The notes under the pieces are model-generated. The model saw nothing but the letters and a program-made list of their open reading frames with translations, searched no databases and was not told the DNA's origin. A program made the translations under genes and the position numbers. Below, piece by piece: positions 1 through 64,000 of a stretch of 64,000 nucleotides of DNA. Position 1 is the first letter of the stretch; every line of letters begins with the position of its first letter. Source of the stretch: Bryobacterales bacterium KBS 96 (lineage in GTDB: Bacteria; Acidobacteriota; Terriglobia; Bryobacterales; Bryobacteraceae); NCBI GenBank assembly GCA_000381625.1, contig KB906767.1:3243304-3307303 (forward strand), given 5' to 3'.

Positions 1-1295
1 CGTGGGCCGTGGATGCGCGCGACGGCCGCCAACTGTGGCACTACTTCTGGAAAACCAAAGGCGGCACGCACATCGGTAATCGGGGCCTTGGGATGTGGAA
101 CGACTACCTCTACATGGAGACGCCCGACGATTATCTGGTCTCGCTTGAGGCCAAAACCGGCAAAGAACGCTGGCACAAGAAGATCGCCGAGCTGGACGAG
201 GGCTATTTCTCGACTCCCGCGCCTATCATTGTCGGCAATCACGTGCTGGTAGGAACCGGCAACGATATCGACGCTCCGGGCTTTCTGCAGTCGTTCGATC
301 CGGAAACCGGAGATCTGCAGTGGAAGCACTACACAGTGCCGATGGAGAAGGGCGATCCGGGGTTGGACACATGGGCCAGTCTGGATGCTGCCAGACATGG
401 CGGTGGACCGACCTGGGTGCCGGGCGCCTACGATCCCGAAACGAAGCTCTACATCTTCAGCACCGGCAACCCGACGCCGGCTTATACGACAGGCACCAGA
501 GGCGAAGGCGACAATTTATTCACGTGCTCGCTGATTGCGTTGAACGTGGATACCGGCAAGATGGCCTGGTATTTCCAGACATCGCCTCACGACATGCACG
601 ACTACGACTCTGCCCAGACTCCGGTTCTGGTGGACGCGATGTTCAACGGCAAGATGCGGAAGCTGCTGGTGACCGCGACACGCAACGGGTACTATTTCAC
701 TCTGGATCGGGTTACCGGCGAGCACCTTGTGACCGCCAAATACGGGATGTACACAAATTGGGCGGACGGCTTGAACCAGTTCGGCGGGCCAAAGCGAAAT
801 CCGGAAAAGGACGCGACGGTCGGAGGCTCACTTGTTTCGCCGACCTCCGGCGGCACGGTAAATTGGGAGCCGCCCGCGTTCTCTCCCCAGACAGGCCTAC
901 TGTATGTCGCGGAGCATAATTCCTATTCAATGTTCTATCTGACCGATGTGGACCCTCGTGGATCGATGGGTCTGGGCGGGAAGGAAGAAGACCACATCGG
1001 ATCGAGTGGCAGCTTCCTGACGGCGATCGATTACAAGACAGGGAAGATCGCCTGGAGGCATCGCTATTACGGTGAGGGCGGCGGTGGCGGCGGCGTGCTG
1101 GCGACAGCTGGAGGGCTCGTGTTTGCCGGAGACGCTTCAGGCAACCTGATCGCTCATGACGCGGCGACGGGAAAGCCGGTGTGGCATACACGTATCGGCG
1201 AGGTGACCAATCCCCCGCAAACGTACATGCTCGACGGCCACCAGTACGTGATTGCCGCGACCGGCGACATGCTCTGGTCGTTCATGCTGTATTAG
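1..1295 (+). CDS. PQQ-dependent alcohol-type dehydrogenase, 5'-truncated
   Basis: This is the C-terminal ~430 residues of a pyrroloquinoline-quinone dehydrogenase, a periplasmic eight-bladed propeller that oxidises alcohols or sugars. The frame is open to the window edge (codons W-A precede the GTG at 9), so the true start lies outside. Repeated propeller tryptophan-docking patterns are visible, such as DARDGRQLWHY, DPETGDLQWKHY, NVDTGKMAWYF and DYKTGKIAWRH. The HDMHDYDS segment matches the active-site Asp region of the methanol/ethanol dehydrogenase family. No haem-binding CxxCH follows, so there is no fused cytochrome c domain in the visible part. The substrate cannot be told. A stand-alone outer-membrane or accessory PQQ protein is less likely given the Asp motif. 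Confidence 0.88.
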   Translation, partial: WAVDARDGRQLWHYFWKTKGGTHIGNRGLGMWNDYLYMETPDDYLVSLEAKTGKERWHKKIAELDEGYFSTPAPIIVGNHVLVGTGNDIDAPGFLQSFDPETGDLQWKHYTVPMEKGDPGLDTWASLDAARHGGGPTWVPGAYDPETKLYIFSTGNPTPAYTTGTRGEGDNLFTCSLIALNVDTGKMAWYFQTSPHDMHDYDSAQTPVLVDAMFNGKMRKLLVTATRNGYYFTLDRVTGEHLVTAKYGMYTNWADGLNQFGGPKRNPEKDATVGGSLVSPTSGGTVNWEPPAFSPQTGLLYVAEHNSYSMFYLTDVDPRGSMGLGGKEEDHIGSSGSFLTAIDYKTGKIAWRHRYYGEGGGGGGVLATAGGLVFAGDASGNLIAHDAATGKPVWHTRIGEVTNPPQTYMLDGHQYVIAATGDMLWSFMLY

Positions 1296-1689
1296 CGGAT
1301 TGCGCTAAGCTTATTCGTCGCCAGGTCGTAGTTATTGACCGCCGCCACTATTCCGCCTTCAGCGGATGCCGTCGGTTTACGTGTTGGGTCGATTGGTTGA
1401 GAAATAATCAGGAAATTAGTGCCCCAGTTCTCTGATTCCGCGGCCCGCCGGGCGATGCTTACTCCCGGTCGCGGTTCGATGCTGGTAGCCGGACGGCTTC
1501 ATCCGCGGCGCGCAGGGCGATGGGCACTCCGTAGAAAGGCACTGGTATTTGTGCGGAGCACACTTGCGCCGCAGTGGCCTCCCAGGCCACCATTGGCAAA
1601 CAGAAATGGCGGCCTGCGAGGCCGAGCGGATTGAGAACCTGCACCAGACGGCGGAGCACCAGGTAAGCGGCAGAGCCCGTGGCACTCGT
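1296..1689. other. Intergenic region with two perfect inverted repeats
   Basis: About 390 bases separate the dehydrogenase from the convergent pspA. I find no convincing gene. Two perfect short palindromes lie here: 1574-1590 (arms GTGGCCT/AGGCCAC, 3-base loop) and 1610-1624 (arms CGGCCT/AGGCCG, 3-base loop). They sit 65-115 bases beyond the pspA stop and could help end transcription from either side, but no T-run follows either of them. Confidence 0.5.
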
Positions 1690-2340
1690 TTATTGGTGCT
1701 GAGCCTTTAGATTCGCAAGCAGCTTTTCCACCTTGTCCGCTTTTTCCAACTGCTCGAGTCTCTTCTCGGGGCTCTCCTCGGCAAGCGCCAAATGACCTTC
1801 GCCGACGGCTTCGGCCTCCTGCACTCTGTCGCGCATCCGCGCAAACGCCGCGTCTTGCCCGAACTCTTCCAGCACTGCGGTCCCAGCCCGCTCCGACAGC
1901 TTTGCCCGGCGGTGTTGGGCGATCAGCAGATCGGTCTTCGACCGCGTTTCCGCCATCTTCTGTTCCAGCCGGTACAGAGCCGTCTTGAGCATCTCGACCT
2001 GGTGAGCTTGATCTTCGATCTGCTGAGAGAAGTTCTGAGCAGCCGTTTCGAACGTCAACGACCGCTCCAGCGCCATGCGCGCCAGCGCCTCGTCGCCATT
2101 CTTCAGCGCCAGTTCCGCTTTTCGCACCCAGTCCTGCTGGTTCGCCAGATTATCTTTCTGCTTGTTCTCCAGCAAATGCTGATCCGCCACGGCAAGCGCC
2201 ACTTGGGTCTTCACCTGCATAAGCTGGTTCTCCATATCGAGGAGAAGCTGCTTCAGCAGCTTCTCCGGATGCTCCGCCTTGCTGACAAGATCGTTGATGT
2301 TCGCCTTGATCAGCGTTGTCACTCGTTCTAATAACGCCAT
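1690..2340 (-). CDS. pspA: PspA/IM30 family membrane-stress protein
   Basis: The 216-residue protein is almost entirely predicted coiled coil, as in PspA/Vipp1. These proteins polymerise on stressed inner membranes and limit proton leak. It begins with the amphipathic, membrane-binding-type segment MALLERVTTLIKANINDLV, followed by the family-typical AEHPEKLLKQLLLDMENQL. Length matches the family (220-230). A strong ribosome site (AAAGGAG) lies about 7 bases before the ATG. It is the last gene of the run XRE-nfeD-flotillin-pspA, 20 bases after the flotillin stop. The link of PspA with flotillin and NfeD is known in other bacteria and supports a membrane-integrity role. No PspF-type activator is seen nearby, so control probably comes from the XRE gene at the operon head (inference). 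Confidence 0.92.
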   Translation of the reverse strand: MALLERVTTLIKANINDLVSKAEHPEKLLKQLLLDMENQLMQVKTQVALAVADQHLLENKQKDNLANQQDWVRKAELALKNGDEALARMALERSLTFETAAQNFSQQIEDQAHQVEMLKTALYRLEQKMAETRSKTDLLIAQHRRAKLSERAGTAVLEEFGQDAAFARMRDRVQEAEAVGEGHLALAEESPEKRLEQLEKADKVEKLLANLKAQHQ

Positions 2341-2360
2341 ACTCGTACTCCTTTCCGCGC

Positions 2361-3785
2361 CTATTGACTAACGTGCCCGTTGCCGCTCGCGGACTTATCT
2401 CCAATCGAGCGCACCTTGCCCAGCAGCTCCGACATCTGCATGCCGGACAGCGTTTCGAACAATGCGGGAATCTGCGCCGCCATCTTCGCCATGTCGCCGG
2501 TGATCTTGTTCATGCCGGTAGCTTCGCCGTCGCCCGTCGACACAATCGTGATTCTGTCGATGTTTTGTAGCGGCGCCGCCAGGGCTCGCACCACTTCGGG
2601 AAGGCCGGTGAGCAGTTTGTCCGCAACCGCCGCCTGGTTCCATCCCTGATAAGCCTCCGCTTTCACTGTCATGGCCTTGGCTTCGGCCTCACCCTTCTTC
2701 AGGATGATTTCCGCTTCAGCCTCGCCTTCAAGACGCGTAGCGGCGGCGCGTCCTTCGGCTTCCACTGTCGTCTTGCTGCGCTCCGCTTCCGCCAGCATCT
2801 CGATGCGCTTGCGCTCCACTTCCGCACTCTTCAACACCGTCGCGATCAGCTCCTTTTCATGCCGCAAAATTTCCGCCTCTTGCACGCGGATTTCCTGCTC
2901 TTTTTCGATCTGCCGGATCTTAACCGCTTCAGCCGCCACTTGCTGCTGCATGATGTTGGCTTGAATGTCGTAGGCTTTATCGGCCTGGGCTTGTTGTCTC
3001 TTGGTCGCTTCGACATACTGCGCCCGCTTGATCTCCAGGTCGCGCTGCGCTTCGGCCTGCGCCGCTTGCGACAGCGTTTCGGCAAGCACGCGTTCCTGAT
3101 CGGCCATCGCGCGCGCAACCGCCGACTCTCGCGACGCCACGGCTCGCTTGATGGCGATATCCCGATCCGCCTCCGCCGCCGCTACTTCCGCATCGCGCTT
3201 GATGCGCGCAATATCCGGCTTACCCATGTTGGTGATGTATTCGTTCTGATCCCGAACCTCCCTGATGGTGAACGAAACAACCTCGAGCCCCATCTTGCTC
3301 ATGTCGTCGGCACAGGTTCCACGCATGCGATCGCCGACCATCTCCGGCTCTTTGACAATCTGCTCGACCGAAAGCTGGCCGACAATGCCGCGCAAATGAC
3401 CTTCCATCACCAGCCGGATCAGTCCTTCGCGCTCCGCGTCGGTCTTCGTGAGAAATTGCTCGGCCGCCGTTTTGATCGACTCCGGATCGCTTTTTACTTT
3501 GATCTGCGCGACGGCTTCTACCGTGACCGCCACACCCTGCTTCGTGTAGACTTCCTGCTGCGGCGCGACATCGAACGACATTAACTGCAAAGAAAGCTGG
3601 CGACAAGTTTCCACCATCGGGAAAATCACCGTTCCGCCGCCCTTGACGATTCGTGTTCCGCGGAAACCGTACACGATGATCGCCTCGTGTGGACCGGCCT
3701 TCCGATACAGCCGGGCAATGGCCGCCATCAGCGCCAACAGCGCGATCACCATTAATCCGGAAATAACCACTACTTCCTGCGACAT
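2361..3785 (-). CDS. Flotillin-like SPFH protein (FloA/FloT/YqiK type)
   Basis: A 474-residue membrane scaffold protein. One N-terminal membrane segment (residues ~6-26) is followed by an SPFH/band-7 domain (~30-200), then a long Ala/Glu-rich coiled coil (~205-370) containing many EAEA-type repeats, and a flotillin C-terminal tail. Flotillins form membrane microdomains with NfeD-type partners. The ATG at 3785 is preferred over the GTG at 3815 because an AAGGAG site precedes it and the membrane segment then starts at once. The gene lies 33 bases after the nfeD stop and 20 before pspA, so the three are surely co-transcribed. The flotillin assignment rests on architecture and the EA repeats; the exact subfamily is uncertain. 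Confidence 0.9.
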   Translation of the reverse strand: MSQEVVVISGLMVIALLALMAAIARLYRKAGPHEAIIVYGFRGTRIVKGGGTVIFPMVETCRQLSLQLMSFDVAPQQEVYTKQGVAVTVEAVAQIKVKSDPESIKTAAEQFLTKTDAEREGLIRLVMEGHLRGIVGQLSVEQIVKEPEMVGDRMRGTCADDMSKMGLEVVSFTIREVRDQNEYITNMGKPDIARIKRDAEVAAAEADRDIAIKRAVASRESAVARAMADQERVLAETLSQAAQAEAQRDLEIKRAQYVEATKRQQAQADKAYDIQANIMQQQVAAEAVKIRQIEKEQEIRVQEAEILRHEKELIATVLKSAEVERKRIEMLAEAERSKTTVEAEGRAAATRLEGEAEAEIILKKGEAEAKAMTVKAEAYQGWNQAAVADKLLTGLPEVVRALAAPLQNIDRITIVSTGDGEATGMNKITGDMAKMAAQIPALFETLSGMQMSELLGKVRSIGDKSASGNGHVSQ

Positions 3786-3818
3786 AAACTCACCTATCTC
3801 CTTTTGAGAAAGCACTGC

Positions 3819-4496
3819 TCACTGCAAGGCAGGCGGCGCTTCCTCGCCACCGCCGCTAAACTTGCTTTCAGCCACCGGCCCACTCGTCATGGCATCCCAG
3901 GTCCGCACGTACGCGATGCCTTTCTCGTATCGCGTCACAATGACCTCGGCTCCGCGCGGGATCTCCCGGCCGTCGTCGCTGCGCGCACAGGCCAACTTGC
4001 GGGCGCCATCGCGCGCAAACAGAATTTCGCCGGTTCCGCTCGGCCGTATTACGCACGAGACATGCCCCAGGACGCCAACCATGTCGTAATCGAATGGGTC
4101 GAGGACGCGCTCATGCCGGTACAGGAATCGGAGGAATGCCGCAAGCACAACGGCTCCGGCGAACCCCACGAGCGCCGACGCGAACAGAGCCGCCCAGAAC
4201 GCAAAGCCTGTATGCCGCGTCAACAAGTAACCACATCCGCCAAACCATGCCAGAAAAATGGCAAGGCTGTTGACGTTCAAAAGATGATCGAAGAATCCGC
4301 CGGCATTGGCCTGAGCGTGGGAACCTCCGTGCGAAACATGGGCGTGCCCTCCGTGAGATCCATGGCCGGTATGAATAACATGGCTGTGCCCGTGCATTGC
4401 GTGCCCATGCACTCGGAACGAGCCCATGAGCAGGGACGCCATGCTCCACAGAAAGCCGATGGCGAAACATAACAGGTACACATCACTCCCGGCCAT
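3819..4496 (-). CDS. NfeD-like membrane protein with histidine-rich loop
   Basis: A 225-residue protein: membrane segment (~4-24), a remarkable His/Gly-rich stretch (~29-62, e.g. HGHAMHGHSHVIHTGHGSHG), two or three further membrane segments (~75-130), then a C-terminal soluble domain (~145-215) that looks like the small OB-fold of NfeD1b/YuaF proteins. These partner flotillins. The start at 4496 has GAGGAG upstream and overlaps the stop of the XRE gene by one base (TGATG). The His-rich loop is not usual for NfeD and suggests metal binding (inference). No serine-protease ClpP-like domain is present, so this is the short form. Confidence 0.75.
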   Translation of the reverse strand: MAGSDVYLLCFAIGFLWSMASLLMGSFRVHGHAMHGHSHVIHTGHGSHGGHAHVSHGGSHAQANAGGFFDHLLNVNSLAIFLAWFGGCGYLLTRHTGFAFWAALFASALVGFAGAVVLAAFLRFLYRHERVLDPFDYDMVGVLGHVSCVIRPSGTGEILFARDGARKLACARSDDGREIPRGAEVIVTRYEKGIAYVRTWDAMTSGPVAESKFSGGGEEAPPALQ

Positions 4497-5005
4497 CACA
4501 ATTTCTCCTCGCGTCCGTCCTTCGCGGGCGCCACGGGCGCTGCGGGCTTCAGCACGTCCCAGAGCCGGTCCAGCAGTTCCGGCGTTTCCAGAACGGCCGC
4601 AAGCAGCAGCAGGCACCTGCGCGAGTCATCATGCCGGGCAAGCGCGAGCAGGGCTTCCGCTAAGGGTCCGTCCCTCCGAAAGCGCTCGGCGCCCTGCACC
4701 AGCCACAAATCGAGCTGATCTTCCTGCAGCCGCAAGTCGCTCATCAGCTCGGTGTGATATCCCTCCGGATCGTCCACCAGGAAACCCGGATGGACCTTGA
4801 AGAACTTCGCCAGCAATAGGCGACTCGAGTTGGTCAAATGCTGCCGCTTACCGCTCTCGATTTGCGACAGATACGGCTGGCTGATTGTCCTGTTCATTTC
4901 CTTGCTCACGGCCAGGACGATTTCCTGCTGAGTCATGTCGCGCCCGAACCCGCGCAAGTGACCTTCGACCGTCCTTAGATATCGAAGTTTTTCAGCCAGC
5001 TTCAT
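4496..5005 (-). CDS. XRE-family HTH regulator of the flotillin/PspA operon
   Basis: A 169-residue protein with an N-terminal XRE helix-turn-helix (~residues 5-75; MTQQEIVLAVSKEMNRTISQ then PYLSQIESGKRQHL, the recognition region). An acidic/Leu-rich C-terminal half of no recognised fold follows. The ATG at 5005 is chosen because the helix-turn-helix begins directly after it and because upstream in-frame codons run through palindromic, operator-like DNA. It heads the operon and is fused by a one-base stop/start overlap to nfeD. Two palindromes at and just upstream of the start codon suggest that it represses its own operon (inference). Its ligand or stress signal cannot be told. Confidence 0.85.
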   Translation of the reverse strand: MKLAEKLRYLRTVEGHLRGFGRDMTQQEIVLAVSKEMNRTISQPYLSQIESGKRQHLTNSSRLLLAKFFKVHPGFLVDDPEGYHTELMSDLRLQEDQLDLWLVQGAERFRRDGPLAEALLALARHDDSRRCLLLLAAVLETPELLDRLWDVLKPAAPVAPAKDGREEKL

Positions 5006-5040
5006 ATAGCAATCTGCTATATGTATATTGCAATTTGCAA
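5004..5040 (-). promoter_or_regulatory. Twin palindromic operators at the XRE start codon
   Basis: Two palindromes lie almost back to back. ATATAGCA-ATC-TGCTATAT (5004-5022) has perfect 8-base arms and overlaps the ATG. TTGCAA-T-TTGCAA (5028-5040) follows. Both contain GCAATYTGC on the plus strand. A repressor bound here would cover the start region of the first gene, as expected for autoregulation by the XRE protein it encodes. Binding is an inference. Confidence 0.6.
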
Positions 5041-5280
5041 ATCGTGTCAAGTGCTTTTTGTACTCGGGAGGCGATTGGGTCCCAGCAGAACGTCGGCCAC
5101 CCAAATGGTGGGATTTCGTACGGATTATTTGCCCGGAGGAGCGACTGGCTAGAGACGGATTTCCTTCAGACGTCAGTAAGTTGCAGCGATTCAATCCTGG
5201 GCGGAAGATTGCGTTTCCCGAATGACACGGAGAACCGCCCTCGAGTTTCCGGCAAGCCGGCCGAGCGCAAAACCTGATTA

Positions 5281-6126
5281 ATGAAAAACGATTCGATCCC
5301 GCCGGTGATTCTTCTCACGGGTGGCTCACAGGGCATCGGGGCTGCCTGCGTCCAGAGTTTTCTGGCGAAGAACTGGAAAGTGGCTACGGTAGCGCTTCCA
5401 GGTGAAGGGCTCGAGCGCTGGCGGAAACATGGCGTCCTGGCTCTGGAAGGCGATCTGACCAGTGAAGAAGTGCGCAGGGCCGCCGTTGATCAAACGCTCG
5501 AACACTTTGGGCGCATCGACGCGCTGGTGAATAACGCCGGTGTTGGATTGTATGCGCCGCCCTCGGAAATGCCGGTCGATCTCTTTCGACGGATGATGGA
5601 AGTCAACGCCATGGCGCCACTGGCGCTGGCGCAACTAGTGGTTCCCGTAATGCGGCGCCAAGGCTCGGGGGCGATTGTGAACATCGGGTCGGTAGCCGGC
5701 AACGTTTCCATGCCTTGGGCCGTTGGCTACTGCGCTTCGAAATTTGCGCTGCACGCATTGAGCGATTCGCTGCGACGTGAGTTGCGTAAAGAGGGCATCC
5801 GGGTTGTGAAGGTCTGTCCCGGAATCGTGGACACCGGCTTCCGGCGCAATGTGCTCGCGGGAGAAGTACCCGCCAGCCTGGCCGACCTGCGTCCGATTAT
5901 GCCGGCGGGAAAAATTGCCGCTGCCGTCGTCCGCGCTATCGAGTCCAGAGCGCGCGGAACCATTTATGTCCCTGAGATCGGCAGAGTCTTTTCGGCCATG
6001 CAGGCCTTTTGGCCGGGTTTGATGGACTGGTATCTGGCACGGCTCGTGGCCAAGGATCAACCAGCCTCGCACTCAGTCTCCAACCCAGTCCCCACGCCGG
6101 CGTTTGAGCAAAGAGGGAACAATTGA
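5281..6126 (+). CDS. SDR-family NAD(P)-dependent oxidoreductase
   Basis: A 281-residue classical short-chain dehydrogenase. The cofactor motif TGGSQGIG is near the start, NNAG follows at ~residue 86, and the catalytic Tyr-Lys pair is in YCASK. The C-terminal part (LRPIMPAGKIAAAVVRAIES, then IYVPEIGR) resembles the SDR group that includes membrane-associated lipid- or retinol-type dehydrogenases. The substrate is unknown. No strong ribosome site precedes the ATG. The stop overlaps the TTG start of the next gene, so the two are translated together, which suggests a shared role in cell-surface lipid or glycan chemistry (inference). Confidence 0.9.
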   Translation: MKNDSIPPVILLTGGSQGIGAACVQSFLAKNWKVATVALPGEGLERWRKHGVLALEGDLTSEEVRRAAVDQTLEHFGRIDALVNNAGVGLYAPPSEMPVDLFRRMMEVNAMAPLALAQLVVPVMRRQGSGAIVNIGSVAGNVSMPWAVGYCASKFALHALSDSLRRELRKEGIRVVKVCPGIVDTGFRRNVLAGEVPASLADLRPIMPAGKIAAAVVRAIESRARGTIYVPEIGRVFSAMQAFWPGLMDWYLARLVAKDQPASHSVSNPVPTPAFEQRGNN

Positions 6127-8087
6127 CGGCCAGGCGCCGCCGGTACATCATCGAAATCGCGCTTGTCGCTCTGGTGATCGCGGCCGCCGTCTGGCGGCGA
6201 GCGGAGTACCTGGACATTGGCCCATTCTGGGTAGATGAAGCGGAATCGTCGATCAACGCGCTCACGATCCTGCAGAACGGATACCCTGGCGATCGCTATT
6301 TAGGCATTCCCATCTACGAGAACACACTGGTTAAAGGCTGGCCGGGAAACGCTGAGTATGAATTCAAGGACAGCAGTTATTCCGATCGGGGGTTTGCCAC
6401 TTATCACGGCTGGCTTCCCCTTTATTCCATCGCGGCGTCCTTCGCGCTCAACGGCATCGCTCCCGACCAGGCCGGACATCCTCCGGCGCTTCGCGGCGTC
6501 GAAACGTTGAAGCGAAGGTCACGGATCGCGCGGCTGCCCTCCGTTCTATATGGGGCCATTTTCCTGGCGCTCTGCTACGTAGGCGGCATTCTCGTCTTTG
6601 GACGCGATGCCGGCATCACCGCTTTGCTGGTCGGCTGTGTACACCAGACACATATTGATCTATGCATCCGGGCACGGTACTATTCGGCCACGGTGGCGCT
6701 CAGCACCTTAGCGCTCCTGGCAATCTGGCTGATGCTCACCAAAGGTCGCTGGAGGGACTATCTCGTTGGCGCCTGCGCCTTCATTGCGCTGTTCTTCACG
6801 CATTTGGTGACGTTTGCCGCCGCGGCTGGCGTTCTAGCCGTGCTCGCTCCCGTGATTCTCTGGAAACAGCCAGGAGCACTGCGGAAGCTGTCCGTATTTG
6901 CTCTTCTGCTGTTCATAACTGCCGTGCCGTGGATCTGGACGACCGGCTTCCTTTCGGGCCTAGGCTCCATACCACCGGCACGATCGCTGCTGTCGTTTCC
7001 GGCGGATTTGTTGCGGTATCCACCGGCGCGGCCGATCTATTTCGTGTTCTTCGGAGCATTTGCGGCGCTAGTCGCATTCCTGATGGCGTCACGGTCACGG
7101 CTCCCACAACGGATCGAGGCGCCACTGCGGCAATGCTTACCGGCAGTCGCGCTGCTATCGCTCTGGGTCGTTGCCGGCTATCTAGCATTCATATTGCTCA
7201 TGCCCGCCGCAAGCTTCTTCCCGGAACGGCTCGACTTGAGTTATTGGGGACCGGCATTGCTGCTCGCCGGAGTCTTCTGTGCGGCCGGGGCGCGAGCGAT
7301 ACTGCCACGCTATTCGCTAGCCGCCGCTCCCGCCATCGCCTTTCTGCTTTTATGGGTCAGCGGGCACCCGTTGCGCGCAACTCCCTCGCCGCAGACCGGC
7401 TCATCGTGGGAGAGTCTTGTGAAGCTAACGAAACAGCTCGACATCGACAAGCTGCCGTCCGCGACAAGGCTCTATGCCGCCCCGAATCAGCACCTCATCC
7501 TAAGCTTCTACAGTGGCCTGCCGTTTCAAAGTATTGCGCCTATTCGCAAGTCTTTCCTCGACAGTTACCCAGGGCCGGTTGTGTACGTCGAGTCCGCAAG
7601 CTTCTTACCCGCCATCGGTTGGCTGGCTCCTGCATTGCTCCAACAGACCGCCAAGGGGCATAAGGTGACTCTGACCGATAAGGAAGCAACCGACTTATCG
7701 CGCTTGCTTCGAACGGCGGATTATCGCACTGCCCTAAACAGGGATGTTCTTGGAAGCCATTGTTCTCTGGAAAGTCTCCCGTCATTTAGCCGCGGAAACT
7801 TGGCCAAAGCACAGGCACTTCAGGTGCAAGGGGCCGATAAGACAAGCTTGGAGCTGCCTGTCTTTCGGGGGTTCAATATTCAAAACGGGAATCCGTGGAC
7901 TTGGCGAACGGTCTTCTTTTACCGATTCGTCGATCCAATTTCGCGGAGCGGCCGGAATCTCAACTTCGCCGGACGGTTGCGAGGTTCATACGCCGACATT
8001 CTAACCGGAGCGGGTTGGGTGATCTATCGCTCACCCGCCGGCATTGATCAGAGGAAGGGCTCGACTCATTTCAGGCTCCTGCCGTAA
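6123..8087 (+). CDS. Glycosyltransferase family 39-like integral membrane protein
   Basis: A 654-residue protein with about ten or more membrane segments and a large C-terminal soluble part (~430-654). The motif FWVDEAESSINA near the N-terminus is the first-loop Asp-Glu signature of PMT/ArnT-type (GT39/GT83) transferases, which move a sugar from a polyprenyl-phosphate carrier to a protein or lipid outside the membrane. The start is TTG at 6123, overlapping the preceding stop (TTGA) and preceded by GAGGGA. The stop abuts the stop of the convergent gene directly. The acceptor is unknown. Confidence 0.82.
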   Translation: MTARRRRYIIEIALVALVIAAAVWRRAEYLDIGPFWVDEAESSINALTILQNGYPGDRYLGIPIYENTLVKGWPGNAEYEFKDSSYSDRGFATYHGWLPLYSIAASFALNGIAPDQAGHPPALRGVETLKRRSRIARLPSVLYGAIFLALCYVGGILVFGRDAGITALLVGCVHQTHIDLCIRARYYSATVALSTLALLAIWLMLTKGRWRDYLVGACAFIALFFTHLVTFAAAAGVLAVLAPVILWKQPGALRKLSVFALLLFITAVPWIWTTGFLSGLGSIPPARSLLSFPADLLRYPPARPIYFVFFGAFAALVAFLMASRSRLPQRIEAPLRQCLPAVALLSLWVVAGYLAFILLMPAASFFPERLDLSYWGPALLLAGVFCAAGARAILPRYSLAAAPAIAFLLLWVSGHPLRATPSPQTGSSWESLVKLTKQLDIDKLPSATRLYAAPNQHLILSFYSGLPFQSIAPIRKSFLDSYPGPVVYVESASFLPAIGWLAPALLQQTAKGHKVTLTDKEATDLSRLLRTADYRTALNRDVLGSHCSLESLPSFSRGNLAKAQALQVQGADKTSLELPVFRGFNIQNGNPWTWRTVFFYRFVDPISRSGRNLNFAGRLRGSYADILTGAGWVIYRSPAGIDQRKGSTHFRLLP

Positions 8088-8384
8088 TCACAGCGATGGT
8101 AACGTTGCTCCATCACCCAGCACCGTCGTCCATTCACGAACCCGCCACGAGGTCACAAGCCCATTCAGAACGTACGGATCGTTCCGTGCAAACTCCTCTG
8201 CGATTTCCGGAGCAGATCCGCGAAACACGAAAACGGCGCCATCCACGGGATCGGCCAAAGCGCCAGCCAGCGCAAGTTCGCCTCGGTCGTATGAACGCAT
8301 CGCATACGCGAAGTGCTCAGCGCGGTGAGGTTTACGAAGTTCTGTGTAATTTTCAACGACATCGTAGAAAAGAAGATGATGCAT
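8088..8384 (-). CDS. YciI-like (YCII-related) small protein
   Basis: A 98-residue ferredoxin-like-fold protein. MHHLLFYDVVENYTELRKPH is followed by a conserved His (HAEH-type position: RAEHFAYAM), GALADPVDGAVFVF and FARNDPYVLNGLV, which match the YciI/YCII-related pattern (compact dimer with a conserved His and Asp). The ATG at 8384 is chosen because homology begins there; in-frame codons further upstream give no recognisable sequence. The biochemical role of most YciI proteins is unclear. It stands alone, with a zero-base gap to the convergent GT39 gene. Confidence 0.85.
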   Translation of the reverse strand: MHHLLFYDVVENYTELRKPHRAEHFAYAMRSYDRGELALAGALADPVDGAVFVFRGSAPEIAEEFARNDPYVLNGLVTSWRVREWTTVLGDGATLPSL

Positions 8385-8454
8385 TGACGTAGTTTCTATC
8401 AGATGCACAAATCCCGACGACAGAACTGCATTTCGCTGTGAATTGAAGACGACA

Positions 8455-8979
8455 TTACTGGTGGTCTTTGTCGTGGTCCTTATTCGGAACCACGGCATTC
8501 TTCACGCCTTTAGCAGCGTTTTCGGCGGCATGAGCCGTGCCTTTGCCCATCTTTGCGGCGCCATGTCCCACGCCCTTGCCGAAGTCCACAGCTCCCGCGC
8601 CGACTTCTCCCTTTTTGACCTCATGCGCCATGCTCTTGCTGCCTTGGCCGATATCCTTGCCACCCTTCCCATAAGAGTTCGTCAAGTTACTGCCGGCCGC
8701 TTTAAATTGGCTTGTCGGCTTTACGTCTTTGACGCCAAGGACACCTAGAGTTTGCGGCCCCAGCCGCCCATCCGCGTTGAGATTCTGTTGTTTCTGAAAA
8801 TCGCGGATCGCGGCCCGCGTCTTCGGCCCGTTGATGCCGTCGGCTGGCCCCGGGTCGAATCCCTTATCTTTTAAGGCCTGCTGCGCTTCTCGGACTGTCG
8901 TGGAATCTTGTGCCGCCAGACTAGCAGGGATAGCAGTCAATCCAACCGCTAGAGCGGTAGTCAACAGAATCTTGTACAT
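8455..8979 (-). CDS. Secreted peptidoglycan-binding-domain protein
   Basis: A 174-residue protein with a cleavable signal peptide (MYKILLTTALAVGLTAIPAS, cleavage near LAA-QD). A peptidoglycan-binding 1 domain follows (~30-85: VREAQQALKDKGFDPGPADG, then GPKTRAAIRDFQKQQNL). The tail is Gly/Lys-rich and low-complexity (~100-174), ending in PNKDHDKDHQ. It has no catalytic domain, so it probably binds the cell wall or acts as an envelope spacer. The ATG at 8979 has AGAGGA upstream; a longer in-frame start at 9003 would only add residues before the signal peptide. Confidence 0.85.
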   Translation of the reverse strand: MYKILLTTALAVGLTAIPASLAAQDSTTVREAQQALKDKGFDPGPADGINGPKTRAAIRDFQKQQNLNADGRLGPQTLGVLGVKDVKPTSQFKAAGSNLTNSYGKGGKDIGQGSKSMAHEVKKGEVGAGAVDFGKGVGHGAAKMGKGTAHAAENAAKGVKNAVVPNKDHDKDHQ

Positions 8980-9376
8980 TGTATGTCCTCTTTGTATAGA
9001 CAAGATAGCGCTTTCGCCAGTTTCGTGCCAACTAATCCGTTGCGGCTTTGCACGCTCGTAACTTTCCCAGTAACTCTGCGAATGGTTTGCTGGAGCATTT
9101 ACGCTTGTTACCGCGACATCGCCTTGCGGACGTTACGGTAACCGCGCACTTGCTTGCGGCGACTCCGTTGCCGTTTTGCGGACACGACAAATAGGGAACA
9201 TGTTCGCCAGAAATTACGTTTTATCAAGATATGAACGCTTGAGGTCTTCACCGCCCAACCGATCTCGCCTGTTTTGAGAGAGATGGCGCCATTAGCAGCC
9301 TTGTCCGGCAGCGCTGGCTCGCCGGCCACAAAAAGTGCTTCCAAACTTCATTGCTGTACCGAATTGGCACAACCCC
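8980..9376. other. Intergenic region with a half-copy of a dispersed repeat
   Basis: This stretch holds no gene I can support. At 9141-9182 it carries one arm of the GC-rich repeat found in fuller form at 36 kb and 59 kb (core CGCGCACTTGCTTGCGGC, then a CTCCGTT-type tail). The rest contains no clear promoter or terminator. Confidence 0.4.
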
Positions 9377-9550
9377 ATGCATCGTAGACCTGAAAAAGAA
9401 CGGCCTCTTCGCCGGAGTGACAAGGACGAATCGCCTTCCGGCGAGTCGCTCTTGCTGCATCTCGACGGCCCGAACGATGACGGCAATGATGAAGCACTCG
9501 ACGCGCTGGCAAAATGCCTGTTCGGCGGCGACGAAGATTTGTCCGAATAG
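9377..9550 (+). CDS. Possible small acidic protein
   Basis: A 57-codon frame, MHRRPEKERPLRRSDKDESP at its start, switches from a basic N-terminus to a very acidic C-terminus (DDGNDEALDALAKCLFGGDE). Third-position GC and codon choice look like neighbouring genes. No ribosome site is evident before the ATG, and a longer start at 9335 is also open. I do not recognise the family. It could equally be a chance frame between two genes. Confidence 0.3.
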   Translation: MHRRPEKERPLRRSDKDESPSGESLLLHLDGPNDDGNDEALDALAKCLFGGDEDLSE

Positions 9551-9617
9551 CCAAGCCCTGGTTTATTGAGATTCCACCGGTCAGGCGGACACCTGCCGCG
9601 TTTATGATTGGAATGCT

Positions 9618-10448
9618 ATGCACATCGATCTTGGCGGAAAATCTGCACTCGTGACGGGAGCCGCGCGGGGAATCGGGCGCGCAATTGCGGAGAGTCTCGC
9701 GGGCGCCGGCGCAAACGTACTATTGGCCGACGTGGACGGCGATGCGCTCGATGAGACTCGTTCAGCCATCGAACATGCCGGTGGCATAGCGGCTACGTTT
9801 GCAGGCGACCTCACGAGAACGGATGCTTCGCAACAATGCATCGAGACACTGCTTCGACGCTACGGATCGATCGATATCGTCGTGAACAACGCGGGCTACA
9901 CGTGGGATAGCGTGATTCAGAAGACGACGGACGAACAATTCCAATCGATGCTCGACATTCACGTGATTGCTCCGTTCCGGCTGTTGCGGGCGGCTTCCGA
10001 ATTTATCCGGTCACAAACGAAGCGCGAGCGAGAAGAAGGCGAGATTGTAACCCGCAAGGTTGTCAATATCACGTCGATTTCAGGAACCGACGGTAATGCG
10101 GGGCAGGCGGGCTATGCCTCGGGTAAAGCCGCAGTCATAGGATTGACGAAGACTCTTGCCAAGGAGTGGGGCCGCTACAACGTGACCGTGAATGCTGTGG
10201 GATTCGGGCTGATCGACACCCGGCTGATCCAGCCGATGGACAATCCGGAAACAGAGATAACTATCGGACACCGGCATGTGCACGTCGGAATGCAGGCGGC
10301 CACGCGCGAAGCGGCCCTGTCACACATCCCTTTGGGCCGGCTCGGCACGCCACAAGATGCCGCGAACGCCGTATTTTTCTTTTGCTCTCCGTTGTCGGAC
10401 TACATCACCGGGGAGGTTCTAATCTGTGGCGGTGGCGTTCACTTTTAA
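9618..10448 (+). CDS. SDR-family oxidoreductase, FabG-like
   Basis: A 276-residue classical SDR with TGAARGIG for cofactor binding, VVNNAG, the catalytic Ser in NITSISG and YASGK for the Tyr-Lys pair. The end, DYITGEVLICGGGVHF, is typical of FabG-like enzymes. A ~25-residue insert before the C-terminal helix (IGHRHVHVGMQAATREAALS) is somewhat longer than in FabG itself. The substrate is unknown; with no acyl-carrier or fab genes nearby, fatty-acid synthesis is not supported. It stands alone on the plus strand and has only a weak purine-rich site upstream. Confidence 0.9.
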   Translation: MHIDLGGKSALVTGAARGIGRAIAESLAGAGANVLLADVDGDALDETRSAIEHAGGIAATFAGDLTRTDASQQCIETLLRRYGSIDIVVNNAGYTWDSVIQKTTDEQFQSMLDIHVIAPFRLLRAASEFIRSQTKREREEGEIVTRKVVNITSISGTDGNAGQAGYASGKAAVIGLTKTLAKEWGRYNVTVNAVGFGLIDTRLIQPMDNPETEITIGHRHVHVGMQAATREAALSHIPLGRLGTPQDAANAVFFFCSPLSDYITGEVLICGGGVHF

Positions 10449-10508
10449 AACCGGCCGTGGCATTGCCCATCGGCGCGGGGGAAACGCCAAAGTCGCCGCG
10501 GTCCGTTT

Positions 10509-10679
10509 CTAAGCGGTCCCTCCGAGCGGAGTTTGCCATCGAAACAGTAAAAAGTGTCGGCCGCACAGAGTGCATCGATAGGGCAGAAGGAGCCAGTGGA
10601 GAGCTCGCTCCATGGCATTCCGGACCCCTACGCTTCTAAACTCGACAGATCTGCAATGTGGACAGCGTGTTGAGAACAT
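10509..10679 (-). CDS. Small zinc-ribbon protein
   Basis: A 56-residue protein with two Cys pairs, CPHC near residue 6 and CTLCGRHF near residue 37, spaced as in a treble-clef or zinc-ribbon fold. Between them is the hydrophobic, aromatic segment RALHWLLLPY. The ATG at 10679 is preferred because it lies just before the first Cys pair. It is last in a minus-strand series of small genes downstream of groESL, but spacing (116 bases) does not prove one transcript. The function is unknown; such short ribbons can bind nucleic acid or act as metal sites. Confidence 0.6.
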   Translation of the reverse strand: MFSTRCPHCRSVEFRSVGVRNAMERALHWLLLPYRCTLCGRHFLLFRWQTPLGGTA

Positions 10680-10795
10680 GGCTAATCTACACCTCGATTC
10701 ATTCCCCCGCACGTCAACTTTGCCGGACTACATGCCGCCGGGGAAAAGGGCGGCTTCGGAATGACGGCCTGACGCTGTATCGGCTCCGGAGAACT

Positions 10796-11146
10796 CTAGG
10801 ATTGCTGTGGAGCCCGCCAGCCGCTTCCGGTCTGGTTGGTGGGAGGCCGGCGCGTCGACTTCCTTTTCTGTGCCGCTGCATCACGCGCCGCGGTACAGGT
10901 ACGTGCGTGCAGACACATCTCCTCTTCAGTAAAGGTCAGTGTAGATGCCTGCTCGCCTTCACCGCTCCGCTCCAGAAGTCCCCGGCACAACAGCGGGAGT
11001 TCCTGTACTCGGATGCCATATTTCCGTGTAAGAGCAAGGTCTGCTCTGACGGTGTACTCGTTCCGAGTTCGATCCGCCGCAGTGCCCTCAAATGCAAACA
11101 CGCGGAATCCAGTGTCTTGCTTGAATCCTATAAGAGTGAACTGCAT
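10796..11146 (-). CDS. Hypothetical protein
   Basis: A 116-residue soluble protein of unknown family. The first ~55 residues (MQFTLIGFKQDTGFRVFAFE, then RADLALTRKYGIRVQELPLL) look like a compact alpha/beta domain. The C-terminus is basic and probably disordered (AAQKRKSTRRPPTNQTGSG). A good ribosome site, AAGGAG, lies 8 bases before the ATG, which supports a real gene. It lies about 100 bases after the next small gene on the same strand. Confidence 0.6.
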   Translation of the reverse strand: MQFTLIGFKQDTGFRVFAFEGTAADRTRNEYTVRADLALTRKYGIRVQELPLLCRGLLERSGEGEQASTLTFTEEEMCLHARTCTAARDAAAQKRKSTRRPPTNQTGSGWRAPQQS

Positions 11147-11247
11147 CTCTAATGCTCCTTACGGTAATTCCGTTCCCGCTCGCTCGTCCTTTCGCTGTCA
11201 ATCATGGCCGTGCACCACGACGAATGCCGGTAAAGCCACTCGAAGAG

Positions 11248-11469
11248 CTATGCCGTTATTCTCGGAACTGCGGCTCGCTTGGCAGCGTTCGGGTCGACCA
11301 TCAGTTTGAGGCGGCCAACTAGCGCCTTTCCAAGCTTCACTTCCTCGGAGTTGGATCTGTGGCCAGGCATTTTCGGGTCGATGAACTCCCGGCGGAATAG
11401 CTGGTCCGACGCCAGAGAGGCCAACAGCTCCAGTTCCTCAATTGTGAGCTTCAGAGTGATGAGTGTCAT
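11248..11469 (-). CDS. Hypothetical small protein downstream of groEL
   Basis: A 73-residue, mostly helical protein (MTLITLKLTIEELELLASLA near the start, KLGKALVGRLKLM later). The ATG has GAGGAT upstream at a good distance. It lies 85 bases beyond the groEL stop on the same strand, with a strong hairpin between, so it may be read through from groESL at a reduced level. The family is not recognised. Confidence 0.6.
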   Translation of the reverse strand: MTLITLKLTIEELELLASLASDQLFRREFIDPKMPGHRSNSEEVKLGKALVGRLKLMVDPNAAKRAAVPRITA

Positions 11470-11488
11470 CCTAATCCTCGGTATTCTT

Positions 11489-11513
11489 CGCGGAGGGCCA
11501 TTCCCCCTCCGCG
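11489..11513 (-). terminator. Strong hairpin after groEL
   Basis: Perfect 9-base arms (CGCGGAGGG / CCCTCCGCG) enclose a 7-base loop 42 bases beyond the groEL stop. No T-run follows on the minus strand, so it may be a partial terminator or an mRNA-stabilising 3' structure that separates groEL from the small genes downstream. Confidence 0.55.
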
Positions 11514-11554
11514 ATTAGTGATTGATTCTCCGCCCCTAGAATGAAAAGCAGAGC

Positions 11555-13162
<1,608 letters not shown>

Positions 13163-13480
13163 TTAACTGGCTTTCCCGGCGGGTTTGGCAGCCGGATCCA
13201 GAACACCAAGGACGTCGTCCTCGCGCATGACTAGGTATTCACTGCCATCCAATTTGGTGTCGCTGCCCGAGTACTTCGCAAAGAGGATGCGGTCGCCGAC
13301 TTTGACGTCAAGAGCGGCGAGCGTGCCGTCCTCAAGCCTCTTGCCACGGCCGATGGCAATGACTTCACCCTGTTGCGGTTTCTCCTTGGCCGAATCGGGA
13401 ATGATGATGCCGTTGCGCGTGGTTTCTTGTTCCTCGATCCGCTTCACCAGGATGCGGTCGTATAGGGGTCGAATGTTCAT
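13163..13480 (-). CDS. groES: Co-chaperonin GroES (10 kDa)
   Basis: A 105-residue GroES lid protein. [20 protein letters not shown] is the family start, the mobile-loop region is near residues 16-30 ([20 protein letters not shown]), and the C-terminal beta region contains [12 protein letters not shown]. The tail [11 protein letters not shown] extends it about 8 residues past the usual length. It is the first gene of groES-groEL and has a well-formed promoter 55-83 bases upstream. Confidence 0.98.
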
Positions 13481-13528
13481 AATGTTGTAGTCGGTTCAGA
13501 TAATCTGCAAGTGGAAGCAGCCCACCTA

Positions 13529-13563
13529 TTAACCAATATAGGTTAAGTTGCTTTACTTGTCAA
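13529..13563 (-). promoter_or_regulatory. groESL sigma-70 promoter with operator over the -10 box
   Basis: On the minus strand, TTGACA (13558-13563) is followed after exactly 17 bases by TATATT (13535-13540), an almost ideal housekeeping promoter. The -10 box is flanked by perfect arms, TTAACC-TATATT-GGTTAA (13529-13546), so the spacer of the inverted repeat is the -10 hexamer itself. No CIRCE element is seen. A repressor here would block polymerase directly; the divergent XRE-like gene is the natural candidate (inference). Confidence 0.75.
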
Positions 13564-13633
13564 GGCGCGCATGCCTATACTGGAGCACATCTCTTTACCT
13601 ATGAGAGTTAATTTAAGCAGATAGGGGGTCTCC

Positions 13634-14515
13634 GTGGACGTTCCTCTAGTAATCAGGCAGCGCCTTAAGGAACTGGATCTCGACCAAAAGGACTTGGCGG
13701 CGGCGGCCCAAGTCACCGAATCCTATATTTCACAATTGCTGGCCCGGAAGAAGGCTCCACCCGCACCCAGCCGTACCGATATTTACGAAAAGATAGGCAA
13801 CTTCTTAAGGCTCCCGGAGGGAGAGCTTTCAAAACTAGCCGAGCTTCAGCGTCAGGAAAACCTAAAGAAGAAAGTGGCGGAACCGGCGCGTCCTCTATTC
13901 AAAGAATGTCGAGAGTTGATTCTCCGCAAATGCGAATCGGAGAGAAAAAACGAAATAGGCAGGATTTTCGACAAGGAGCCCTTCGGAGAGCTTGAGCGCT
14001 TAGTAACACAGAAGCTTTTAGATGTCGCAAAGAGAGTGGCCAAAGAGGAATTGGAAAGCGAAGAGTGGCTCCGGCTGATGGCCCAACTCAGTGATCGGAG
14101 CTATGAGCAGATGCGGGTCGCCATCCTCGAATTTCTCGATACCGATGTCTTCAATATCTCCGTAGAAAATTGTGTTGCGTTCCTCGATCCGCTGATTGAG
14201 TCCTGGGACATTGATCTCAAGACCTTTGGCATGGAAATCGTGCTAAACCGCCGGCTCACCGTTGGCCGCCCGAAGCGATTTGAATTCGTTGAAAGGGAAC
14301 CCGAGCAACACTTTGGAATAGAGCCAGGGCTGGAAGAATTTCTTAGGGATACGTCACTGAGCAGCGATGTCACAGAAGAGGAAATCGAGTTCCTACAGAG
14401 ACTGAAGTTCAGAGAAAAGCATCCTGCCCCGATCTATTACTACCGGGAGTTGCAGAATCTGAGAGATCCTCTGCATTTCCGTCCTTCAGCGCCAGCGCCA
14501 AGAGAGTCAGATTAA
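13634..14515 (+). CDS. HTH (XRE-like) regulator divergent from groESL
   Basis: A 293-residue protein with an N-terminal helix-turn-helix (~residues 6-65; QKDLAAAAQVTESYISQLLA is the core) and a ~220-residue C-terminal region rich in charged and hydrophobic residues, possibly a sensor or oligomerisation domain. It starts at GTG 13634 with AGGGGG upstream. The codon use is more AT-rich than that of its neighbours, which may mean recent transfer. It is transcribed away from groES; the shared spacer holds the operator on the groESL -10 box and a TATACT at 13576 that could serve this gene. A chaperonin-controlling role is an inference from position. Confidence 0.8.
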   Translation: MDVPLVIRQRLKELDLDQKDLAAAAQVTESYISQLLARKKAPPAPSRTDIYEKIGNFLRLPEGELSKLAELQRQENLKKKVAEPARPLFKECRELILRKCESERKNEIGRIFDKEPFGELERLVTQKLLDVAKRVAKEELESEEWLRLMAQLSDRSYEQMRVAILEFLDTDVFNISVENCVAFLDPLIESWDIDLKTFGMEIVLNRRLTVGRPKRFEFVEREPEQHFGIEPGLEEFLRDTSLSSDVTEEEIEFLQRLKFREKHPAPIYYYRELQNLRDPLHFRPSAPAPRESD

Positions 14516-14588
14516 TTGCCGCGCCCTCGGCTCAACGATTTTGATCGCCTTCAGCGCGCGATTCGTTCATCAACTACATTCCGGTGCG

Positions 14589-15164
14589 TCAAATTCCGGC
14601 CGCGGGTAGAGAAACACGGTGTAATATCCCGGTGCGGCGCAATTTGTGGCGCGCGGCGAGCGCATTCAGATCCGTGATGTCGAGCGACTCGGGCCCATCG
14701 TTGTCCTCGCTGCACATCACGGAGTTGGCGCGTGGATTGTGCTGGAGGCCAAGCAGGTGGCCAATTTCATGCACCGCTCCGTGATACATCTCCTTCTTCG
14801 TTAAAGGCGCTCGGGGATCGAATGCCACCCAGCCCTGGAAATCTTTCGCCCACGGCAACTGCGCCTTGCCAAATGAGCCGTCGCTAAAGAGATCGGGAGT
14901 GCCGTCGATTAGCTGGATCGCGCATCCCGTCGTGTTGTCTTCATGCCAGGTCATATCCAGTACGCCGCTCCAGAAATCGAGCGCCCGCTCAAATTCGGCC
15001 CCGAGGACCGGGTTGGCGGTCGAGATGCGTACTCCCAGATCCATGTGACCTTGCTGGAATAGCGTTGAACTCCGGCGACAGGGTTCGAACTGATCAACCC
15101 GGCCGGGTTGTTGGCCTGCTGTGAGCATGGCGCTTTCAAGCAGCAGGAGAACGATGAAAACCAA
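14589..15164 (-). CDS. Secreted matrixin-like zinc metalloprotease
   Basis: A 191-residue protein with the full metzincin zinc motif HEIGHLLGLQH (His132, Glu133, His136, Gly139, His142) and the Met-turn ANSVM (Met150) 8 residues later. This is the matrixin/astacin-like arrangement for extracellular peptide hydrolysis. The N-terminus VFIVLLLLESAML is hydrophobic and probably a short signal peptide or membrane anchor. The start (TTG at 15164) is uncertain because no ribosome site is obvious. The gene stands alone on the minus strand, 125 bases beyond the VWFA gene stop. Confidence 0.85.
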   Translation of the reverse strand: MVFIVLLLLESAMLTAGQQPGRVDQFEPCRRSSTLFQQGHMDLGVRISTANPVLGAEFERALDFWSGVLDMTWHEDNTTGCAIQLIDGTPDLFSDGSFGKAQLPWAKDFQGWVAFDPRAPLTKKEMYHGAVHEIGHLLGLQHNPRANSVMCSEDNDGPESLDITDLNALAARHKLRRTGILHRVSLPAAGI

Positions 15165-15249
15165 AGAGGAGGAGAGAAATCCCTGGTTTCAGTGTACAGC
15201 GGCGAAGCCCGTGTAGCCACCCAGATCGTTCTCGCAGATTCTGGCCGTC

Positions 15250-15274
15250 CCGAAGAAAACAGCGATTTCTTCGG
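15250..15274 (-). terminator. Hairpin closing the VWFA/TonB/GH57 gene run
   Basis: Perfect 9-base arms (CCGAAGAAA / TTTCTTCGG) with a 7-base loop lie 16 bases past the VWFA stop. This is the right place for a terminator of the whole minus-strand run, although no clear T-run follows. Confidence 0.55.
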
Positions 15275-15289
15275 AACGCCGTGCTAAAG

Positions 15290-17497
15290 CTAAGGCGAGG
15301 GCGGCCGCAGTTCAAAATTATTTCGGCCAAATGCCGTCAAATTCCCACCGTCCTCCACTACCACAGCTTGCACTGTATAGCCGCCTATGGGCAGCTTATC
15401 CAATGGAACAGTGATCCGGAAGGACACTGTGCGGGTATTTTCATTCACAGCGGCGGGCGCGACCAAAGAAGTTTCATCACCACGCCGGCCCCCATGAAAG
15501 AAGACCAGTCCCGCGCGCATGGTCGAGCCCTCGACTTTAGCGGGCAGGTAAGCCTGGAAAAACACATAGAGCTGCTGCCGTGTCGTGAAAACACGCGTCA
15601 CGCTGGGAACGATGCGCTCGCCGGAAAATTCCAGCGGAGAAGATTTGAGCCTTACCTCGCGTCCAAGAGTCCTTTTCGAGACCTCCGGCGTTTTCTGGAC
15701 TGCTTCGATTTGGCCGGATAAGAGCATCGGACTAAGCTCGAGCGCTTGAGGCTGCGACACGGGCAGGTTCAGGTCTTCCTCAAAGGACCCAATACGGCCC
15801 GATTCGTTTTCGCGCGCCAGGAATTTCAATTTATAATTGCCGGGGCCGAGCACGACGCCTCCTTGATAGACCAGCGACTGCTTCCGCAACTCGCTGAACC
15901 GATCGGCGCCGAGCGTCACCGTAATCTGATCGCGGAGAGCCGAGACCAGCTTATTGCTGGCCGCATCTCGAACCTCCGCGGCGAAGTCGAAAACCGCCTG
16001 ATGGCGTCCACGTTTTTGAGCCCATTGCAATGCGCTGGAAGGTAACTTGGCTGTTATAGGAACGAATATGTCCTTGTTGCTGAGCCGGAAGTAGGATGTT
16101 TCGAGGGCCACAGGCAGTTCCACCCGTGGCGCATCGTCGCGTAGCGCATCCATGAGTTCGCGCTCACGGTCTTCGACTTTGGCCAGAGAGGAATCGCGCG
16201 GTGCGTAATAGCCAGGGCGCGATATGACGCGGGCTCCAGGTACGTTTACCTTTACCTTCACGCGGCGCCAGGCTCCGTTCATGCGAGTGTCGGCGCTGTA
16301 GTAACCGATGAGGTAATAGCCGGGAGAATCGGATTGAATCCGTTTAAAGACATTCGAGAAATCGCCGAGGTCAAAGAATGATCGCCCGCCGGTATCGGCC
16401 GCAAGAGTGGAAAGTGTCTCGCGCGAGTTGTGCCGGGAAGCGCTCTCGTGAAACACTTCGGAACCGCTGAAGATGGCGCGGCTGGCTTGGTGGGCGATTG
16501 TGGGCTTTCCCCCGCCAATGAACATTGCGGAGCCCGCGGACGATCCCACCCGCGCCTCACCACCCGGAGGCATGGCGAAGAGACCTCGCGCGTCCACCGT
16601 GTAGAAAGATACGTTAGCGCGGTTCGCGGCGTCGGTGGTCGCAAGAAGCTGCGCACGGTTCTCTTCTCCGGTTTGCGTGATGCCGCCGGTGAACTGGACT
16701 ACGGATTTCCGTCCCGGGATGTCGCGGAGTAATACCGAGAGCGATTGCAGCGCGGCAAGTTTCCGATCCGTGTTGAAGATATTAAATTCGGTTTCGTCCG
16801 CCGTGAATGCCGCGCCGGTATCTTCGCTGGTTGTATCTTCACCAGGCTGGGCTACGGCGTCGGCCATGTCGGCAAGGTTTGCATCTTTACCGGCGCGCAG
16901 CTTCTGGATTGTGCGCATCAGCACGTCGCGATCGTTGGTGAAGTGAACCGGCACCCTGAGTTGATTGCCGAAAACGGCCAATGCAACGAGGTCCGCCGGC
17001 GACATTTGTTCGCGGACGTAGAGTTCCGCGCCTTCTTGCGCGCGGAGGAGATCGTCGGGATGCAAGGCCGTCAGATCGAAGAAGATGACGATGAGCCGAT
17101 GGTCGCGCACGGCTGCGCGGATGGTCTCCGGTGTTGGCGCCGGAACTGTGCCCATCGGCACGACAATCGGTTGGGCGTGTTGAACATCGGCCTTCTCTAT
17201 AGCTTCGATGTTGTTGTAGTCGAGTGACGAAATCTTCTGCGGATTACCGTCCTCGGTCAGCGAAAATTGTTCCGGTTTCAGGCCAAGGATGGGCTTGCCT
17301 GATTTTCCGGTGACTCTCGCGTCGATTAACACCAGATCTACAGACGAGCGGATGGTGACTGCTCCGGAATCGTCCTGTCCACCCGGGCCGCTGGGCGGAT
17401 TGCGTTCCTTGCTTACCTTTTGCCCCTGGTCCTGTGGGGCGGCCCCGGCCGGAATCAGCATCGAAACCGCGGCGAGTACTGCAATTATGCGGCGCAT
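15290..17497 (-). CDS. Secreted VWFA-domain protein of acidobacterial type
   Basis: A 735-residue protein with a signal peptide (MRRIIAVLAAVSMLIPAGAA). A short domain with SVDLVLIDARVTGKSGKPIL and QFSLTEDGNPQKI precedes a von Willebrand factor A-like domain (~130-400: LIVIFFDLTALHPDDLLRAQ, then VLLRDIPGRKSVVQFTGG). This matches the acidobacterial VWFA-related family (TIGR03436 type). The usual MIDAS DxSxS is changed to DLTAL, so metal binding is doubtful. The rest (~430-735) is beta-rich. The ATG overlaps the TonB-receptor stop by one base (TAATG), so the two are coupled and may work together at the cell surface. Confidence 0.88.
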   Translation of the reverse strand: MRRIIAVLAAVSMLIPAGAAPQDQGQKVSKERNPPSGPGGQDDSGAVTIRSSVDLVLIDARVTGKSGKPILGLKPEQFSLTEDGNPQKISSLDYNNIEAIEKADVQHAQPIVVPMGTVPAPTPETIRAAVRDHRLIVIFFDLTALHPDDLLRAQEGAELYVREQMSPADLVALAVFGNQLRVPVHFTNDRDVLMRTIQKLRAGKDANLADMADAVAQPGEDTTSEDTGAAFTADETEFNIFNTDRKLAALQSLSVLLRDIPGRKSVVQFTGGITQTGEENRAQLLATTDAANRANVSFYTVDARGLFAMPPGGEARVGSSAGSAMFIGGGKPTIAHQASRAIFSGSEVFHESASRHNSRETLSTLAADTGGRSFFDLGDFSNVFKRIQSDSPGYYLIGYYSADTRMNGAWRRVKVKVNVPGARVISRPGYYAPRDSSLAKVEDRERELMDALRDDAPRVELPVALETSYFRLSNKDIFVPITAKLPSSALQWAQKRGRHQAVFDFAAEVRDAASNKLVSALRDQITVTLGADRFSELRKQSLVYQGGVVLGPGNYKLKFLARENESGRIGSFEEDLNLPVSQPQALELSPMLLSGQIEAVQKTPEVSKRTLGREVRLKSSPLEFSGERIVPSVTRVFTTRQQLYVFFQAYLPAKVEGSTMRAGLVFFHGGRRGDETSLVAPAAVNENTRTVSFRITVPLDKLPIGGYTVQAVVVEDGGNLTAFGRNNFELRPPSP

Positions 17498-20400
17498 TAG
17501 AAACGTAACCTCAAAAAAACATCCATCGAACGCATCGCTTTGGCTCCAGTGACAACTCCGGCATCTTCAGCATCGATAACAGTGACGACGTTGGAGAAGC
17601 TCGCTGAATTCGTCAGGTTTTGAACCTCCCACCGCAGCTCAAACTGGCAACGGTCATCTCTGCCGAAGTGCATGCGGCGCCCGAAGGAGGCGTTCACGGT
17701 AAAAAAGCCAGGTCCCACGATCGAGCCTCGGGCCGCATTGCCGAAGCTGTTGGCTTGCGGCAAGGAAAAAGCGGAAACGTCGAAGAAACGGTTGTTCGTC
17801 TGCTGACCGGCAGACAGATTGGGATTGCCAATCTGATCCGGACGTTGCGAGAAAAGAGGACCGACGCCATTCGTGTTCTGCGCGGTGATATAGGGCGTGA
17901 TGTGGTTCCCGCTGTTTACCAGCGTGTTCGCGCTCAACTGCCAGTTGCCAAGCAGTTTGGCGCCGATTCCGCTGCGCAGCCAGCGTCTGCGTCCGCCGAA
18001 CGGCAGGTCATAGTAGAACCAGGTGCGGAAGTCGTTACGGATGTCGAAATAGGAATTGCCCCGCTCCGCACTAAAGTTGTTGTAGTCCTGAACGAGACCG
18101 CTGACGTGGCCGACACCGATGATGCTGGCATTGTCGATCGAGTGGCCAAGAGTGTACAGAAAGAGAAAGCGCATGCCGTTGGACATCCGCTTCTGTACCC
18201 GGGCTTGGAAACCGTTATAAGTGGAATCAGCTCCTGACGTTTCATATTCGAATCCCGGGGCATTGGGGATGCGCCGGCGCTGGTCGGATCCAACAACGCT
18301 ACCGGGCGCGGCCTGGTTCGGATCTGCGAGAAGATCCAGGTGCGTGCCCTTTACTCCTGTATAGAGTAACTCGACCACATAACTTGACCCGAACTGTTGC
18401 TCGACGGAGAGGTTCCAGATCTGAGCGTAGCCGACCTTGTAATTCGGGTCCGCGCCGTAGATGTTATTGACGGCGTCGGGCGGAGAAGCGGGGAAGCCGT
18501 TCTGGAGCGTTAGTAGCTGCGCGGGCGACGTGACAAGCGTGCGCGATGTCGCCCACGGCGGCTGATTTAGCATTTCAGTAAAAAGGCTGTCGTAAATCGA
18601 CCCGTTATAGAACATTCCGTAACCGGCGCGCACCACCGGCCCGGCATGATCGAATGGCCTCCAGGCGATGCCTACGCGTGGAGCGAAGTCGGCATACCGA
18701 GTTCGGATTAGTGAATCGGGCAGAAGGGCCCCGAAGGGATTTGGCTGGCCCGGCACGGCCACAGCGACCTGAGTAACCCCGGAATTCATGAGTAAATTTG
18801 CAAGGTGATTGTTTTTTTCGGTAAATGGCGTACTCAGTTCATAGCGGACCCCATAATTGACCGAAAAGCGCGGCTTCACGCGCCAGTCGTCTTGCAGATA
18901 CGAGATGAACTGCCAGCTTCGACCGTAGTTGCTGTTCGTGCCGAATTGAACATTCGTGCTCTCGGGCAACCCGAGCAGAAAATCCGCAAAGTCCAGACCG
19001 GTAGCGGGGTTGCTCTTACCCGAGTCGTCAAGCTGGCTGGTCATCAGACCGGAGAACGAATACACGCCACGCGCCGTCGGATCGGTATAGGTATTCAATT
19101 GCCTGCGGCGTACCTCCGCGCCGGCGCTAATAGTGTGCCTCCGGAGCGTATAAGAAAGGCTGTCGGACGCACGCAGGGTCTGGTTGCGGACCAATAGTGC
19201 AGCCGGGTCCGCAAGTTCCGCGAAATTGGCGAACGTGATAAGCGGCACGCCGTAGTCGATAGGCGCTGTCGAGACGCCGGTGAAACCAGCCTGGGCGGCA
19301 ACATTATTCGTGAACGCATTTGTACTGAATATCTGGTTGCGGTTGCGGTTGAAATTAACTTTCGTCTCGTTGATCAGACGCGGAGTCCAGTTTTGCGTTA
19401 AGCCCAGCGTGATGTTCTGATCGCGGGTGGCCGCGTTCCCGGAAAGCGAGGGGAAACTGGTTATGGATGTGGCGCGGGCTTGTACGAGGTTATAGACGCC
19501 GAGGATATTGAAGCGCGGAGAGATGGAGTGCAGGAAACGGGCATTCACAATATCCGCCGAAGTAGGTACGCGAGCCTGACGTTGATAGTTCAGGATCGAA
19601 CCGGGGAGATTTGGCTCCGGAATCAAGGGCATCAGCTTCAATGCAGTGGAATCGAGACGCGAGGCTGGAATTGCACACCCGAACGGCTGGCGTGGCCCGT
19701 CCGGGCCTGTTAGAGGATCGAATAATTGACTTCCCCGATCGCAGAAATTGCCGGTGCGCTCCGGCACGCCTGGGACTGTTTCGAACAGATCGCTCGCATC
19801 CGTGCGGCGGTTGAGTTGGTAATTGACAAACCAGAACGTGCGATCCCTGCCGTCATACAGCTTGGGAATCGTGAGCGGCCCGCCTAAATTCATGCCGAAA
19901 CGCTCGTTGAAATGCGCAATTTTCGGCGCCGGCACACCAGTAAGAGCGTAGTTACGCGCGTCCCATGTGGAGGTGTCGTAGTAATTGTAAAGCGTAAGAT
20001 GAACTTGATTTGATCCCAGATGCTTGATCTTGTCCCGAATAGTTAAATCAACAACACCGCCTGTGAGGTTATCGGCGGGAGCGCCGTTGCTAAAAGGGCT
20101 CGCGTGCGCCAAGCCTTTCGCGCTTTTGGAATGGCCTCCGTGGCTATGATGTTTGCCGGATTTATTACTCGTGTTATCGGTGGACATAGCATCGTCGTTA
20201 TCGCTCGGATCTGCGAGCCCGGCCGTTGAACCACGTCCGACAGCGCCGCTGATCAGATACGAGTCGGCCGAAAGAGTTTGGGTGTTTTGGCTGGCCGAAG
20301 GCGGCGTCAAAACTGCGGCCTGCTGACCTGGATCTGAGTTGGCCATGAGGATTCCGGTTGGCTCCACCTGCTCGAAACCGTCGCTATTGCCTTTGCGGCG

Positions 20401-21027
20401 GCCAGCCTTGGTGGAGTTGCTATCACCCGCGCGATCGGGAATGCCAGCCTTGCGAGTGTGATGTCTCCTGGTGGCTTGGGGCTCGCCATTGGATTCTCGA
20501 GCCGGCTCCACGATTGGTGAGTTATTTGCCGATTCTACTTTTTCTTTGGGGCCCGATGGCTTAGAAGAAACATTTACATCCGCTGGCGTTCCGATAGATG
20601 TGCGACGGCTGAGCGTGAGCTCGACTTTTCGCGGAACCGCTGATTGAGCGGGGCCGGTCCCGACCTCGGTTTGCCAGAGCGCAGCTCCTAAGCCGATCTG
20701 GTGCGCCTCAATGCGATACCGGCCGGCGGAAAGACCGGGCACACAGAAATTGCCTGTCTCATCCGTCGAGGTTTCCCAGATATTTCCCGCCGGCAAACGT
20801 GACAGACGAACCGCCGCGCCAGGAACGGCGAGACCTTCCGAAGTGCGCACAACTCCACAGATTCGTAATGCGGCGCCTGTTTCGCGTGCCGCAGCGGTCC
20901 CCTGGCGCGAAGGAGTAGCGCGCGAGGAAGTAGCGGACGGTGTGGGCGGTGCCGTCTGCGCGATCGCCCACATGGGAGCAAACAGCCCGGCAACAAAGCA
21001 ACTGAAAATGAGGGCAACCTTTTGCAT
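17497..21027 (-). CDS. Oar-like TonB-dependent receptor with carboxypeptidase-regulatory domain
   Basis: A 1176-residue outer-membrane protein. A signal peptide (~1-24) is followed by a carboxypeptidase-regulatory-like beta domain (~52-138: ICGVVRTSEGLAVPGAAVRL). A long low-complexity linker rich in Ser, His and Lys (~145-330, with GKHHSHGGHSKSAKG) leads to a C-terminal beta-barrel ending in MDVFLRLRF (terminal Phe for barrel insertion). It resembles Oar/SusC-like receptors of Acidobacteria. The plug domain between linker and barrel is weakly conserved. It probably imports or anchors large molecules, but the substrate is unknown. It sits 32 bases after the phosphatase gene and overlaps the VWFA gene. 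Confidence 0.9.
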   Translation of the reverse strand: MQKVALIFSCFVAGLFAPMWAIAQTAPPTPSATSSRATPSRQGTAAARETGAALRICGVVRTSEGLAVPGAAVRLSRLPAGNIWETSTDETGNFCVPGLSAGRYRIEAHQIGLGAALWQTEVGTGPAQSAVPRKVELTLSRRTSIGTPADVNVSSKPSGPKEKVESANNSPIVEPARESNGEPQATRRHHTRKAGIPDRAGDSNSTKAGRRKGNSDGFEQVEPTGILMANSDPGQQAAVLTPPSASQNTQTLSADSYLISGAVGRGSTAGLADPSDNDDAMSTDNTSNKSGKHHSHGGHSKSAKGLAHASPFSNGAPADNLTGGVVDLTIRDKIKHLGSNQVHLTLYNYYDTSTWDARNYALTGVPAPKIAHFNERFGMNLGGPLTIPKLYDGRDRTFWFVNYQLNRRTDASDLFETVPGVPERTGNFCDRGSQLFDPLTGPDGPRQPFGCAIPASRLDSTALKLMPLIPEPNLPGSILNYQRQARVPTSADIVNARFLHSISPRFNILGVYNLVQARATSITSFPSLSGNAATRDQNITLGLTQNWTPRLINETKVNFNRNRNQIFSTNAFTNNVAAQAGFTGVSTAPIDYGVPLITFANFAELADPAALLVRNQTLRASDSLSYTLRRHTISAGAEVRRRQLNTYTDPTARGVYSFSGLMTSQLDDSGKSNPATGLDFADFLLGLPESTNVQFGTNSNYGRSWQFISYLQDDWRVKPRFSVNYGVRYELSTPFTEKNNHLANLLMNSGVTQVAVAVPGQPNPFGALLPDSLIRTRYADFAPRVGIAWRPFDHAGPVVRAGYGMFYNGSIYDSLFTEMLNQPPWATSRTLVTSPAQLLTLQNGFPASPPDAVNNIYGADPNYKVGYAQIWNLSVEQQFGSSYVVELLYTGVKGTHLDLLADPNQAAPGSVVGSDQRRRIPNAPGFEYETSGADSTYNGFQARVQKRMSNGMRFLFLYTLGHSIDNASIIGVGHVSGLVQDYNNFSAERGNSYFDIRNDFRTWFYYDLPFGGRRRWLRSGIGAKLLGNWQLSANTLVNSGNHITPYITAQNTNGVGPLFSQRPDQIGNPNLSAGQQTNNRFFDVSAFSLPQANSFGNAARGSIVGPGFFTVNASFGRRMHFGRDDRCQFELRWEVQNLTNSASFSNVVTVIDAEDAGVVTGAKAMRSMDVFLRLRF

Positions 21028-21059
21028 ATTTCACCTCTTAGCGAACATCCGATCTCCCG

Positions 21060-21653
21060 CTAGCGGTCCACCTTGAAACTGCCGGGCGGATGAGCCTTTG
21101 CCCAAGCGCGAAGCCACGCCATTCTTGCAGCGGAAAGCTGCTTGCCATCGCGGTATTGGCGGGCTTCGTCAAGAGCGCTATCGAGCGACCAACCATCAAT
21201 CGAATAGCGAGCCAGGGCGGCCATCAGCCCGGTACGGCTTCGCCCGGCGGCGCAGTGAATGTGCACGGGTTGATTCGCCGGGTCTTGAATAAACTTCAGA
21301 TATTCGACCGCTTGTTTTTCCGTGGGCATGATGGAACCGGTGAGCGGTATTCGCATCACGTTTTTGAAACCAAATTTCCGATAATTAACCTCGTGCTCGG
21401 TGCGGAAGGTGACAATGCTTCGAACGCCCTGCTCTCGAAGCCAAATCCACCCCTGCTCATCGCGCGGGAGGCCGGAACGGGTAAGTTCGTGCGGCCAAAT
21501 TACTCCATAGTTTCTTAGCGGTGCATCCTTGAAGAGATCCTTCTGGGCTGCGCGCAACTGCGCCACGGTAGGCCCAATGGTCGCGAGGAGCGCGAGCGCC
21601 AAACTCGCGCATGTTCGGAGCGATCCGATTCGGCCTATGTTCATACCCCGCAT
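21060..21653 (-). CDS. Secreted dual-specificity/tyrosine-phosphatase-like protein
   Basis: A 197-residue protein with a hydrophobic leader (~9-31, ...LALALLATIGPTVAQ) and the cysteine-phosphatase signature HCAAGRSRTG (Cys134, Arg140), the P-loop of DSP/PTP enzymes. An Asp about 30 residues before the Cys, expected for the general acid, is not obvious. The leader implies a periplasmic site, where substrates may be phospho-sugars, phosphoinositides or phospholipids as easily as proteins. The ATG at 21653 has AAGGA 6 bases upstream. It is the sixth gene of the GH57 run, after an ABC exporter and before the TonB receptor. In this context it might remove phosphates added by the linked kinase-like proteins (inference). 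Confidence 0.85.
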   Translation of the reverse strand: MRGMNIGRIGSLRTCASLALALLATIGPTVAQLRAAQKDLFKDAPLRNYGVIWPHELTRSGLPRDEQGWIWLREQGVRSIVTFRTEHEVNYRKFGFKNVMRIPLTGSIMPTEKQAVEYLKFIQDPANQPVHIHCAAGRSRTGLMAALARYSIDGWSLDSALDEARQYRDGKQLSAARMAWLRAWAKAHPPGSFKVDR

Positions 21654-21685
21654 CTCTCTTCCTTTCTTCGAGTCATCGAGACTGT

Positions 21686-23542
21686 CTAACAGGTTTGGTT
21701 GGGCAACTCCACTTGAAGCGAATAAACTCTGCGGTAGGCGCCGTTGTGCGCGAGGAGTTCGTCATGACGGCCGGCTTCGATTACCTTTCCGTTTTCAATG
21801 ACCACGATCTTGTCGGCGCGGCGTATCGTCGAGAAGCGGTGTGCCACCACGAATATCGTGCGGCCTTCGGCCACGTTTTCGAGCGCCTCCTGGATGACCT
21901 GCTCGGACTCGGAATCCAGATGCGATGTGGCCTCGTCGAAAATCATGATGCGTGGATTGCGCAGAATCGCTCGCGCGATGGCGATGCGCTGCCGCTGACC
22001 GCCGGATAGCTGTAAACCACGCTCGCCTACTTCAGTCAGATAGCCATCGGACGATGCGGAGAGAAAATCGTGTGCGTACGCGGCTCGCGCGGCCTGGACA
22101 ATTTCCATGTCACTGGCATCCGGGCTGGCGTAAGCGATGTTTTCGCGGGCCGCGCCGGAGAATAGGAAAATTTCCTGGGAAACAATGCCGATCTGCCGGC
22201 GGAGTTGCTGCAACGGAATTCGATTAAGTGGGACGCCGTCGATCAGGATGCGCCCCGATGTGGGCTCGTAAAAGCGCAATAACAGATTGACTATGGTCGT
22301 TTTGCCGCCGCCGCTCGGACCAACCAGGGCAACCACTTCGCCGGGCTTCACGTGCAGGCAGAAATTTTTAAGCACCGGATGGCCAGGGTCATAGCCGAAG
22401 CTCACGTTCTCAAACCGGATATCGCCCGATTGGGGCAGAGAACCAGGTTCGGAATCGCCATGGGCCAGTGCTCCGGATAACCCCGGCTCTCTAAGCTGCT
22501 CGGCACCGCCGGCGGTTTCCGGCTGTATGTCCATCACCTCAAACACGCGGTCGCCGGCGGCAAGGATCTTCTGCATCGAAAGGTTCATCTTGCTGAGGGC
22601 CTTCACCGGGCTGTACAGCTTGCTTGTGTAGGTAAAAAAGGCGACCAGCCCTCCGACGGTGAGCGCGTTCCCCGCGACCACCCAGGGCGGCGCAAACCAA
22701 ACGACTATCAACGTGCCGGTAAATACGCAAAACTCGACGCTTGACGAGTAGATAGCCGAGAGCGTTTTTAGCCGCACGCGGCCGCTCAGCAGTTCCTTGC
22801 ATTTCCCGGAGAAACGATCCAGTTCAAACTTTTCGCCGCAGAAGGCCTTTACGACGCGAACGCCGCCGATGGCCTCTTCGGCCAAACTTGCCATATCGCC
22901 ATTGATATTCCGCACGCCGCGCGAAAACCGTTTCACCGGTTTGCGGAAGAAGAACACGGAACAGGCGAGCGCGATTACCGTCGGCAAAAGGAACAATGTG
23001 AGCCTGGTGCTTACCGCAAACATTGCCGCCAGTGTCCCTGCCAGCGTAATGAACTGCGATCCGATATTTTGCGTCAGCGTATCCAGAAAGCTTTCGACGG
23101 TATCGATGTCGCCGGTGACACGAGCGAGCAAGTCTCCTGTGCGGCCACGATCGAAAAAGCTCACGGGCAGTGCCATCGTGTGCTCGTAGAGATCGCAACG
23201 GATTCGACTGACAAGGCGCTGGTTCCCGAGTTCCTGTAAGACGTCCGCTCCAAAATCGAGAATCTGCTGGCCGACGAAGCAGATTGTGAGCAGCAGAATG
23301 ACAAAAGGAAGCCGGCTGAGATCCTGTTTCCGGATGACGAGATCAAAAAGTTGAAAACCGATAATCCAGGGCCTGGCAAGATCCAGCAGCGCGCTGCCGA
23401 CAATGCAGAACTCCAGAGTCGCCAAGATTGGCCATACGCGGGCCGCGTAGCCGAACAGGCGCAGGAATGTGCCTCGCCGTGCCTTACGTCGGCTGCGGCC
23501 GCGCGGCTTCTCTTCATTCCGGGCTTTGGCATCGGTGTTCAT
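21686..23542 (-). CDS. ABC exporter, fused permease and ATPase (MsbA/BmrA type)
   Basis: A 618-residue half-transporter. Six membrane segments (~30-330) are followed by a nucleotide-binding domain (~385-618) with Walker A GPSGGGKTT, signature LSGGQRQRIAIARA and Walker B IMIFDEATSHLD, so it should be active. The basic start KARNEEKPRGRSRRKARRGT is followed by an ordinary membrane domain. A longer than usual Gly/Glu-rich linker (~345-385) joins the two halves. Exporters of this class flip lipids, glycolipids or peptides. Its start overlaps the stop of the third kinase-like gene (ATGA), so they are translated together; that suggests it moves a product which that protein modifies (inference). Confidence 0.95.
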   Translation of the reverse strand: MNTDAKARNEEKPRGRSRRKARRGTFLRLFGYAARVWPILATLEFCIVGSALLDLARPWIIGFQLFDLVIRKQDLSRLPFVILLLTICFVGQQILDFGADVLQELGNQRLVSRIRCDLYEHTMALPVSFFDRGRTGDLLARVTGDIDTVESFLDTLTQNIGSQFITLAGTLAAMFAVSTRLTLFLLPTVIALACSVFFFRKPVKRFSRGVRNINGDMASLAEEAIGGVRVVKAFCGEKFELDRFSGKCKELLSGRVRLKTLSAIYSSSVEFCVFTGTLIVVWFAPPWVVAGNALTVGGLVAFFTYTSKLYSPVKALSKMNLSMQKILAAGDRVFEVMDIQPETAGGAEQLREPGLSGALAHGDSEPGSLPQSGDIRFENVSFGYDPGHPVLKNFCLHVKPGEVVALVGPSGGGKTTIVNLLLRFYEPTSGRILIDGVPLNRIPLQQLRRQIGIVSQEIFLFSGAARENIAYASPDASDMEIVQAARAAYAHDFLSASSDGYLTEVGERGLQLSGGQRQRIAIARAILRNPRIMIFDEATSHLDSESEQVIQEALENVAEGRTIFVVAHRFSTIRRADKIVVIENGKVIEAGRHDELLAHNGAYRRVYSLQVELPNQTC

Positions 23543-24609
23543 CGGCTGAAATCCAAAGCGCGCGAGATTTCGCTCACGTAAAACGGCATCAGCTCTTCCC
23601 AGCTCCGCGTGCCTTTAGCGCGGCCCTGCTTCAATCCGCCGAGAAAACTGTGAAACACAAAAGCAGCCCAGTAACAGCCCAGGCTCGCCGCGGCTTCGGG
23701 AATCTCAGCGAGATATGTGCTGAGAAAGGCTGCTGTCGCGTTTTCGGCGCGGCCCATATCAAAACCTTCTTTGAAGGCAGTCAGCCGTAGAACGCGCACG
23801 AATTCGGCGGCATCCTTGGCGGGGTCGGAAAGCCGGCAGCGGTCAAGATCGATTACGGCGATTGCGTCCGCACTCACGAATATGTGGTCGTGATGGTATC
23901 GGCCGTGAGTGAAAACGAATCGCCTGGGTTCCGGCAGCTTCGCGATACGTTTCTCGAGCATGTTCATCAACTCGCGGATGGCGTCGAGCTTTTCCGGGCG
24001 AACCGCCACGGCCTTGATCAGGCGGGTCGCCATTCGAAAAAGCTTCAGCGACTCCCAATCCGAATCCGGAGAACCTGTCGTTAGCGAAGACCGGTGCATG
24101 GCGGCGAGCCATTTAGCCGCCTCTCGGCTGCCTGCAACCAGATCCACTGCGGCGTGCCCGTCGAATGCGGCGCCGAGCGCGATTCCTGGCACGCACCGCA
24201 TGAGAAGCAGATTGTGATCGGTGAGAAAGCCAATCGGTTGCGGCACACGGTAATAGGCGGAGGCGTTGAACCCGGATTCCCAGAGCGCGCGATTAATCTC
24301 GTGACAGTGTGGGCCGAGATCGTCGGAGTAGAGTTTAGCGAAAAAAACATCCTCCGGCCCGAAGTCATACCGGAGCGTGAGGCGGCCAGTTCCGGTATTC
24401 TGAACGACATTCGAACGGCAGTTCGTGCAATGGCCGTTCCGTTCCATGCGAATCAGCGGAACAATTTGAGTTCCGATGAATTCCGGGGTAGTGAAGTCTG
24501 CGGCCTTCCGCGCAAGCCCTTCTCTATCGAACGATGCGGTAGCGAGCGGAGCCGGCGGCAGCGCCAACCGCCGCGTGAGAAATGAGGTTGTCTGACCAGT
24601 GGCGCCCAT
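23539..24609 (-). CDS. APH-fold phosphotransferase-like protein 3 (HGR variant)
   Basis: A 356-residue protein of the aminoglycoside/choline phosphotransferase fold. The catalytic loop, normally HGDxxxxN, reads HGRYHHDH (235-242): Arg replaces the catalytic-base Asp and His replaces Asn. The metal-binding Asp survives in AVIDLDRC (Asp254), as does the downstream LSDPAKDAAEFVR. A CTNC pair near residue 61 is unusual. The change suggests a pseudokinase or a shifted mechanism. It overlaps the ABC exporter start by four bases and follows the HGQ paralogue by 38, in a tandem of three. The ATG has AGGGA 6 bases upstream. Confidence 0.8.
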   Translation of the reverse strand: MGATGQTTSFLTRRLALPPAPLATASFDREGLARKAADFTTPEFIGTQIVPLIRMERNGHCTNCRSNVVQNTGTGRLTLRYDFGPEDVFFAKLYSDDLGPHCHEINRALWESGFNASAYYRVPQPIGFLTDHNLLLMRCVPGIALGAAFDGHAAVDLVAGSREAAKWLAAMHRSSLTTGSPDSDWESLKLFRMATRLIKAVAVRPEKLDAIRELMNMLEKRIAKLPEPRRFVFTHGRYHHDHIFVSADAIAVIDLDRCRLSDPAKDAAEFVRVLRLTAFKEGFDMGRAENATAAFLSTYLAEIPEAAASLGCYWAAFVFHSFLGGLKQGRAKGTRSWEELMPFYVSEISRALDFSR

Positions 24610-24647
24610 TGCATATCCCTTCGTTGCCGCGATATCGCTTACCGGCG

Positions 24648-25682
24648 TTAGGCGGCGGCGGTCTGGACTGACCGTGCGCGCGTCGCCGTCTCGAACTCCG
24701 CGATATACAGTTCGCCGATCGCTTGCCGCTTCTCCTCGTTCACTTTCCTGCTCTTCAAGAGCTTCGCCAACGCTTTGAACGCCAGTAGCGCACGGAAGTA
24801 ATCCAGATTTTCAAGATTCGAATCTGCAATCCGGCGGTATTCGGCAACAAACTCCCCGGCAAGTTGCTCGGCCCGCTGCGCATCTCCGCTCTCCTCTAAA
24901 CAATTCTTCTTCAGAGCATGGACAAAGCGCGCGACGTCCTTGGCCGGATCGGACAAGCAAATCTTTTCAATGTCAATGACGGTTGCGCGGTTGGACTCGA
25001 TAAAGACATGCGCGGCGCGGAACTGCCCGTGTACCGGCGTCGGCCGCACCGAAATATTGCTCCTCGGCGCGACGGTGTGCAGATCGTGAAGCATGCCAAT
25101 GAAAAAGGAGGCGCAGCCCGGGCACTCGGCCGCGACTTTTGCGAGCGCGTCGGCAATATCCAGAATTTCCATTCCCTCGCACGGGGATTGGATCGGAAGA
25201 CCATGAATGTCGGCGGCGTGAAACTTCACCAGCCAGCGGGCGGCTGCGCGAATTGCAGGAAGGACCTCATCGAGCGGCGCCGCGGCGGCCAAGTCACTCA
25301 ACGGCGTGCCGGCGGCCCTCCGCATCAGCAACATATTCGCTTCCTCAACGAAGATCAGCGGCTCGGGAATCTCGAGCCCGGAGCCGGCAGCAAAGCCGTT
25401 TTTCCAAAGATAGGCAAGCGAATCATAGGTTTCGCGCCCCAGCAACCGGTCAAAATAGGCCTTGCCATAGACCACGGCGCCGTCGTCGGAGACATAGCGC
25501 AGCGTGATCCGGTCAGTGGCTTTAGATCGAACAACTTCGACGTTCCAACCCGACGGCCTCCAAGCGCCGTTAAACTTCATCTCCAGCGATGCTATGTATT
25601 GCGCGGCGATATCGTGGTTGGCGAAGACCTCCGCTTCGCGCTGTTTCCAATTCAGCCGTTCGAATCTGGTTCCAGGTCGCAT
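24648..25682 (-). CDS. APH-fold phosphotransferase-like protein 2 (HGQ variant)
   Basis: A 344-residue paralogue of its two neighbours. The catalytic loop is PVHGQFRAAH (HGQ 218-220), with Gln in place of the Asp base. The metal Asp is kept in ATVIDIEK (Asp237), followed by LSDPAKDVARF. The N-lobe motif YGKAYFDRLLGRETYDSLAY and the family-like PEPLIFVEEANMLLMRRAAG (PEP plus hinge) are visible. I chose ATG 25682 rather than a longer upstream start because a GGGAG site precedes it and homology begins there. It is 26 bases after paralogue 1. Phosphotransfer is doubtful because of the lost Asp. Confidence 0.8.
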   Translation of the reverse strand: MRPGTRFERLNWKQREAEVFANHDIAAQYIASLEMKFNGAWRPSGWNVEVVRSKATDRITLRYVSDDGAVVYGKAYFDRLLGRETYDSLAYLWKNGFAAGSGLEIPEPLIFVEEANMLLMRRAAGTPLSDLAAAAPLDEVLPAIRAAARWLVKFHAADIHGLPIQSPCEGMEILDIADALAKVAAECPGCASFFIGMLHDLHTVAPRSNISVRPTPVHGQFRAAHVFIESNRATVIDIEKICLSDPAKDVARFVHALKKNCLEESGDAQRAEQLAGEFVAEYRRIADSNLENLDYFRALLAFKALAKLLKSRKVNEEKRQAIGELYIAEFETATRARSVQTAAA

Positions 25683-25708
25683 CGTTGTGTTTCTCCCAAA
25701 TGAATTTT

Positions 25709-27025
25709 CTAGGCTGACGCAGCTTGGCCGGCTTCTAGAGCAGTGGTGAATTCGGCCGCGCACGACGCCGCTTCGCGCACGCAGTTCGCGTACATTGCGA
25801 GGCGATCCGAATCGGTGACTTTCAGGACGCTGGCGACATAATAAAGCGCTTCGATGCTAGCCAGCGTCGCGTACGGAGCTATCCGCCCAGCAATGATCGC
25901 CGCCTGCATACGAGGGATCGCGCGAAAATAGCTTGTAAGGAAAGCGTAGATTTCCCGATTCGCGGCGTCCGGTGAACGGCCCGAGAGACCCGCCATCGTG
26001 CGCATGTGCGCGATGAAGGAGCCCAAATCCCGGGCGGGATCGCCCACGCAAAATCGTTCGAAGTCGATCACCGTGATACATGCCTTGTCCACAAAAATGT
26101 GGTCTGGATGGAAATCGCCGTGCACCATCGCGGCCGGCACATCTTGAAAGCCGGCGAAGGCTTGCTCGACGACAGCGGCTCGCTCAAGCAGTTCGCCCGC
26201 GAATCCCGGTTGGTCCGCTCTGAGCGCCGCGACATGAACTCGAAGCACAGTAGTATCGTCCGCATAGGCGCACGCCTGGGTCGATGCCATTGGGAGACTG
26301 TGCAGCTTCGCCAGCCAAAGACCCGTCATGCGCATGTGTCTGAGCGAGGCTTCGCTGGCTCTTCCCAGATAGGTGCGGAGTTTCGAGCCGCGCGCTCTAC
26401 CCTGCAGAATCAGGCTGAGGTCGGGGAAGTGCTGAACCGGCTCCGGAATCTTGAACTGTTCGTCCCGGCCGAAACCTCTGTCCCAGAGCAGTCGCATGGC
26501 TTCGAATTCCCTGATCGCCTTTCCGGCGGCGCTCGTGGTATCCCGCTTGCAAACGAGCGCGATCGAACTCTGCTTGCCTGTGAGCGGGTTGGCTGCAACG
26601 ATCTCGAACGAGAACACATGACGGCTGCCGGGCCGGCGGCGCATCGCCCGCACATCGAAGCTCTCGATTGTGAAGCCCTCGGCGAAAGTCATGCCCAGCC
26701 GCGAACGGAAACTCGGATCGCCTATTTGCTGGCGTATGGAAACCGCGCCGGCGATTAGCCCCAGCAGTGGCAATGTAAATAGCAATAGCAGCGCCGGCAT
26801 GTGGGCGTGCGCGACATGAGATCGGGCGGCCACGTGGACGGCATTATGGAGGTGCGGCAGGATGCGTGCGTGAGGTACAAACCTCAGGGCCACTGCGGCG
26901 AGACCAATGATAATCGCCTCAATTTGCACGGACCGGCACTGCGCGAGCACACCGAATTTCGTTGTGGCCCGTGTAGCCACAGAACCGGAACCATTGAACG
27001 ACGAAGCTGATCCAGTTGTCCTCAT
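25709..27025 (-). CDS. Membrane-anchored APH-fold phosphotransferase-like protein 1 (HGD intact)
   Basis: A 438-residue protein. Two N-terminal membrane segments (~35-52 and ~77-97) tie an APH-like kinase domain (~110-435) to the inner membrane. The catalytic loop is VHGDFHPDH (HGD 302-304), with His instead of the usual Asn. Metal Asp321 (VIDFERF) and VGDPARDLGSF are present. It is thus the only one of three tandem paralogues with the standard catalytic Asp, and the only one with membrane anchors. The ATG overlaps the GH57 stop (ATGA). The substrate could be a sugar, lipid head group or small metabolite; aminoglycoside resistance is not supported. Confidence 0.82.
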   Translation of the reverse strand: MRTTGSASSFNGSGSVATRATTKFGVLAQCRSVQIEAIIIGLAAVALRFVPHARILPHLHNAVHVAARSHVAHAHMPALLLLFTLPLLGLIAGAVSIRQQIGDPSFRSRLGMTFAEGFTIESFDVRAMRRRPGSRHVFSFEIVAANPLTGKQSSIALVCKRDTTSAAGKAIREFEAMRLLWDRGFGRDEQFKIPEPVQHFPDLSLILQGRARGSKLRTYLGRASEASLRHMRMTGLWLAKLHSLPMASTQACAYADDTTVLRVHVAALRADQPGFAGELLERAAVVEQAFAGFQDVPAAMVHGDFHPDHIFVDKACITVIDFERFCVGDPARDLGSFIAHMRTMAGLSGRSPDAANREIYAFLTSYFRAIPRMQAAIIAGRIAPYATLASIEALYYVASVLKVTDSDRLAMYANCVREAASCAAEFTTALEAGQAASA

Positions 27026-28959
27026 ATTCTGCTCACTCCAATTGAAATCGCAAATTCTTTACCGGAAAAAGTGGAGAGTCGCAGGCAGGCCTTATGCCCC
27101 GTGTTATCGGAAAATGGCCACGACCACGACAAGCGACCGCCTTGGTCCTCGCGTACCCATACCGCAGTCGAATTGGCGCTCCAGCCCCGGCAACCTTCGC
27201 TTTCGAAGGGGGTCAGCAGCCCGCGCCCGTAGCGCAGCAAGTTCAAGTAGTCCGGAGAAAACGCGAAATCCACGGATATCGCCGTAATGGATTCCGGCAG
27301 TGCGTAGCGCACTTCGAGGCGGCTTTCACCACGATAGAGGCGAATGTGCTTCGTCAGTCCGCGTGCCGCGCTTGCACCTTCGATGTTTTCCATCTCGACA
27401 TCGACATCTGCGCCGGAGGCGCGGTGGATGCGGCTCCGGTAAGCATCGTGTTCGAAGCCAAAGTCGGCCAGCGCGCCGGGATGATTCGGAGGAAGTTCCA
27501 TAAAGCGATTTAGTTCCTCCATCCAATTCCAGTCGTCGGATGGATTACCGACGACCATGGTTGCCGGCGTACCTGCCAGATCGAATAGGGCGACCAGGCG
27601 CCCACCCCATCGCGGAGAAATCACCGCGAACAACTTATCGTTTTTTAGAACCAGTTCCTCTTCACCATCGGCGTCGATATCACGTAGCGTTGCGTGCGCC
27701 TGTCCGTCGTGGTGGGTTGCCCAATATGCCGCTTCGCCGATCACCGCGGCGTGCCGGCAGTGGCTGCCGAGCGCCTGAATCCAAGGACTCGGCTGGCCGT
27801 AACAATCCGGGTTGCCAAACGGACCCTCCGGCGGTGTGTGCCAGGCGCTTTCCCAACTCGACGCAATTAAATGCTTTTCCGCCAGATCGACCAGCGCCAG
27901 CTCGGCTCCCGATAACGAGAACTGCTCAACGCGCTTTTCCGCCCAGGAAAAGTATTCCCGGTACCGGTCCCACTGCGGATCGAAATACCACTTCTCGTAT
28001 CCTTCGCCAGCCGCAAAGTGATTAGCCAATTCCAGAAACGTTCCCACGTCGATTTGGCGCGGATCGGCCGGCTTGCCAACCACGGTGCAATCGCAGATTC
28101 GCACGGGCTTAATGGAAGGCATTTCTCCTATCCAGCGGAGAACGGATTCAAACTGTTCCGGCCCCTCAGTGCTCCACGCGCCCAAACCCGCAGCCTTCTC
28201 CATGTCGTCGCCATAGATCGCAATCGGAGAGCGGAAGAGCGAGGAGTTGTCGTCTAGCGCTGTGAGCCAGCGGCAGTGCTCGCGCAATTCGTCAAACTGC
28301 CTCTGGCTGCCGGGCGGAATGTTTAGGCGCAAGCGAGTAGCGATCGGTAGCGCGACGAGGCCCTGCCCGTCCTGAATCGTGCATGCCTGAAAGAGTTCCG
28401 CGTCGCTTCGCGGATTTCGATCGTAAATCTTACGCGGAGAAGAGACGCCACCGCCCGGCAGCAGCAGTCGATCGTCCAAAAGGACGTATTGATACCCGTG
28501 ATTCAGCAAGCGGCAGTCCCTGAGCACTGGGGCCATGCGCGGCGTATCCCAAACGCGCTCTGGCGGCCAGAACACCTTCACCGAGACGGGATCGACGCCC
28601 AAGTGGATTTTGTAGAGCAATAGTTCTTCATTGAGCTGCTTGAAGTTATGCTCATAGCTGAAGAAGCGCATAATATTTTGGGCATAGCAGCTCCCGACGA
28701 GTTCGATAAGCCCAATGTCCAATAGCTCGCGAACAAGCACCAGGAATTCCGGCTGATGCCAGGCGATGGCTTCTATCAGCGTGCCGCTCAGGTGAAGATT
28801 TAGGGGAATGTTAAAACGGCGATGCAGCTCTAGTATCCACGAAAAGCCCGACTTACTCTCAATCGAGCCAACTGCGGCCCGCAGGCCGTGCCGATTGTCG
28901 TACCCCTCCGTGATCAGGTACTGGTTCGCGTGATGCACAAAGGCAAAAGCAATGCTCAT
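27022..28959 (-). CDS. Glycoside hydrolase family 57-like alpha-glucan enzyme
   Basis: A 645-residue protein. Family-57 landmarks are VHHANQY at residue 8 (region 1), the nucleophile region VFWPPERVW (Glu134) and the acid region IAIYGDDMEKAAGLG (Asp251/252). These resemble 4-alpha-glucanotransferases and amylopullulanases that act on alpha-1,4-glucans. A beta-rich C-terminal domain (~430-645) follows. No signal peptide is seen, so it is cytoplasmic. The start at 28959 has GGGGGAGAG directly upstream. It is the first gene of the eight-gene run and is coupled to kinase-like protein 1. Hydrolase versus transferase cannot be told by eye. Confidence 0.85.
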   Translation of the reverse strand: MSIAFAFVHHANQYLITEGYDNRHGLRAAVGSIESKSGFSWILELHRRFNIPLNLHLSGTLIEAIAWHQPEFLVLVRELLDIGLIELVGSCYAQNIMRFFSYEHNFKQLNEELLLYKIHLGVDPVSVKVFWPPERVWDTPRMAPVLRDCRLLNHGYQYVLLDDRLLLPGGGVSSPRKIYDRNPRSDAELFQACTIQDGQGLVALPIATRLRLNIPPGSQRQFDELREHCRWLTALDDNSSLFRSPIAIYGDDMEKAAGLGAWSTEGPEQFESVLRWIGEMPSIKPVRICDCTVVGKPADPRQIDVGTFLELANHFAAGEGYEKWYFDPQWDRYREYFSWAEKRVEQFSLSGAELALVDLAEKHLIASSWESAWHTPPEGPFGNPDCYGQPSPWIQALGSHCRHAAVIGEAAYWATHHDGQAHATLRDIDADGEEELVLKNDKLFAVISPRWGGRLVALFDLAGTPATMVVGNPSDDWNWMEELNRFMELPPNHPGALADFGFEHDAYRSRIHRASGADVDVEMENIEGASAARGLTKHIRLYRGESRLEVRYALPESITAISVDFAFSPDYLNLLRYGRGLLTPFESEGCRGWSANSTAVWVREDQGGRLSWSWPFSDNTGHKACLRLSTFSGKEFAISIGVSRI

Positions 28960-30113
28960 CTCTCCCCCGTCGCAGGCACTTCCCGCGACCAAGCGCGCTT
29001 ACCCAAGCCACCGGACACACTACGGCCTCGGTAAGTAGCAAAGCTACGCGCCTAGATAGAGAACCGAGGCTGCCTGAATGGCAGCTACCGTTCCCGATCT
29101 CTCGAATGCGACATAACTGGCCCTAAGGACACATGTCGCCTCGCCGTAAATCTACGTTTCCGCTCTATTGCCGTCCGATCGAAGTGTTGGCGTAACTCTC
29201 TTCTTTTCGCCAACATTCGAACCACCCTTTGTAACCGATCCCTAATCGGCTATTAATCGAAAAGAGACTAACATGGGAAGCCTATGTCGTCAATGCTAGA
29301 TTATGCAAGAAAGTTTTAGCTAGATACTAAGTTCACTTATGCCCGATGTTAACGGCTGGCCCTTAGCAATGAACGTTTGTAGGTTTCTAGCTCGGTATCA
29401 TTCCAGGCGTTATCGGGAATACTTTTTTGCGGACATGTTGGCGAAAGATTGGTGGCCTCAGTGATGTGCTCGATTTGCTCAGGCTATTGAAGTGTTACCT
29501 GAAATGCGCGGCATAAATAACCCTCCTTACAAATGCTAGAGTTAAGTCGCTTTAAATTCATCGTGCCGTTGCCGTGATCGCAACATGAACGTGAGTTGGA
29601 ATAAATCCGCAAAAAGATGCCGTTAGCGAATAGTACTTTAACGACAGCGGCAGCCGAATTTGCGCCTGGGCTTACGCCTGATTTACTGAGTTTTGACCGG
29701 GTGGCCGGAACGCCTTCGAACCCCTGCCCCCTCAGGAGGTAATGCGAAGCATCGCACAAAACATCTTGCCAATCCGCGGCCGTTGTTCGCTGAGAGAGAG
29801 ATGCGCCCTCGTCCGTGCTTGGGGTCACGTTTGAGCCCAGAGGCGGTTTGCATCAGATTCCCCCCGCGTTACTCGCACCCCGGCGCCGAGTCGCCGGCAC
29901 GCATTCCGCGAAGGAGCAGGCGGCACAAACGTTTGCGGTACAACGCGGCAGGTTGACTCGACTATTCAGCAACGAGCCATTCGAGCAAAATGTAAAGCCT
30001 CATGCCGTTGGGGGGAATGGCCGAGCACGGGCGATAAGCTTCTCGGACGGAACTAGGCGAAAGACTCGCGAAAAGCGCCACACTGGAAAGCCGCTGACTC
30101 TAGAGTGATTGCT
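28960..30113. other. Long gene-free leader upstream of the GH57 run
   Basis: Over 1.1 kb lie between the GH57 start and the ferredoxin stop. I find no supportable gene; the only long frames have poor codon use and unlikely composition. The part 29160-29680 is clearly more AT-rich than the surroundings. It contains the TGTTGGCG repeats listed separately. It could house the promoter and a 5' regulatory leader for the GH57 operon, an unrecognised small RNA, or decayed DNA. Confidence 0.5.
29185..29446. repeat. TGTTGGCG inverted repeats
   Basis: TGTTGGCG occurs at 29185-29192; its reverse complement at 29208-29215 gives an inverted repeat with a 15-base spacer. An 11-base version is found in opposite orientations at 29205-29215 (TTTCGCCAACA) and 29436-29446 (TGTTGGCGAAA), 220 bases apart. 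Three copies in an AT-richer stretch suggest binding sites for a regulator of the divergent region, or a looped operator. Confidence 0.5.
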
Positions 30114-30455
30114 TTAGGAATAGGGCGAAGGCAGCCCAAGCTTCAATCGGAAGGCTCGCATGGGCTCAGCCTGATGAGTGCGTAGCCGCAGATCGCTTAA
30201 TGGCCTGGCTGTGCAGGGTAAAACGAAGCCCGCTTCCTTATCGACATCAAAATACGCCCGCGCCGCCGTTTGATCGACCGTGCCGCTGAGGAGTCTCGAT
30301 GCACACGTCAGACATGTGCCTTGATGGCAAATGGAAGGAAGCGTAATTCCCTGGCGGAATGCCGCATCCCACACGTATTCGTCTTCGCGGCAACGAATAG
30401 ATCGCTCCCCATCCGGTGTTTCGAGGACGACCAGATGGAGAGCTGAATCGGTCAT
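30114..30455 (-). CDS. Plant-type 2Fe-2S ferredoxin
   Basis: A 113-residue protein with the [2Fe-2S] pattern Cys43-x4-Cys48-x2-Cys51-x29-Cys81 (ICHQGTCLTC ... LPCTARPL), the beta-grasp ferredoxin spacing. It carries electrons to an oxygenase, reductase or other partner not present here. The last ~20 residues (EPMRAFRLKLGLPSPYS) form a tail. It lies 37 bases after the Dps-like gene on the same strand, so it is probably co-transcribed and under oxidative-stress control. It might supply electrons for releasing stored iron, as bacterioferritin-associated ferredoxins do, though those are a different family (inference). Confidence 0.9.
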   Translation of the reverse strand: MTDSALHLVVLETPDGERSIRCREDEYVWDAAFRQGITLPSICHQGTCLTCASRLLSGTVDQTAARAYFDVDKEAGFVLPCTARPLSDLRLRTHQAEPMRAFRLKLGLPSPYS

Positions 30456-30492
30456 TCAGAGCGCATCTCGCGAGATCTCCAAATACTGGCTA

Positions 30493-31104
30493 TTACGGAT
30501 TGTAGAAACGCCGGTTCTTGCTGTATGGCGCTTCGCCCGGTTCTCCGCGGCGGAAATGGCCGGATGGTATCGAGCGGCCATCCCTCTCGTGCGCGAGAAG
30601 CTCGATAAACCATGCCTCGTGCTCAACTTCTTCGTTCAGAATTCGTGCGGCCATGTCGTAAGTTCGCGGGTCCTTTCCAAAGGTCATGTCGCAAACGGCG
30701 GTCCAGCTTCTGATCGCGCACCGCTCCGACTCGAGCAACAGCGTCAAAATGTTGACCGCGGTTGGCGGATCGGGAAGCTTCGCGGGTGTGCAGCCGGCTT
30801 GATCGTGAAATGCCTTCAGATCGTTTGGCAAGCTACCGCCAAGCTCATAGATGCGCGGAACGATCAGCTCCCAATGCGCCCGGTCTTCGAGCCGGGCGTC
30901 CTCGCAAATTTCCTTGTAATCTTCATGACCCGCGAGATGCATTCGCAGGATCGTGTAGTAATAATATGTACTCGAAAACTCGGCGGCGGCGTTTGCCACC
31001 AGAAGTTTGATTAATTTCTCCACGTCGACGCCACGGGCTCGAATTACTTCTACGCCGACTCGTTGATTCACATCGCCAGGTTGGACAGTTCCTCCTGCGG
31101 ACAT
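30493..31104 (-). CDS. Dps-like ferritin-family protein
   Basis: A 203-residue four-helix protein with ferroxidase-type carboxylates and histidines: [34 protein letters not shown] (ExxxH-type) and [20 protein letters not shown]. It resembles the Dps-like (DPSL) proteins of archaea and some bacteria, which use hydrogen peroxide to oxidise and store iron. Cysteines in [20 protein letters not shown] are compatible with the thiol-containing DPSL group. It is divergent from oxyR over a 121-base spacer holding a CTAT-N7-ATAG site, so peroxide control is likely (inference). A rubrerythrin-like role is a less likely alternative. Confidence 0.82.
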
Positions 31105-31166
31105 GGGCAGATTTCCTTTCTAAGCCAACGGTAGATCGAACGCCGCCATAGGTCCAATATATGTTT

Positions 31167-31183
31167 CCTATTCCGCCGATAGG
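31167..31183. promoter_or_regulatory. OxyR-type half-box between dps-like gene and oxyR
   Basis: The spacer holds CCTAT-TCCGCCG-ATAGG, a perfect inverted repeat whose CTAT-N7-ATAG core equals the central half-site pair of the OxyR consensus (ATAGNTNNNANCTAT repeated with N7 spacing). An imperfect outer ATAT sits 7 bases before it. Its place between divergent oxyR and dps-like genes supports a shared OxyR site. Binding is inferred. Confidence 0.6.
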
Positions 31184-31225
31184 TTTGAAAACTGATACCA
31201 TCATCAGCGGACCGAGGCGGGCTGC

Positions 31226-32131
31226 ATGGAAATTCATCAGTTGCGCTACTTTTGTGCGGTTGTGCGAAATGGGACCTTCACGCGCGCGGCTCTGGCAGAG
31301 CGCGTCGCGCAGCCCTCCTTGTCGCAGCAGATCCTGAAGCTCGAAACCGAACTGGGCGCCAAACTCTTCGACAGATTTCCACGGTCTGTACGGCTTACTT
31401 CCTTCGGTTCCACCTTCCTGCCGAAGGCGGAACGAATCCTGCGAGAGCTTTCGGACGCTAAAACAGAGATTATTGAAATGAGCGGCAAGGACAATGGCGA
31501 ACTGGCCATTGGCGCCATTCCCACCATAGCTCCTTACCTGCTACCGCCGGTGCTCAACGACTTCTCGTGTCGTCACCCCGGCATTTCCATGAAAATTGTC
31601 GAGGATACAACCCAGGTGCTGCTCGAACGCCTGCATGCCGGCGCCGTGCACATGGTGGTCTCCGCGTTACCCGTTCGCGGAACCGAATTGATTTCGCTCG
31701 ATCTGTTTCGAGAACCCTTTCTAATTGTTCTTCCCGATCGGCATCCTCTTTCGAACCGGAAATCGCTTCGGCTGGAAGAACTCCGCAAGGAGCCTTTTTT
31801 GCTCCTGAAAGAGGGGCACTGTTTCCGCGACAATACACTTGCCCTCTGCCGAAAATCGAAGGTCGCGCCCAATGTGGTTTTTGAAAGCGGCCAGTTCGCA
31901 ACCATCTTAGGAATGGTGTCGGCTGGAATGGGCATCTCGGCCGTGCCCAAAATGGCAGTGCAGCCGGTCCGCGGATGCAAATTCGTACCGCTGTCGAACA
32001 AGAACGCCGTCCGCAGAATTGGAGTTGTGATGTTGAGCCGCCATTTCCAGACCAGGGTGGAAAAGCTGTTTCTCCAAAGCTTGATTGATATTGGCGACGG
32101 ATCCTGTAAAGCTCATGATTCGAACGCTTGA
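31226..32131 (+). CDS. oxyR: OxyR, LysR-family peroxide sensor
   Basis: A 301-residue LysR-type regulator: N-terminal winged helix (~1-60; LAERVAQPSLSQQILKLETE), linker helix and a sensor domain. The redox loop reads EGHCFRDNTLALC, with cysteines at exactly 199 and 208, the numbers of the disulfide-forming pair in E. coli OxyR, so peroxide sensing is well supported. It starts at an ATG 121 bases from the divergent Dps-like gene, with an OxyR-like half-box between. The likely regulon here is dps-like, ferredoxin and itself. Confidence 0.92.
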   Translation: MEIHQLRYFCAVVRNGTFTRAALAERVAQPSLSQQILKLETELGAKLFDRFPRSVRLTSFGSTFLPKAERILRELSDAKTEIIEMSGKDNGELAIGAIPTIAPYLLPPVLNDFSCRHPGISMKIVEDTTQVLLERLHAGAVHMVVSALPVRGTELISLDLFREPFLIVLPDRHPLSNRKSLRLEELRKEPFLLLKEGHCFRDNTLALCRKSKVAPNVVFESGQFATILGMVSAGMGISAVPKMAVQPVRGCKFVPLSNKNAVRRIGVVMLSRHFQTRVEKLFLQSLIDIGDGSCKAHDSNA

Positions 32132-32314
32132 AATCGGATGAACGAGCACATCGAAGGCCGTCGAGACATGCTTCGACCCTACAACGGACACCAACTTCGT
32201 GCCGGATTGGGAGCATGCCCGTCCCTCTAAGCCGATCCCATTTCAAATATCGACCTGTCAACATCTCGGGTGTGCGGAGTAATTCCGGAATCTATACTGA
32301 GGTCAGGGTTCTTC

Positions 32315-33346
32315 ATGAATCGCCGGACAATCCACTCGCTGGGTTTAAAGCTTCGGGTGACGCGGTTGATTGCTAAGGGGCTCGTCTCGCGGGATCATCC
32401 GGTCCTTGTCCATATGATCCCGACCCGTCGGTGCAATCTGTCCTGCCGGTATTGCAACGAATACGACAGCACGTCGCCGCCGGTTCCGGTGAAGGAACTG
32501 CTGCGGCGGGTGGATCTGCTCGCGAAACTCGGAACAAGCATTATTACGCAGAGCGGTGGGGAACCGCTTCTGCATCCGAATCTGGAAGAGGTGATTGCCC
32601 GGGTTCGCGGCCATGGCATTGTGGCCGGCCTGATCACGAACGGATATCTGCTCACCGCCAAGCGAATTAAGCAGCTCAATAAAGCAGGGCTCGACCACTT
32701 GCAGATGAGCATCGATAATGTGATGCCGGACGATATTTCGAAGAAGAGCCTGAAGGTGCTCAATAAAAAGCTCGAGTTGTTGGCGGAATACGCCGAATTT
32801 CAAGTGAACGTGAATTCGGTGTTGGGCGCGGGCATCGCGAATCCGGAAGATGCGGCGGTGGTGGCGCGGCGCGCGGTCGAGCTTGGGTTCATGGGAACGG
32901 TCGGCGTGATCCATGATGGCTTTGGGCAGCTTCGCGCCCTGAACGCCACGCAGCGAAAAGTCTTCGATGAGATCAGCAGCCTGGCCACGCATTCGTTCGG
33001 ACGCATCAACCGGTTGAATCCATATCAACGAAACCTGGTAGAAGGCAAGCCGAACGACTGGTGGGTGTGCCGTGCCGGCGCTCGCTATCTTTATCTATGC
33101 GAGGACGGCCTTGTGCATTACTGCTCCCAGCAGAGAGGCGCGCCGGGCATTCCGCTCGAAAACTACACGGTGGAGAACATACGCCGGGAGTACAGGACGC
33201 GAAAGACATGCGCTCCGTATTGCACAATTTCCTGCGTTCATCAGGTGTCCATCATGGATCGCTGGCGCGATCCACAGCCGCTGTTGTACGACCCGGCTGC
33301 GCTCAGTGGGGCCGCCGATCCACCGTTAATCAGAATACAGTCCTAG
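32315..33346 (+). CDS. Radical SAM protein with C-terminal cysteine cluster
   Basis: A 343-residue enzyme. The radical-SAM motif CNLSCRYC (Cys40, 44, 47) binds the 4Fe-4S cluster that splits S-adenosylmethionine. SGGEPLLHP and GLITNGYLL are standard barrel motifs. A SPASM-like C-terminal set of cysteines (YLCEDGLVHYCSQQ; RKTCAPYCTISCVHQ) probably binds a further cluster. The ATG at 32315 has AGGG 6 bases upstream; a longer in-frame start is possible but unlikely. The substrate is unknown: no peptide-like precursor gene or cofactor-pathway partner is visible beside it. The next gene on the strand is an atypical response regulator, 97 bases on. Confidence 0.9.
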   Translation: MNRRTIHSLGLKLRVTRLIAKGLVSRDHPVLVHMIPTRRCNLSCRYCNEYDSTSPPVPVKELLRRVDLLAKLGTSIITQSGGEPLLHPNLEEVIARVRGHGIVAGLITNGYLLTAKRIKQLNKAGLDHLQMSIDNVMPDDISKKSLKVLNKKLELLAEYAEFQVNVNSVLGAGIANPEDAAVVARRAVELGFMGTVGVIHDGFGQLRALNATQRKVFDEISSLATHSFGRINRLNPYQRNLVEGKPNDWWVCRAGARYLYLCEDGLVHYCSQQRGAPGIPLENYTVENIRREYRTRKTCAPYCTISCVHQVSIMDRWRDPQPLLYDPAALSGAADPPLIRIQS

Positions 33347-33423
33347 CCCCCCGCCTACAGTTTCCCCCCGGATAAAACCTCTCATTCCTAAACCAGGGTG
33401 AGAAGTTTCGTACCCGCTTGCCC

Positions 33424-33437
33424 ACTATTTGAATAGT
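33424..33437 (+). promoter_or_regulatory. Palindrome directly before the LuxR-type regulator
   Basis: ACTATT-TG-AATAGT is a perfect 6-base-arm palindrome that ends six bases before the GTG start. There is no ribosome site in its place. It may be an autoregulatory site for the gene that follows; promoter elements were not resolved. Confidence 0.4.
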
Positions 33438-33443
33438 TAAGCC

Positions 33444-34157
33444 GTGTCGAGTTTAATGTACACACTTTCGCCTTTCGGTTCGACGGGCACAGCCGTTGCC
33501 ACGAGCCCCGATCCAACCCCGACGTGGGTGCTGGTTGCGGGAGAGCAAATGCTGCTGCTGGAAGGACTTGCGACTCTTTGTAACACCATTCCGGGGTGCT
33601 CCGTTACCGCTCAGTCAGCGAGCGGGCAGCAGGCGCTAGCGGACATCCAGCGGCTAAAGCCGGATATCGCGCTGCTCGATCTGGATTTGACGGACTTGCT
33701 CACCATCGAGGTGATCAGGCAGATCCGGGCTGGAGAGTCGAAGACCCGCTGCGCCGTGCTCTCCGCCCGTAAGGACAAAAAGACAGTGCTGGAAGTTCTG
33801 CGATCGGGAGCATGCGGCTTTATTTTGACAAGTTCGACGCGCCAGCAGTTGGCGGAGGCATTCCAGCACATCCTGCAAGGCGGCATTTATGTATCGCCAG
33901 CCATCGAAATGGCGTCTCTGGTGGCCGAAAGCTCGCCGGTGCGCCGCTATTCCGATCCTCTGGATTCACTAAGCGGCCGCGAATACCAGGTGTTCACACT
34001 GCTCGTTGACGGTGTTCGCGCTAAGGAAATTGCCGCGAGATTATCGCTTAGTCCTAAAACAGTGGATACGTATCGCTCCAGTTTGATGCGAAAGCTGGAC
34101 ATTTTCGATCTCGCCGGGTTGGTAAAGTTCGCAATACAGCGGAATCTCGTTTCTTGA
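33444..34157 (+). CDS. NarL/FixJ-type regulator with degenerate receiver
   Basis: A 237-residue protein: receiver-like domain (~27-150) and C-terminal LuxR-type helix-turn-helix (~170-235; LSGREYQVFTLLVDGVRAKE then LSLSPKTVDTYRSSLMRKL). The receiver keeps a phosphoacceptor-like Asp79 (PDIALLDL), but the acidic pair is replaced (VLVAGEQ instead of DD) and the conserved Lys is a Thr (CGFILTSS). It is therefore probably not controlled by ordinary phosphorylation. No histidine kinase is adjacent. The GTG start gives ~25 extra N-terminal residues; an ATG five codons on is an alternative. Targets are unknown. Confidence 0.87.
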   Translation: MSSLMYTLSPFGSTGTAVATSPDPTPTWVLVAGEQMLLLEGLATLCNTIPGCSVTAQSASGQQALADIQRLKPDIALLDLDLTDLLTIEVIRQIRAGESKTRCAVLSARKDKKTVLEVLRSGACGFILTSSTRQQLAEAFQHILQGGIYVSPAIEMASLVAESSPVRRYSDPLDSLSGREYQVFTLLVDGVRAKEIAARLSLSPKTVDTYRSSLMRKLDIFDLAGLVKFAIQRNLVS

Positions 34158-34167
34158 ACCGCAAGCA

Positions 34168-35271
34168 TTAATCTTCCAGTTCTGTCAATCCGTGGCGTGC
34201 GGTTGAGCCCTTGGAAGCAGCACGTAGATACTGCACCGGCCAGCTCATTTTCACGTTTAGTTCCTCGGCCGCATGCAGCGGCCAATAAGGATCGCGCAAC
34301 ATCTCGCGCGCCAATAGCACGATATCCGCCTGGCCAGTCCGAATGATGTGATCGGCCTGCTCCGGCCCGGTGATCAGGCCCACCGCCCCCGTCGGAACCG
34401 ATGCTTCGCGCCGGATGCGTTCGGCGAAGGGCGTCTGGTAGCCCGCGCCCACCGGAATTGACGCATTGGGTACGCTGCCGCCGGAGGAACAGTCGATCAG
34501 ATCAGCCCCGGCCTGTTTCGCAATGCGCGCGACTTCCACCGATTCCTCGACGGTCAGGCCGCCTTCCACCCAATCGGTAACCGAGAGCCGAACGAATAGC
34601 GCCAGCTCCGGAATGCGTTCGCGAACGGCCGACACAACCCGTTTCAGCATACGGGCTCGGTTTTCGCTATTCCCGCCGTATTCGTCCGCGCGCTTGTTGC
34701 TAAGCGGCGAAAGAAATTCGTGCAGCAGGTAACCATGGGCGGCGTGGATCTCGACGACCTCGAAGCCGGCTCCAGCCGACCGGGCAGCGGAATCGGTGAA
34801 TGCCTTGACGATTCGATCAATCCCGGCTCGGTCAAGTTCTTTCGGTGAGACATAATCGGCGGAAAACGGGATGGGGCTCGGCGCCCACACGTCAGTCCAG
34901 CCCCCTTGTTCCGGCAGCACGGCGTCGTTGCCTTCCCAGGGTCGATGGGTGCTGGCCTTTCGGCCCGCGTGTGCAAGCTGAATGCCGGGGATGGACCCCT
35001 GCGTCTTCAGAAATCGCACAATCGGGGCAAGGGCCTCCGCGTGTTTATCGTCCCAAATGCCGAGATCCTCGGGAGAGATGCGGCCTTCGGGTGCCACGGC
35101 GGCGGCTTCGGTGAAGACGAGGCCTGCTCCGCCAACCGCCCGGCTGCCCAGGTGGACAAGGTGCCAGTCGTTCGCGAAACCGTTGTCGCACGAATACTGG
35201 CACATCGGGGAAACCGCAATACGATTGGGGAGCGTGACGCCGCGAAGCGTCAGCGGGTTGAAAAGAGACAT
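34168..35271 (-). CDS. Old-yellow-enzyme family NADPH:flavin oxidoreductase (YqjM-like)
   Basis: A 367-residue TIM-barrel flavoenzyme. NRIAVSPMCQYS carries the Cys characteristic of the YqjM/thermophilic-like subgroup, HAAHGYLLHEFLSPLSN is the substrate-binding His-x2-His region, and GADLIDCSSGG and EMLRDPYWPLHAAEEL are typical of the class. Such enzymes reduce activated C=C bonds with FMN. The ATG at 35271 is chosen because MSLFNPLTLRGVTLPNRIAV is the usual start. The longer in-frame extension would run through two tandem repeats and has no homology. It stands alone between the regulator and a Spy-like gene. Confidence 0.92.
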   Translation of the reverse strand: MSLFNPLTLRGVTLPNRIAVSPMCQYSCDNGFANDWHLVHLGSRAVGGAGLVFTEAAAVAPEGRISPEDLGIWDDKHAEALAPIVRFLKTQGSIPGIQLAHAGRKASTHRPWEGNDAVLPEQGGWTDVWAPSPIPFSADYVSPKELDRAGIDRIVKAFTDSAARSAGAGFEVVEIHAAHGYLLHEFLSPLSNKRADEYGGNSENRARMLKRVVSAVRERIPELALFVRLSVTDWVEGGLTVEESVEVARIAKQAGADLIDCSSGGSVPNASIPVGAGYQTPFAERIRREASVPTGAVGLITGPEQADHIIRTGQADIVLLAREMLRDPYWPLHAAEELNVKMSWPVQYLRAASKGSTARHGLTELED

Positions 35272-35299
35272 AAGCGTGACTGGGGCTCGGCGCCCTTGC

Positions 35300-35331
35300 G
35301 GATTGGATGCGGCGCGAGGATTGGATGCCGC
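35300..35331. repeat. Two-copy tandem repeat upstream of the OYE gene
   Basis: GGATTGGATGCGGC (35300-35313) is repeated as GGATTGGATGCCGC (35318-35331) with an 18-base period, starting 29 bases before the OYE start. It would be translated if the long start were used, which supports the shorter one. It could be a regulatory repeat or replication slippage. Confidence 0.45.
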
Positions 35332-35419
35332 AGGCGGAGCGTCAAGTTGGAAAAATAGCGGAGGACGTCGATCCGATGACCGGGTTAACATCCTCCGCTT
35401 TTCAGCGGTTGGGGGATGA

Positions 35420-35854
35420 TTACTGATTTTGCGGGGCCGCGCCTTCGGAACCGCCACTGTTTCCGCGGTGCTGCCGGCGCTCGCGCATGTGCTGTTGCAT
35501 GTCTGCGTATTTCTGTTTCTGATCGTCGTTCAGCAGGGCCGTAATTTTAGCGTTGCTGTCCTGCATCAGCGATCGCATCTTTTCCCTGCGATCCTGCTGC
35601 GAAAGCGATGTGTCCTGACGAATGCTTTGCATCTGCTGCTGGCGGTCGGTCAGGATTGGTAATAACTGAGTTTTCTGATCGGCAGTGAGATTTAGCCTCT
35701 TACTGAGTCTCTCGACCTGTTGTTTCGGATCGGGCTGACGCCGCTGGTGAGTCTCGTTGCCTGGCGCTGTGTCCTGCGCTACGAGCGGGGCGACGGCCAT
35801 TCCGATTCCGAAAACCGCACCCATTGCTAGTGAGAGAAATTTTTTGCGTAACAT
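35420..35854 (-). CDS. Periplasmic Spy/CpxP-like protein
   Basis: A 144-residue protein with a signal peptide (LRKKFLSLAMGAVFGIGMAV, cleavage near VAQ). The mature part is helical and Gln/Asp-rich with LTxxQ motifs (LNLTADQKTQLLPIL; LLNDDQKQKYADMQ), as in Spy, CpxP and heavy-metal-resistance proteins that act as periplasmic chaperones. The ATG at 35854 has AAGGAAGGA upstream; a longer frame to 36007 is discarded. Two-component genes of the Cpx type are not nearby. It lies downstream of a dispersed repeat and near the RND efflux operon, with which it may share an envelope-stress role. Confidence 0.85.
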   Translation of the reverse strand: MLRKKFLSLAMGAVFGIGMAVAPLVAQDTAPGNETHQRRQPDPKQQVERLSKRLNLTADQKTQLLPILTDRQQQMQSIRQDTSLSQQDRREKMRSLMQDSNAKITALLNDDQKQKYADMQQHMRERRQHRGNSGGSEGAAPQNQ

Positions 35855-36003
35855 TTGATTGATCCTTCCTTCTCCATCCCCTACTCCTACAGACGGATAT
35901 AGCAACCCGTGGTTCGGATGAAGGGAGTCAAGGTTTGTAAAGCCCATGGCCAGGACGTCCGCTCTCCGGCATGGAACCGGGACCGGGAGGGGCTCGGACG
36001 ACG

Positions 36004-36130
36004 GCACAACCCGCGCACTTGCGTGCGGCGGCTCCGTTTCCAGTTTGCCTTCACTCAGAGCCGCATCGCGTAAGCGAGCGGGTCGAACAACCGTACAACT
36101 CGCGTAGAGGCGTGCGGCGGCCCAACGCCG
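36004..36130. repeat. Dispersed GC-rich hairpin repeat (copy b)
   Basis: An imperfect hairpin: ACCCGC at 36009-36014 pairs with GCGGGT at 36078-36083, and CGGCTC at 36029-36034 with GAGCCG at 36058-36063. The middle of each arm reads CTTGCGTGCG or TCGCTTACGCGA-like. A second partial unit follows to 36130. Related copies are at 9.1, 42.8 and 59.1 kb. It fills the gap between the RND operon end and the Spy-like gene. Confidence 0.65.
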
Positions 36131-36139
36131 GCGTCATTT

Positions 36140-37603
36140 CTACCGCAGCGCGTTCAGGCTCGGGAGGTTCGTGACGTTCCAGCCGCCGCCAATCGCCTTG
36201 ATGAGCAGAACGCTCGCATCCATTCGGCGTCGAAGGATGTCAACGTCATTGCGCTCATTGGTCAGCGACGTTGTCTGCGCGGTGACCACCTGGAGATAGG
36301 TATCGACACCGCCTTTATATCGGTTGGTGAACAATTGTAAAGTTTCCTGCGCCGAGGAAGTGGCGTCTCTCTGCTGCTGTGCTTCGTGTTCGAGAATACG
36401 AAGCGCCGCGAGATTGTCTTCCACCTGCTGAAAAGCGGTGAGCGTGGTCTGCCGGTAGTTGGCCACATTGGCATCGTAATTGGCGACCGTTTCTTCGGAG
36501 GCGGCGCGACGCCGGCCCGCATCGAAGAGCGTTTGCAGCATGGAGGGACCGACCGCCCAGAAACGGCTCGGCCAGTCGAACCAATTCAAAATGGAACTAC
36601 CTTCGAAACCGCCTGATGCGCTGATCACAATCGAGGGATAAAAGGCGGCCTGCGCAATGCCGATCTGCTCGTTCGCCTCGGCCATGCGGCGCTCGGACGA
36701 AGCGATATCGGGACGGCGCTCGAGTAGCTGCGAAGGTACTCCAACCGGAATCGTGGGCGGTTCGACTTTTAGCGGCTGAGGAGCGATGCTGAACGCCGCC
36801 GGCGGCTTCCCGATCAGAATTGCGATCGCATGCTCGAACTGCGCGCGCTGCACACCCATATCGGTCGCCTGTACACGCGTGGAATCGAGTTGTGTCCGCG
36901 CCTGGGCCACATCGGATTTGGGCGCTACGCCGCCCTGGTAGCGATTGGTGGTAAGCTGCAGAGCCTTGGTATAAGCGTCAACCGTGTCGTCCAGCAATTT
37001 CTGCTGCGCGTCGGCGCTCCGAAGCTCGAAGTAGTCCATCGCGAGTTCGGCATGCAGGCTGAGGCTGGCGGTCTCGAGATCGGCATCCGTTGCTTGTGCT
37101 TCTTCTTTAGCGGCGGTCACCGTACGGCGGATGCGGCCCCAGAGATCGACTTCATAGGACAGATCGAAAGGAAGGACGAAGTCGCTAGTGGCGCCGGTGG
37201 CCACGCTGGCAGGGAAATTCGGGCGGTGCGCCGAGTTGCGGAGCGACGTGATGCCGGGAGCCGTCGAGATGGTTGGAAACTCCGACGCTCGATTGAAACG
37301 AATGGCGGCGCGAGCCTCACGGAACCGTGCCGCATACATTTTCAGCGTCTGGTTGGACGGATCGATCTGTTCTTCAAGCGCGTTCAGTTGAGGGTCACCG
37401 AAGATTTCCCACCACTTCGCGCGGAGCGTAGCATCGCCCGGATGAGCATGCTTCCAGTCCTTCGTTTCCTTGAAGCTGTCCGGAGGCGGTTCTTTATACG
37501 CCGGAGTGGAAGGAACGGGCGGCTTCACGTACTTCGGCCCAACCGTGCAGCTTGCGAGCGCCAGCCCACATGCCGCCAGTAAGCCGAGCTTCAGCGGCTT
37601 CAT
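36140..37603 (-). CDS. RND efflux outer-membrane channel (OprM/NodT family)
   Basis: A 487-residue TolC-like lipoprotein channel. The signal peptide ends in LALASC, a lipobox, so the mature protein is acylated at Cys19. TVGPKYVKPPVP is the family start, and the two long helical repeats characteristic of OEPs follow (ELRSADAQQKLLDDTVDAYT in the first half, LRILEHEAQQQRDATSSAQE in the second). The ATG overlaps the stop of the periplasmic adaptor by four bases. It is the last gene of the permease-adaptor-channel operon. Confidence 0.93.
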   Translation of the reverse strand: MKPLKLGLLAACGLALASCTVGPKYVKPPVPSTPAYKEPPPDSFKETKDWKHAHPGDATLRAKWWEIFGDPQLNALEEQIDPSNQTLKMYAARFREARAAIRFNRASEFPTISTAPGITSLRNSAHRPNFPASVATGATSDFVLPFDLSYEVDLWGRIRRTVTAAKEEAQATDADLETASLSLHAELAMDYFELRSADAQQKLLDDTVDAYTKALQLTTNRYQGGVAPKSDVAQARTQLDSTRVQATDMGVQRAQFEHAIAILIGKPPAAFSIAPQPLKVEPPTIPVGVPSQLLERRPDIASSERRMAEANEQIGIAQAAFYPSIVISASGGFEGSSILNWFDWPSRFWAVGPSMLQTLFDAGRRRAASEETVANYDANVANYRQTTLTAFQQVEDNLAALRILEHEAQQQRDATSSAQETLQLFTNRYKGGVDTYLQVVTAQTTSLTNERNDVDILRRRMDASVLLIKAIGGGWNVTNLPSLNALR

Positions 37604-38811
37604 TCCTGTGTGCCTCCGGAGCCTTTGCGGACCACCTGCACCTCGGTCCCGGATACCAGCGAATCGGCGGGATCTACAATCAATTGCTCGCCGGCGCGCA
37701 ATCCGGAAATCACCTCGACCGCGGCGCCATAGTCCCGTCCGATCTTGATGGGAATCAGTTGGGCGTGGTCGTTGCGAACCACCGCCACCTGCAGCCCCTC
37801 CGAACGGAAGAGAAGCGTATTGGATGGGATCGTGAATGCACGGACCTGCGATGGCAATTTCAGATGGACGAAGACATAAGAACCGGGCAGAAGCTCGCCG
37901 GTCGGATTATTCACATCGACTTCCGTTAACAATGTGCGGGAAGTTGGGTCGATTGAATTCGACGTGCGCACGAGCGTGCCGTGGAACGTGCGGCCGGGAA
38001 ATTCGTTCAGGGTCAGATCGGCCGGGGAGCCGCTGCGCGCCGCTCGCGAATAGGCTTCCGGAACAGCCACATACACGCGAAGTTTATCCACGGCTGCGAT
38101 GTGAAATAACTGGCTGCCCGGAGAGCCGGCGCCCGCGTTGATAAGAGAACCGGTATCGATATTGCGGGCCGTGATCACGCCACTGAAGGGCGCATAAACC
38201 TTCTGAAAACCTTGAGTTTGCTCCAGGCGCCGGACATTTGCCTGCGAGGCATCGACGGTCGCTTTCTTGGCGTTCAAATCGCCGATTTTCTCGTCCGTCT
38301 CCTGTTTGGAAACCGAATCCGTCTTCAGCAGAAATTCCCATCTGGCCGCCGTGCTTTTCGCCAGCTCATAGTTCGCTTGAGCGGTGGCGAGATCGGCGAG
38401 GGCTTGTTGCAGTTGCTGATCGATTTCCGGAGTTTCGATCGTTGCCAGTAGTTGGCCGGCTTTGACGCGAGCGCCGATATCCGCATACCACGCTTTGATA
38501 TAGCCGTTGGTGCGGGCATAAATCGGAGTATCGGTGAACGCTTGCGTATTCCCCGGCAGAGTAATCTCCTCGGCAGGAGCGCCTATCTTGGGAGAGATCA
38601 CGTTGACAGTGGGAATCGCCATTGCTCGTGTGTCGCGGGCTAGCGTCTTTGCCGCCGCCGTGCGGGCTCGAATCCCTGAGTAGATGAAAAAGCCAAGTAT
38701 CAGTGCGATCAGCAGGACTGGAAGAAATACAATCGGACGAAGAGTCCTCCGCGGCTCCCCGCCGGTAGCGGCTTCGTTGCTTACGACCTGCGGTTTCTCA
38801 TCGACTGGCAT
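37600..38811 (-). CDS. RND efflux periplasmic adaptor (HlyD/AcrA family)
   Basis: A 403-residue membrane-fusion protein. One N-terminal anchor (~25-45, IVFLPVLLIALILGFFIYSG) precedes the lipoyl and barrel-sandwich hybrid region (GYIKAWYADIGARVKAGQLL; VYAPFSGVITARNIDTG), an alpha-hairpin and beta-barrel parts. It joins the inner-membrane pump to the outer-membrane channel. It starts 26 bases after the pump stop and overlaps the channel gene by four. Confidence 0.94.
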   Translation of the reverse strand: MPVDEKPQVVSNEAATGGEPRRTLRPIVFLPVLLIALILGFFIYSGIRARTAAAKTLARDTRAMAIPTVNVISPKIGAPAEEITLPGNTQAFTDTPIYARTNGYIKAWYADIGARVKAGQLLATIETPEIDQQLQQALADLATAQANYELAKSTAARWEFLLKTDSVSKQETDEKIGDLNAKKATVDASQANVRRLEQTQGFQKVYAPFSGVITARNIDTGSLINAGAGSPGSQLFHIAAVDKLRVYVAVPEAYSRAARSGSPADLTLNEFPGRTFHGTLVRTSNSIDPTSRTLLTEVDVNNPTGELLPGSYVFVHLKLPSQVRAFTIPSNTLLFRSEGLQVAVVRNDHAQLIPIKIGRDYGAAVEVISGLRAGEQLIVDPADSLVSGTEVQVVRKGSGGTQE

Positions 38812-38837
38812 TGCGGGACTCCGTTAAGGGCAAAAGA

Positions 38838-41800
38838 TTAGACATGAACAGGCTCGCGATCCGTGCTGGCGCGTTGTTGAGCGCCTCCATGCGGCCGGTG
38901 GCCGTGCAAAAGGCTGAAAACAGCCGGCACAAAGAAGAGTGTCGCCACGGTGGCAAATAGCAGGCCGCCGATTACGGCGCGTCCCAGCGGCGCGTTTTGC
39001 TCACCGCCTTCGCCGATGCCGAGCGCCATCGGAACCATGCCGATGATCATGGCGAGCGCCGTCATCAGCACCGGGCGGAAGCGTGTAAAGCCAGCCTCGA
39101 TAGCGGCTTCGATCGCGTTGCCATGTTCAGCAAGGCGCTCTGTCGCAAAGGACACAACCAGAATACTGTTCGCCGTTCCGACGCCCATGCACATAATAGC
39201 GCCCATGAGGGCTGGAACGCTCAAAGTCGTATGGCTGAAAAAGAACAGCAGCACAATTCCGGCGAGGGCCGCCGGAAGCGCCGTGATGATGATAAACGGA
39301 TCGAGCCACGACTGGAAATTGACGACGATCAGCATGTATACGAGCACGATTGAAAACGCGAGTCCGGAAAGCAGGCCGAGATAGGAGGTGCGCATCGTTT
39401 CGAGCTGCCCGCGGATGTTAACCACGGTTCCGCGCGGCAAATACTTGCGGTTCGCATCAACAATTCGCGTAATGTCACGGCCGACTCCGCCAAGATCGCG
39501 GCCTTGCACGGCGCCATAGATATCCACCACCCGGTGAATGTTGTAGTGGTTAATCACCGCCATGGTGTTCGACCGTGTAATCTTCGCCACATCGGCCAGG
39601 ATCTCCGGACGGACCATGGTGGAGCTCGTGATCGGTATGTTTTGCAGGTCCTGAAGCGATTGAATGTCGTACTCGGGCGCCTGCGTTACCAGGCTGTAAT
39701 TCACGCCATTCTCCCAGTTGAGGAAGAAAGTGGGTGTGGTTTGGAAACTGCCGCTGAGAGCCACCAGTACGCTGCTGGCAATATCGCGCGGGGTGAAGCC
39801 AGCCTGAGCGGCCTTGGTGCGGTCCATATCAATGTGGAATTTCGGATAGTCGAACCGCTGCTGAATGCGCAGGTCGGCGATGCCCGGCACCTGCCGGAGC
39901 TGTTTCAGCATGCGGTCGGCCAACTCGCGGTTCGCCTGGACATTTTTGCCGTCGAATTGAATATCCACCGGGGCGGGAAGGCCGAAGTTGAGGATCTGGG
40001 TCGTCATGTCCGCCGGCAGGAAGTAGAAGGTTACGCCGGGGAATTCGCCGGGCAATTGCTTGCGGAGCTGGCGAACATAATCGGCCGTCGGCCGATGATC
40101 GTGCTTCAGCGAAACCATGATGTCCGCGTCGCCGGCGCCGATCAGGCCGGACCTGCTGTAGGTTGTATTGATGGTGCTATACGGCAAACCGATGTTGTCC
40201 AGAATGTTGTCTAGCTCTCCACTCGGAATGTTCTGGCGGATGGCCTCCTCCACGATGTCGCAAAGCCGCGCCGTTTCTTCAATACGCGTGCCCGTTTTGG
40301 CGCGCAAGTGCAGAATAAACTCGCCGCTGTCGGTGTCGGGGAAAAAGTCCTGGCCCAGCCAGGGCACTAACAGAAATGCGCAAAGGCAAAGGCCGAGAAA
40401 TACCGGTACAGATACCCAGCGGCGGTACACGAAACTCGTCAAAATGAGCTGATATGCCGCGCGTACTCGCTCGAAACCGCGCTCGAAAGCCCGTTGAAAT
40501 AACACCAGAGGGTTGCGCGAGCGAACCGGTCCGTGGCGCCTTACTCTCAGTAGGTACATCGCCAACGTCGGAACCAGTGTTCGGGAAAGCACGTACGAGG
40601 CAAGCATCGCGAAGACGACGGCTTCGGCCAGAGGCACGAAAAGATACCGCGCCACACCGCCCAGGAAAAACATGGGCAGGAATACGATACAGATACACAG
40701 AGTTGAGACGAGAGCCGGAACGGCGATCTGCGCCGCGCCTTCAAGGATGGCGTCGTGCAGATTATGGCCTTGTTCGAGGTAGCGCTCGATGTTCTCAATC
40801 GTGACGGTAGCGTCATCTACCAGGATTCCGACGGCTAGCGCCAGTCCGCCCAGAGTCATGATGTTGATGGTTTCGTGCAGAAAGCTGAGGACGATGATCG
40901 ACGTCAGAATCGATAACGGAATGGAAACCGCGATGATCAGCGTGCTGCGCCAGCTCCCGAGAAAGATCAAGATCATCAGCCCTGTCAGGCAGGCGGCAAT
41001 GATTGCTTCCCGGATAACGCCATCAACGGCGGCGCGTACGAATATCGATTGATCGCCGACAGGCTTAATCTTCAGTTCCGGTGGCAGCGTGGCTTCAACT
41101 TGGGGCAGAAGGTTTTTAATGCCTTGCACTACGTCCAAGGTTGATGCGTTTCCGGCTTTCAGCACGGTGATCAGAGTGCCGCGTCGCCCATCCTTGCGCA
41201 CAATATTGGTTTGTGGCGCAAAACCGTCGGCTACGGTGGCCACGTCCCGCAAATAGATGGGCGTGTTGTTCACTACCTTGATCGGCAGATCGTTCAACTC
41301 GGCAATTGTGCGCGGAGCCGCGTTCATGTCCACGTCATATTCGAACTGACCGATTTTGGCCGTACCCGACGGCAGCACCAGGTTCTGATCGCCTACGGCA
41401 TTCACCACATCCGTGGCCGACAGTCCCTTCGATTGAAGTAAGGCGGGGTTCAAGCTGACCATGACCTGGCGCTGTTTGCCGCCGTAAGGATACGGTATGG
41501 CAGCCCCTGGAACCGTCACTAACTGCGTTCGGAGAAAGTTCAGGGCATAGTCGTTGAGCTGCGCCTCTGTCATGTCTTTGCCGGAAAGCGCAAGCTGCAG
41601 GATCGGGACGGTGGAAGCGTTATAAGTGATGAGCAGCGGAGACTGGATACCCTGCGGCAATTGCCGGAGAATGGTTTGGGACGCCGACGTAAGCTGGGCG
41701 TTCGCCGTATCCAGGCTGGCGCCGGGCTGCAAGTAAACTTTGACGATCGTCTCGCCGTTGATCGTCATCGACTCAATGTGCTGGACGTTATCTACGAGCG

Positions 41801-42017
41801 TCGTCAATACGCGCTCATAAACGGTTGTCACGCGCCCTTCCATCTCCTCGGGATTCAGGCCGGTGTACCTCCAGGCAACCGCGATTACTGGAATATCGAT
41901 ATTAGGAAAGATGTCGGTCGGCGTGCGTAGAATGACGATCGGGCTGATGATGAGGATCAATAAAGCCAGAACAATAAAGGTATAAGGCCGGTTTAGGGCA
42001 ACGCGGACAATCCACAT
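38838..42017 (-). CDS. RND efflux transporter permease
   Basis: A ~1059-residue inner-membrane pump, 12 membrane segments and two large periplasmic loops, of the AcrB/MdtB-like proton-driven class. The conserved acidic pair in segment 4 reads GILVDDATVTIENIERYL, so proton coupling should be intact. FIVLALLILIISPIVIL near the N-terminus is segment 1. The start is uncertain: ATG 42017 (MWIVRVALNRPYTF) fits the family, while a TTG at 42086 would add 23 residues without homology and run into operator-like repeats. It is first in the pump-adaptor-channel operon, divergent from TetR. The substrates are unknown. Confidence 0.94.
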   Translation of the reverse strand: MWIVRVALNRPYTFIVLALLILIISPIVILRTPTDIFPNIDIPVIAVAWRYTGLNPEEMEGRVTTVYERVLTTLVDNVQHIESMTINGETIVKVYLQPGASLDTANAQLTSASQTILRQLPQGIQSPLLITYNASTVPILQLALSGKDMTEAQLNDYALNFLRTQLVTVPGAAIPYPYGGKQRQVMVSLNPALLQSKGLSATDVVNAVGDQNLVLPSGTAKIGQFEYDVDMNAAPRTIAELNDLPIKVVNNTPIYLRDVATVADGFAPQTNIVRKDGRRGTLITVLKAGNASTLDVVQGIKNLLPQVEATLPPELKIKPVGDQSIFVRAAVDGVIREAIIAACLTGLMILIFLGSWRSTLIIAVSIPLSILTSIIVLSFLHETINIMTLGGLALAVGILVDDATVTIENIERYLEQGHNLHDAILEGAAQIAVPALVSTLCICIVFLPMFFLGGVARYLFVPLAEAVVFAMLASYVLSRTLVPTLAMYLLRVRRHGPVRSRNPLVLFQRAFERGFERVRAAYQLILTSFVYRRWVSVPVFLGLCLCAFLLVPWLGQDFFPDTDSGEFILHLRAKTGTRIEETARLCDIVEEAIRQNIPSGELDNILDNIGLPYSTINTTYSRSGLIGAGDADIMVSLKHDHRPTADYVRQLRKQLPGEFPGVTFYFLPADMTTQILNFGLPAPVDIQFDGKNVQANRELADRMLKQLRQVPGIADLRIQQRFDYPKFHIDMDRTKAAQAGFTPRDIASSVLVALSGSFQTTPTFFLNWENGVNYSLVTQAPEYDIQSLQDLQNIPITSSTMVRPEILADVAKITRSNTMAVINHYNIHRVVDIYGAVQGRDLGGVGRDITRIVDANRKYLPRGTVVNIRGQLETMRTSYLGLLSGLAFSIVLVYMLIVVNFQSWLDPFIIITALPAALAGIVLLFFFSHTTLSVPALMGAIMCMGVGTANSILVVSFATERLAEHGNAIEAAIEAGFTRFRPVLMTALAMIIGMVPMALGIGEGGEQNAPLGRAVIGGLLFATVATLFFVPAVFSLLHGHRPHGGAQQRASTDREPVHV

Positions 42018-42061
42018 ATAAAAAGAGGCGATCCCGAGAGGTACCCAGGAGCCTACGTCAG

Positions 42062-42113
42062 TTTCGATCCATTTCGACACGCGCAAGTTTCGAAAATTGC
42101 GGTATGGTTTCGA
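42062..42113. promoter_or_regulatory. Four TTTCGA repeats in the RND/TetR spacer
   Basis: TTTCGA begins at 42062, 42072, 42088 and 42108 (spacings 10, 16 and 20); the third is part of the palindrome TTTCGAAA. They lie between the pump's ATG and the regulator start. This is the expected place for a TetR operator controlling both genes. Exact sites are inferred. Confidence 0.5.
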
Positions 42114-42727
42114 TTATGAAGCTCATAAAGAATGGGGCGGCTCTCGGGATACGGGGACCGGGCCGCCCACGAGATGAGGAGGCCCGACGCCGGATACTCG
42201 ATGCCGCAATCGAACTGCTTGAAGAAGTGGGGTTTGGCAGCGCGACGGTAGAGGCGATCGCCGAACGGGCGGGCGCGAGCAAGGCGACCGTCTACCGATG
42301 GTGGCCCAATAAAGCATCCGTATTGACAGAAGCTTTTCGAGACACCTGGGCGCCGGATCTCGCATTTCCGGACACTGGTTCGCTGCGCGAGGATATATAC
42401 GACCAGTTGCGGCGATTCTCAGCGTTTCTGATAACACGGAAGGGAAGACTGCTGGCCGCACTGGTGGCCGCCGCCCAGCAAGACGAAGAAATGGCCACAG
42501 CGCTTCGAGAGGTATGGATTGCCCCGCTTCGCGCCGTCAGCGGAAAAGTTTTAGGGCGGTACCGCGCAAGCGGCGAACTGGCCGTCGATGTGGACCTGGT
42601 TCAAGACCTGATCTACGCTCCGTTTTATTATCAGTTGCTTACCGGGTATAAGCCGCTTACTCGCGCATATGCCGACGCGATTGCGGATGCGGTGTTGGCG
42701 GGGGTGATGCGAGGCAACGTGGCTTAG
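42104..42727 (+). CDS. TetR-family repressor of the RND operon
   Basis: A 207-residue regulator. The N-terminal helix-turn-helix (~20-70) contains GRPRDEEARRRILDAAIELL and AIAERAGASKATVYRWWPNK, close to the TetR consensus. The helical C-terminal part (~80-207) should bind a drug-like ligand. Two ATGs (42104 and 42116) are possible and neither has a clear ribosome site, so translation may be nearly leaderless. Divergent from the pump gene, it is the likely repressor of the whole efflux operon. Confidence 0.92.
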   Translation: MVSIMKLIKNGAALGIRGPGRPRDEEARRRILDAAIELLEEVGFGSATVEAIAERAGASKATVYRWWPNKASVLTEAFRDTWAPDLAFPDTGSLREDIYDQLRRFSAFLITRKGRLLAALVAAAQQDEEMATALREVWIAPLRAVSGKVLGRYRASGELAVDVDLVQDLIYAPFYYQLLTGYKPLTRAYADAIADAVLAGVMRGNVA

Positions 42728-42759
42728 TTTGTTGCCTCCACACGAAGCCGCCTTGCGTC

Positions 42760-42835
42760 AGGAAGCGGGTTCGAGCGATTGCACAGCCCGCGCGATGACG
42801 TGCGGCAGCTCCGCATTTTCCTCGACATGGCTTGC
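42760..42835. repeat. Dispersed GC-rich repeat (partial copy c)
   Basis: The region after tetR holds GCGGGTTCGAGCGATTGCAC, then CAGCCCGCGCGATGACGTGC and GGCAGCTCCG, in the same order as the second half of the 36-kb element (GCGGGTCGA ... CAACTCGCG ... GTGCGGCGGC). It is degraded, but clearly related. It lies 30-110 bases after the tetR stop and upstream of the orphan permease. Confidence 0.5.
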
Positions 42836-42946
42836 TCGCCGCTTCCAATCACTGAATTCCCAAAACCGAACAGTTCTCCGCTCTCCAACTGTTGAGTTCA
42901 CAGGTGTTTCGCTTGGCTTCCCGCGTGCTTGAACTCGAAGGACGCC

Positions 42947-45376
42947 ATGCCAGGTCATTTCCATTTTCGTTACGCTCTGAGGACACTTCGCAAGAGCCCG
43001 GGTTTCGCGGCAGCCGCCGTGCTTTCGCTGGCTATCGGCATCGCCGCGAACAGCGCTATCTTCAGTCTGGTGAACGGCTTGCTGCTCCATCCGCCGGCGG
43101 TCGATCACCCGGAGCAGGTAGTGGTTCCGCGGGTGAAGTACACCAAGCTCAATCTCAAGAGCATCGTGTTGTCGCTGCCCGACTTCGCGAACGTGCGTGA
43201 CAGCCGCGATGTCTTTGAGACTGCGGCCGCCGCCACGACCCAGTCGTTCAATTACACCGGCGGCGATGTTCCGGAGAGGCTTGTCGGAGCGACGGTCACG
43301 TGGCAATGGTTCGACGTTTTCAAGGCCAATCCTCTCCTCGGCAGGGGTTTCCGAAAAGAGGACGACCAGCCGGGCGCCAACCGCATCGTGATGTTGAGCT
43401 ACGGCGTTTGGCAGCGCCTGTTCGGCGGTGACCGTACGGTTGTGGGCCGAACCGTCGAACTGAACAATACCCCGTACCGCGTTGCCGGAGTGATGCCCGC
43501 GGACTTCCGTTGGCCCACGGAAGCCGAAATCTGGCTACCGCTCGGATTGCCGGCCTCTAGTTACGCCGTGCAGAACCGGTATAACGAAAACTATTTTGTA
43601 ATCGCCCGCATGCGGTCCGGCGTGACCTTCGAGCGCGCTTCGAATTTCATGCGTATTCTCACGCAGCGCGACATCGACCACGACCCGCAGGGCGCTTTCG
43701 CCAAAGCCGCTCAGTGGAGCATGTTCGTTGTTCCTTTGACCGAGTTCACTGCCGGAGATCTGAAAAAGCCGATGTTCATCCTGCTTGGCGCCGTGGGGTT
43801 TGTGTTGCTGATCGCGTGCTCTAACATCGCCGGACTGCTGCTTGTGCGAGGAACCGGGCGGGCGCGGGAGCTGGCGATTCGAACCGCGCTCGGCGCGCAA
43901 CGGGGCGATCTCATCCGCCGGGCGCTTGCCGAAAGCGTTCTCCTCGGCGGCGCTGGAACCATCATCGGATTGTTCGCGGCGACCGGCGTTTTAGGCGGGA
44001 TGGTTGCCCTCGCGCCCGCTGAAATTTCGTCGGGCATTGCCATCCGCGTCGATGCCTATGTCCTCTGGTTTACTGCGGGCGTGGGCGCTTTGTCCGTGCT
44101 GTTGTTCGGTTTGGCGCCTGCGTGGCACATTGCCACGCTCGGCAGCAGCTACGATCAACTGAAACAAGGTGGCCGCTCCGATACGGAAGGGCGCAGCCGC
44201 CACAAACTGCGCGCGGCGCTCGTCATGGGCCAGGTGGCGCTCGCGCTGGTGCTGCTCGCGGGCGCTGGCCTGTTTACAAAGAGCCTTGTGAAAATGCGCG
44301 AGGTGCAAACCGGATTCCAGACACAAGGCGTTATGGCGGCTTCTGTCGCATTGCCCGCATCCCGGTACAAGGACGATGCAAGCCAGATCTCGTTCTTCCG
44401 ATCCGCAGTCGATCGCCTCTCGCAGACTCCCGGCGTGCTGGCCGCCGGGGCGGTGGACACGCTTCCTTTCAGTGGACAGGATAGCTCGGCCTCCTTCACG
44501 ATAGAAGGGCGTGTGCAGAATCCTGGCGACCCCGGCCCCCATGGCGATATTCGCGCTGCAACCCCCGGTTATTTTGCAGCAATGCGCATCCCCTTGCACC
44601 TGGGCCGGCTGTTTACGGACGCGGACCGGGCGGGGACGCAGCCGGTAGCTCTGGTTGATGAGACCTTGGCTCGCGAGTATTGGCCGAATCGCGATCCGGT
44701 CGGGCAGCGAATCCGTAACGACGCGACTTCGCCATGGGCCACGATCGTGGGAGTCGTCGGACATGTGAAGCAGTCGCACTTGGTCGGCGATTCGGGCAAG
44801 GGCGTCTATTACTACGCGATGATGCAGAAGCCGAGGGCCAGCGCCTATTTCACCGTTCGAACCACGGGCGATCCAGAGCGGTTAACGGGAGCGATACGAC
44901 GGGCGGTGCGCGATGCCGATGCAAATCAAGCGGTGTTCGATATGAAATCGATGGACCAGCGAGTCGCCAACGCCGTCGGCCCGCAACGCTTCGCCGTGGT
45001 TCTCCTGTCCGTATTCGCCGCGGTTTCTCTGCTGATGGCCGCGCTTGGCCTCTATGGCGTAATCAGCTACGGCGTGACGCAGCGCACGCGCGAGATCGGT
45101 ATCCGCACGGCCTTGGGCGCCGACCGTAGACAAATTCTTGGCATGATTATCGGTCAAGGGATGCGGCTGGTCGCCGTGGGAGCCGCGGGCGGTTTGGTGC
45201 TCGCCCTCCTCCTGGGCCGCGTGGTCGCGGCACAGCTCTTTGAAGTGAACAGTTTCGATCCGGGAACGTTCCTCCTCACGGCTCTCTTACTGGCCGTGGC
45301 GGCTTTCCTGGCAGCTTACATTCCGGCGTGGCGCGCCACGCGGGTGGACCCGACCAAAGCGCTTCGGCACGAATAA
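42947..45376 (+). CDS. Orphan MacB/FtsX-type permease (ADOP family)
   Basis: An 809-residue double permease: two MacB-type periplasmic domains and two FtsX membrane units, with eight membrane segments in all. The start RYALRTLRKSPGFAAAAVLS and the end PAWRATRVDPTKALRHE are typical of the acidobacterial duplicated orphan permease (ADOP) group, abundant in this phylum. There is no ATPase gene beside it and no nucleotide-binding motif within, so its energy source is unknown. ATG 42947 has AAGGA 4-5 bases upstream and is preferred over the TTG at 42929. It lacks the ~80-residue cytoplasmic N-terminal extension that many ADOPs have. Confidence 0.93.
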   Translation: MPGHFHFRYALRTLRKSPGFAAAAVLSLAIGIAANSAIFSLVNGLLLHPPAVDHPEQVVVPRVKYTKLNLKSIVLSLPDFANVRDSRDVFETAAAATTQSFNYTGGDVPERLVGATVTWQWFDVFKANPLLGRGFRKEDDQPGANRIVMLSYGVWQRLFGGDRTVVGRTVELNNTPYRVAGVMPADFRWPTEAEIWLPLGLPASSYAVQNRYNENYFVIARMRSGVTFERASNFMRILTQRDIDHDPQGAFAKAAQWSMFVVPLTEFTAGDLKKPMFILLGAVGFVLLIACSNIAGLLLVRGTGRARELAIRTALGAQRGDLIRRALAESVLLGGAGTIIGLFAATGVLGGMVALAPAEISSGIAIRVDAYVLWFTAGVGALSVLLFGLAPAWHIATLGSSYDQLKQGGRSDTEGRSRHKLRAALVMGQVALALVLLAGAGLFTKSLVKMREVQTGFQTQGVMAASVALPASRYKDDASQISFFRSAVDRLSQTPGVLAAGAVDTLPFSGQDSSASFTIEGRVQNPGDPGPHGDIRAATPGYFAAMRIPLHLGRLFTDADRAGTQPVALVDETLAREYWPNRDPVGQRIRNDATSPWATIVGVVGHVKQSHLVGDSGKGVYYYAMMQKPRASAYFTVRTTGDPERLTGAIRRAVRDADANQAVFDMKSMDQRVANAVGPQRFAVVLLSVFAAVSLLMAALGLYGVISYGVTQRTREIGIRTALGADRRQILGMIIGQGMRLVAVGAAGGLVLALLLGRVVAAQLFEVNSFDPGTFLLTALLLAVAAFLAAYIPAWRATRVDPTKALRHE

Positions 45377-45381
45377 CAATC

Positions 45382-45972
45382 TCAGCGGCCCTTCGTTGAC
45401 GCTCCGAATAGTTGAAGCAATTTTCGCGTAACGCCTCGAAAGAACGGGCCGCCCGAAATTCCGGCAATGAGCAACGCGCCGAACAGACCCATCGCTTCGA
45501 AACTTTCACGTCCCTGTCGCTGCCAGTAGACGTCTTTCAGATTCAGCCATAACGCGAATTCGTCCAGCGTCAAGGCCGCCGCCACTCCATACAGCATGGA
45601 CATGAATCGCCCCAACCACCGCCAGGAACTCCGGGAGCCGGTCCCGATCTCGATCAGCCAACCATAGCCGACCAGCAGCAGAAGCAAAATTCCCCAGACG
45701 AGATGGTGAATGTGGCGGCCGCGCATCGATACATCGTGAAATGGTCCAACGTCATTGTGAATTGCGATCGTGATGCCTCGCACCACTAGCACGGCGATAA
45801 AGAATCCAACAGCCGCAAGAAACAAACGTTCTCGCCGCGATTCCGCGAGCTGCTGTTTATAAATGGCGCGGAGACTGCTTCGGGAGACCACGAACGCTAG
45901 CAGGCCAAGGATGAGCCCGATCGCTAGCGGCAAAATCCAGAAGCTTCTGTGTGTCCACGGCATGGCTGTCAT
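45382..45972 (-). CDS. Conserved-type multi-pass membrane protein of unknown function
   Basis: A 196-residue protein with about five hydrophobic segments (e.g. FWILPLAIGLILGLLAFVV; GILLLLLVGYGWLIEI). Between segments two and three lies the conserved-looking HDVSMRGRHIHHLVWG, with His residues that could bind metal or lipid, and later LTLDEFALWLNLKDVYW. The family is not recognised. The start (45972 or the second ATG at 45963) has no clear ribosome site. It is convergent with the permease gene, with only five bases between stops. Confidence 0.65.
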   Translation of the reverse strand: MTAMPWTHRSFWILPLAIGLILGLLAFVVSRSSLRAIYKQQLAESRRERLFLAAVGFFIAVLVVRGITIAIHNDVGPFHDVSMRGRHIHHLVWGILLLLLVGYGWLIEIGTGSRSSWRWLGRFMSMLYGVAAALTLDEFALWLNLKDVYWQRQGRESFEAMGLFGALLIAGISGGPFFRGVTRKLLQLFGASTKGR

Positions 45973-46106
45973 CGTATCGACTTCGCGATACGATTTGCCG
46001 CAGGACCGTTGGGCAATTCGGTTGTCGATCGTACCGGCGAACTGCTGCGAGGCGCATTTGAACGGTTTTGTGGTCGAATGCCCGGCGTGTCATCATCGGA
46101 AACGGA

Positions 46107-46874
46107 ATGACCCGCCGCCGCTTCGCGCAGGCAATTGGAGGATTCAGTCTCTTGACCGCTCCCTATCTTGCAGTGTCTGCCGCAAAAGGCAAGATTTACG
46201 TTGTCCGGAACTATCTTTTGAAAAACGGAACGCAACTGGCGCGCTGGCATAAGTTCATGGAGGCCGCCCTGCCTGAACTGCGGAAGCTGCAAGCGCCGCC
46301 TTCCATTTACCTGGAAGCGATGATTGCGCCTCACATGCCACAAACGATGACGATCATGGAATTTGAATCGCTCGACCAGTGGCAATCGATTCAATCGCCG
46401 CTCGCGAGCTCGGCGGCTTACCGGCAAGGTTTCGCGCAGTGGGAAGCCGGAGATGAGCCGCCCTACGAATCGTATTCAGAGCGGTTGTTGGCCGCAACTA
46501 CGTTTAATCCGGGGCTTTCCTTGGAAGCGAACGGACCGGCGCGCATTTTCGAATACAGAATCTATCACTCGCCGGCTTACCGGCAGTTGCAGGCCTTGAA
46601 CGAGCGCTTTGCCGGTCCCGAGATCGCTATATTTCATAGGACGGGAGTGAAGCCGATTCTTTATACCAACGCATTGAGCGGAGATGCGCTCCCGAACCTC
46701 ACGTACCTGACGCCGTTCGAAAATCTCGGCGCCCGGGAAAAGGCATGGGCCTCCTTTACCACCGATCCGGAGTGGTTGAAGTTACGGGCGGAATCGGTGG
46801 AGAAGTACGGACAAATTTCGAGCGTGATGCATATCAGCTTGTGGAGACCGGCCATCTATTCGCCGGTGAAGTAA
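46107..46874 (+). CDS. Secreted NIPSNAP-family protein
   Basis: A 255-residue protein with a twin-arginine-like leader (MTRRRFAQAIGGFSLLTAPY), so possibly Tat-exported. Two NIPSNAP-type ferredoxin-like repeats follow (~30-110 and ~130-250), with IYVVRNYLLKNGTQLARWHK in the first and FEYRIYHSPAYRQLQALNER in the second. The function of NIPSNAP proteins is poorly known. ATG 46107 is chosen because the RR motif follows at once and GGAAACGGA precedes it. The TPR gene starts 21 bases on, so they are probably co-transcribed. Confidence 0.85.
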   Translation: MTRRRFAQAIGGFSLLTAPYLAVSAAKGKIYVVRNYLLKNGTQLARWHKFMEAALPELRKLQAPPSIYLEAMIAPHMPQTMTIMEFESLDQWQSIQSPLASSAAYRQGFAQWEAGDEPPYESYSERLLAATTFNPGLSLEANGPARIFEYRIYHSPAYRQLQALNERFAGPEIAIFHRTGVKPILYTNALSGDALPNLTYLTPFENLGAREKAWASFTTDPEWLKLRAESVEKYGQISSVMHISLWRPAIYSPVK

Positions 46875-46895
46875 CTGAAGACGAGGTTTGGCTGA

Positions 46896-48104
46896 TTGAT
46901 CGCACTGGCTCTTGCATTATTGCTGTTTGCGGCGGATCCAAAGCAGGCTCTGCCGCTGATTCAGCGCGGGCTACTCGACCTCCAGCAGGGAAAGCTGACC
47001 GAAGCGCAATCAACTCTGGAACAGGCCGCTAAGCTCGATCCAGCTAATCCCTATGTGTGGACGTCGCTCGCCGAGACTTACTTGCGCTTGAAGCGGCCGC
47101 AGCAAGCGCAAGAAGCCGCACAGAAGGCCGAGGGCGCCGGCAATGGCAACCCGGTGGTCGCGCATGCGCTTGCGATGTTTTATTCAAAAACGGGCGAGTT
47201 TGGCCGCGCCGCGCAATTCGAAGAGCAGTTCGCCGCAAGTAATGGCGCGGATGCCGGGGCGCTGGACAGAGCGGCGGGTCTTTATCTGAATGCCGGTGAT
47301 GCGGCGAAAGCGCTCCCCCTCGCGCGGGAGGCGGCGCGCGCCCATCCCTCCGCTGCCGCCGAAGATACGCTAGGCCGCGCGCTGGTCGCCGCGGGCCAAC
47401 CCGATGAAGGCAGAAAGCATCTGGCCGAAGCCTGGAAACAACAGAACTCAAGTGCCGAAATCGCATTCGATTATGTACAGTTGCTGCTTCACGATCAAGA
47501 CTTCACCGAGGCCGCGGCGGTCTTGGAACAGGCGCTGCGGTCAAATCCGAAGAACGCCCAGCTCACGCTTGCCCTCGGGGTAGCGCGTTATGGGCAGCGG
47601 CGTTTCGAAGAGGCCATCGCTGCATTTCTGAATACGATTGCGATTGATCCGCGCATCGAGCAGCCGTATGTGTTCCTCGGACGCATGCTGGACCAGGCCG
47701 GCGCCCACTTGGCGGCTATCAAGAAAGTGGACGAAGTGTGGGCCGCGGCGAATCCGAAGAATGCCGCGGCACAGCTTCAACTGGCGAAGACAATCCTGGC
47801 GTCCGGCGGCGGACAGGATCAGGTGGAACCGCTGCTGCGGCGCGCCATTGTGCTCGATTCGCGCAATTGGGAAGCGCATTATCAGTTGGGATTGTTGCTC
47901 TCGAAAAAACACGCGTATCGTGAAGCCGCGGAGGAGCTTACCAGCAGCATCAAACTGAACCCGAAAGATCCGCTGCCGCATTATCATTTGGCGCGCGTTT
48001 ACGACAGGCTGGGTATGCCCGGTCGCGCCAGGGAAGAACGTGAAATTCACCAGCGTTTGACAAGTCCAACTGGCGGGGGAATGTCGAATGTGGCGCCCCA
48101 ATGA
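46896..48104 (+). CDS. Tetratricopeptide-repeat protein
   Basis: A 402-residue protein made almost wholly of TPR helical pairs (about ten), e.g. KLTEAQSTLEQAAKLDPANP, QRRFEEAIAAFLNTIAIDPR and HAYREAAEELTSSIKLNPKD. TPRs are protein-binding scaffolds. The short hydrophobic start IALALALLLFAAD suggests secretion or a membrane anchor. It starts at TTG 46896 with GAGG upstream. It follows the NIPSNAP gene by 21 bases and is convergent with rlmB, 7 bases from its stop. Confidence 0.88.
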   Translation: MIALALALLLFAADPKQALPLIQRGLLDLQQGKLTEAQSTLEQAAKLDPANPYVWTSLAETYLRLKRPQQAQEAAQKAEGAGNGNPVVAHALAMFYSKTGEFGRAAQFEEQFAASNGADAGALDRAAGLYLNAGDAAKALPLAREAARAHPSAAAEDTLGRALVAAGQPDEGRKHLAEAWKQQNSSAEIAFDYVQLLLHDQDFTEAAAVLEQALRSNPKNAQLTLALGVARYGQRRFEEAIAAFLNTIAIDPRIEQPYVFLGRMLDQAGAHLAAIKKVDEVWAAANPKNAAAQLQLAKTILASGGGQDQVEPLLRRAIVLDSRNWEAHYQLGLLLSKKHAYREAAEELTSSIKLNPKDPLPHYHLARVYDRLGMPGRAREEREIHQRLTSPTGGGMSNVAPQ

Positions 48105-48111
48105 TCGGCGC

Positions 48112-48828
48112 CTATGCTCCTGCGCGTCTTCGTTTCCAATCGAACAGCACCACTCCGGCAGCGACCGAGACGTTTAGAGATGAAACAGCGCCTGCCATCG
48201 GAATACTGACGAGGAAATCGCAATGCTTTTTCACGCTGTCGTGTAACCCTTTGCCCTCGCTTCCCAGAACGATAGCGGCCGGTTCCGTGTACTTCACGCG
48301 ATCGTAAGCCTCGACGCCCCGTTCATCCAGACCGTAAATCCAGAAGCGGCGCTGCTTTAGTTGCTCGAGCAGACGGCTGATATTGGTAACGCGGACAATG
48401 GGCATGTATTCGAGCGCGCCCGCGGAGACCCGAGCAACCGTTTCGGATAGTGGCGCCGACCGCCTTTCGGGAACAATGATGCCGCTCGCCCCCGCGGCGT
48501 GCGCGGTCCGGATAATGGCGCCGAGATTATGCGGATCTTCGACACCGTCCAGGACGACCATGAGCCGGGCATCCGGCAACGTCTCTTCGAGCTCGGCATA
48601 TTGATGAGCCACCCCGAACGCGATGACCCCCTGGTGCGAGAGTCCCTTCGCGGCTCGATCGAGGGCTTCGCGAGATTCGAAACGCACTGGCACGGACTGG
48701 TCCCGGCACAGCGTCACGATCTCCTGAATACGCGCGCCGGAGGAACCCTTCGCGATCAAGACCTTATCGAAGGCCCGCCGAGCACGAAGAGCTTCGCGGA
48801 CGGGATGAATACCGAGCGTGACACCCAT
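48112..48828 (-). CDS. rlmB: 23S rRNA ribose methyltransferase, TrmH/SpoU family (RlmB-like)
   Basis: A 238-residue SPOUT enzyme that 2'-O-methylates a guanosine in 23S rRNA with S-adenosylmethionine. The substrate-binding N-domain is at ~1-75 (LGIHPVREALRARRAF). The three SpoU motifs are clear: DGVEDPHNLGAIIRTAHAAG, IVLGSEGKGL and SIPMAGAVSSLNVSVAAGVV, which form the deep trefoil knot. ATG 48828 has AAGGGTGAC upstream. RlmB is the best fit; another SpoU target remains possible. Confidence 0.9.
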   Translation of the reverse strand: MGVTLGIHPVREALRARRAFDKVLIAKGSSGARIQEIVTLCRDQSVPVRFESREALDRAAKGLSHQGVIAFGVAHQYAELEETLPDARLMVVLDGVEDPHNLGAIIRTAHAAGASGIIVPERRSAPLSETVARVSAGALEYMPIVRVTNISRLLEQLKQRRFWIYGLDERGVEAYDRVKYTEPAAIVLGSEGKGLHDSVKKHCDFLVSIPMAGAVSSLNVSVAAGVVLFDWKRRRAGA

Positions 48829-48985
48829 GTCACCCTTGATGGTAACGGCTCATCAATTGGCGCGAAAGTGGAAGCGTGCGCTCAGGCGAGTCCGACTAAC
48901 CACCGCTTCGTGATACAAATGCCGCCGCCTTTCGTATTTAATCCTACTTTCAATAGATAAATATCTTTCGATAGTCAGCCCTGAA

Positions 48986-49002
48986 ATGGGGTCCGTCCCC
49001 AT
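48986..49002. repeat. GGGGTCCGTCCCC palindrome
   Basis: ATGGGG-TCCGT-CCCCAT is a perfect 6-base-arm palindrome in the 275-base rlmB/RDD spacer; a related GCTGGGGACACGA motif lies 30 bases away. Short palindromes of this type are common as REP-like repeats in several phyla. No transposase is nearby. The rest of the gap has no gene. Confidence 0.45.
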
Positions 49003-49103
49003 GGCGCAGGCCAAGAGGAGATCGTGGCAAGCTGGGGACACGATATGGCGGACGGTTGGAGTGGTTTCGAGAGAGATAACCCGCAGTATCGCCAGAACGT
49101 GGG

Positions 49104-49793
49104 TTAGGCCCGGGCCGTGGGACTGGTCAAGCGGCCTGTGGAGCGGTATTCGTGAACCAGCGATGCCAACGTGCACTCGATATCGGCGCGATCGGCTTCG
49201 GTAAGCGTGAGCTTCGGCTCAACGCGGTGCAGAATTTCGTGAGCCATGCGGCGGCGGACATCTGGAAGTAGATCGTGACGGCGCCCTAGGAAGGCGTCGA
49301 TTAACGAGATGTCCTCGATCGCGAGCCGGCTGGCTCCGAGAGAGGAGGACAAGACCGAAGATGGCGAAACGCTCCAGGAACCGCGGGCCGCATCAACTGA
49401 CTTTTCGAAGATGACGATGGAACCCGCCACGAAGTCACCCAAGCGCTTGCTCTGCGAGTTGAACATCGCCGTCAGAACACCCACCGCATAGAAACCGGGT
49501 AACTGGTCGTGCGACCAAAGATAAACGACGATTCCAAGGACAAGGGCAACTAGGGCAGTACCGGCCGACACTGCGAGGCCGTGTGCCGGGAGCATGACGG
49601 TTCGAGCCTTGTCGCCCTGGCCAATGACAACCGGATGCTGGATATAGAGTACTTGCAGCAGGCCAAGCGCAAGCGTCAGCAGGTGAGGGATGGCGGCGAT
49701 CCCCATGAAGACCGGAAAGTGCCGGCGGTACAGAGAAAAGGTCCGGTCCAGAACCTCCCCCAGCGACAGCGGGCGCAAGTCGAGATGGTTCAT
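49104..49793 (-). CDS. Apparent fusion: membrane-protein N-terminus joined to an RDD-family C-terminus
   Basis: A 229-residue protein. Residues 1-~55 (LRPLSLGEVLDRTFSLYRRH) match the start of a class of large multi-pass membrane proteins. Residues ~100-229 look like the last part of an RDD protein (SKRLGDFVAGSIVIFEKS, then FLGRRHDLLPDVRRRM and a helical tail). The middle and the arginine-aspartate core of the RDD domain are absent. The simplest reading is an in-frame deletion that fused two neighbouring genes. Both ends are in frame with good codon use, so it may still be expressed; GAGAGGGACC precedes the ATG. Confidence 0.7.
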   Translation of the reverse strand: MNHLDLRPLSLGEVLDRTFSLYRRHFPVFMGIAAIPHLLTLALGLLQVLYIQHPVVIGQGDKARTVMLPAHGLAVSAGTALVALVLGIVVYLWSHDQLPGFYAVGVLTAMFNSQSKRLGDFVAGSIVIFEKSVDAARGSWSVSPSSVLSSSLGASRLAIEDISLIDAFLGRRHDLLPDVRRRMAHEILHRVEPKLTLTEADRADIECTLASLVHEYRSTGRLTSPTARA

Positions 49794-49907
49794 CGGTCCC
49801 TCTCGATATTGTTCGATTTAGGAGCACCATCATAGCAGCGATCTACCGCGGATCGTAGGGTTAAAAGTACCGCTAGTAGGGAGCGTACGGAGAGGCGCCG
49901 ATGCCGC

Positions 49908-49929
49908 CTTTATAGCCGCCTCTATAAAG
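49908..49929. promoter_or_regulatory. AT-rich palindrome upstream of the RDD-fusion gene
   Basis: CTTTATAG-CCGCCT-CTATAAAG has perfect 8-base arms, in a spacer between two divergently arranged genes (49793 minus, 50068 plus). It could be an operator or a -10-containing symmetric site. No regulator gene is adjacent. Confidence 0.4.
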
Positions 49930-50019
49930 ATGCTCGACGGCACGGGACGGACGGCGAACTGAAAGTTCATCGCTGCACGCTAAAGGCGTGCGCCACGAAC
50001 CCCTACGGCGAGGGCTGAC

Positions 50020-50050
50020 CCGCTGGAACTTCGCATCGGAGTTCCAGCGG
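50020..50050. repeat. Hairpin before the DsbA-like gene
   Basis: CCGCTGGAACT (50020-50030) and AGTTCCAGCGG (50040-50050) are perfect 11-base arms with a 9-base loop, ending 17 bases before the next ATG. Thirty bases upstream is GCACGC-TAAAG-GCGTGC, also perfect. These two hairpins make the spacer look like a REP-type repeat rather than a simple promoter. Confidence 0.5.
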
Positions 50051-50067
50051 CCCGCATCGTTATTGAT

Positions 50068-50661
50068 ATGCAACAGAACGTTACGGGCGAAGTTTTGGCC
50101 AACGTGAGCGGCGACAGCCTTGCGCTCTCGACACTGTTATTACCCATCCAGCCGGACGACCATGTGGAAGGCTCTCCGCAGGCTCAGTACACGCTTGTCG
50201 AGTATGGCGACTATGAGTGCCCCGCCTGCGGCCAACTGTTTCGGACAATTCGTGAAATCCGCGAGCAACTTGGTGAGGACATCCGCCTGGTTTTCCGCCA
50301 TTACCCACTCTCCGGCGCGCATCCTCGCGCCCAACAGGCGGCGGAAGCGGCCGAAGCAGCCGGCGCCCAGGATCACTTCTGGGAGATGCACAATCTTCTG
50401 TTCGGACACCAAGCCGCTCTTGCGAGCAAAGATCTCTATCGGTATTCGGAGCAACTGGGGCTGGACTCCAAGCGGCTCCGCAGAGAACTCAAGGACCACG
50501 TGTACGAGGAGCGGGTGCGCGAAGATTTCCGCCGTGGCGTCATGAACGGAGTCTATGCAACTCCCGGGCTGTTTATCAACGGTGTTCGATACAGTGGCGG
50601 GCTGGATTTCGATTCGATTCTGAACAGGCTGAAACAGGCAAGCGACGACTTCGCCGGCTAA
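50068..50661 (+). CDS. DsbA-family thiol-disulfide protein, cytoplasmic
   Basis: A 197-residue thioredoxin-fold protein with the active site CPAC (Cys51, Cys54) after VEYGDYE, the cis-Pro loop in YATPGLFINGVRY, and the helical insertion of the DsbA/FrnE type (~65-150). No signal peptide is seen, so unlike DsbA it should act inside the cell, perhaps as an antioxidant-linked or detoxification isomerase. The start ATG 50068 has no ribosome site and a hairpin just upstream; V6 or M-only alternatives were not better. Confidence 0.88.
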   Translation: MQQNVTGEVLANVSGDSLALSTLLLPIQPDDHVEGSPQAQYTLVEYGDYECPACGQLFRTIREIREQLGEDIRLVFRHYPLSGAHPRAQQAAEAAEAAGAQDHFWEMHNLLFGHQAALASKDLYRYSEQLGLDSKRLRRELKDHVYEERVREDFRRGVMNGVYATPGLFINGVRYSGGLDFDSILNRLKQASDDFAG

Positions 50662-50719
50662 CGATTGCAGGCGCGGCGTGACGACACTTCTGGCACGCCG
50701 CATCAACCTAACTTCAGTA

Positions 50720-51055
50720 CTACAGTTTCAGCGATTTGACTTTGATGGTGTTGCCCTCGCGGTCGCCTGTCACCGTGGCGCGCAGATGATCGTTTGCATG
50801 GGAGGCCTTCAATGCGGCCACAGCTTCCTCGTTACCCTGGGCATCGAATTTCAAAAACGACCCGTCGGCCGTCACGATGCCATACCCGCTCTTCGAGCAT
50901 TGCAGCGCACATTTCCGCGTGTGCACGTCGGGATTGTCTTTGACTTTCGTGGAGCAGTTCACATCGACAATCGAGACGTTATTCCATGTCTCCGCGGCGC
51001 AGAGAAGCGGCGCGCCGAAGAGCATTATCAGGCTTACAGACTTGTATAGATTCAT
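50720..51055 (-). CDS. Secreted small protein with paired cysteines
   Basis: A 111-residue protein with a signal peptide (MNLYKSVSLIMLFGAPLLCA). The mature part (~22-111) has three Cys (VNCSTKV; RKCALQCSKSG), some of which may pair, and a small beta-rich domain (KSLKL at the end). I do not recognise the family. It lies after a DoxX gene on the same strand, 38 bases on, so they may share a transcript. An iron- or copper-stress role is possible but unsupported. Confidence 0.6.
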   Translation of the reverse strand: MNLYKSVSLIMLFGAPLLCAAETWNNVSIVDVNCSTKVKDNPDVHTRKCALQCSKSGYGIVTADGSFLKFDAQGNEEAVAALKASHANDHLRATVTGDREGNTIKVKSLKL

Positions 51056-51093
51056 AGTTACTTTCTCCTTGAGATTGCGATAGCCAGGGGACG

Positions 51094-51537
51094 TTATAAC
51101 GTTCTCGCTGGTCGCGCCGGCTTATTCCCAAACGCGGACTGCAACGTGCTTGCGGCGGCCCCTGGCTGCTTTAGCGCCGTCAGTTGAGCCAGAACAAACG
51201 CCGCGATGGCAACTTCGACGTCACGAACCGCTATATCGAAGAATCCGCCTGACGTGAGTAGATTAACGGCGATCAGCACAAGCCACACGGATGCGATGTA
51301 GGCGCCGACTCGCGTCCACCGGGTGAGAATAGCGAGTCCGACAGCCATTTCCACGATACCGGCCAGGTGCATGAACGTTTTCCCACTCACCGGCAACAGC
51401 TTTTCGGCGACGGGGCTTAGATACATGCCCCAATCCGCCAGAATGTTAAAGAACTTGTCCGCGCCCGCCAAAAACGCAGCCAATCCAATACCAACCCTGA
51501 GAGCCCACCACGAAGAATCGAGTTTGTTGTCTAACAT
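51094..51537 (-). CDS. DoxX-family membrane protein
   Basis: A 147-residue protein with four membrane segments (WWALRVGIGLAAFLAGADKF; EMAVGLAILTRWTRVGAYIA and others), the DoxX/DoxD fold. KFFNILADW and AGIVEMAVG fit the family. DoxX proteins are linked to thiol redox balance or respiration in some bacteria, but the role is not settled. The ATG at 51537 is chosen because the first membrane segment follows; the longer frame has no homology. It is divergent from the ECF sigma gene, so it may be regulated with it. Confidence 0.85.
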   Translation of the reverse strand: MLDNKLDSSWWALRVGIGLAAFLAGADKFFNILADWGMYLSPVAEKLLPVSGKTFMHLAGIVEMAVGLAILTRWTRVGAYIASVWLVLIAVNLLTSGGFFDIAVRDVEVAIAAFVLAQLTALKQPGAAASTLQSAFGNKPARPARTL

Positions 51538-51677
51538 GATTGCCGTTTTCTTTTGTTGAAGTAAACCGACTTGCACCAGTACAGAGTGCCGAACTCCCTT
51601 TCCGTTGCAAACAAACTAAACTGGAAGAAAGTAACGCTCTGGAGACGTACGGGCTCCTTATCGGGAAGGAACTGAAC

Positions 51678-52373
51678 ATGCAGTCGACGCTATCGATTGA
51701 GCCGCTTGATCGCGAGAAGTGGGATCGAACTCCGGATGATGACATTGTGCGGCGCATTCGAAATGGAGACACCGCTCTCTACGAGATCCTGATGCGGCGG
51801 CATAATCAGCGGATCTACCGTATTGCACGAACCATCCTGCGAGATGATGCGGAAGCGGAGGACGTGATGCAAGAGGCGTATGTCCGCGCATATCAGCATC
51901 TCGGCGATTTTGCCGGAGAGGCGAAGTTCTCCACGTGGCTGACAAAGATTGCGATCTATGAGGCGCTGAGCCGCCTACGGCGGCGAGCAAGGATCGGCGA
52001 GCCGAAATCGAATTCAGATATGGATTTCGACATTATGGATACAGTGACAGCGGAAGAGCGAGATCCCGAAAGACAAGCCTACGATCGCGAATTGAGATTG
52101 GTCCTGGAGCGCGCAATTGAGGCGTTGCCCGAGAATTACCGATCGGTTTTCGTACTGCGGATGGTTGAAGGTCTCGATGTGAACGAGACCGCCGCGGCGT
52201 TAGATATCGGCGTGGAGAACGTCAAGACACGATTGCATCGCGGCCGTGCGATGTTGCGGAAGGAACTACAACGCCGCGCCGGAATCGTGGCTCCCGAGCT
52301 TTTTCCGTTCCACCTGTCGCGATGCGATCGAGTAGTGGAGGGCGTGCTTCGAAGAATCAGTGTCGCGGAATAA
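51678..52373 (+). CDS. ECF-type RNA polymerase sigma factor
   Basis: A 231-residue sigma-70-family factor. Region 2 (~30-100) contains YRIARTILRDDAEAEDVMQE and EAKFSTWLTKIAIYEALSRL, and region 4 (~135-195) contains ALPENYRSVFVLRMVEGLDV plus ENVKTRLHRGRAMLRKEL. Region 3 is missing, as expected for the extracytoplasmic-function group. The C-terminal ~25 residues extend past region 4. ATG 51678 has GGAAGGA upstream. No anti-sigma gene follows; the next gene is convergent. The DoxX gene is divergent and a possible target. Confidence 0.93.
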   Translation: MQSTLSIEPLDREKWDRTPDDDIVRRIRNGDTALYEILMRRHNQRIYRIARTILRDDAEAEDVMQEAYVRAYQHLGDFAGEAKFSTWLTKIAIYEALSRLRRRARIGEPKSNSDMDFDIMDTVTAEERDPERQAYDRELRLVLERAIEALPENYRSVFVLRMVEGLDVNETAAALDIGVENVKTRLHRGRAMLRKELQRRAGIVAPELFPFHLSRCDRVVEGVLRRISVAE

Positions 52374-52384
52374 AGGCCGCGCAG

Positions 52385-53326
52385 TCAGGCGCAAGCATCG
52401 GACGAAACGGCCCGCAGCCATGAGCTTAACGAGCGCAACACCATGGCCGTACTCATCAGCCGCTTGCAATCGTCGTAGAGTAATATCTCAGCTTCGTCAT
52501 CCCATTGGTGAGGAACTTGTAGAACGGGCGAGGCCGGCCAACTGCCGCCGCTCAGTTGAAATGCGAGCAGATCGCCCACGAGACGTAGACAATTCGCTTC
52601 TTCCATCGCTCCGATGAAAATTGCGCTGAGCAGTAGATGCGCGCCCTCAAAAGACGATCGCATGGCGCCTTGGGCGAACAGCCATCTCCAGCAGCTTTCC
52701 ACGACGTTGGCTGGTATCCCGCCAGACGACTTCAAGAACTCCAGGTTTTGCGCCACCGCATAGGAGTCCGTCGACCACCAAAACGAATCCCAACCGCCGC
52801 CGGTGCGTTGCTTCGCCAAACACCAGGCGCGCAGTCGGGCGGTCAGCGATTCATCGCTTGCGCTTTCCACCAGCGCCAATCCCGCAGTGGGAACGACGTC
52901 AATATGTTCGTGAGCCCATGTTCCGAATCGCTCAGGAGTTGAGAACGTGCGGACTCCACCGGATCTGCTCAGAAACGGTTCCAAATATCGAGCGGCATCC
53001 CGTGCGCACGGGTCGTTCAATTTAGCCATTAGCCGCAGGACCCACGCCGTTGTGTCGGCGTCTGGCTCGCCGTCAAAGTTATATCCCCAACCGCCAGGGC
53101 GCCAGTGCGAATGGATAGCCATTCTGCTCCGCTCAACAGCGTGACTCCATTCGGGAGATGAAGACGAGTTACATAGCGACCAAGCAACGCAGGCCGAGGT
53201 CCATCCCGTGCTGGCCCCCGGCGGGAGGGAATAGTCGCGCCAAAATCCATCCGAATCCTGTGCCGCGATGAGAAACTCCTCCGCGGCGCGCTCGGCTTCG
53301 TACGCTGAACCCACACTTGGATGCAT
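52385..53326 (-). CDS. Terpene-cyclase-fold (squalene/prenyl cyclase-like) protein
   Basis: A 313-residue all-helical protein of the alpha/alpha-barrel cyclase class, with repeats such as GGWGYNFDGEPDADTTAWVL and TGGGWDSFWWSTDSYAV (QW-like Gly-Gly-Trp). The DADTT at 89-93 is reminiscent of the class II cyclase DxDD acid, but the fourth residue is Thr rather than Asp, so acid-driven cyclisation is uncertain. It is half the length of squalene-hopene cyclase. Other enzymes with this fold include peptidase-inhibitor-like and glycan-binding proteins. No ribosome site is obvious before ATG 53326. Confidence 0.7.
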   Translation of the reverse strand: MHPSVGSAYEAERAAEEFLIAAQDSDGFWRDYSLPPGASTGWTSACVAWSLCNSSSSPEWSHAVERSRMAIHSHWRPGGWGYNFDGEPDADTTAWVLRLMAKLNDPCARDAARYLEPFLSRSGGVRTFSTPERFGTWAHEHIDVVPTAGLALVESASDESLTARLRAWCLAKQRTGGGWDSFWWSTDSYAVAQNLEFLKSSGGIPANVVESCWRWLFAQGAMRSSFEGAHLLLSAIFIGAMEEANCLRLVGDLLAFQLSGGSWPASPVLQVPHQWDDEAEILLYDDCKRLMSTAMVLRSLSSWLRAVSSDACA

Positions 53327-53417
53327 CGTGTAGCAGAGAATTATAGCGTGACCGTGTAAACCGTGCTCTGAGGCGCACACGACCCCGATTTAGGATAGCC
53401 GGCATTACTCGAAGTTA

Positions 53418-53867
53418 CTAGTAGCGCCGGCCGTTGTAGAAACCGTTGCCATTTCCGTAACCGCGGTTGGCGCGAAACGCACGCAGGCTGCTGAGGTCGT
53501 TCCACAGAATGCCGCGGGCACGCTCGTCCAATGGGTTGCGATCGACTAGGTGCTGCACATCGCCAATGGCGTCGTCGAGCTTGTCCTTATCGAAGTGGCC
53601 GCGATCGTAGCGACTATCGAATTCCGAAAGATGGCGGATCGCGTTGTCGAACCGGCCCCGTTCACGCCCGGAATTATAAGGGCCGGTTCTCTGAGCAAGC
53701 CGCTGCAGATCGTGAATGGTCCGGTCCACTGGTGTATCGGCGCGGCGCGGATGCTCGTAACGCCAGTTCTGAGCGGGCAGAACCATGGCTCCCAACGAGA
53801 GCAGACTGCACACCATGACGCCGCGAAATGCAAAGCGCTTGAAGATTTGTTTTGGTTTCGGGTTCAT
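53418..53867 (-). CDS. Secreted basic protein, family not recognised
   Basis: A 149-residue protein with an N-terminal membrane-like leader (FKRFAFRGVMVCSLLSLGAM, cleavage near LPA-QN). The mature part is rich in Arg, Asp and His, with helical repeats (TIHDLQRLAQRTGPYNSGRE; IRHLSEFDSRYDRGHFDKDK) and a Gly/Asn/Tyr tail (GYGNGNGFYNGRRY). ATG 53867 has AAAGGG upstream. The function is unknown. Confidence 0.7.
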   Translation of the reverse strand: MNPKPKQIFKRFAFRGVMVCSLLSLGAMVLPAQNWRYEHPRRADTPVDRTIHDLQRLAQRTGPYNSGRERGRFDNAIRHLSEFDSRYDRGHFDKDKLDDAIGDVQHLVDRNPLDERARGILWNDLSSLRAFRANRGYGNGNGFYNGRRY

Positions 53868-54000
53868 CCTGTATCCCTTTCTGACGCTAGAGACGGAGAT
53901 GCCGATGGCGCGCGGTACGCTCAAAACGGCGGATGAGCGGAAGTTAATATGAAGCGTTTTCCATGTTCCGGCGGAAGCATGCGCCAGAATAACGAGAGCT

Positions 54001-54777
54001 ATGTCTTCTGAACTTTTCAACCTGAACGGGCGTGTCGCCGTCGTGATGGGCGGCACTTCCGGTATTGGCCGCACAATGGCCCTGGGCCTTGCCGAAGCCG
54101 GCGCGGATGTTGTAGCCACCGGGCGCCGGGAAGAGCTCGTGAATGCAGTCGCCGATGACATCGAGCAGCGGGGCCGGAAAGCGTTGCGGCGCTCCTCGGA
54201 CGTGCAGAGCCGCGAATCCATCGACGCGCTGCGGGGCGCGGTGCTGAAGGAGTTCGGCCGGATCGATATTCTGCTGAACGCCGCCGGGCAGATTTTCCGG
54301 AAACCGACACACCTGGTGACGGAAGCCGAATGGAACAAGCTGATGGACGTGAACGTGACGGGCATGCTGCGCTCGTGCCAGAGCTTCTACGAGCCGCTGG
54401 TTGAAAGCGGGCGCGGCCGCGTGATCAATATCGCTTCGTTGAACTCGTTTGTGTCGCTGCTGGAAGTGGCTCCGTATGCGGCCTCAAAAGGAGCGGTGTT
54501 GTCGTTGACTCGAAGCCTGGCGGTTGAATGGGCCCCCCGCGGCGTCAACGTGAACGCCATTGCACCGGGCGTGTTTCGCACGGAATTAAATTCGGGACTG
54601 CTCGATGGCACCGGCCGCGGCAGAGAATTGCTGATGCGCACGCCGATGAAGCGATTCGGGAACGTATTGGAACTGACGGGAGCCGCGATCCTGCTGGCGT
54701 CCGATGCGGCGAGCTATATCACGGGGCAGTGCCTTACGGTCGATGGCGGATTTTTGGCGTCGGGCGTGAATCAGTAG
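54001..54777 (+). CDS. SDR-family oxidoreductase (KduD/gluconate dehydrogenase-like)
   Basis: A 258-residue classical SDR: cofactor motif GGTSGIGRTM, NAAG in place of NNAG (LLNAAGQI), catalytic Ser in NIASLNS and the Tyr-Lys pair in YAASKGAVLSL. The end, QCLTVDGGFLASG, is standard. It resembles 2-deoxy-D-gluconate 3-dehydrogenase and gluconate 5-dehydrogenase. It is followed by rsmG on the same strand at 87 bases, without evidence of coupling. Confidence 0.9.
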   Translation: MSSELFNLNGRVAVVMGGTSGIGRTMALGLAEAGADVVATGRREELVNAVADDIEQRGRKALRRSSDVQSRESIDALRGAVLKEFGRIDILLNAAGQIFRKPTHLVTEAEWNKLMDVNVTGMLRSCQSFYEPLVESGRGRVINIASLNSFVSLLEVAPYAASKGAVLSLTRSLAVEWAPRGVNVNAIAPGVFRTELNSGLLDGTGRGRELLMRTPMKRFGNVLELTGAAILLASDAASYITGQCLTVDGGFLASGVNQ

Positions 54778-54864
54778 AAAACGGGCAACGGGTTATTCCG
54801 AGTCGTGCGATCCTTTATGAATTTTCGAGCGTAATCCGCGTCACGCGGATGCCATCATCGTGGT

Positions 54865-55500
54865 GTGGCGTTTGAGGAACAACTTCGTGACATCTTGCCG
54901 GTAGAGTTACCCCACCGGGAAACGTTGGTCCATCTGGGAACACTCCATCTCGAACTGATCGAAGAAACGAACCGCTTTATGAATCTCACGCGCATTACGC
55001 AGCCGAGAGAAGCGGCAATCAAACACGTGCTCGATTCGGTACTGCCGTGGCGGTTGTTTGCGGGGGCCAGGAATGTGCTGGACGCGGGAACGGGCGCGGG
55101 TTTCCCCGGAATTCCGCTCGCGGCGATTTTGCCCGAGACCAAATTTGTATTGTCGGAATCCGTGCAGAAGAAAGCCCGCTTCGTTGAAACGGCGGCGCAG
55201 AAACTCGGGATGGGAAACGTGGCTGTCCTGCCGGTGCGCGCCGAGGACGTGCTGAAATCGGAGCGATTTGAAATTGTCACCGGGCGGGCGCTGGCGCCGC
55301 TCAACAAAGCGCTTCCGTTGTTTGCGCCGGCATTGAAGCGCGGCGCCCGAGTATTGCTTTATAAGGGACCGGATCTTGAGGAGGAAATTAGCGCGGCCGC
55401 TGCCGAAGCCCGGAAACGTGGGATTCGCATCACGGTAGTCGAACGCTATGAATTGCCGGAGAAATATGGACAGAGGAGCATTGTGGAATTGGTCGGTTAG
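54865..55500 (+). CDS. rsmG: 16S rRNA (guanine-527-N7) methyltransferase
   Basis: A 211-residue Rossmann methyltransferase acting on G527 of 16S rRNA (loss gives low-level streptomycin resistance). The SAM-binding motif VLDAGTGAGFPGIPLA lies at ~70-85, and FVLSESVQKKARFVETAAQK plus RAEDVL are RsmG landmarks. The GTG start is used. In many bacteria rsmG is beside parA/parB; neither is seen here. Confidence 0.93.
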   Translation: MAFEEQLRDILPVELPHRETLVHLGTLHLELIEETNRFMNLTRITQPREAAIKHVLDSVLPWRLFAGARNVLDAGTGAGFPGIPLAAILPETKFVLSESVQKKARFVETAAQKLGMGNVAVLPVRAEDVLKSERFEIVTGRALAPLNKALPLFAPALKRGARVLLYKGPDLEEEISAAAAEARKRGIRITVVERYELPEKYGQRSIVELVG

Positions 55501-55600
55501 TTCGATCGCATCCTCCGAAAAAGCCGACCCGATCAACGCGTGCCGGTTATAGATGTTCGCTCCCTTTGATCGCGGCCATTAATAGCACAAAGCGGATCTG

Positions 55601-55975
55601 CTACACGCGTTGGCGGATCAAGAGAATCGCCAGCCAGACCCATCCGACGATAAACGCGATGCCACCGAGGGGCGTAACGGCGCCGAGAACCCGAACTCCG
55701 GAAATCGCCAGCGCGTATAAGCTGCCCGAGAACAGCAGGATTCCGATGAACAGGCACCAGCAGACGCGGTTCTGAGCGGCGAGTGGGAATGTGCCGGTGC
55801 GGGCCAACACCGCGACAATCAGGATGCCGAGCGCGTGGACGAAATGGTAGAAGACCGCCTTCTCATAGACGGAGATCGCGTAAGGATCGAGGCGGCCGCG
55901 GAGAGCATGCGCGCCGAAGGCGCCCATCACGACCGCAAGAGCCAGAAGAAAGGCAGCAATAGCAGACCAGTTCAT
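55601..55975 (-). CDS. DUF423-family membrane protein
   Basis: A 124-residue protein with four hydrophobic segments. AIAAFLLALAVVMGAFGAHA, YEKAVFYHFVHALGI and ISGVRVLGAVTPLGGIAFIV are DUF423 hallmarks. The function is unknown. The ATG at 55975 is chosen because family sequence starts there; upstream codons in frame are not conserved-looking. It is convergent with rsmG. Confidence 0.92.
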   Translation of the reverse strand: MNWSAIAAFLLALAVVMGAFGAHALRGRLDPYAISVYEKAVFYHFVHALGILIVAVLARTGTFPLAAQNRVCWCLFIGILLFSGSLYALAISGVRVLGAVTPLGGIAFIVGWVWLAILLIRQRV

Positions 55976-56030
55976 GACTCCGTTGTAGCAGGGACGAGCC
56001 AAGGACGCGAACGATATCCTAAGAGCTTCC

Positions 56031-58118
56031 ATGCGTCGTTTGCAAACTCTTTTCTTATCCACAAGTCTATTCGTATCGGCCGCGTTCACTCTGAACGCCG
56101 CCTTCCGTCCGCCGGCGGTCCCGCTGATTACGCACGATCCGTATTTCAGCGTGTGGTCGATGGCCGACAAGTTGACGGATGACCCGGCGCGCCATTGGAC
56201 GGGCGTCGTGCAGTCGATGGACGGACTCGTGCGAATCGACGGCAAGACGTTTCGCTTCATGGGATCCGAACGTCGCAACAAATTCCCGGCTCTCGAGCAG
56301 ACGTCGGTGGAGGTGCTGCCCACCCGAACGATTTATCAATTCAGCGGCGCCAGCATCGACTTGACACTGACATTTTTGACGCCCGCCCTGCCTGCAGATC
56401 TCGACGTCCTGTCGCGGCCCGTCACTTATCTGACGTGGGATGCGAAAGCGAGCGACGGCCGGGAGCACGCGGTTCAACTCTATTTCGATGCCTCGACGGA
56501 AATCGCGGTCGATACGCCGGACGAGCCGACGAATTGGTCGCGTTACCGAGTCGGCGATCTCCACATACTCCGCGTGGGTAGCCAGCAGCAGCCAATTCTA
56601 CAGAAGTCGGGCGATAACGTCAGAATCGACTGGGGTTACTTTTATCTGGCGGCTCCGCCGGCGCAGAATGCAACACTGGTGGCGACCAACCGCGAAGCTA
56701 CCGAGCAGGCGTTCTCGAGCAGCGGTAAGCTGCCCGACAACGACGACCTGACGATCGATACACCGCAGCGATTCAAGACTCCGGTGCTCGCGTCGGAAAT
56801 CGATTTCGGGCAAGTGAGCGCTACGCCTGTCTCGCGCCATCTGTTCGTGGCTTATGACGACCGCTTTGCGATCGAGTATCTCCATCGCCGGCTGCGGCCT
56901 TACTGGCGCAGGAACGGAGACGGTCCGGCCGATCTGCTGCGCAAAGCCGAGCGGGACTACACCTCTCTTCGCAAGCGCTGCGAACAGTTTGATGCCGGGC
57001 TGATGGCCGACTTGCGCGAAGCTGGGGGAGACGATTACGCCCGGTTGTGCGCGCTCGCCTTCCGGCAGACCATCGCGGCGCACAAGCTAACGGCCGACAT
57101 CGACGGAACGCCGCTGCTGTTCTCGAAAGAGAATTTCAGCAACGGATCAATCGACACCGTCGACGTCACGTATCCGAGTTCGCCCTTCTTCCTGCTGTTC
57201 AATCCAAAGCTGCTCGAAGCGCAGTTGCGGCCGATTCTCGACTATGCCGGGTTGAACAGATGGCGCTTTCCGTTCGCGCCGCACGACCTTGGCCGATATC
57301 CAATTGCGAACGGCCAGAAGTATGGCGGTGGTGAAACATCGGAAGAAAACCAGATGCCGGTCGAGGAGAGCGGCAATATGCTGATCATGGCCGCGGCCGC
57401 TGTCCAGACAGACGGAGACGTGCAGTTCGCCGAAACGTATTGGCCTCTATTAACGAAGTGGGCCGAGTATCTGAAAGAGAACGGACTCGATCCCGGCAAC
57501 CAACTCTGCACGGACGATTTCGCCGGGCATCTGGCGCACAACGCAAATTTATCCATTAAGGCGATTGAGGCGCTGGGCGCTTATGGCAAGCTTGCAGCGC
57601 AGTTCGGCAAGAAGGATGTAGCGCAAGCGTATGAGAGGACCGCCAAGGATTACGCCAAGCGCTGGGTTGAGATGGCGAACGATGGCGATCATTACCGCCT
57701 GGCTTTCGATCGCTCGGGAACATGGAGCCAGAAGTACAATCTGGTCTGGGACAACCTGCTGGGCCTGCATCTATTTCCTGCCGCAGTCGTCACCAAGGAA
57801 CTCGCGTACTACAAGTCGAAGATGAACCGCTACGGCCTGCCGCTCGACAACCGGGCAGACTACACAAAACTGGACTGGCTGGCGTGGACGGCATCGCTCG
57901 CGCCGGACCGCGCCGGCTTCGAAGCGCTGTTAGAACCGGAGTACCGGTTCGCGAACGAATCGCCGAGTCGCGTCCCGCTGACGGACTGGTACGACACGAA
58001 AACCGGAAAGCAGGTGGGATTCCAAGCGCGTTCGGTGGTAGGCGGCATTTTCATCGAAATGCTCAACCACCACGCGATCTGGAAGAAGTACGCCGACGCT
58101 GCACGCGGCGGAAATTAG
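56031..58118 (+). CDS. Secreted GlutA-like protein (DUF4965/DUF5127/DUF1793 type)
   Basis: A 695-residue secreted protein: signal peptide (~1-24), then a beta-rich N-domain (FRPPAVPLITHDPYFSVWSM is the GlutA start), DUF4965 and a C-terminal (alpha/alpha) six-barrel (YARLCALAFRQTIAAHKLTA; SGNMLIMAAAAVQTDGDVQF; CTDDFAGHLAHNANLSIKAI). Family members include a fungal glutaminase; in bacteria the substrate may well be a glycan, as suggested by the DUF1080 gene 56 bases on. The C-terminal NRADYTKLDWLAWTASL is typical. The ATG directly precedes the signal peptide. Confidence 0.9.
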   Translation: MRRLQTLFLSTSLFVSAAFTLNAAFRPPAVPLITHDPYFSVWSMADKLTDDPARHWTGVVQSMDGLVRIDGKTFRFMGSERRNKFPALEQTSVEVLPTRTIYQFSGASIDLTLTFLTPALPADLDVLSRPVTYLTWDAKASDGREHAVQLYFDASTEIAVDTPDEPTNWSRYRVGDLHILRVGSQQQPILQKSGDNVRIDWGYFYLAAPPAQNATLVATNREATEQAFSSSGKLPDNDDLTIDTPQRFKTPVLASEIDFGQVSATPVSRHLFVAYDDRFAIEYLHRRLRPYWRRNGDGPADLLRKAERDYTSLRKRCEQFDAGLMADLREAGGDDYARLCALAFRQTIAAHKLTADIDGTPLLFSKENFSNGSIDTVDVTYPSSPFFLLFNPKLLEAQLRPILDYAGLNRWRFPFAPHDLGRYPIANGQKYGGGETSEENQMPVEESGNMLIMAAAAVQTDGDVQFAETYWPLLTKWAEYLKENGLDPGNQLCTDDFAGHLAHNANLSIKAIEALGAYGKLAAQFGKKDVAQAYERTAKDYAKRWVEMANDGDHYRLAFDRSGTWSQKYNLVWDNLLGLHLFPAAVVTKELAYYKSKMNRYGLPLDNRADYTKLDWLAWTASLAPDRAGFEALLEPEYRFANESPSRVPLTDWYDTKTGKQVGFQARSVVGGIFIEMLNHHAIWKKYADAARGGN

Positions 58119-58174
58119 CAAAGCCAGCGCTGAGTTACGGGAATCGAAACGCAGCGGCGTATTAAACTGCCTGA

Positions 58175-59107
58175 ATGCGACATTATTTCGCCGGGTTGGT
58201 TCTAGCTTGCGCGCTAGCGATTCCGGCTCTTCCTCAGACGAGCAGCCCCTTCGTCGGGCGTTGGGATTTCGACGTGACGACGCCGGCCGGCGAACACGCG
58301 AACTGGCTGGGCATAACGGAACAAGGCGGCAAGCTGGATATCTGGTTTCAGCCGACCGGCGGCCACGTGTTCCAACTAACGGATTTTCATGTAGACGGGT
58401 CACATCTTAGCTTTACGGCATCGCCGGCATCCGGGAACCGGCCGGCGACGACGTGGGATCTGGATGCAACCGGCGGCAAGCTGACCGGCGTCCAAAAGCA
58501 CGGGGATCACTCAACACCGCTCACCGGCGTGCGGGCCCCGGAATTGAATCGCAGCGCGCCAAAGACATGGACGAAACCGAAGGCGCTATTCAATGGTAAA
58601 AACCTGGATGGGTGGGAGCCCATCGGTAATGTGGCGAATAACCACTGGGTGGTGAAAGACGGATTGCTGGTGAACGAGGCTCACGGCGCAAATTTGAAAT
58701 CGGTTCGCAAATTTGACGATTTCAAGCTGCATTTCGAGGTGAACTGTCCGGACGACGCGAACAGCGGCTTCTACCTGCGCGGCCGTTATGAACTCCAGCT
58801 AGAGTATGTGAAAGAGGGCTCCGAACCAATAGAGCGCCAAATGGGATCGATCTATGGGCGGATCGCTCCAAACCAGGAGTTGCCACGTACGCCGGGCAAA
58901 TGGGAAACGTTTGATGTCACGCTGGTCGGGCGGACCGTGACGGTGGTGCGGAATGGCGTGAAGACGATTGACGCCAAGGAGATTGAAGGCATCACAGGTG
59001 GCGCATTGGATGCCGATGAAGGCCAGCCCGGATCCTTCTACATTCAGGGCGACCATACCGGTGGCCTGAAATTCCGCAATATCACGGTTTCCGTGCCGAA
59101 GAAGTAA
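58175..59107 (+). CDS. Secreted DUF1080 (3-keto-disaccharide hydrolase-like) protein
   Basis: A 310-residue protein with a signal peptide (~1-20), a small N-terminal beta domain (~25-115; FVGRWDFDVTTPAGEHANWL) and a DUF1080 concanavalin-like domain (~130-310; KALFNGKNLDGWEPIGNVA, then NSGFYLRGRYELQLEYV and GLKFRNITV). Family members cleave 3-keto-glycosides in some studied bacteria and are expanded in soil lineages. It lies 56 bases downstream of the GlutA-like gene and is likely co-transcribed, pointing to extracellular sugar breakdown. A strong hairpin follows. Confidence 0.9.
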   Translation: MRHYFAGLVLACALAIPALPQTSSPFVGRWDFDVTTPAGEHANWLGITEQGGKLDIWFQPTGGHVFQLTDFHVDGSHLSFTASPASGNRPATTWDLDATGGKLTGVQKHGDHSTPLTGVRAPELNRSAPKTWTKPKALFNGKNLDGWEPIGNVANNHWVVKDGLLVNEAHGANLKSVRKFDDFKLHFEVNCPDDANSGFYLRGRYELQLEYVKEGSEPIERQMGSIYGRIAPNQELPRTPGKWETFDVTLVGRTVTVVRNGVKTIDAKEIEGITGGALDADEGQPGSFYIQGDHTGGLKFRNITVSVPKK

Positions 59108-59127
59108 ACGGTCTAAGAATCGAATTT

Positions 59128-59198
59128 AACCCGCGTACTTGCGGCGGCTCCGTTTCTAAGCTGCCTTGAAACGGAGCCGTATTGCGTGCAAGCGGGTT
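59128..59198. repeat. Dispersed GC-rich hairpin repeat (copy d), likely bidirectional terminator
   Basis: A near-perfect long hairpin: the inner stem CGGCTCCGTTTC (59145-59156) pairs with GAAACGGAGCCG (59168-59179), 12 of 12, and the outer AACCCGC (59128-59134) pairs with GCGGGTT (59192-59198). It lies exactly between two convergent genes. It is the best copy of the family also seen at 9.1, 36.0 and 42.8 kb. Confidence 0.75.
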
Positions 59199-59219
59199 TA
59201 AATGACCGGACAATCCTTG

Positions 59220-59666
59220 CTAGTTCTGCTCGGCCGCTCGCGCTCTTTGCGAAACTTCGGCCTTAATCGCTTTTACGCGTTCGCGGACGGCGGCGGTCCG
59301 CTCCCGGCCGTGAGGCGTAGCGTCCACCAACTTTTCCAGGTTAGCGACAAACTGCGGCCCAAACTCGGCGCGCAGTTCGGCGAGCATGGGCTCGAGCTTG
59401 GCGAAAACGGACAGGTGCTCACCGTTAGTATCGGTGAATAACTCAACGCTAATGGCTCCGTGATTGACAAGCGCCGCAGCCATATCCCAATAGCTCATCA
59501 CCATCCGCAAATGACCGCTATGTTCGCCGAACAGGGCCTTTTTGACGTCAGCTGTCGATTCCGGATTGAATTCGAGAAAATACCAATCGCGCGCCTGCCG
59601 CATGGTCGCTTCGCGGCGCAGTTCATAGAGCTTCAGGATGAGATCGGCTTCTTCGTGTTTCGACAT
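59220..59666 (-). CDS. Conserved-type helical protein of unknown function
   Basis: A 148-residue, mostly helical and soluble protein (MSKHEEADLILKLYELRREA; VMSYWDMAAALVNHGAISVE; PMLAELRAEFGPQFVANLEK). The Trp/Tyr-rich middle (RDWYFLEFNPES) suggests a folded core. The family is not recognised. It is divergent from the APC permease gene. The C-terminus is charged and ends in AEQN. Confidence 0.65.
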   Translation of the reverse strand: MSKHEEADLILKLYELRREATMRQARDWYFLEFNPESTADVKKALFGEHSGHLRMVMSYWDMAAALVNHGAISVELFTDTNGEHLSVFAKLEPMLAELRAEFGPQFVANLEKLVDATPHGRERTAAVRERVKAIKAEVSQRARAAEQN

Positions 59667-59815
59667 GGATCAGTGATTCCTTTGTGGCGCTTCCGGGGTT
59701 TGCGGAACGATGGGCCCGCCTTGCCAGCGTAGCAGAAGGCGGCGAGCGAGAGATCACGTATCGCCCAAGGAATGGAGCCGGGAGATCATCGCCCCGTTAT
59801 ACTCGTTCACTTAAC

Positions 59816-61174
59816 GTGCAAATACCTCAGCAGCGTCAACAACCCCATCTGGAGCGGGGCCTTGGCATGTGGGGCGCCACCTCCGCCAACATGCTCAACA
59901 TGGTCGGCGTCGGGCCGTTCATTACGATTCCGCTCGCGCTCGCGGCGATGGGCGGCGGGCAGGCAATGCTCGGCTGGATCGTCGGCGCGCTCATCGCCCT
60001 GTGTGACGGCATGGTGTGGGCGGAACTGGGCGCCGCGATGCCCGATTCGGGCGGCCCCTATCACTATCTGCTTGAAGCGTTTGGGCCGCGCGGCCTGGGA
60101 CGACTGATGAGTTTTCTGTTTCTGTGGCAAGCCGTCATCATCGGTCCGATCACCATTGCCTCCGGCGCAGTCGGGTTCGCCGACTATGCGAAATACCTGC
60201 TTCCCGGCCTTGATGGCTGGGAAAAAATCGCGCTTGCCGCCGGCGTGTGCCTGTTCAACACAGTTCTTCTGTACCGGAGCATCAAGTCGATCAACATTTT
60301 GTCCATCACGATGTGGGTGGTGGTGATGGGAACCATCGCCTGGATTCTATTCGGCGGCATGACGCATTTCAACGCCTCGGTCGCTTTTCATTTTCCGCCC
60401 GACGCCTTTCATCCTTCGCGGCAATTTTTTCTGGGGCTCGGCGCGGCAACGCTCATTGCGATGTACGATTTCAGCGGCTATTTCAATGTATGCCTGGTGG
60501 GCGAAGAGGTCCGCCAGCCTGGGCGGACAATTCCGCGATCCATCATCATATCCATCGTCGTTCTTGCCGTTCTGTACATCATGATGAACATCTCGATTAT
60601 AGGCGTGATCCCGGCCCAGGAAGCCATGCAGTCGAAGGCCATCGTCGCCGAATTTATCGAGAAGATCTATGGATCTCTGAGCGGCAAGATCGTGGCGCTC
60701 CTGATTCTCTGGGCCGCATTCGGCTCGGTGTTCGCCATTCTGCTGGGATATTCGCGCATCCCCTATAGCGCAGCTGTCGACGGCCATTTTTTCTCGGTAT
60801 TTGCGCGCGTTCACCCTACGAAGCATTTCCCGTCCTTCGCTGTAGTGACAATGGGCATCGGATCGGCGGTCGCCTGCCTGCTCAGCCTTTCCGATCTCAT
60901 CAGCTACATGCTGGTGTTTCAGATTCTGCTGCAGTTCATTGCGCAGTGCGTCGCGGTTTTCCTGCTTCGCAAGTGGCGGCGCGATATCAAGCGGCCATTC
61001 TCAATGCCTATGTATCCGCTACCCGCTCTGATTGCTTTGTTCGGCTGGATCTATATTCTGGCGTCGAGCGGATGGAAGTTCGTGGCCACGGGGTTTGCAT
61101 TGATGATCGTCGGCACGATCGCGTATCTCTGGCGAGCGCGAGTCAGCCGGGAATGGCCGTTTCAAAAGGCGTAG
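59816..61174 (+). CDS. APC-superfamily amino-acid/amine permease
   Basis: A 452-residue transporter with ~12 membrane segments (LNMVGVGPFITIPLALAAMG is segment 1 with the substrate/ion-site GxG; SGGPYHYLLEAFGPRGLGRL follows). The class carries amino acids or polyamines by proton or antiport coupling. The GTG at 59816 is preferred: the family start ERGLGMWGATSANM follows after 12 residues, and a TATACT lies 13 bases before it, so the message may be nearly leaderless. An ATG at 59684 gives 44 extra unlikely residues. The substrate is unknown. Confidence 0.85.
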   Translation: MQIPQQRQQPHLERGLGMWGATSANMLNMVGVGPFITIPLALAAMGGGQAMLGWIVGALIALCDGMVWAELGAAMPDSGGPYHYLLEAFGPRGLGRLMSFLFLWQAVIIGPITIASGAVGFADYAKYLLPGLDGWEKIALAAGVCLFNTVLLYRSIKSINILSITMWVVVMGTIAWILFGGMTHFNASVAFHFPPDAFHPSRQFFLGLGAATLIAMYDFSGYFNVCLVGEEVRQPGRTIPRSIIISIVVLAVLYIMMNISIIGVIPAQEAMQSKAIVAEFIEKIYGSLSGKIVALLILWAAFGSVFAILLGYSRIPYSAAVDGHFFSVFARVHPTKHFPSFAVVTMGIGSAVACLLSLSDLISYMLVFQILLQFIAQCVAVFLLRKWRRDIKRPFSMPMYPLPALIALFGWIYILASSGWKFVATGFALMIVGTIAYLWRARVSREWPFQKA

Positions 61175-61219
61175 CCGATTCACAAACGCACGTCGAGACG
61201 AGTCTCGACGTGTGATGCG

Positions 61220-61552
61220 CTATCTCCGTTGCCAGCCGGCATCTACCACCTGACCTTCGGAATCCACGGTCAAAGTAACGACGGCCGCGCCCTCTATGTT
61301 GGGAAAACCGTCGAGCGGCGGGCAACGCCACACATACAAACTTCTTCCGGTCGATCCGGTGAACTGTTCCCTTGGCGGCCCGAACCGCTTGACGATTTCG
61401 GAAATCGATTGGCCGTGCAGATCGTTGACGGCTGACGAAAACGATTTTGCCTCGCGCTTACGCCGGCGGAGGGCAATCTTGTCGGAAAGCAATAGCCAGG
61501 CGCAAAATCCGCCCAGGAAGAGAAGAAAGACGCAGCCCTCGACAAAGAACAT
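61220..61552 (-). CDS. Membrane-anchored protein with SmpA/BamE-like fold
   Basis: A 110-residue protein. One membrane segment (~4-22, VEGCVFLLFLGGFCAWLLL) is followed by a basic stretch and a C-terminal domain whose pattern (SISEIVKRFGPPREQF; VTLTVDSEGQVVDAGWQRR) resembles the BamE/SmpA-like small domain. The role is unknown. It follows the lipoprotein gene on the same strand by 77 bases. Confidence 0.6.
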   Translation of the reverse strand: MFFVEGCVFLLFLGGFCAWLLLSDKIALRRRKREAKSFSSAVNDLHGQSISEIVKRFGPPREQFTGSTGRSLYVWRCPPLDGFPNIEGAAVVTLTVDSEGQVVDAGWQRR

Positions 61553-61629
61553 GGCTATGCTGATTCAGTCTCTTCAGGAACATACCGAGACGCCGCCCGA
61601 GTTAAAGGAAGGGCGCCTCGGCTGCGCCT

Positions 61630-62577
61630 CTATTCAGCTTTCAACTGAAGCGGAGCTTCCAATTTAAACGTAAGGACGGTTTCGGCCGGCACTTTTACAG
61701 ACCCGCGGGTAAATATCTGCGTACCGGCGCCTGCAGCCGCTCCCGATAAAGCGCCGATGGCAGCGCCCTTCCCATGCCCGGCAATCGCGCCGACGATCGC
61801 GCCCAGCGCCGTGCCGCCGCCGACATATTCGGCCGTTCGCTTATTGCCGCCGACACCGGCCTTACCTTTTTGATAGACCGCGCCGGTCTCAACATCGTAG
61901 TTCCTGCCGCCAATCGAAACGGACTGTAGATCCAGGCCCAATTCGTTGGCGTGAATCTTTCCCGCGCCCGCCGATTTGATCACAAGGACAGCCGGAGACC
62001 CTTTCCGTATCGCGACGTTTCCCGCATCGTCGACCACGTTGCTCGCAATCTCGGCGGAATAGGTCTGACCGACCTTGGCCGTTTTTGAATCGATCGCGTC
62101 GTTGGTCATCACGGCGACCTGAGTTCCCGACGGTATCACTATGTCGGGCTTGACGGGCGGCGGAGCGGGAGCCGGGGCGGGGGAGGAAGAAGCCTGGGCG
62201 TCAGGCGATCCAGGCACAGGACGGCTTGCCATCTTCGATGGCGCGCCCTGGGAGGCCGTTGGCGGGGGAGCCGATGCCCTGCCACTGGACGATCCGAAGC
62301 GAATGCTCTGGATGTCTTTGGCGTCGAACGTGCGGTTGGCCCCATTGTCGCCTCGAAACGTCATCTGGTCGCCGTTTTTTGAGACCAGAACACCGTTGTA
62401 ATGGCTTCCGTCCGTCAGTGTGACAACTGCGGGCAGGTCGCTCGGGGACGCTTGGGCGGGTGACGTTTCACCGGCAGCGTTTGCCGGTTCCGCCGCCTGA
62501 TTCGACGGCTGCTTGCCGCAGCTGCCCAATAGCAGAATTCCAAAAACAAGAAGTAACGAAGCGGTAGTAGTTTTCAT
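61630..62577 (-). CDS. Lipoprotein with glycine-zipper-like region
   Basis: A 315-residue lipoprotein: signal peptide ending LLGSC (lipobox), a Pro/Ala-rich linker (~80-145), a beta domain (~150-250; [20 protein letters not shown]), then a Gly/Ala zipper ([20 protein letters not shown], ~245-285) that could insert in the membrane. An N-terminal SH3-like motif ([20 protein letters not shown]) is present. ATG 62577 has GGGGGAAAC upstream and is preferred over a start six codons upstream. The function is unknown. Confidence 0.8.
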
Positions 62578-62831
62578 GTTTCCCCCAGGGAGCATTCAGC
62601 TTCGGACACTCTCCAGTATGACGCTCCCGGCAATTAATTTAGCTCATTATGGAACACATCAGGCGGAACAATCGTTCAGATCGCTGTTTCGTCGAGTGGC
62701 TTTCGTCAGTTCTCTCAGAGTATCGGCGCCGCCCCATCGCACGGCATCCATCCCGTAACTTACGTCCGGCGGCCGCCTTTCCACGGAACTTCCGCTCTTC
62801 CAGGCTTACTCTGCTTGGAGCAAGCGATACT

Positions 62832-63551
62832 ATGAGACCCGTGTTCCCGAAAACCGTTGGAGTGATGGCGCTTCTGCTGCTTGGCGCCGCTTGCCGAAAC
62901 GTCAAGGACCGGCTGTCAGGCTTCCCGGCCCTCGTCCTTTGCACTGAAGATGAACCCGACGATCTCAGGTTCATCGAGCCGAATCAGGCCGGCGTCGCCT
63001 ACCTGGCGAAAACCATTTACCTGCAGGATGGGAAGATTTCGCCGGTCCCGCGCGCCCAGCCATTGCAGGTCGGCCCGAACGTCCGATTGATCGCCGTCGT
63101 TCGGATTGAGCACATGGGCGGCGAACCGGCTGAACCCGGCGGGGTTTCGAACGAAATTGCGGCTGTGCTCTCGAAGAGCCAGGTTCGAGCTCTGCAGATC
63201 GACTTCGCGGCAGCCAATAAGGATCGCGATTTCTACGCAAATCTGCTTCAGGATATACACCAACGCGTCCCGCCCTCCGTTCCGGTGGAAATCACCGCGG
63301 ACGTCTCCTGGTGCGGCGCGAATAGCTGGCTCAAAGGGCTTCCGATTACTGCGGCAGTGCCGCTGTTTTATCGAGGCGGCAATCTGGCGCAGAAGCAGGC
63401 ATTTGCCGAGCCGTTGTGCCGCTCCGCCATTGGCATCGCCAGCGATCAGGCCACGCTGCCGCTGCCGGAGCATCGCCGCGTCTTTGTGTTTCAGCCTCAA
63501 CCGTGGACGCAGGCGGATTACGAGCGGGTTCTCAAAGCGTTGGGGATGTAG
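62832..63551 (+). CDS. DUF3142-like lipoprotein
   Basis: A 239-residue protein with a lipoprotein leader (KTVGVMALLLLGAAC). The body contains GVAYLAKTIYLQDGKISPVP, LIAVVRIEHMGG and LQIDFAAANKDRDFYANLLQ, a TIM-barrel-like pattern matching DUF3142 proteins. The start ATG 62832 is chosen for the leader; a longer frame from 62649 has no homology. Its role is unknown; a glycoside-hydrolase-like fold is possible. Confidence 0.75.
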   Translation: MRPVFPKTVGVMALLLLGAACRNVKDRLSGFPALVLCTEDEPDDLRFIEPNQAGVAYLAKTIYLQDGKISPVPRAQPLQVGPNVRLIAVVRIEHMGGEPAEPGGVSNEIAAVLSKSQVRALQIDFAAANKDRDFYANLLQDIHQRVPPSVPVEITADVSWCGANSWLKGLPITAAVPLFYRGGNLAQKQAFAEPLCRSAIGIASDQATLPLPEHRRVFVFQPQPWTQADYERVLKALGM

Positions 63552-63574
63552 AAAGCAAGACCTCGGAAGGCGGT

Positions 63575-64000
63575 TTACAGGCCGAGGTCCGCCTTGGCTT
63601 CCGCGAATTGAGCAAGAGCGAATTCCAGATCTTCATGGGTGTGCGCGGCCGAGATTTGCACGCGAATGCGCGCTTTGCCTTGCGGCACTACCGGATAGGA
63701 AAACCCGATCACGTAAACTCCCTTCGCGAGCAGAGCATCGGCCATGCGCGTCGCGAGCGCCGCATCGCCAATCATCACCGGCACGATCGGGTGTTCTCCC
63801 GGCGAAATGTTGAATCCAAGAGCCGCTATGCGCTCACGGAAATAGCGCGTGTTTTCGTGAAGCTTCGAACGCAGATCGGAGGATCCGGCCAGCAGATCGA
63901 GCACCGCCAGCGACGCCGAAACAATGGACGGCGCTACAGTGTTTGAAAACAGATAAGGCCGCGAACGCTGCCGCAGAAGCTCGACAATCTCTTTGCGCCC
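63575..64000 (-). CDS. kbl: Glycine C-acetyltransferase (2-amino-3-ketobutyrate CoA ligase), N-terminally truncated
   Basis: The C-terminal ~141 residues of a PLP-dependent alpha-oxoamine synthase, cut by the window edge. [20 protein letters not shown] and [20 protein letters not shown], then [20 protein letters not shown] (the family's substrate-loop Arg region), match Kbl, which cleaves 2-amino-3-ketobutyrate to glycine and acetyl-CoA in threonine breakdown. 8-amino-7-oxononanoate synthase (BioF) is related, but the YLFSNT and [12 protein letters not shown] segments favour Kbl. The PLP-lysine lies outside the window. Confidence 0.88.

Follow-up and report, generated by a model that had tools for sequence, protein, structure and literature searches.

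The HTH gene that stands divergent to groES in the DNA analysed here (a stretch of 64,000 nucleotides, referred to as the window) probably encodes an autoregulated repressor of a chaperone regulon that is separate from HrcA; we infer both its binding and the sign of its action. The intergenic region contains two palindromic operators, of which operator 1 coincides with the −10 box of the groES promoter. Both operators are conserved at the starts of related HTH genes, and the same palindrome recurs in other genomes as a solitary site upstream of chaperone genes.

The groES-regulator intergenic region

The genes and signals of the locus are as follows (coordinates are those of the window):

11555–13138, minus strand: groEL (PF00118)
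13163–13480, minus strand: groES, the first gene of the divergent transcript (PF00166, 6.7e-35)
13481–13528, minus strand: 5' leader of groES, retaining only the start of the leader RNA conserved in related loci
13529–13546, no strand: operator 1, TTAACC-N6-GGTTAA, with its centre on the groES −10 box
13535–13540, minus strand: −10 box of the groES promoter, TATATT, read in the window; its minus-strand TAnnnT letters are conserved
13553–13558, plus strand: possible, weak −35 box for transcription of the HTH gene (TTACTT), placed back to back with that of groES
13558–13563, minus strand: TTGACA, the groES −35 box, separated from the −10 box by 17 bp; exact in 75 of 97 regions
13576–13581, plus strand: probable −10 box of the HTH gene's own promoter, TATACT, from reading the letters
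13594–13611, no strand: operator 2, TTTACC-N6-AGTTAA, shortly after the probable promoter of the HTH gene
13634–14515, plus strand: HTH gene, encoding an XRE-type regulator of 293 amino acids, GTG start (Pfam HTH_3)
14315–14476, plus strand: C-terminal part of the regulator, residues 228–281, with a weak resemblance to the DdrO dimerisation domain

An earlier note on this DNA had described an inverted repeat centred on the groESL −10 box. Direct reading of the window bears this out: TTAACCAATATAGGTTAA occupies positions 13529–13546, with the TTAACC and GGTTAA arms flanking TATATT. The minus-strand promoter TTGACA-N17-TATATT of the same note is also present, with TTGACA at 13563–13558, TATATT at 13540–13535 and a spacer of 17 bp, and the divergent 293-residue HTH protein was recovered as an open reading frame at 13634–14515 with a GTG start. 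The note had overlooked operator 2, TTTACCTATGAGAGTTAA at 13594–13611, which has two mismatches compared to a perfect palindrome and is weaker than operator 1; the centres of the two operators are 65 bp apart. Both −35 boxes abut back to back within CTTGTCAAG (13556–13564), and the HTH gene's own promoter probably sits between operators 1 and 2. A mechanical scan for the −10 box of this promoter, anchored on TTGTCA, gave no sharp spacing.

At up to two mismatches, the operator pattern has two matches in the window, both in this intergenic region. With 0.66 matches expected and two reached by 15 of 100 shuffles, the window count alone is not significant; the significance of the operator comes from its conservation and from the solitary sites in other genomes. 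Across the host genome (6.69 Mb, 96.7% complete), the pattern has 70 sites at up to two mismatches against 230 for the reversed pattern, so there is no excess of operators. Among the matches listed for this genome, the sole exact one is operator 1 of the window, and one of the two with a single mismatch belongs to a decayed paralogous copy of the region (C1:4503378–4506395, locus L002), in which a duplicate of the HTH gene is accompanied by a truncated groEL, both operators and the leader. As there is no further strong site among the matches listed, the host regulon may consist only of groESL-2 and the regulator itself.

The host genome contains two full groEL genes and one truncated groEL. 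Its one match to HrcA (PF01628) is located elsewhere, not at the window regulator. The other groESL copy, about 20 kb away, is preceded by a CIRCE-like element with three mismatches, whereas the best CIRCE alignment upstream of the window groES has mismatches at 7 of 18 positions; the groES promoters of this genome are thus one with CIRCE and one with the operator. The absence of CIRCE, which the earlier note had reported, holds for the entire 64-kb window at up to three mismatches.

Conservation of the operators and their predicted targets

Among 399 genomes of the class, 90 encode relatives of the HTH protein; these come from 44 of 136 genera, are distributed patchily and sometimes have several copies. 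The 14 named relative loci are from Acidobacteria or Terriglobia, several of them labelled Bryobacterales or Bryobacteraceae, and the nearest named relative of the protein is 89% identical (L017). From 105 stretches around HTH relatives and host loci, together with the named loci, 119 HTH starts at 117 loci were obtained; leaving aside exact repeats and starts with fewer than 180 bases upstream, 110 upstream regions were compared.

Scored over 12 positions, operator 1 has no mismatch in 54 of these regions, one in 37, two in six and at least three in 13. A match with at most one mismatch is thus found in 91 of 110 regions, compared to 2 of 2200 dinucleotide shuffles, and operator 2 is found at up to two mismatches in 85 of 110, compared to 19 of 2200; in both comparisons the regions are kin by descent and hence not independent samples. 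The minus-strand TAnnnT letters are retained in the centre of operator 1 and not in that of operator 2, so that conservation extends to the overlap with the −10 box. The divergent −35 box was sought in the 97 regions that have operator 1 at up to two mismatches. TTGACA, 16 to 18 bp from the −10 box, is exact in 75 of them and has one mismatch in 11 (exact in 1 of 1940 shuffles); of the 90 regions in which it has at most two mismatches, 83 have a spacer of 17 bp. The spacing between the operators falls into clusters of 53–55, 60–62, 64–66 and 70–71 bp in the 110 regions; an additional spacing of 47 depends on weak second sites. Operator 1 is absent in the most divergent relatives (L016, L152, L154, L155 and L160).

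Both operators recur at HTH gene starts irrespective of the divergent gene. The operator is best described as the regulator's own cassette, retained whatever gene stands divergent to it, and it is not specific for groES. On the divergent side, groES or groEL was found in 29 of 117 HTH loci, a count in which L065 repeats L012, L014, L075 and L100 are fragments or weak, and the stretches reach no farther than about 5 kb or the end of the contig. In divergent operons of the L118/L124 type, groES and groEL come last, after genes, in this order, of family C3 (in L124), a PAS/GGDEF-like protein (named by eye) and families C8, C7 and C1. C8 resembles the membrane protein Transgly_assoc, below Pfam's cut-off; single representatives of C1, C3, C6, C7, C17, C18 and C19 matched no Pfam family at 0.01.

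We also analysed which element precedes groES genes in general. Of 52 genomes with the HTH gene, 51 gave a groES match; 30 loci, 40 of the further places listed and the loci already collected yielded 94 distinct groES starts, reduced to 93 by dropping one with a short upstream stretch. Within 400 bp upstream, CIRCE (up to 4 mismatches in 18) was found in 46 regions, the operator (up to one in 12) in five, both in none and neither in 42, several of the latter being operon-internal with the promoter farther off. Mononucleotide shuffles of the same stretches reach each limit in 1 of 1860 cases. The five promoters with the operator are those of L017, L161, L149, L231 and the window itself (L207). 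The earlier note would have been contradicted by CIRCE in other copies together with HrcA control of this locus; instead, the two elements share none of the 93 promoters, and the CIRCE-like element of the host belongs to the other groESL copy.

An exact search for the consensus TTAACYANNNTARGTTAA was performed in the same 399 genomes. It is present in 42: two of the 309 that lack the HTH gene (G077 and G194) and 40 of the 90 that have it, leaving 50 of the latter with no exact site. This comparison is in part circular, since HTH promoters of these very genomes had served to derive the consensus. As expected from this origin, 37 of the 61 exact sites are at HTH gene starts. The remaining 24 are distributed over 23 promoter regions, none of them at the start of an HTH gene; these solitary sites are the cleaner test and carry the argument. 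Sixteen of the 90 genomes that have the HTH gene account for 21 of the solitary regions, and the 309 that lack it for two (Fisher 1.5e-9, relatedness not corrected), while the reversed pattern gives 13 sites in the 399 genomes, five in the 90 and eight in the 309.

By the genes that follow, eight of the 23 solitary regions have Hsp20 first, six have groES or groEL in the operon (groES being the first gene once), five have C3 first, with no groES before the end of the stretch or contig, and four precede genes recognised neither as chaperones nor as members of these operons. In 14 of 23 cases, then, an exact solitary operator stands before Hsp20 or an operon that includes groES or groEL; the Hsp20 label comes from PF00011 for one member and from tblastn to the same cluster for the remainder. 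With the arms conserved both in orthologous regions and at solitary groES and Hsp20 promoters, the search of related genomes that the earlier note had proposed came out in its favour. Its proposal of a chaperonin repressor of an uncommon type probably stands in its main point and is widened, as the operator is not specific for groES and the predicted control reaches Hsp20 and multi-gene groESL operons.

Other genes also accompany the regulator. In L005, L006, L007, L011, L012 and L017 it is followed by a glycosyltransferase-like gene of about 762–776 amino acids and then by a gene of about 490 amino acids, the L017 copy of which is a relative of beta-1,2-mannobiose phosphorylases, below NCBIfam cut-offs. 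In the window, a matrixin-like metallopeptidase gene (14589–15164, minus strand; PF00413, 33.8 bits, cut-off 24) is convergent with the HTH gene; no counterpart was recognised by eye among the gene clusters recurring at HTH loci.

The regulator and its proposed action

The N-terminal part of the protein is a Cro/CI-type HTH domain (HTH_3, PF01381; 26.6 bits, cut-off 23). Pfam lists only HTH families for the protein, without an HrcA domain (PF01628), and the best of ten PHROGs families, mostly HTH repressors matching through the N-terminal part, has a value of 3.3e-6. The NCBIfam model couple_hipB was rejected, with 21.5 bits against a cut-off of 71.65. AlphaFold2 with 50 sequences gave a model of the whole protein with a pLDDT of 81.6 and a pTM of 0.65; residue 76 onward, predicted alone, reached 78.1 and 0.58. 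By Foldseek and a second structural comparison, the N-terminal 60–95 residues match HigA, DdrO, SinR, ClgR and 434 Cro. In the third helix, Thr28, Ser30, Tyr31 and Ser33 do not vary among 50 homologues; Cys100 is present in all 50 and Cys180 in 47.

The models suggest that the C-terminus weakly resembles the dimerisation domain of DdrO, which we treat as a lead. The seven best structural rows for the C-terminal model are DdrO chains, with E-values from 0.025 to 1.8, and superposition onto the isolated DdrO dimerisation domain (6ro6_G) covers 50 columns with an rmsd of 2.3 and a TMt of 0.66; the whole model aligns with 6jq1_B over 127 residues (Z 8.3, rmsd 10.5). Foldseek returned nothing at E 0.001 or better for either model, and the second structural table is dominated by the HTH (residues 1–91), so that other folds missing from it mean little. 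Profile comparison with DdrO is marginal (E 0.12 with the full-length protein and 33 with only the C-terminal stretch), a C-terminal profile lacking the HTH gave no DdrO match up to E 5, and no Pfam family was matched by more than two members among the C-terminal parts of 50 homologues.

In the mechanism that we infer, for the HTH protein as binder, its dimeric binding, the repressing sign and the inducing signal alike, a dimer of the protein would bind both intergenic palindromes. Occupancy of operator 1 would cover the −10 box of the near-consensus sigma-70 promoter and keep RNA polymerase off groESL, and occupancy of operator 2, at the start of the HTH gene's transcript, would limit the protein's own synthesis. 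Release of the protein under stress would raise both transcripts. In related genomes, this protein and this operator would jointly form a regulon of groESL, Hsp20 and small proteins, running beside the HrcA/CIRCE circuit of another groESL copy.

Several alternatives have to be weighed. The regulator could control only itself, with groES a passenger behind a divergent promoter and operator 1 serving autoregulation at a distance. Such a role would fit the retention of the operator pair where the divergent gene is not groES, and the presence of groES or groEL on the divergent side in 29 of 117 loci. It would leave unexplained that the divergent −10 and −35 boxes are retained at operator 1, and that solitary operators precede Hsp20 and groES genes with no HTH gene alongside; we consider it unlikely. 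Given that XRE-type activators such as ClgR exist, the protein might instead be an activator or dual regulator of groES. A promoter with an exact TTGACA and a 17-bp spacer should need no activator, however, and an operator placed on the −10 box of such a consensus-like promoter suits a repressor, which makes activation improbable.

That HrcA is encoded in the genome would allow the window groESL to be controlled by HrcA and CIRCE, or else by a heat-shock sigma factor, with the palindrome arising by chance. Given the lack of CIRCE in the window, the 7 of 18 mismatches upstream of groES and the conservation of the arms in orthologous regions, this is very hard to credit. A further proposal concerns the release of the repressor, which might be effected by an IrrE/ImmA-type (M78) protease cutting the C-terminus, as for DdrO. 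Besides the C-terminal resemblance, the stretch aligned with the DdrO cut site contains a proline, Pro264, in 50 of 50 homologues and Phe259 in 44 of 50. Yet the host genome, at 96.7% completeness, has no M78 match at E 0.001, and the presence of M78 proteins is not linked to that of the HTH gene (19 of the 32 genomes that have it, 11 of the 20 that lack it); derepression by this route is distinctly unlikely. The preferred reading remains that of a repressor with its own chaperone regulon.

The chaperonin circuit to be expected here is HrcA/CIRCE, a repressor with a palindromic operator at groESL promoters. The regulator of the window has the same type of arrangement, in a genome that also encodes HrcA, but its protein family and operator are unrelated, and the two elements were never on the same groES promoter among 93. 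Other proteostasis regulators are ClgR, an XRE-type regulator of clp genes, and HspR (with HAIR) and CtsR, which belong to other DNA-binding families. The N-terminal fold is common to ClgR (3f51) and the HTH protein, but the match spans residues 1–87 only. DdrO of Deinococcus is an XRE repressor that recognises a 17-bp palindrome, RDRM, and is cleaved by IrrE.

According to published reports, the ddrO gene itself bears the motif and motifs are located in or near promoters (PMC5552922), and DdrO is 129 residues long and cleaved between Leu106 and Arg107 (PMC7907104). The likeness consists of the XRE-type HTH, the motif at the regulator's own gene and in or near promoters and, tentatively, the weak C-terminal structural match, while the regulator here is 293 residues long with a long middle region; it also differs in its predicted chaperone targets, its 18-bp operator of another sequence and the absence of a match to an IrrE-type protease in the host genome. 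In Myxococcus xanthus, one paper describes MXAN_4468, encoded beside a duplicate groEL, as an orphan response regulator that lowers groEL transcription, acting via HrcA and binding the 3' end of its own gene (PMC9040617). By that account it is similar in adjoining a duplicate groEL and lowering its transcription, as predicted here, and different in not being an XRE protein on a promoter palindrome. To judge by titles and abstract openings, the open-access literature surveyed contains no account of an XRE-type chaperone repressor that uses this operator in Acidobacteria. For much of the class, where 90 of 399 genomes have the HTH gene, we predict a second, separate circuit that has a regulator and an operator of its own; it would offer a way for duplicate groESL copies to be expressed under different conditions.

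A conserved leader RNA

Many of the divergent transcripts start with a common, conserved and structured leader, seen in L005, L009, L012, L014 and others. In several loci, it has a Shine-Dalgarno-like GAGGAGG between CAACC and TTG. The 29 leaders analysed were selected for holding CTAAG and CTTAG, so the five invariant loop pairs prove nothing. In the main hairpin, both sides change in nine of the ten pairs and 88.6% of cells are paired, more than in two other helices (64.3% and 72.4%). The structure as a whole is 83.4% paired, compared to 76.3% in shuffles (reached by 0 of 500) and 27–43% when slid. The loop is able to pair with the strand before the ribosome site, and L121 and the f6 group have different letters there that could pair.

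When genomes were scanned with a covariance model of the hairpin, 21 of 30 that have the HTH gene gave a match, as against 0 of 20 that lack it, all 20 from the same family. The former figure is in part a product of the model's own construction, since many of these genomes had supplied leaders for it; some of the matches are not at an HTH gene. The model has no match at the place of the window groES leader in the host genome. This leader is, to judge from its sequence, truncated, with only its beginning kept. Rfam gave no match at gathering scores in nine loci; window positions 13100–13750 had none even at E-values up to 5. A further leader copy in the host genome (L292, C1:4492507–4492553, minus strand) is behind a TTGACA-17-TACGAT promoter in which no operator arms were recognisable by reading. 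Computed operator scores for L289, L292 and L293 were set aside, these loci not being in RNA orientation and hence scored on the opposite side.

A DdrO-like repressor with a sensing region (Cys100 and Cys180) and paired operators, to which the leader RNA adds a second control, may conceivably constitute a two-layer proteostasis switch, of which the window groES would have lost the RNA layer; we put this forward tentatively. In many loci, for example L118 and L076, a third, weaker operator-like sequence, ATAACC-N6-RGTTCA, is located about 138–160 bp before the HTH start. It falls within the leader region, where a DNA site and an RNA hairpin may overlap.
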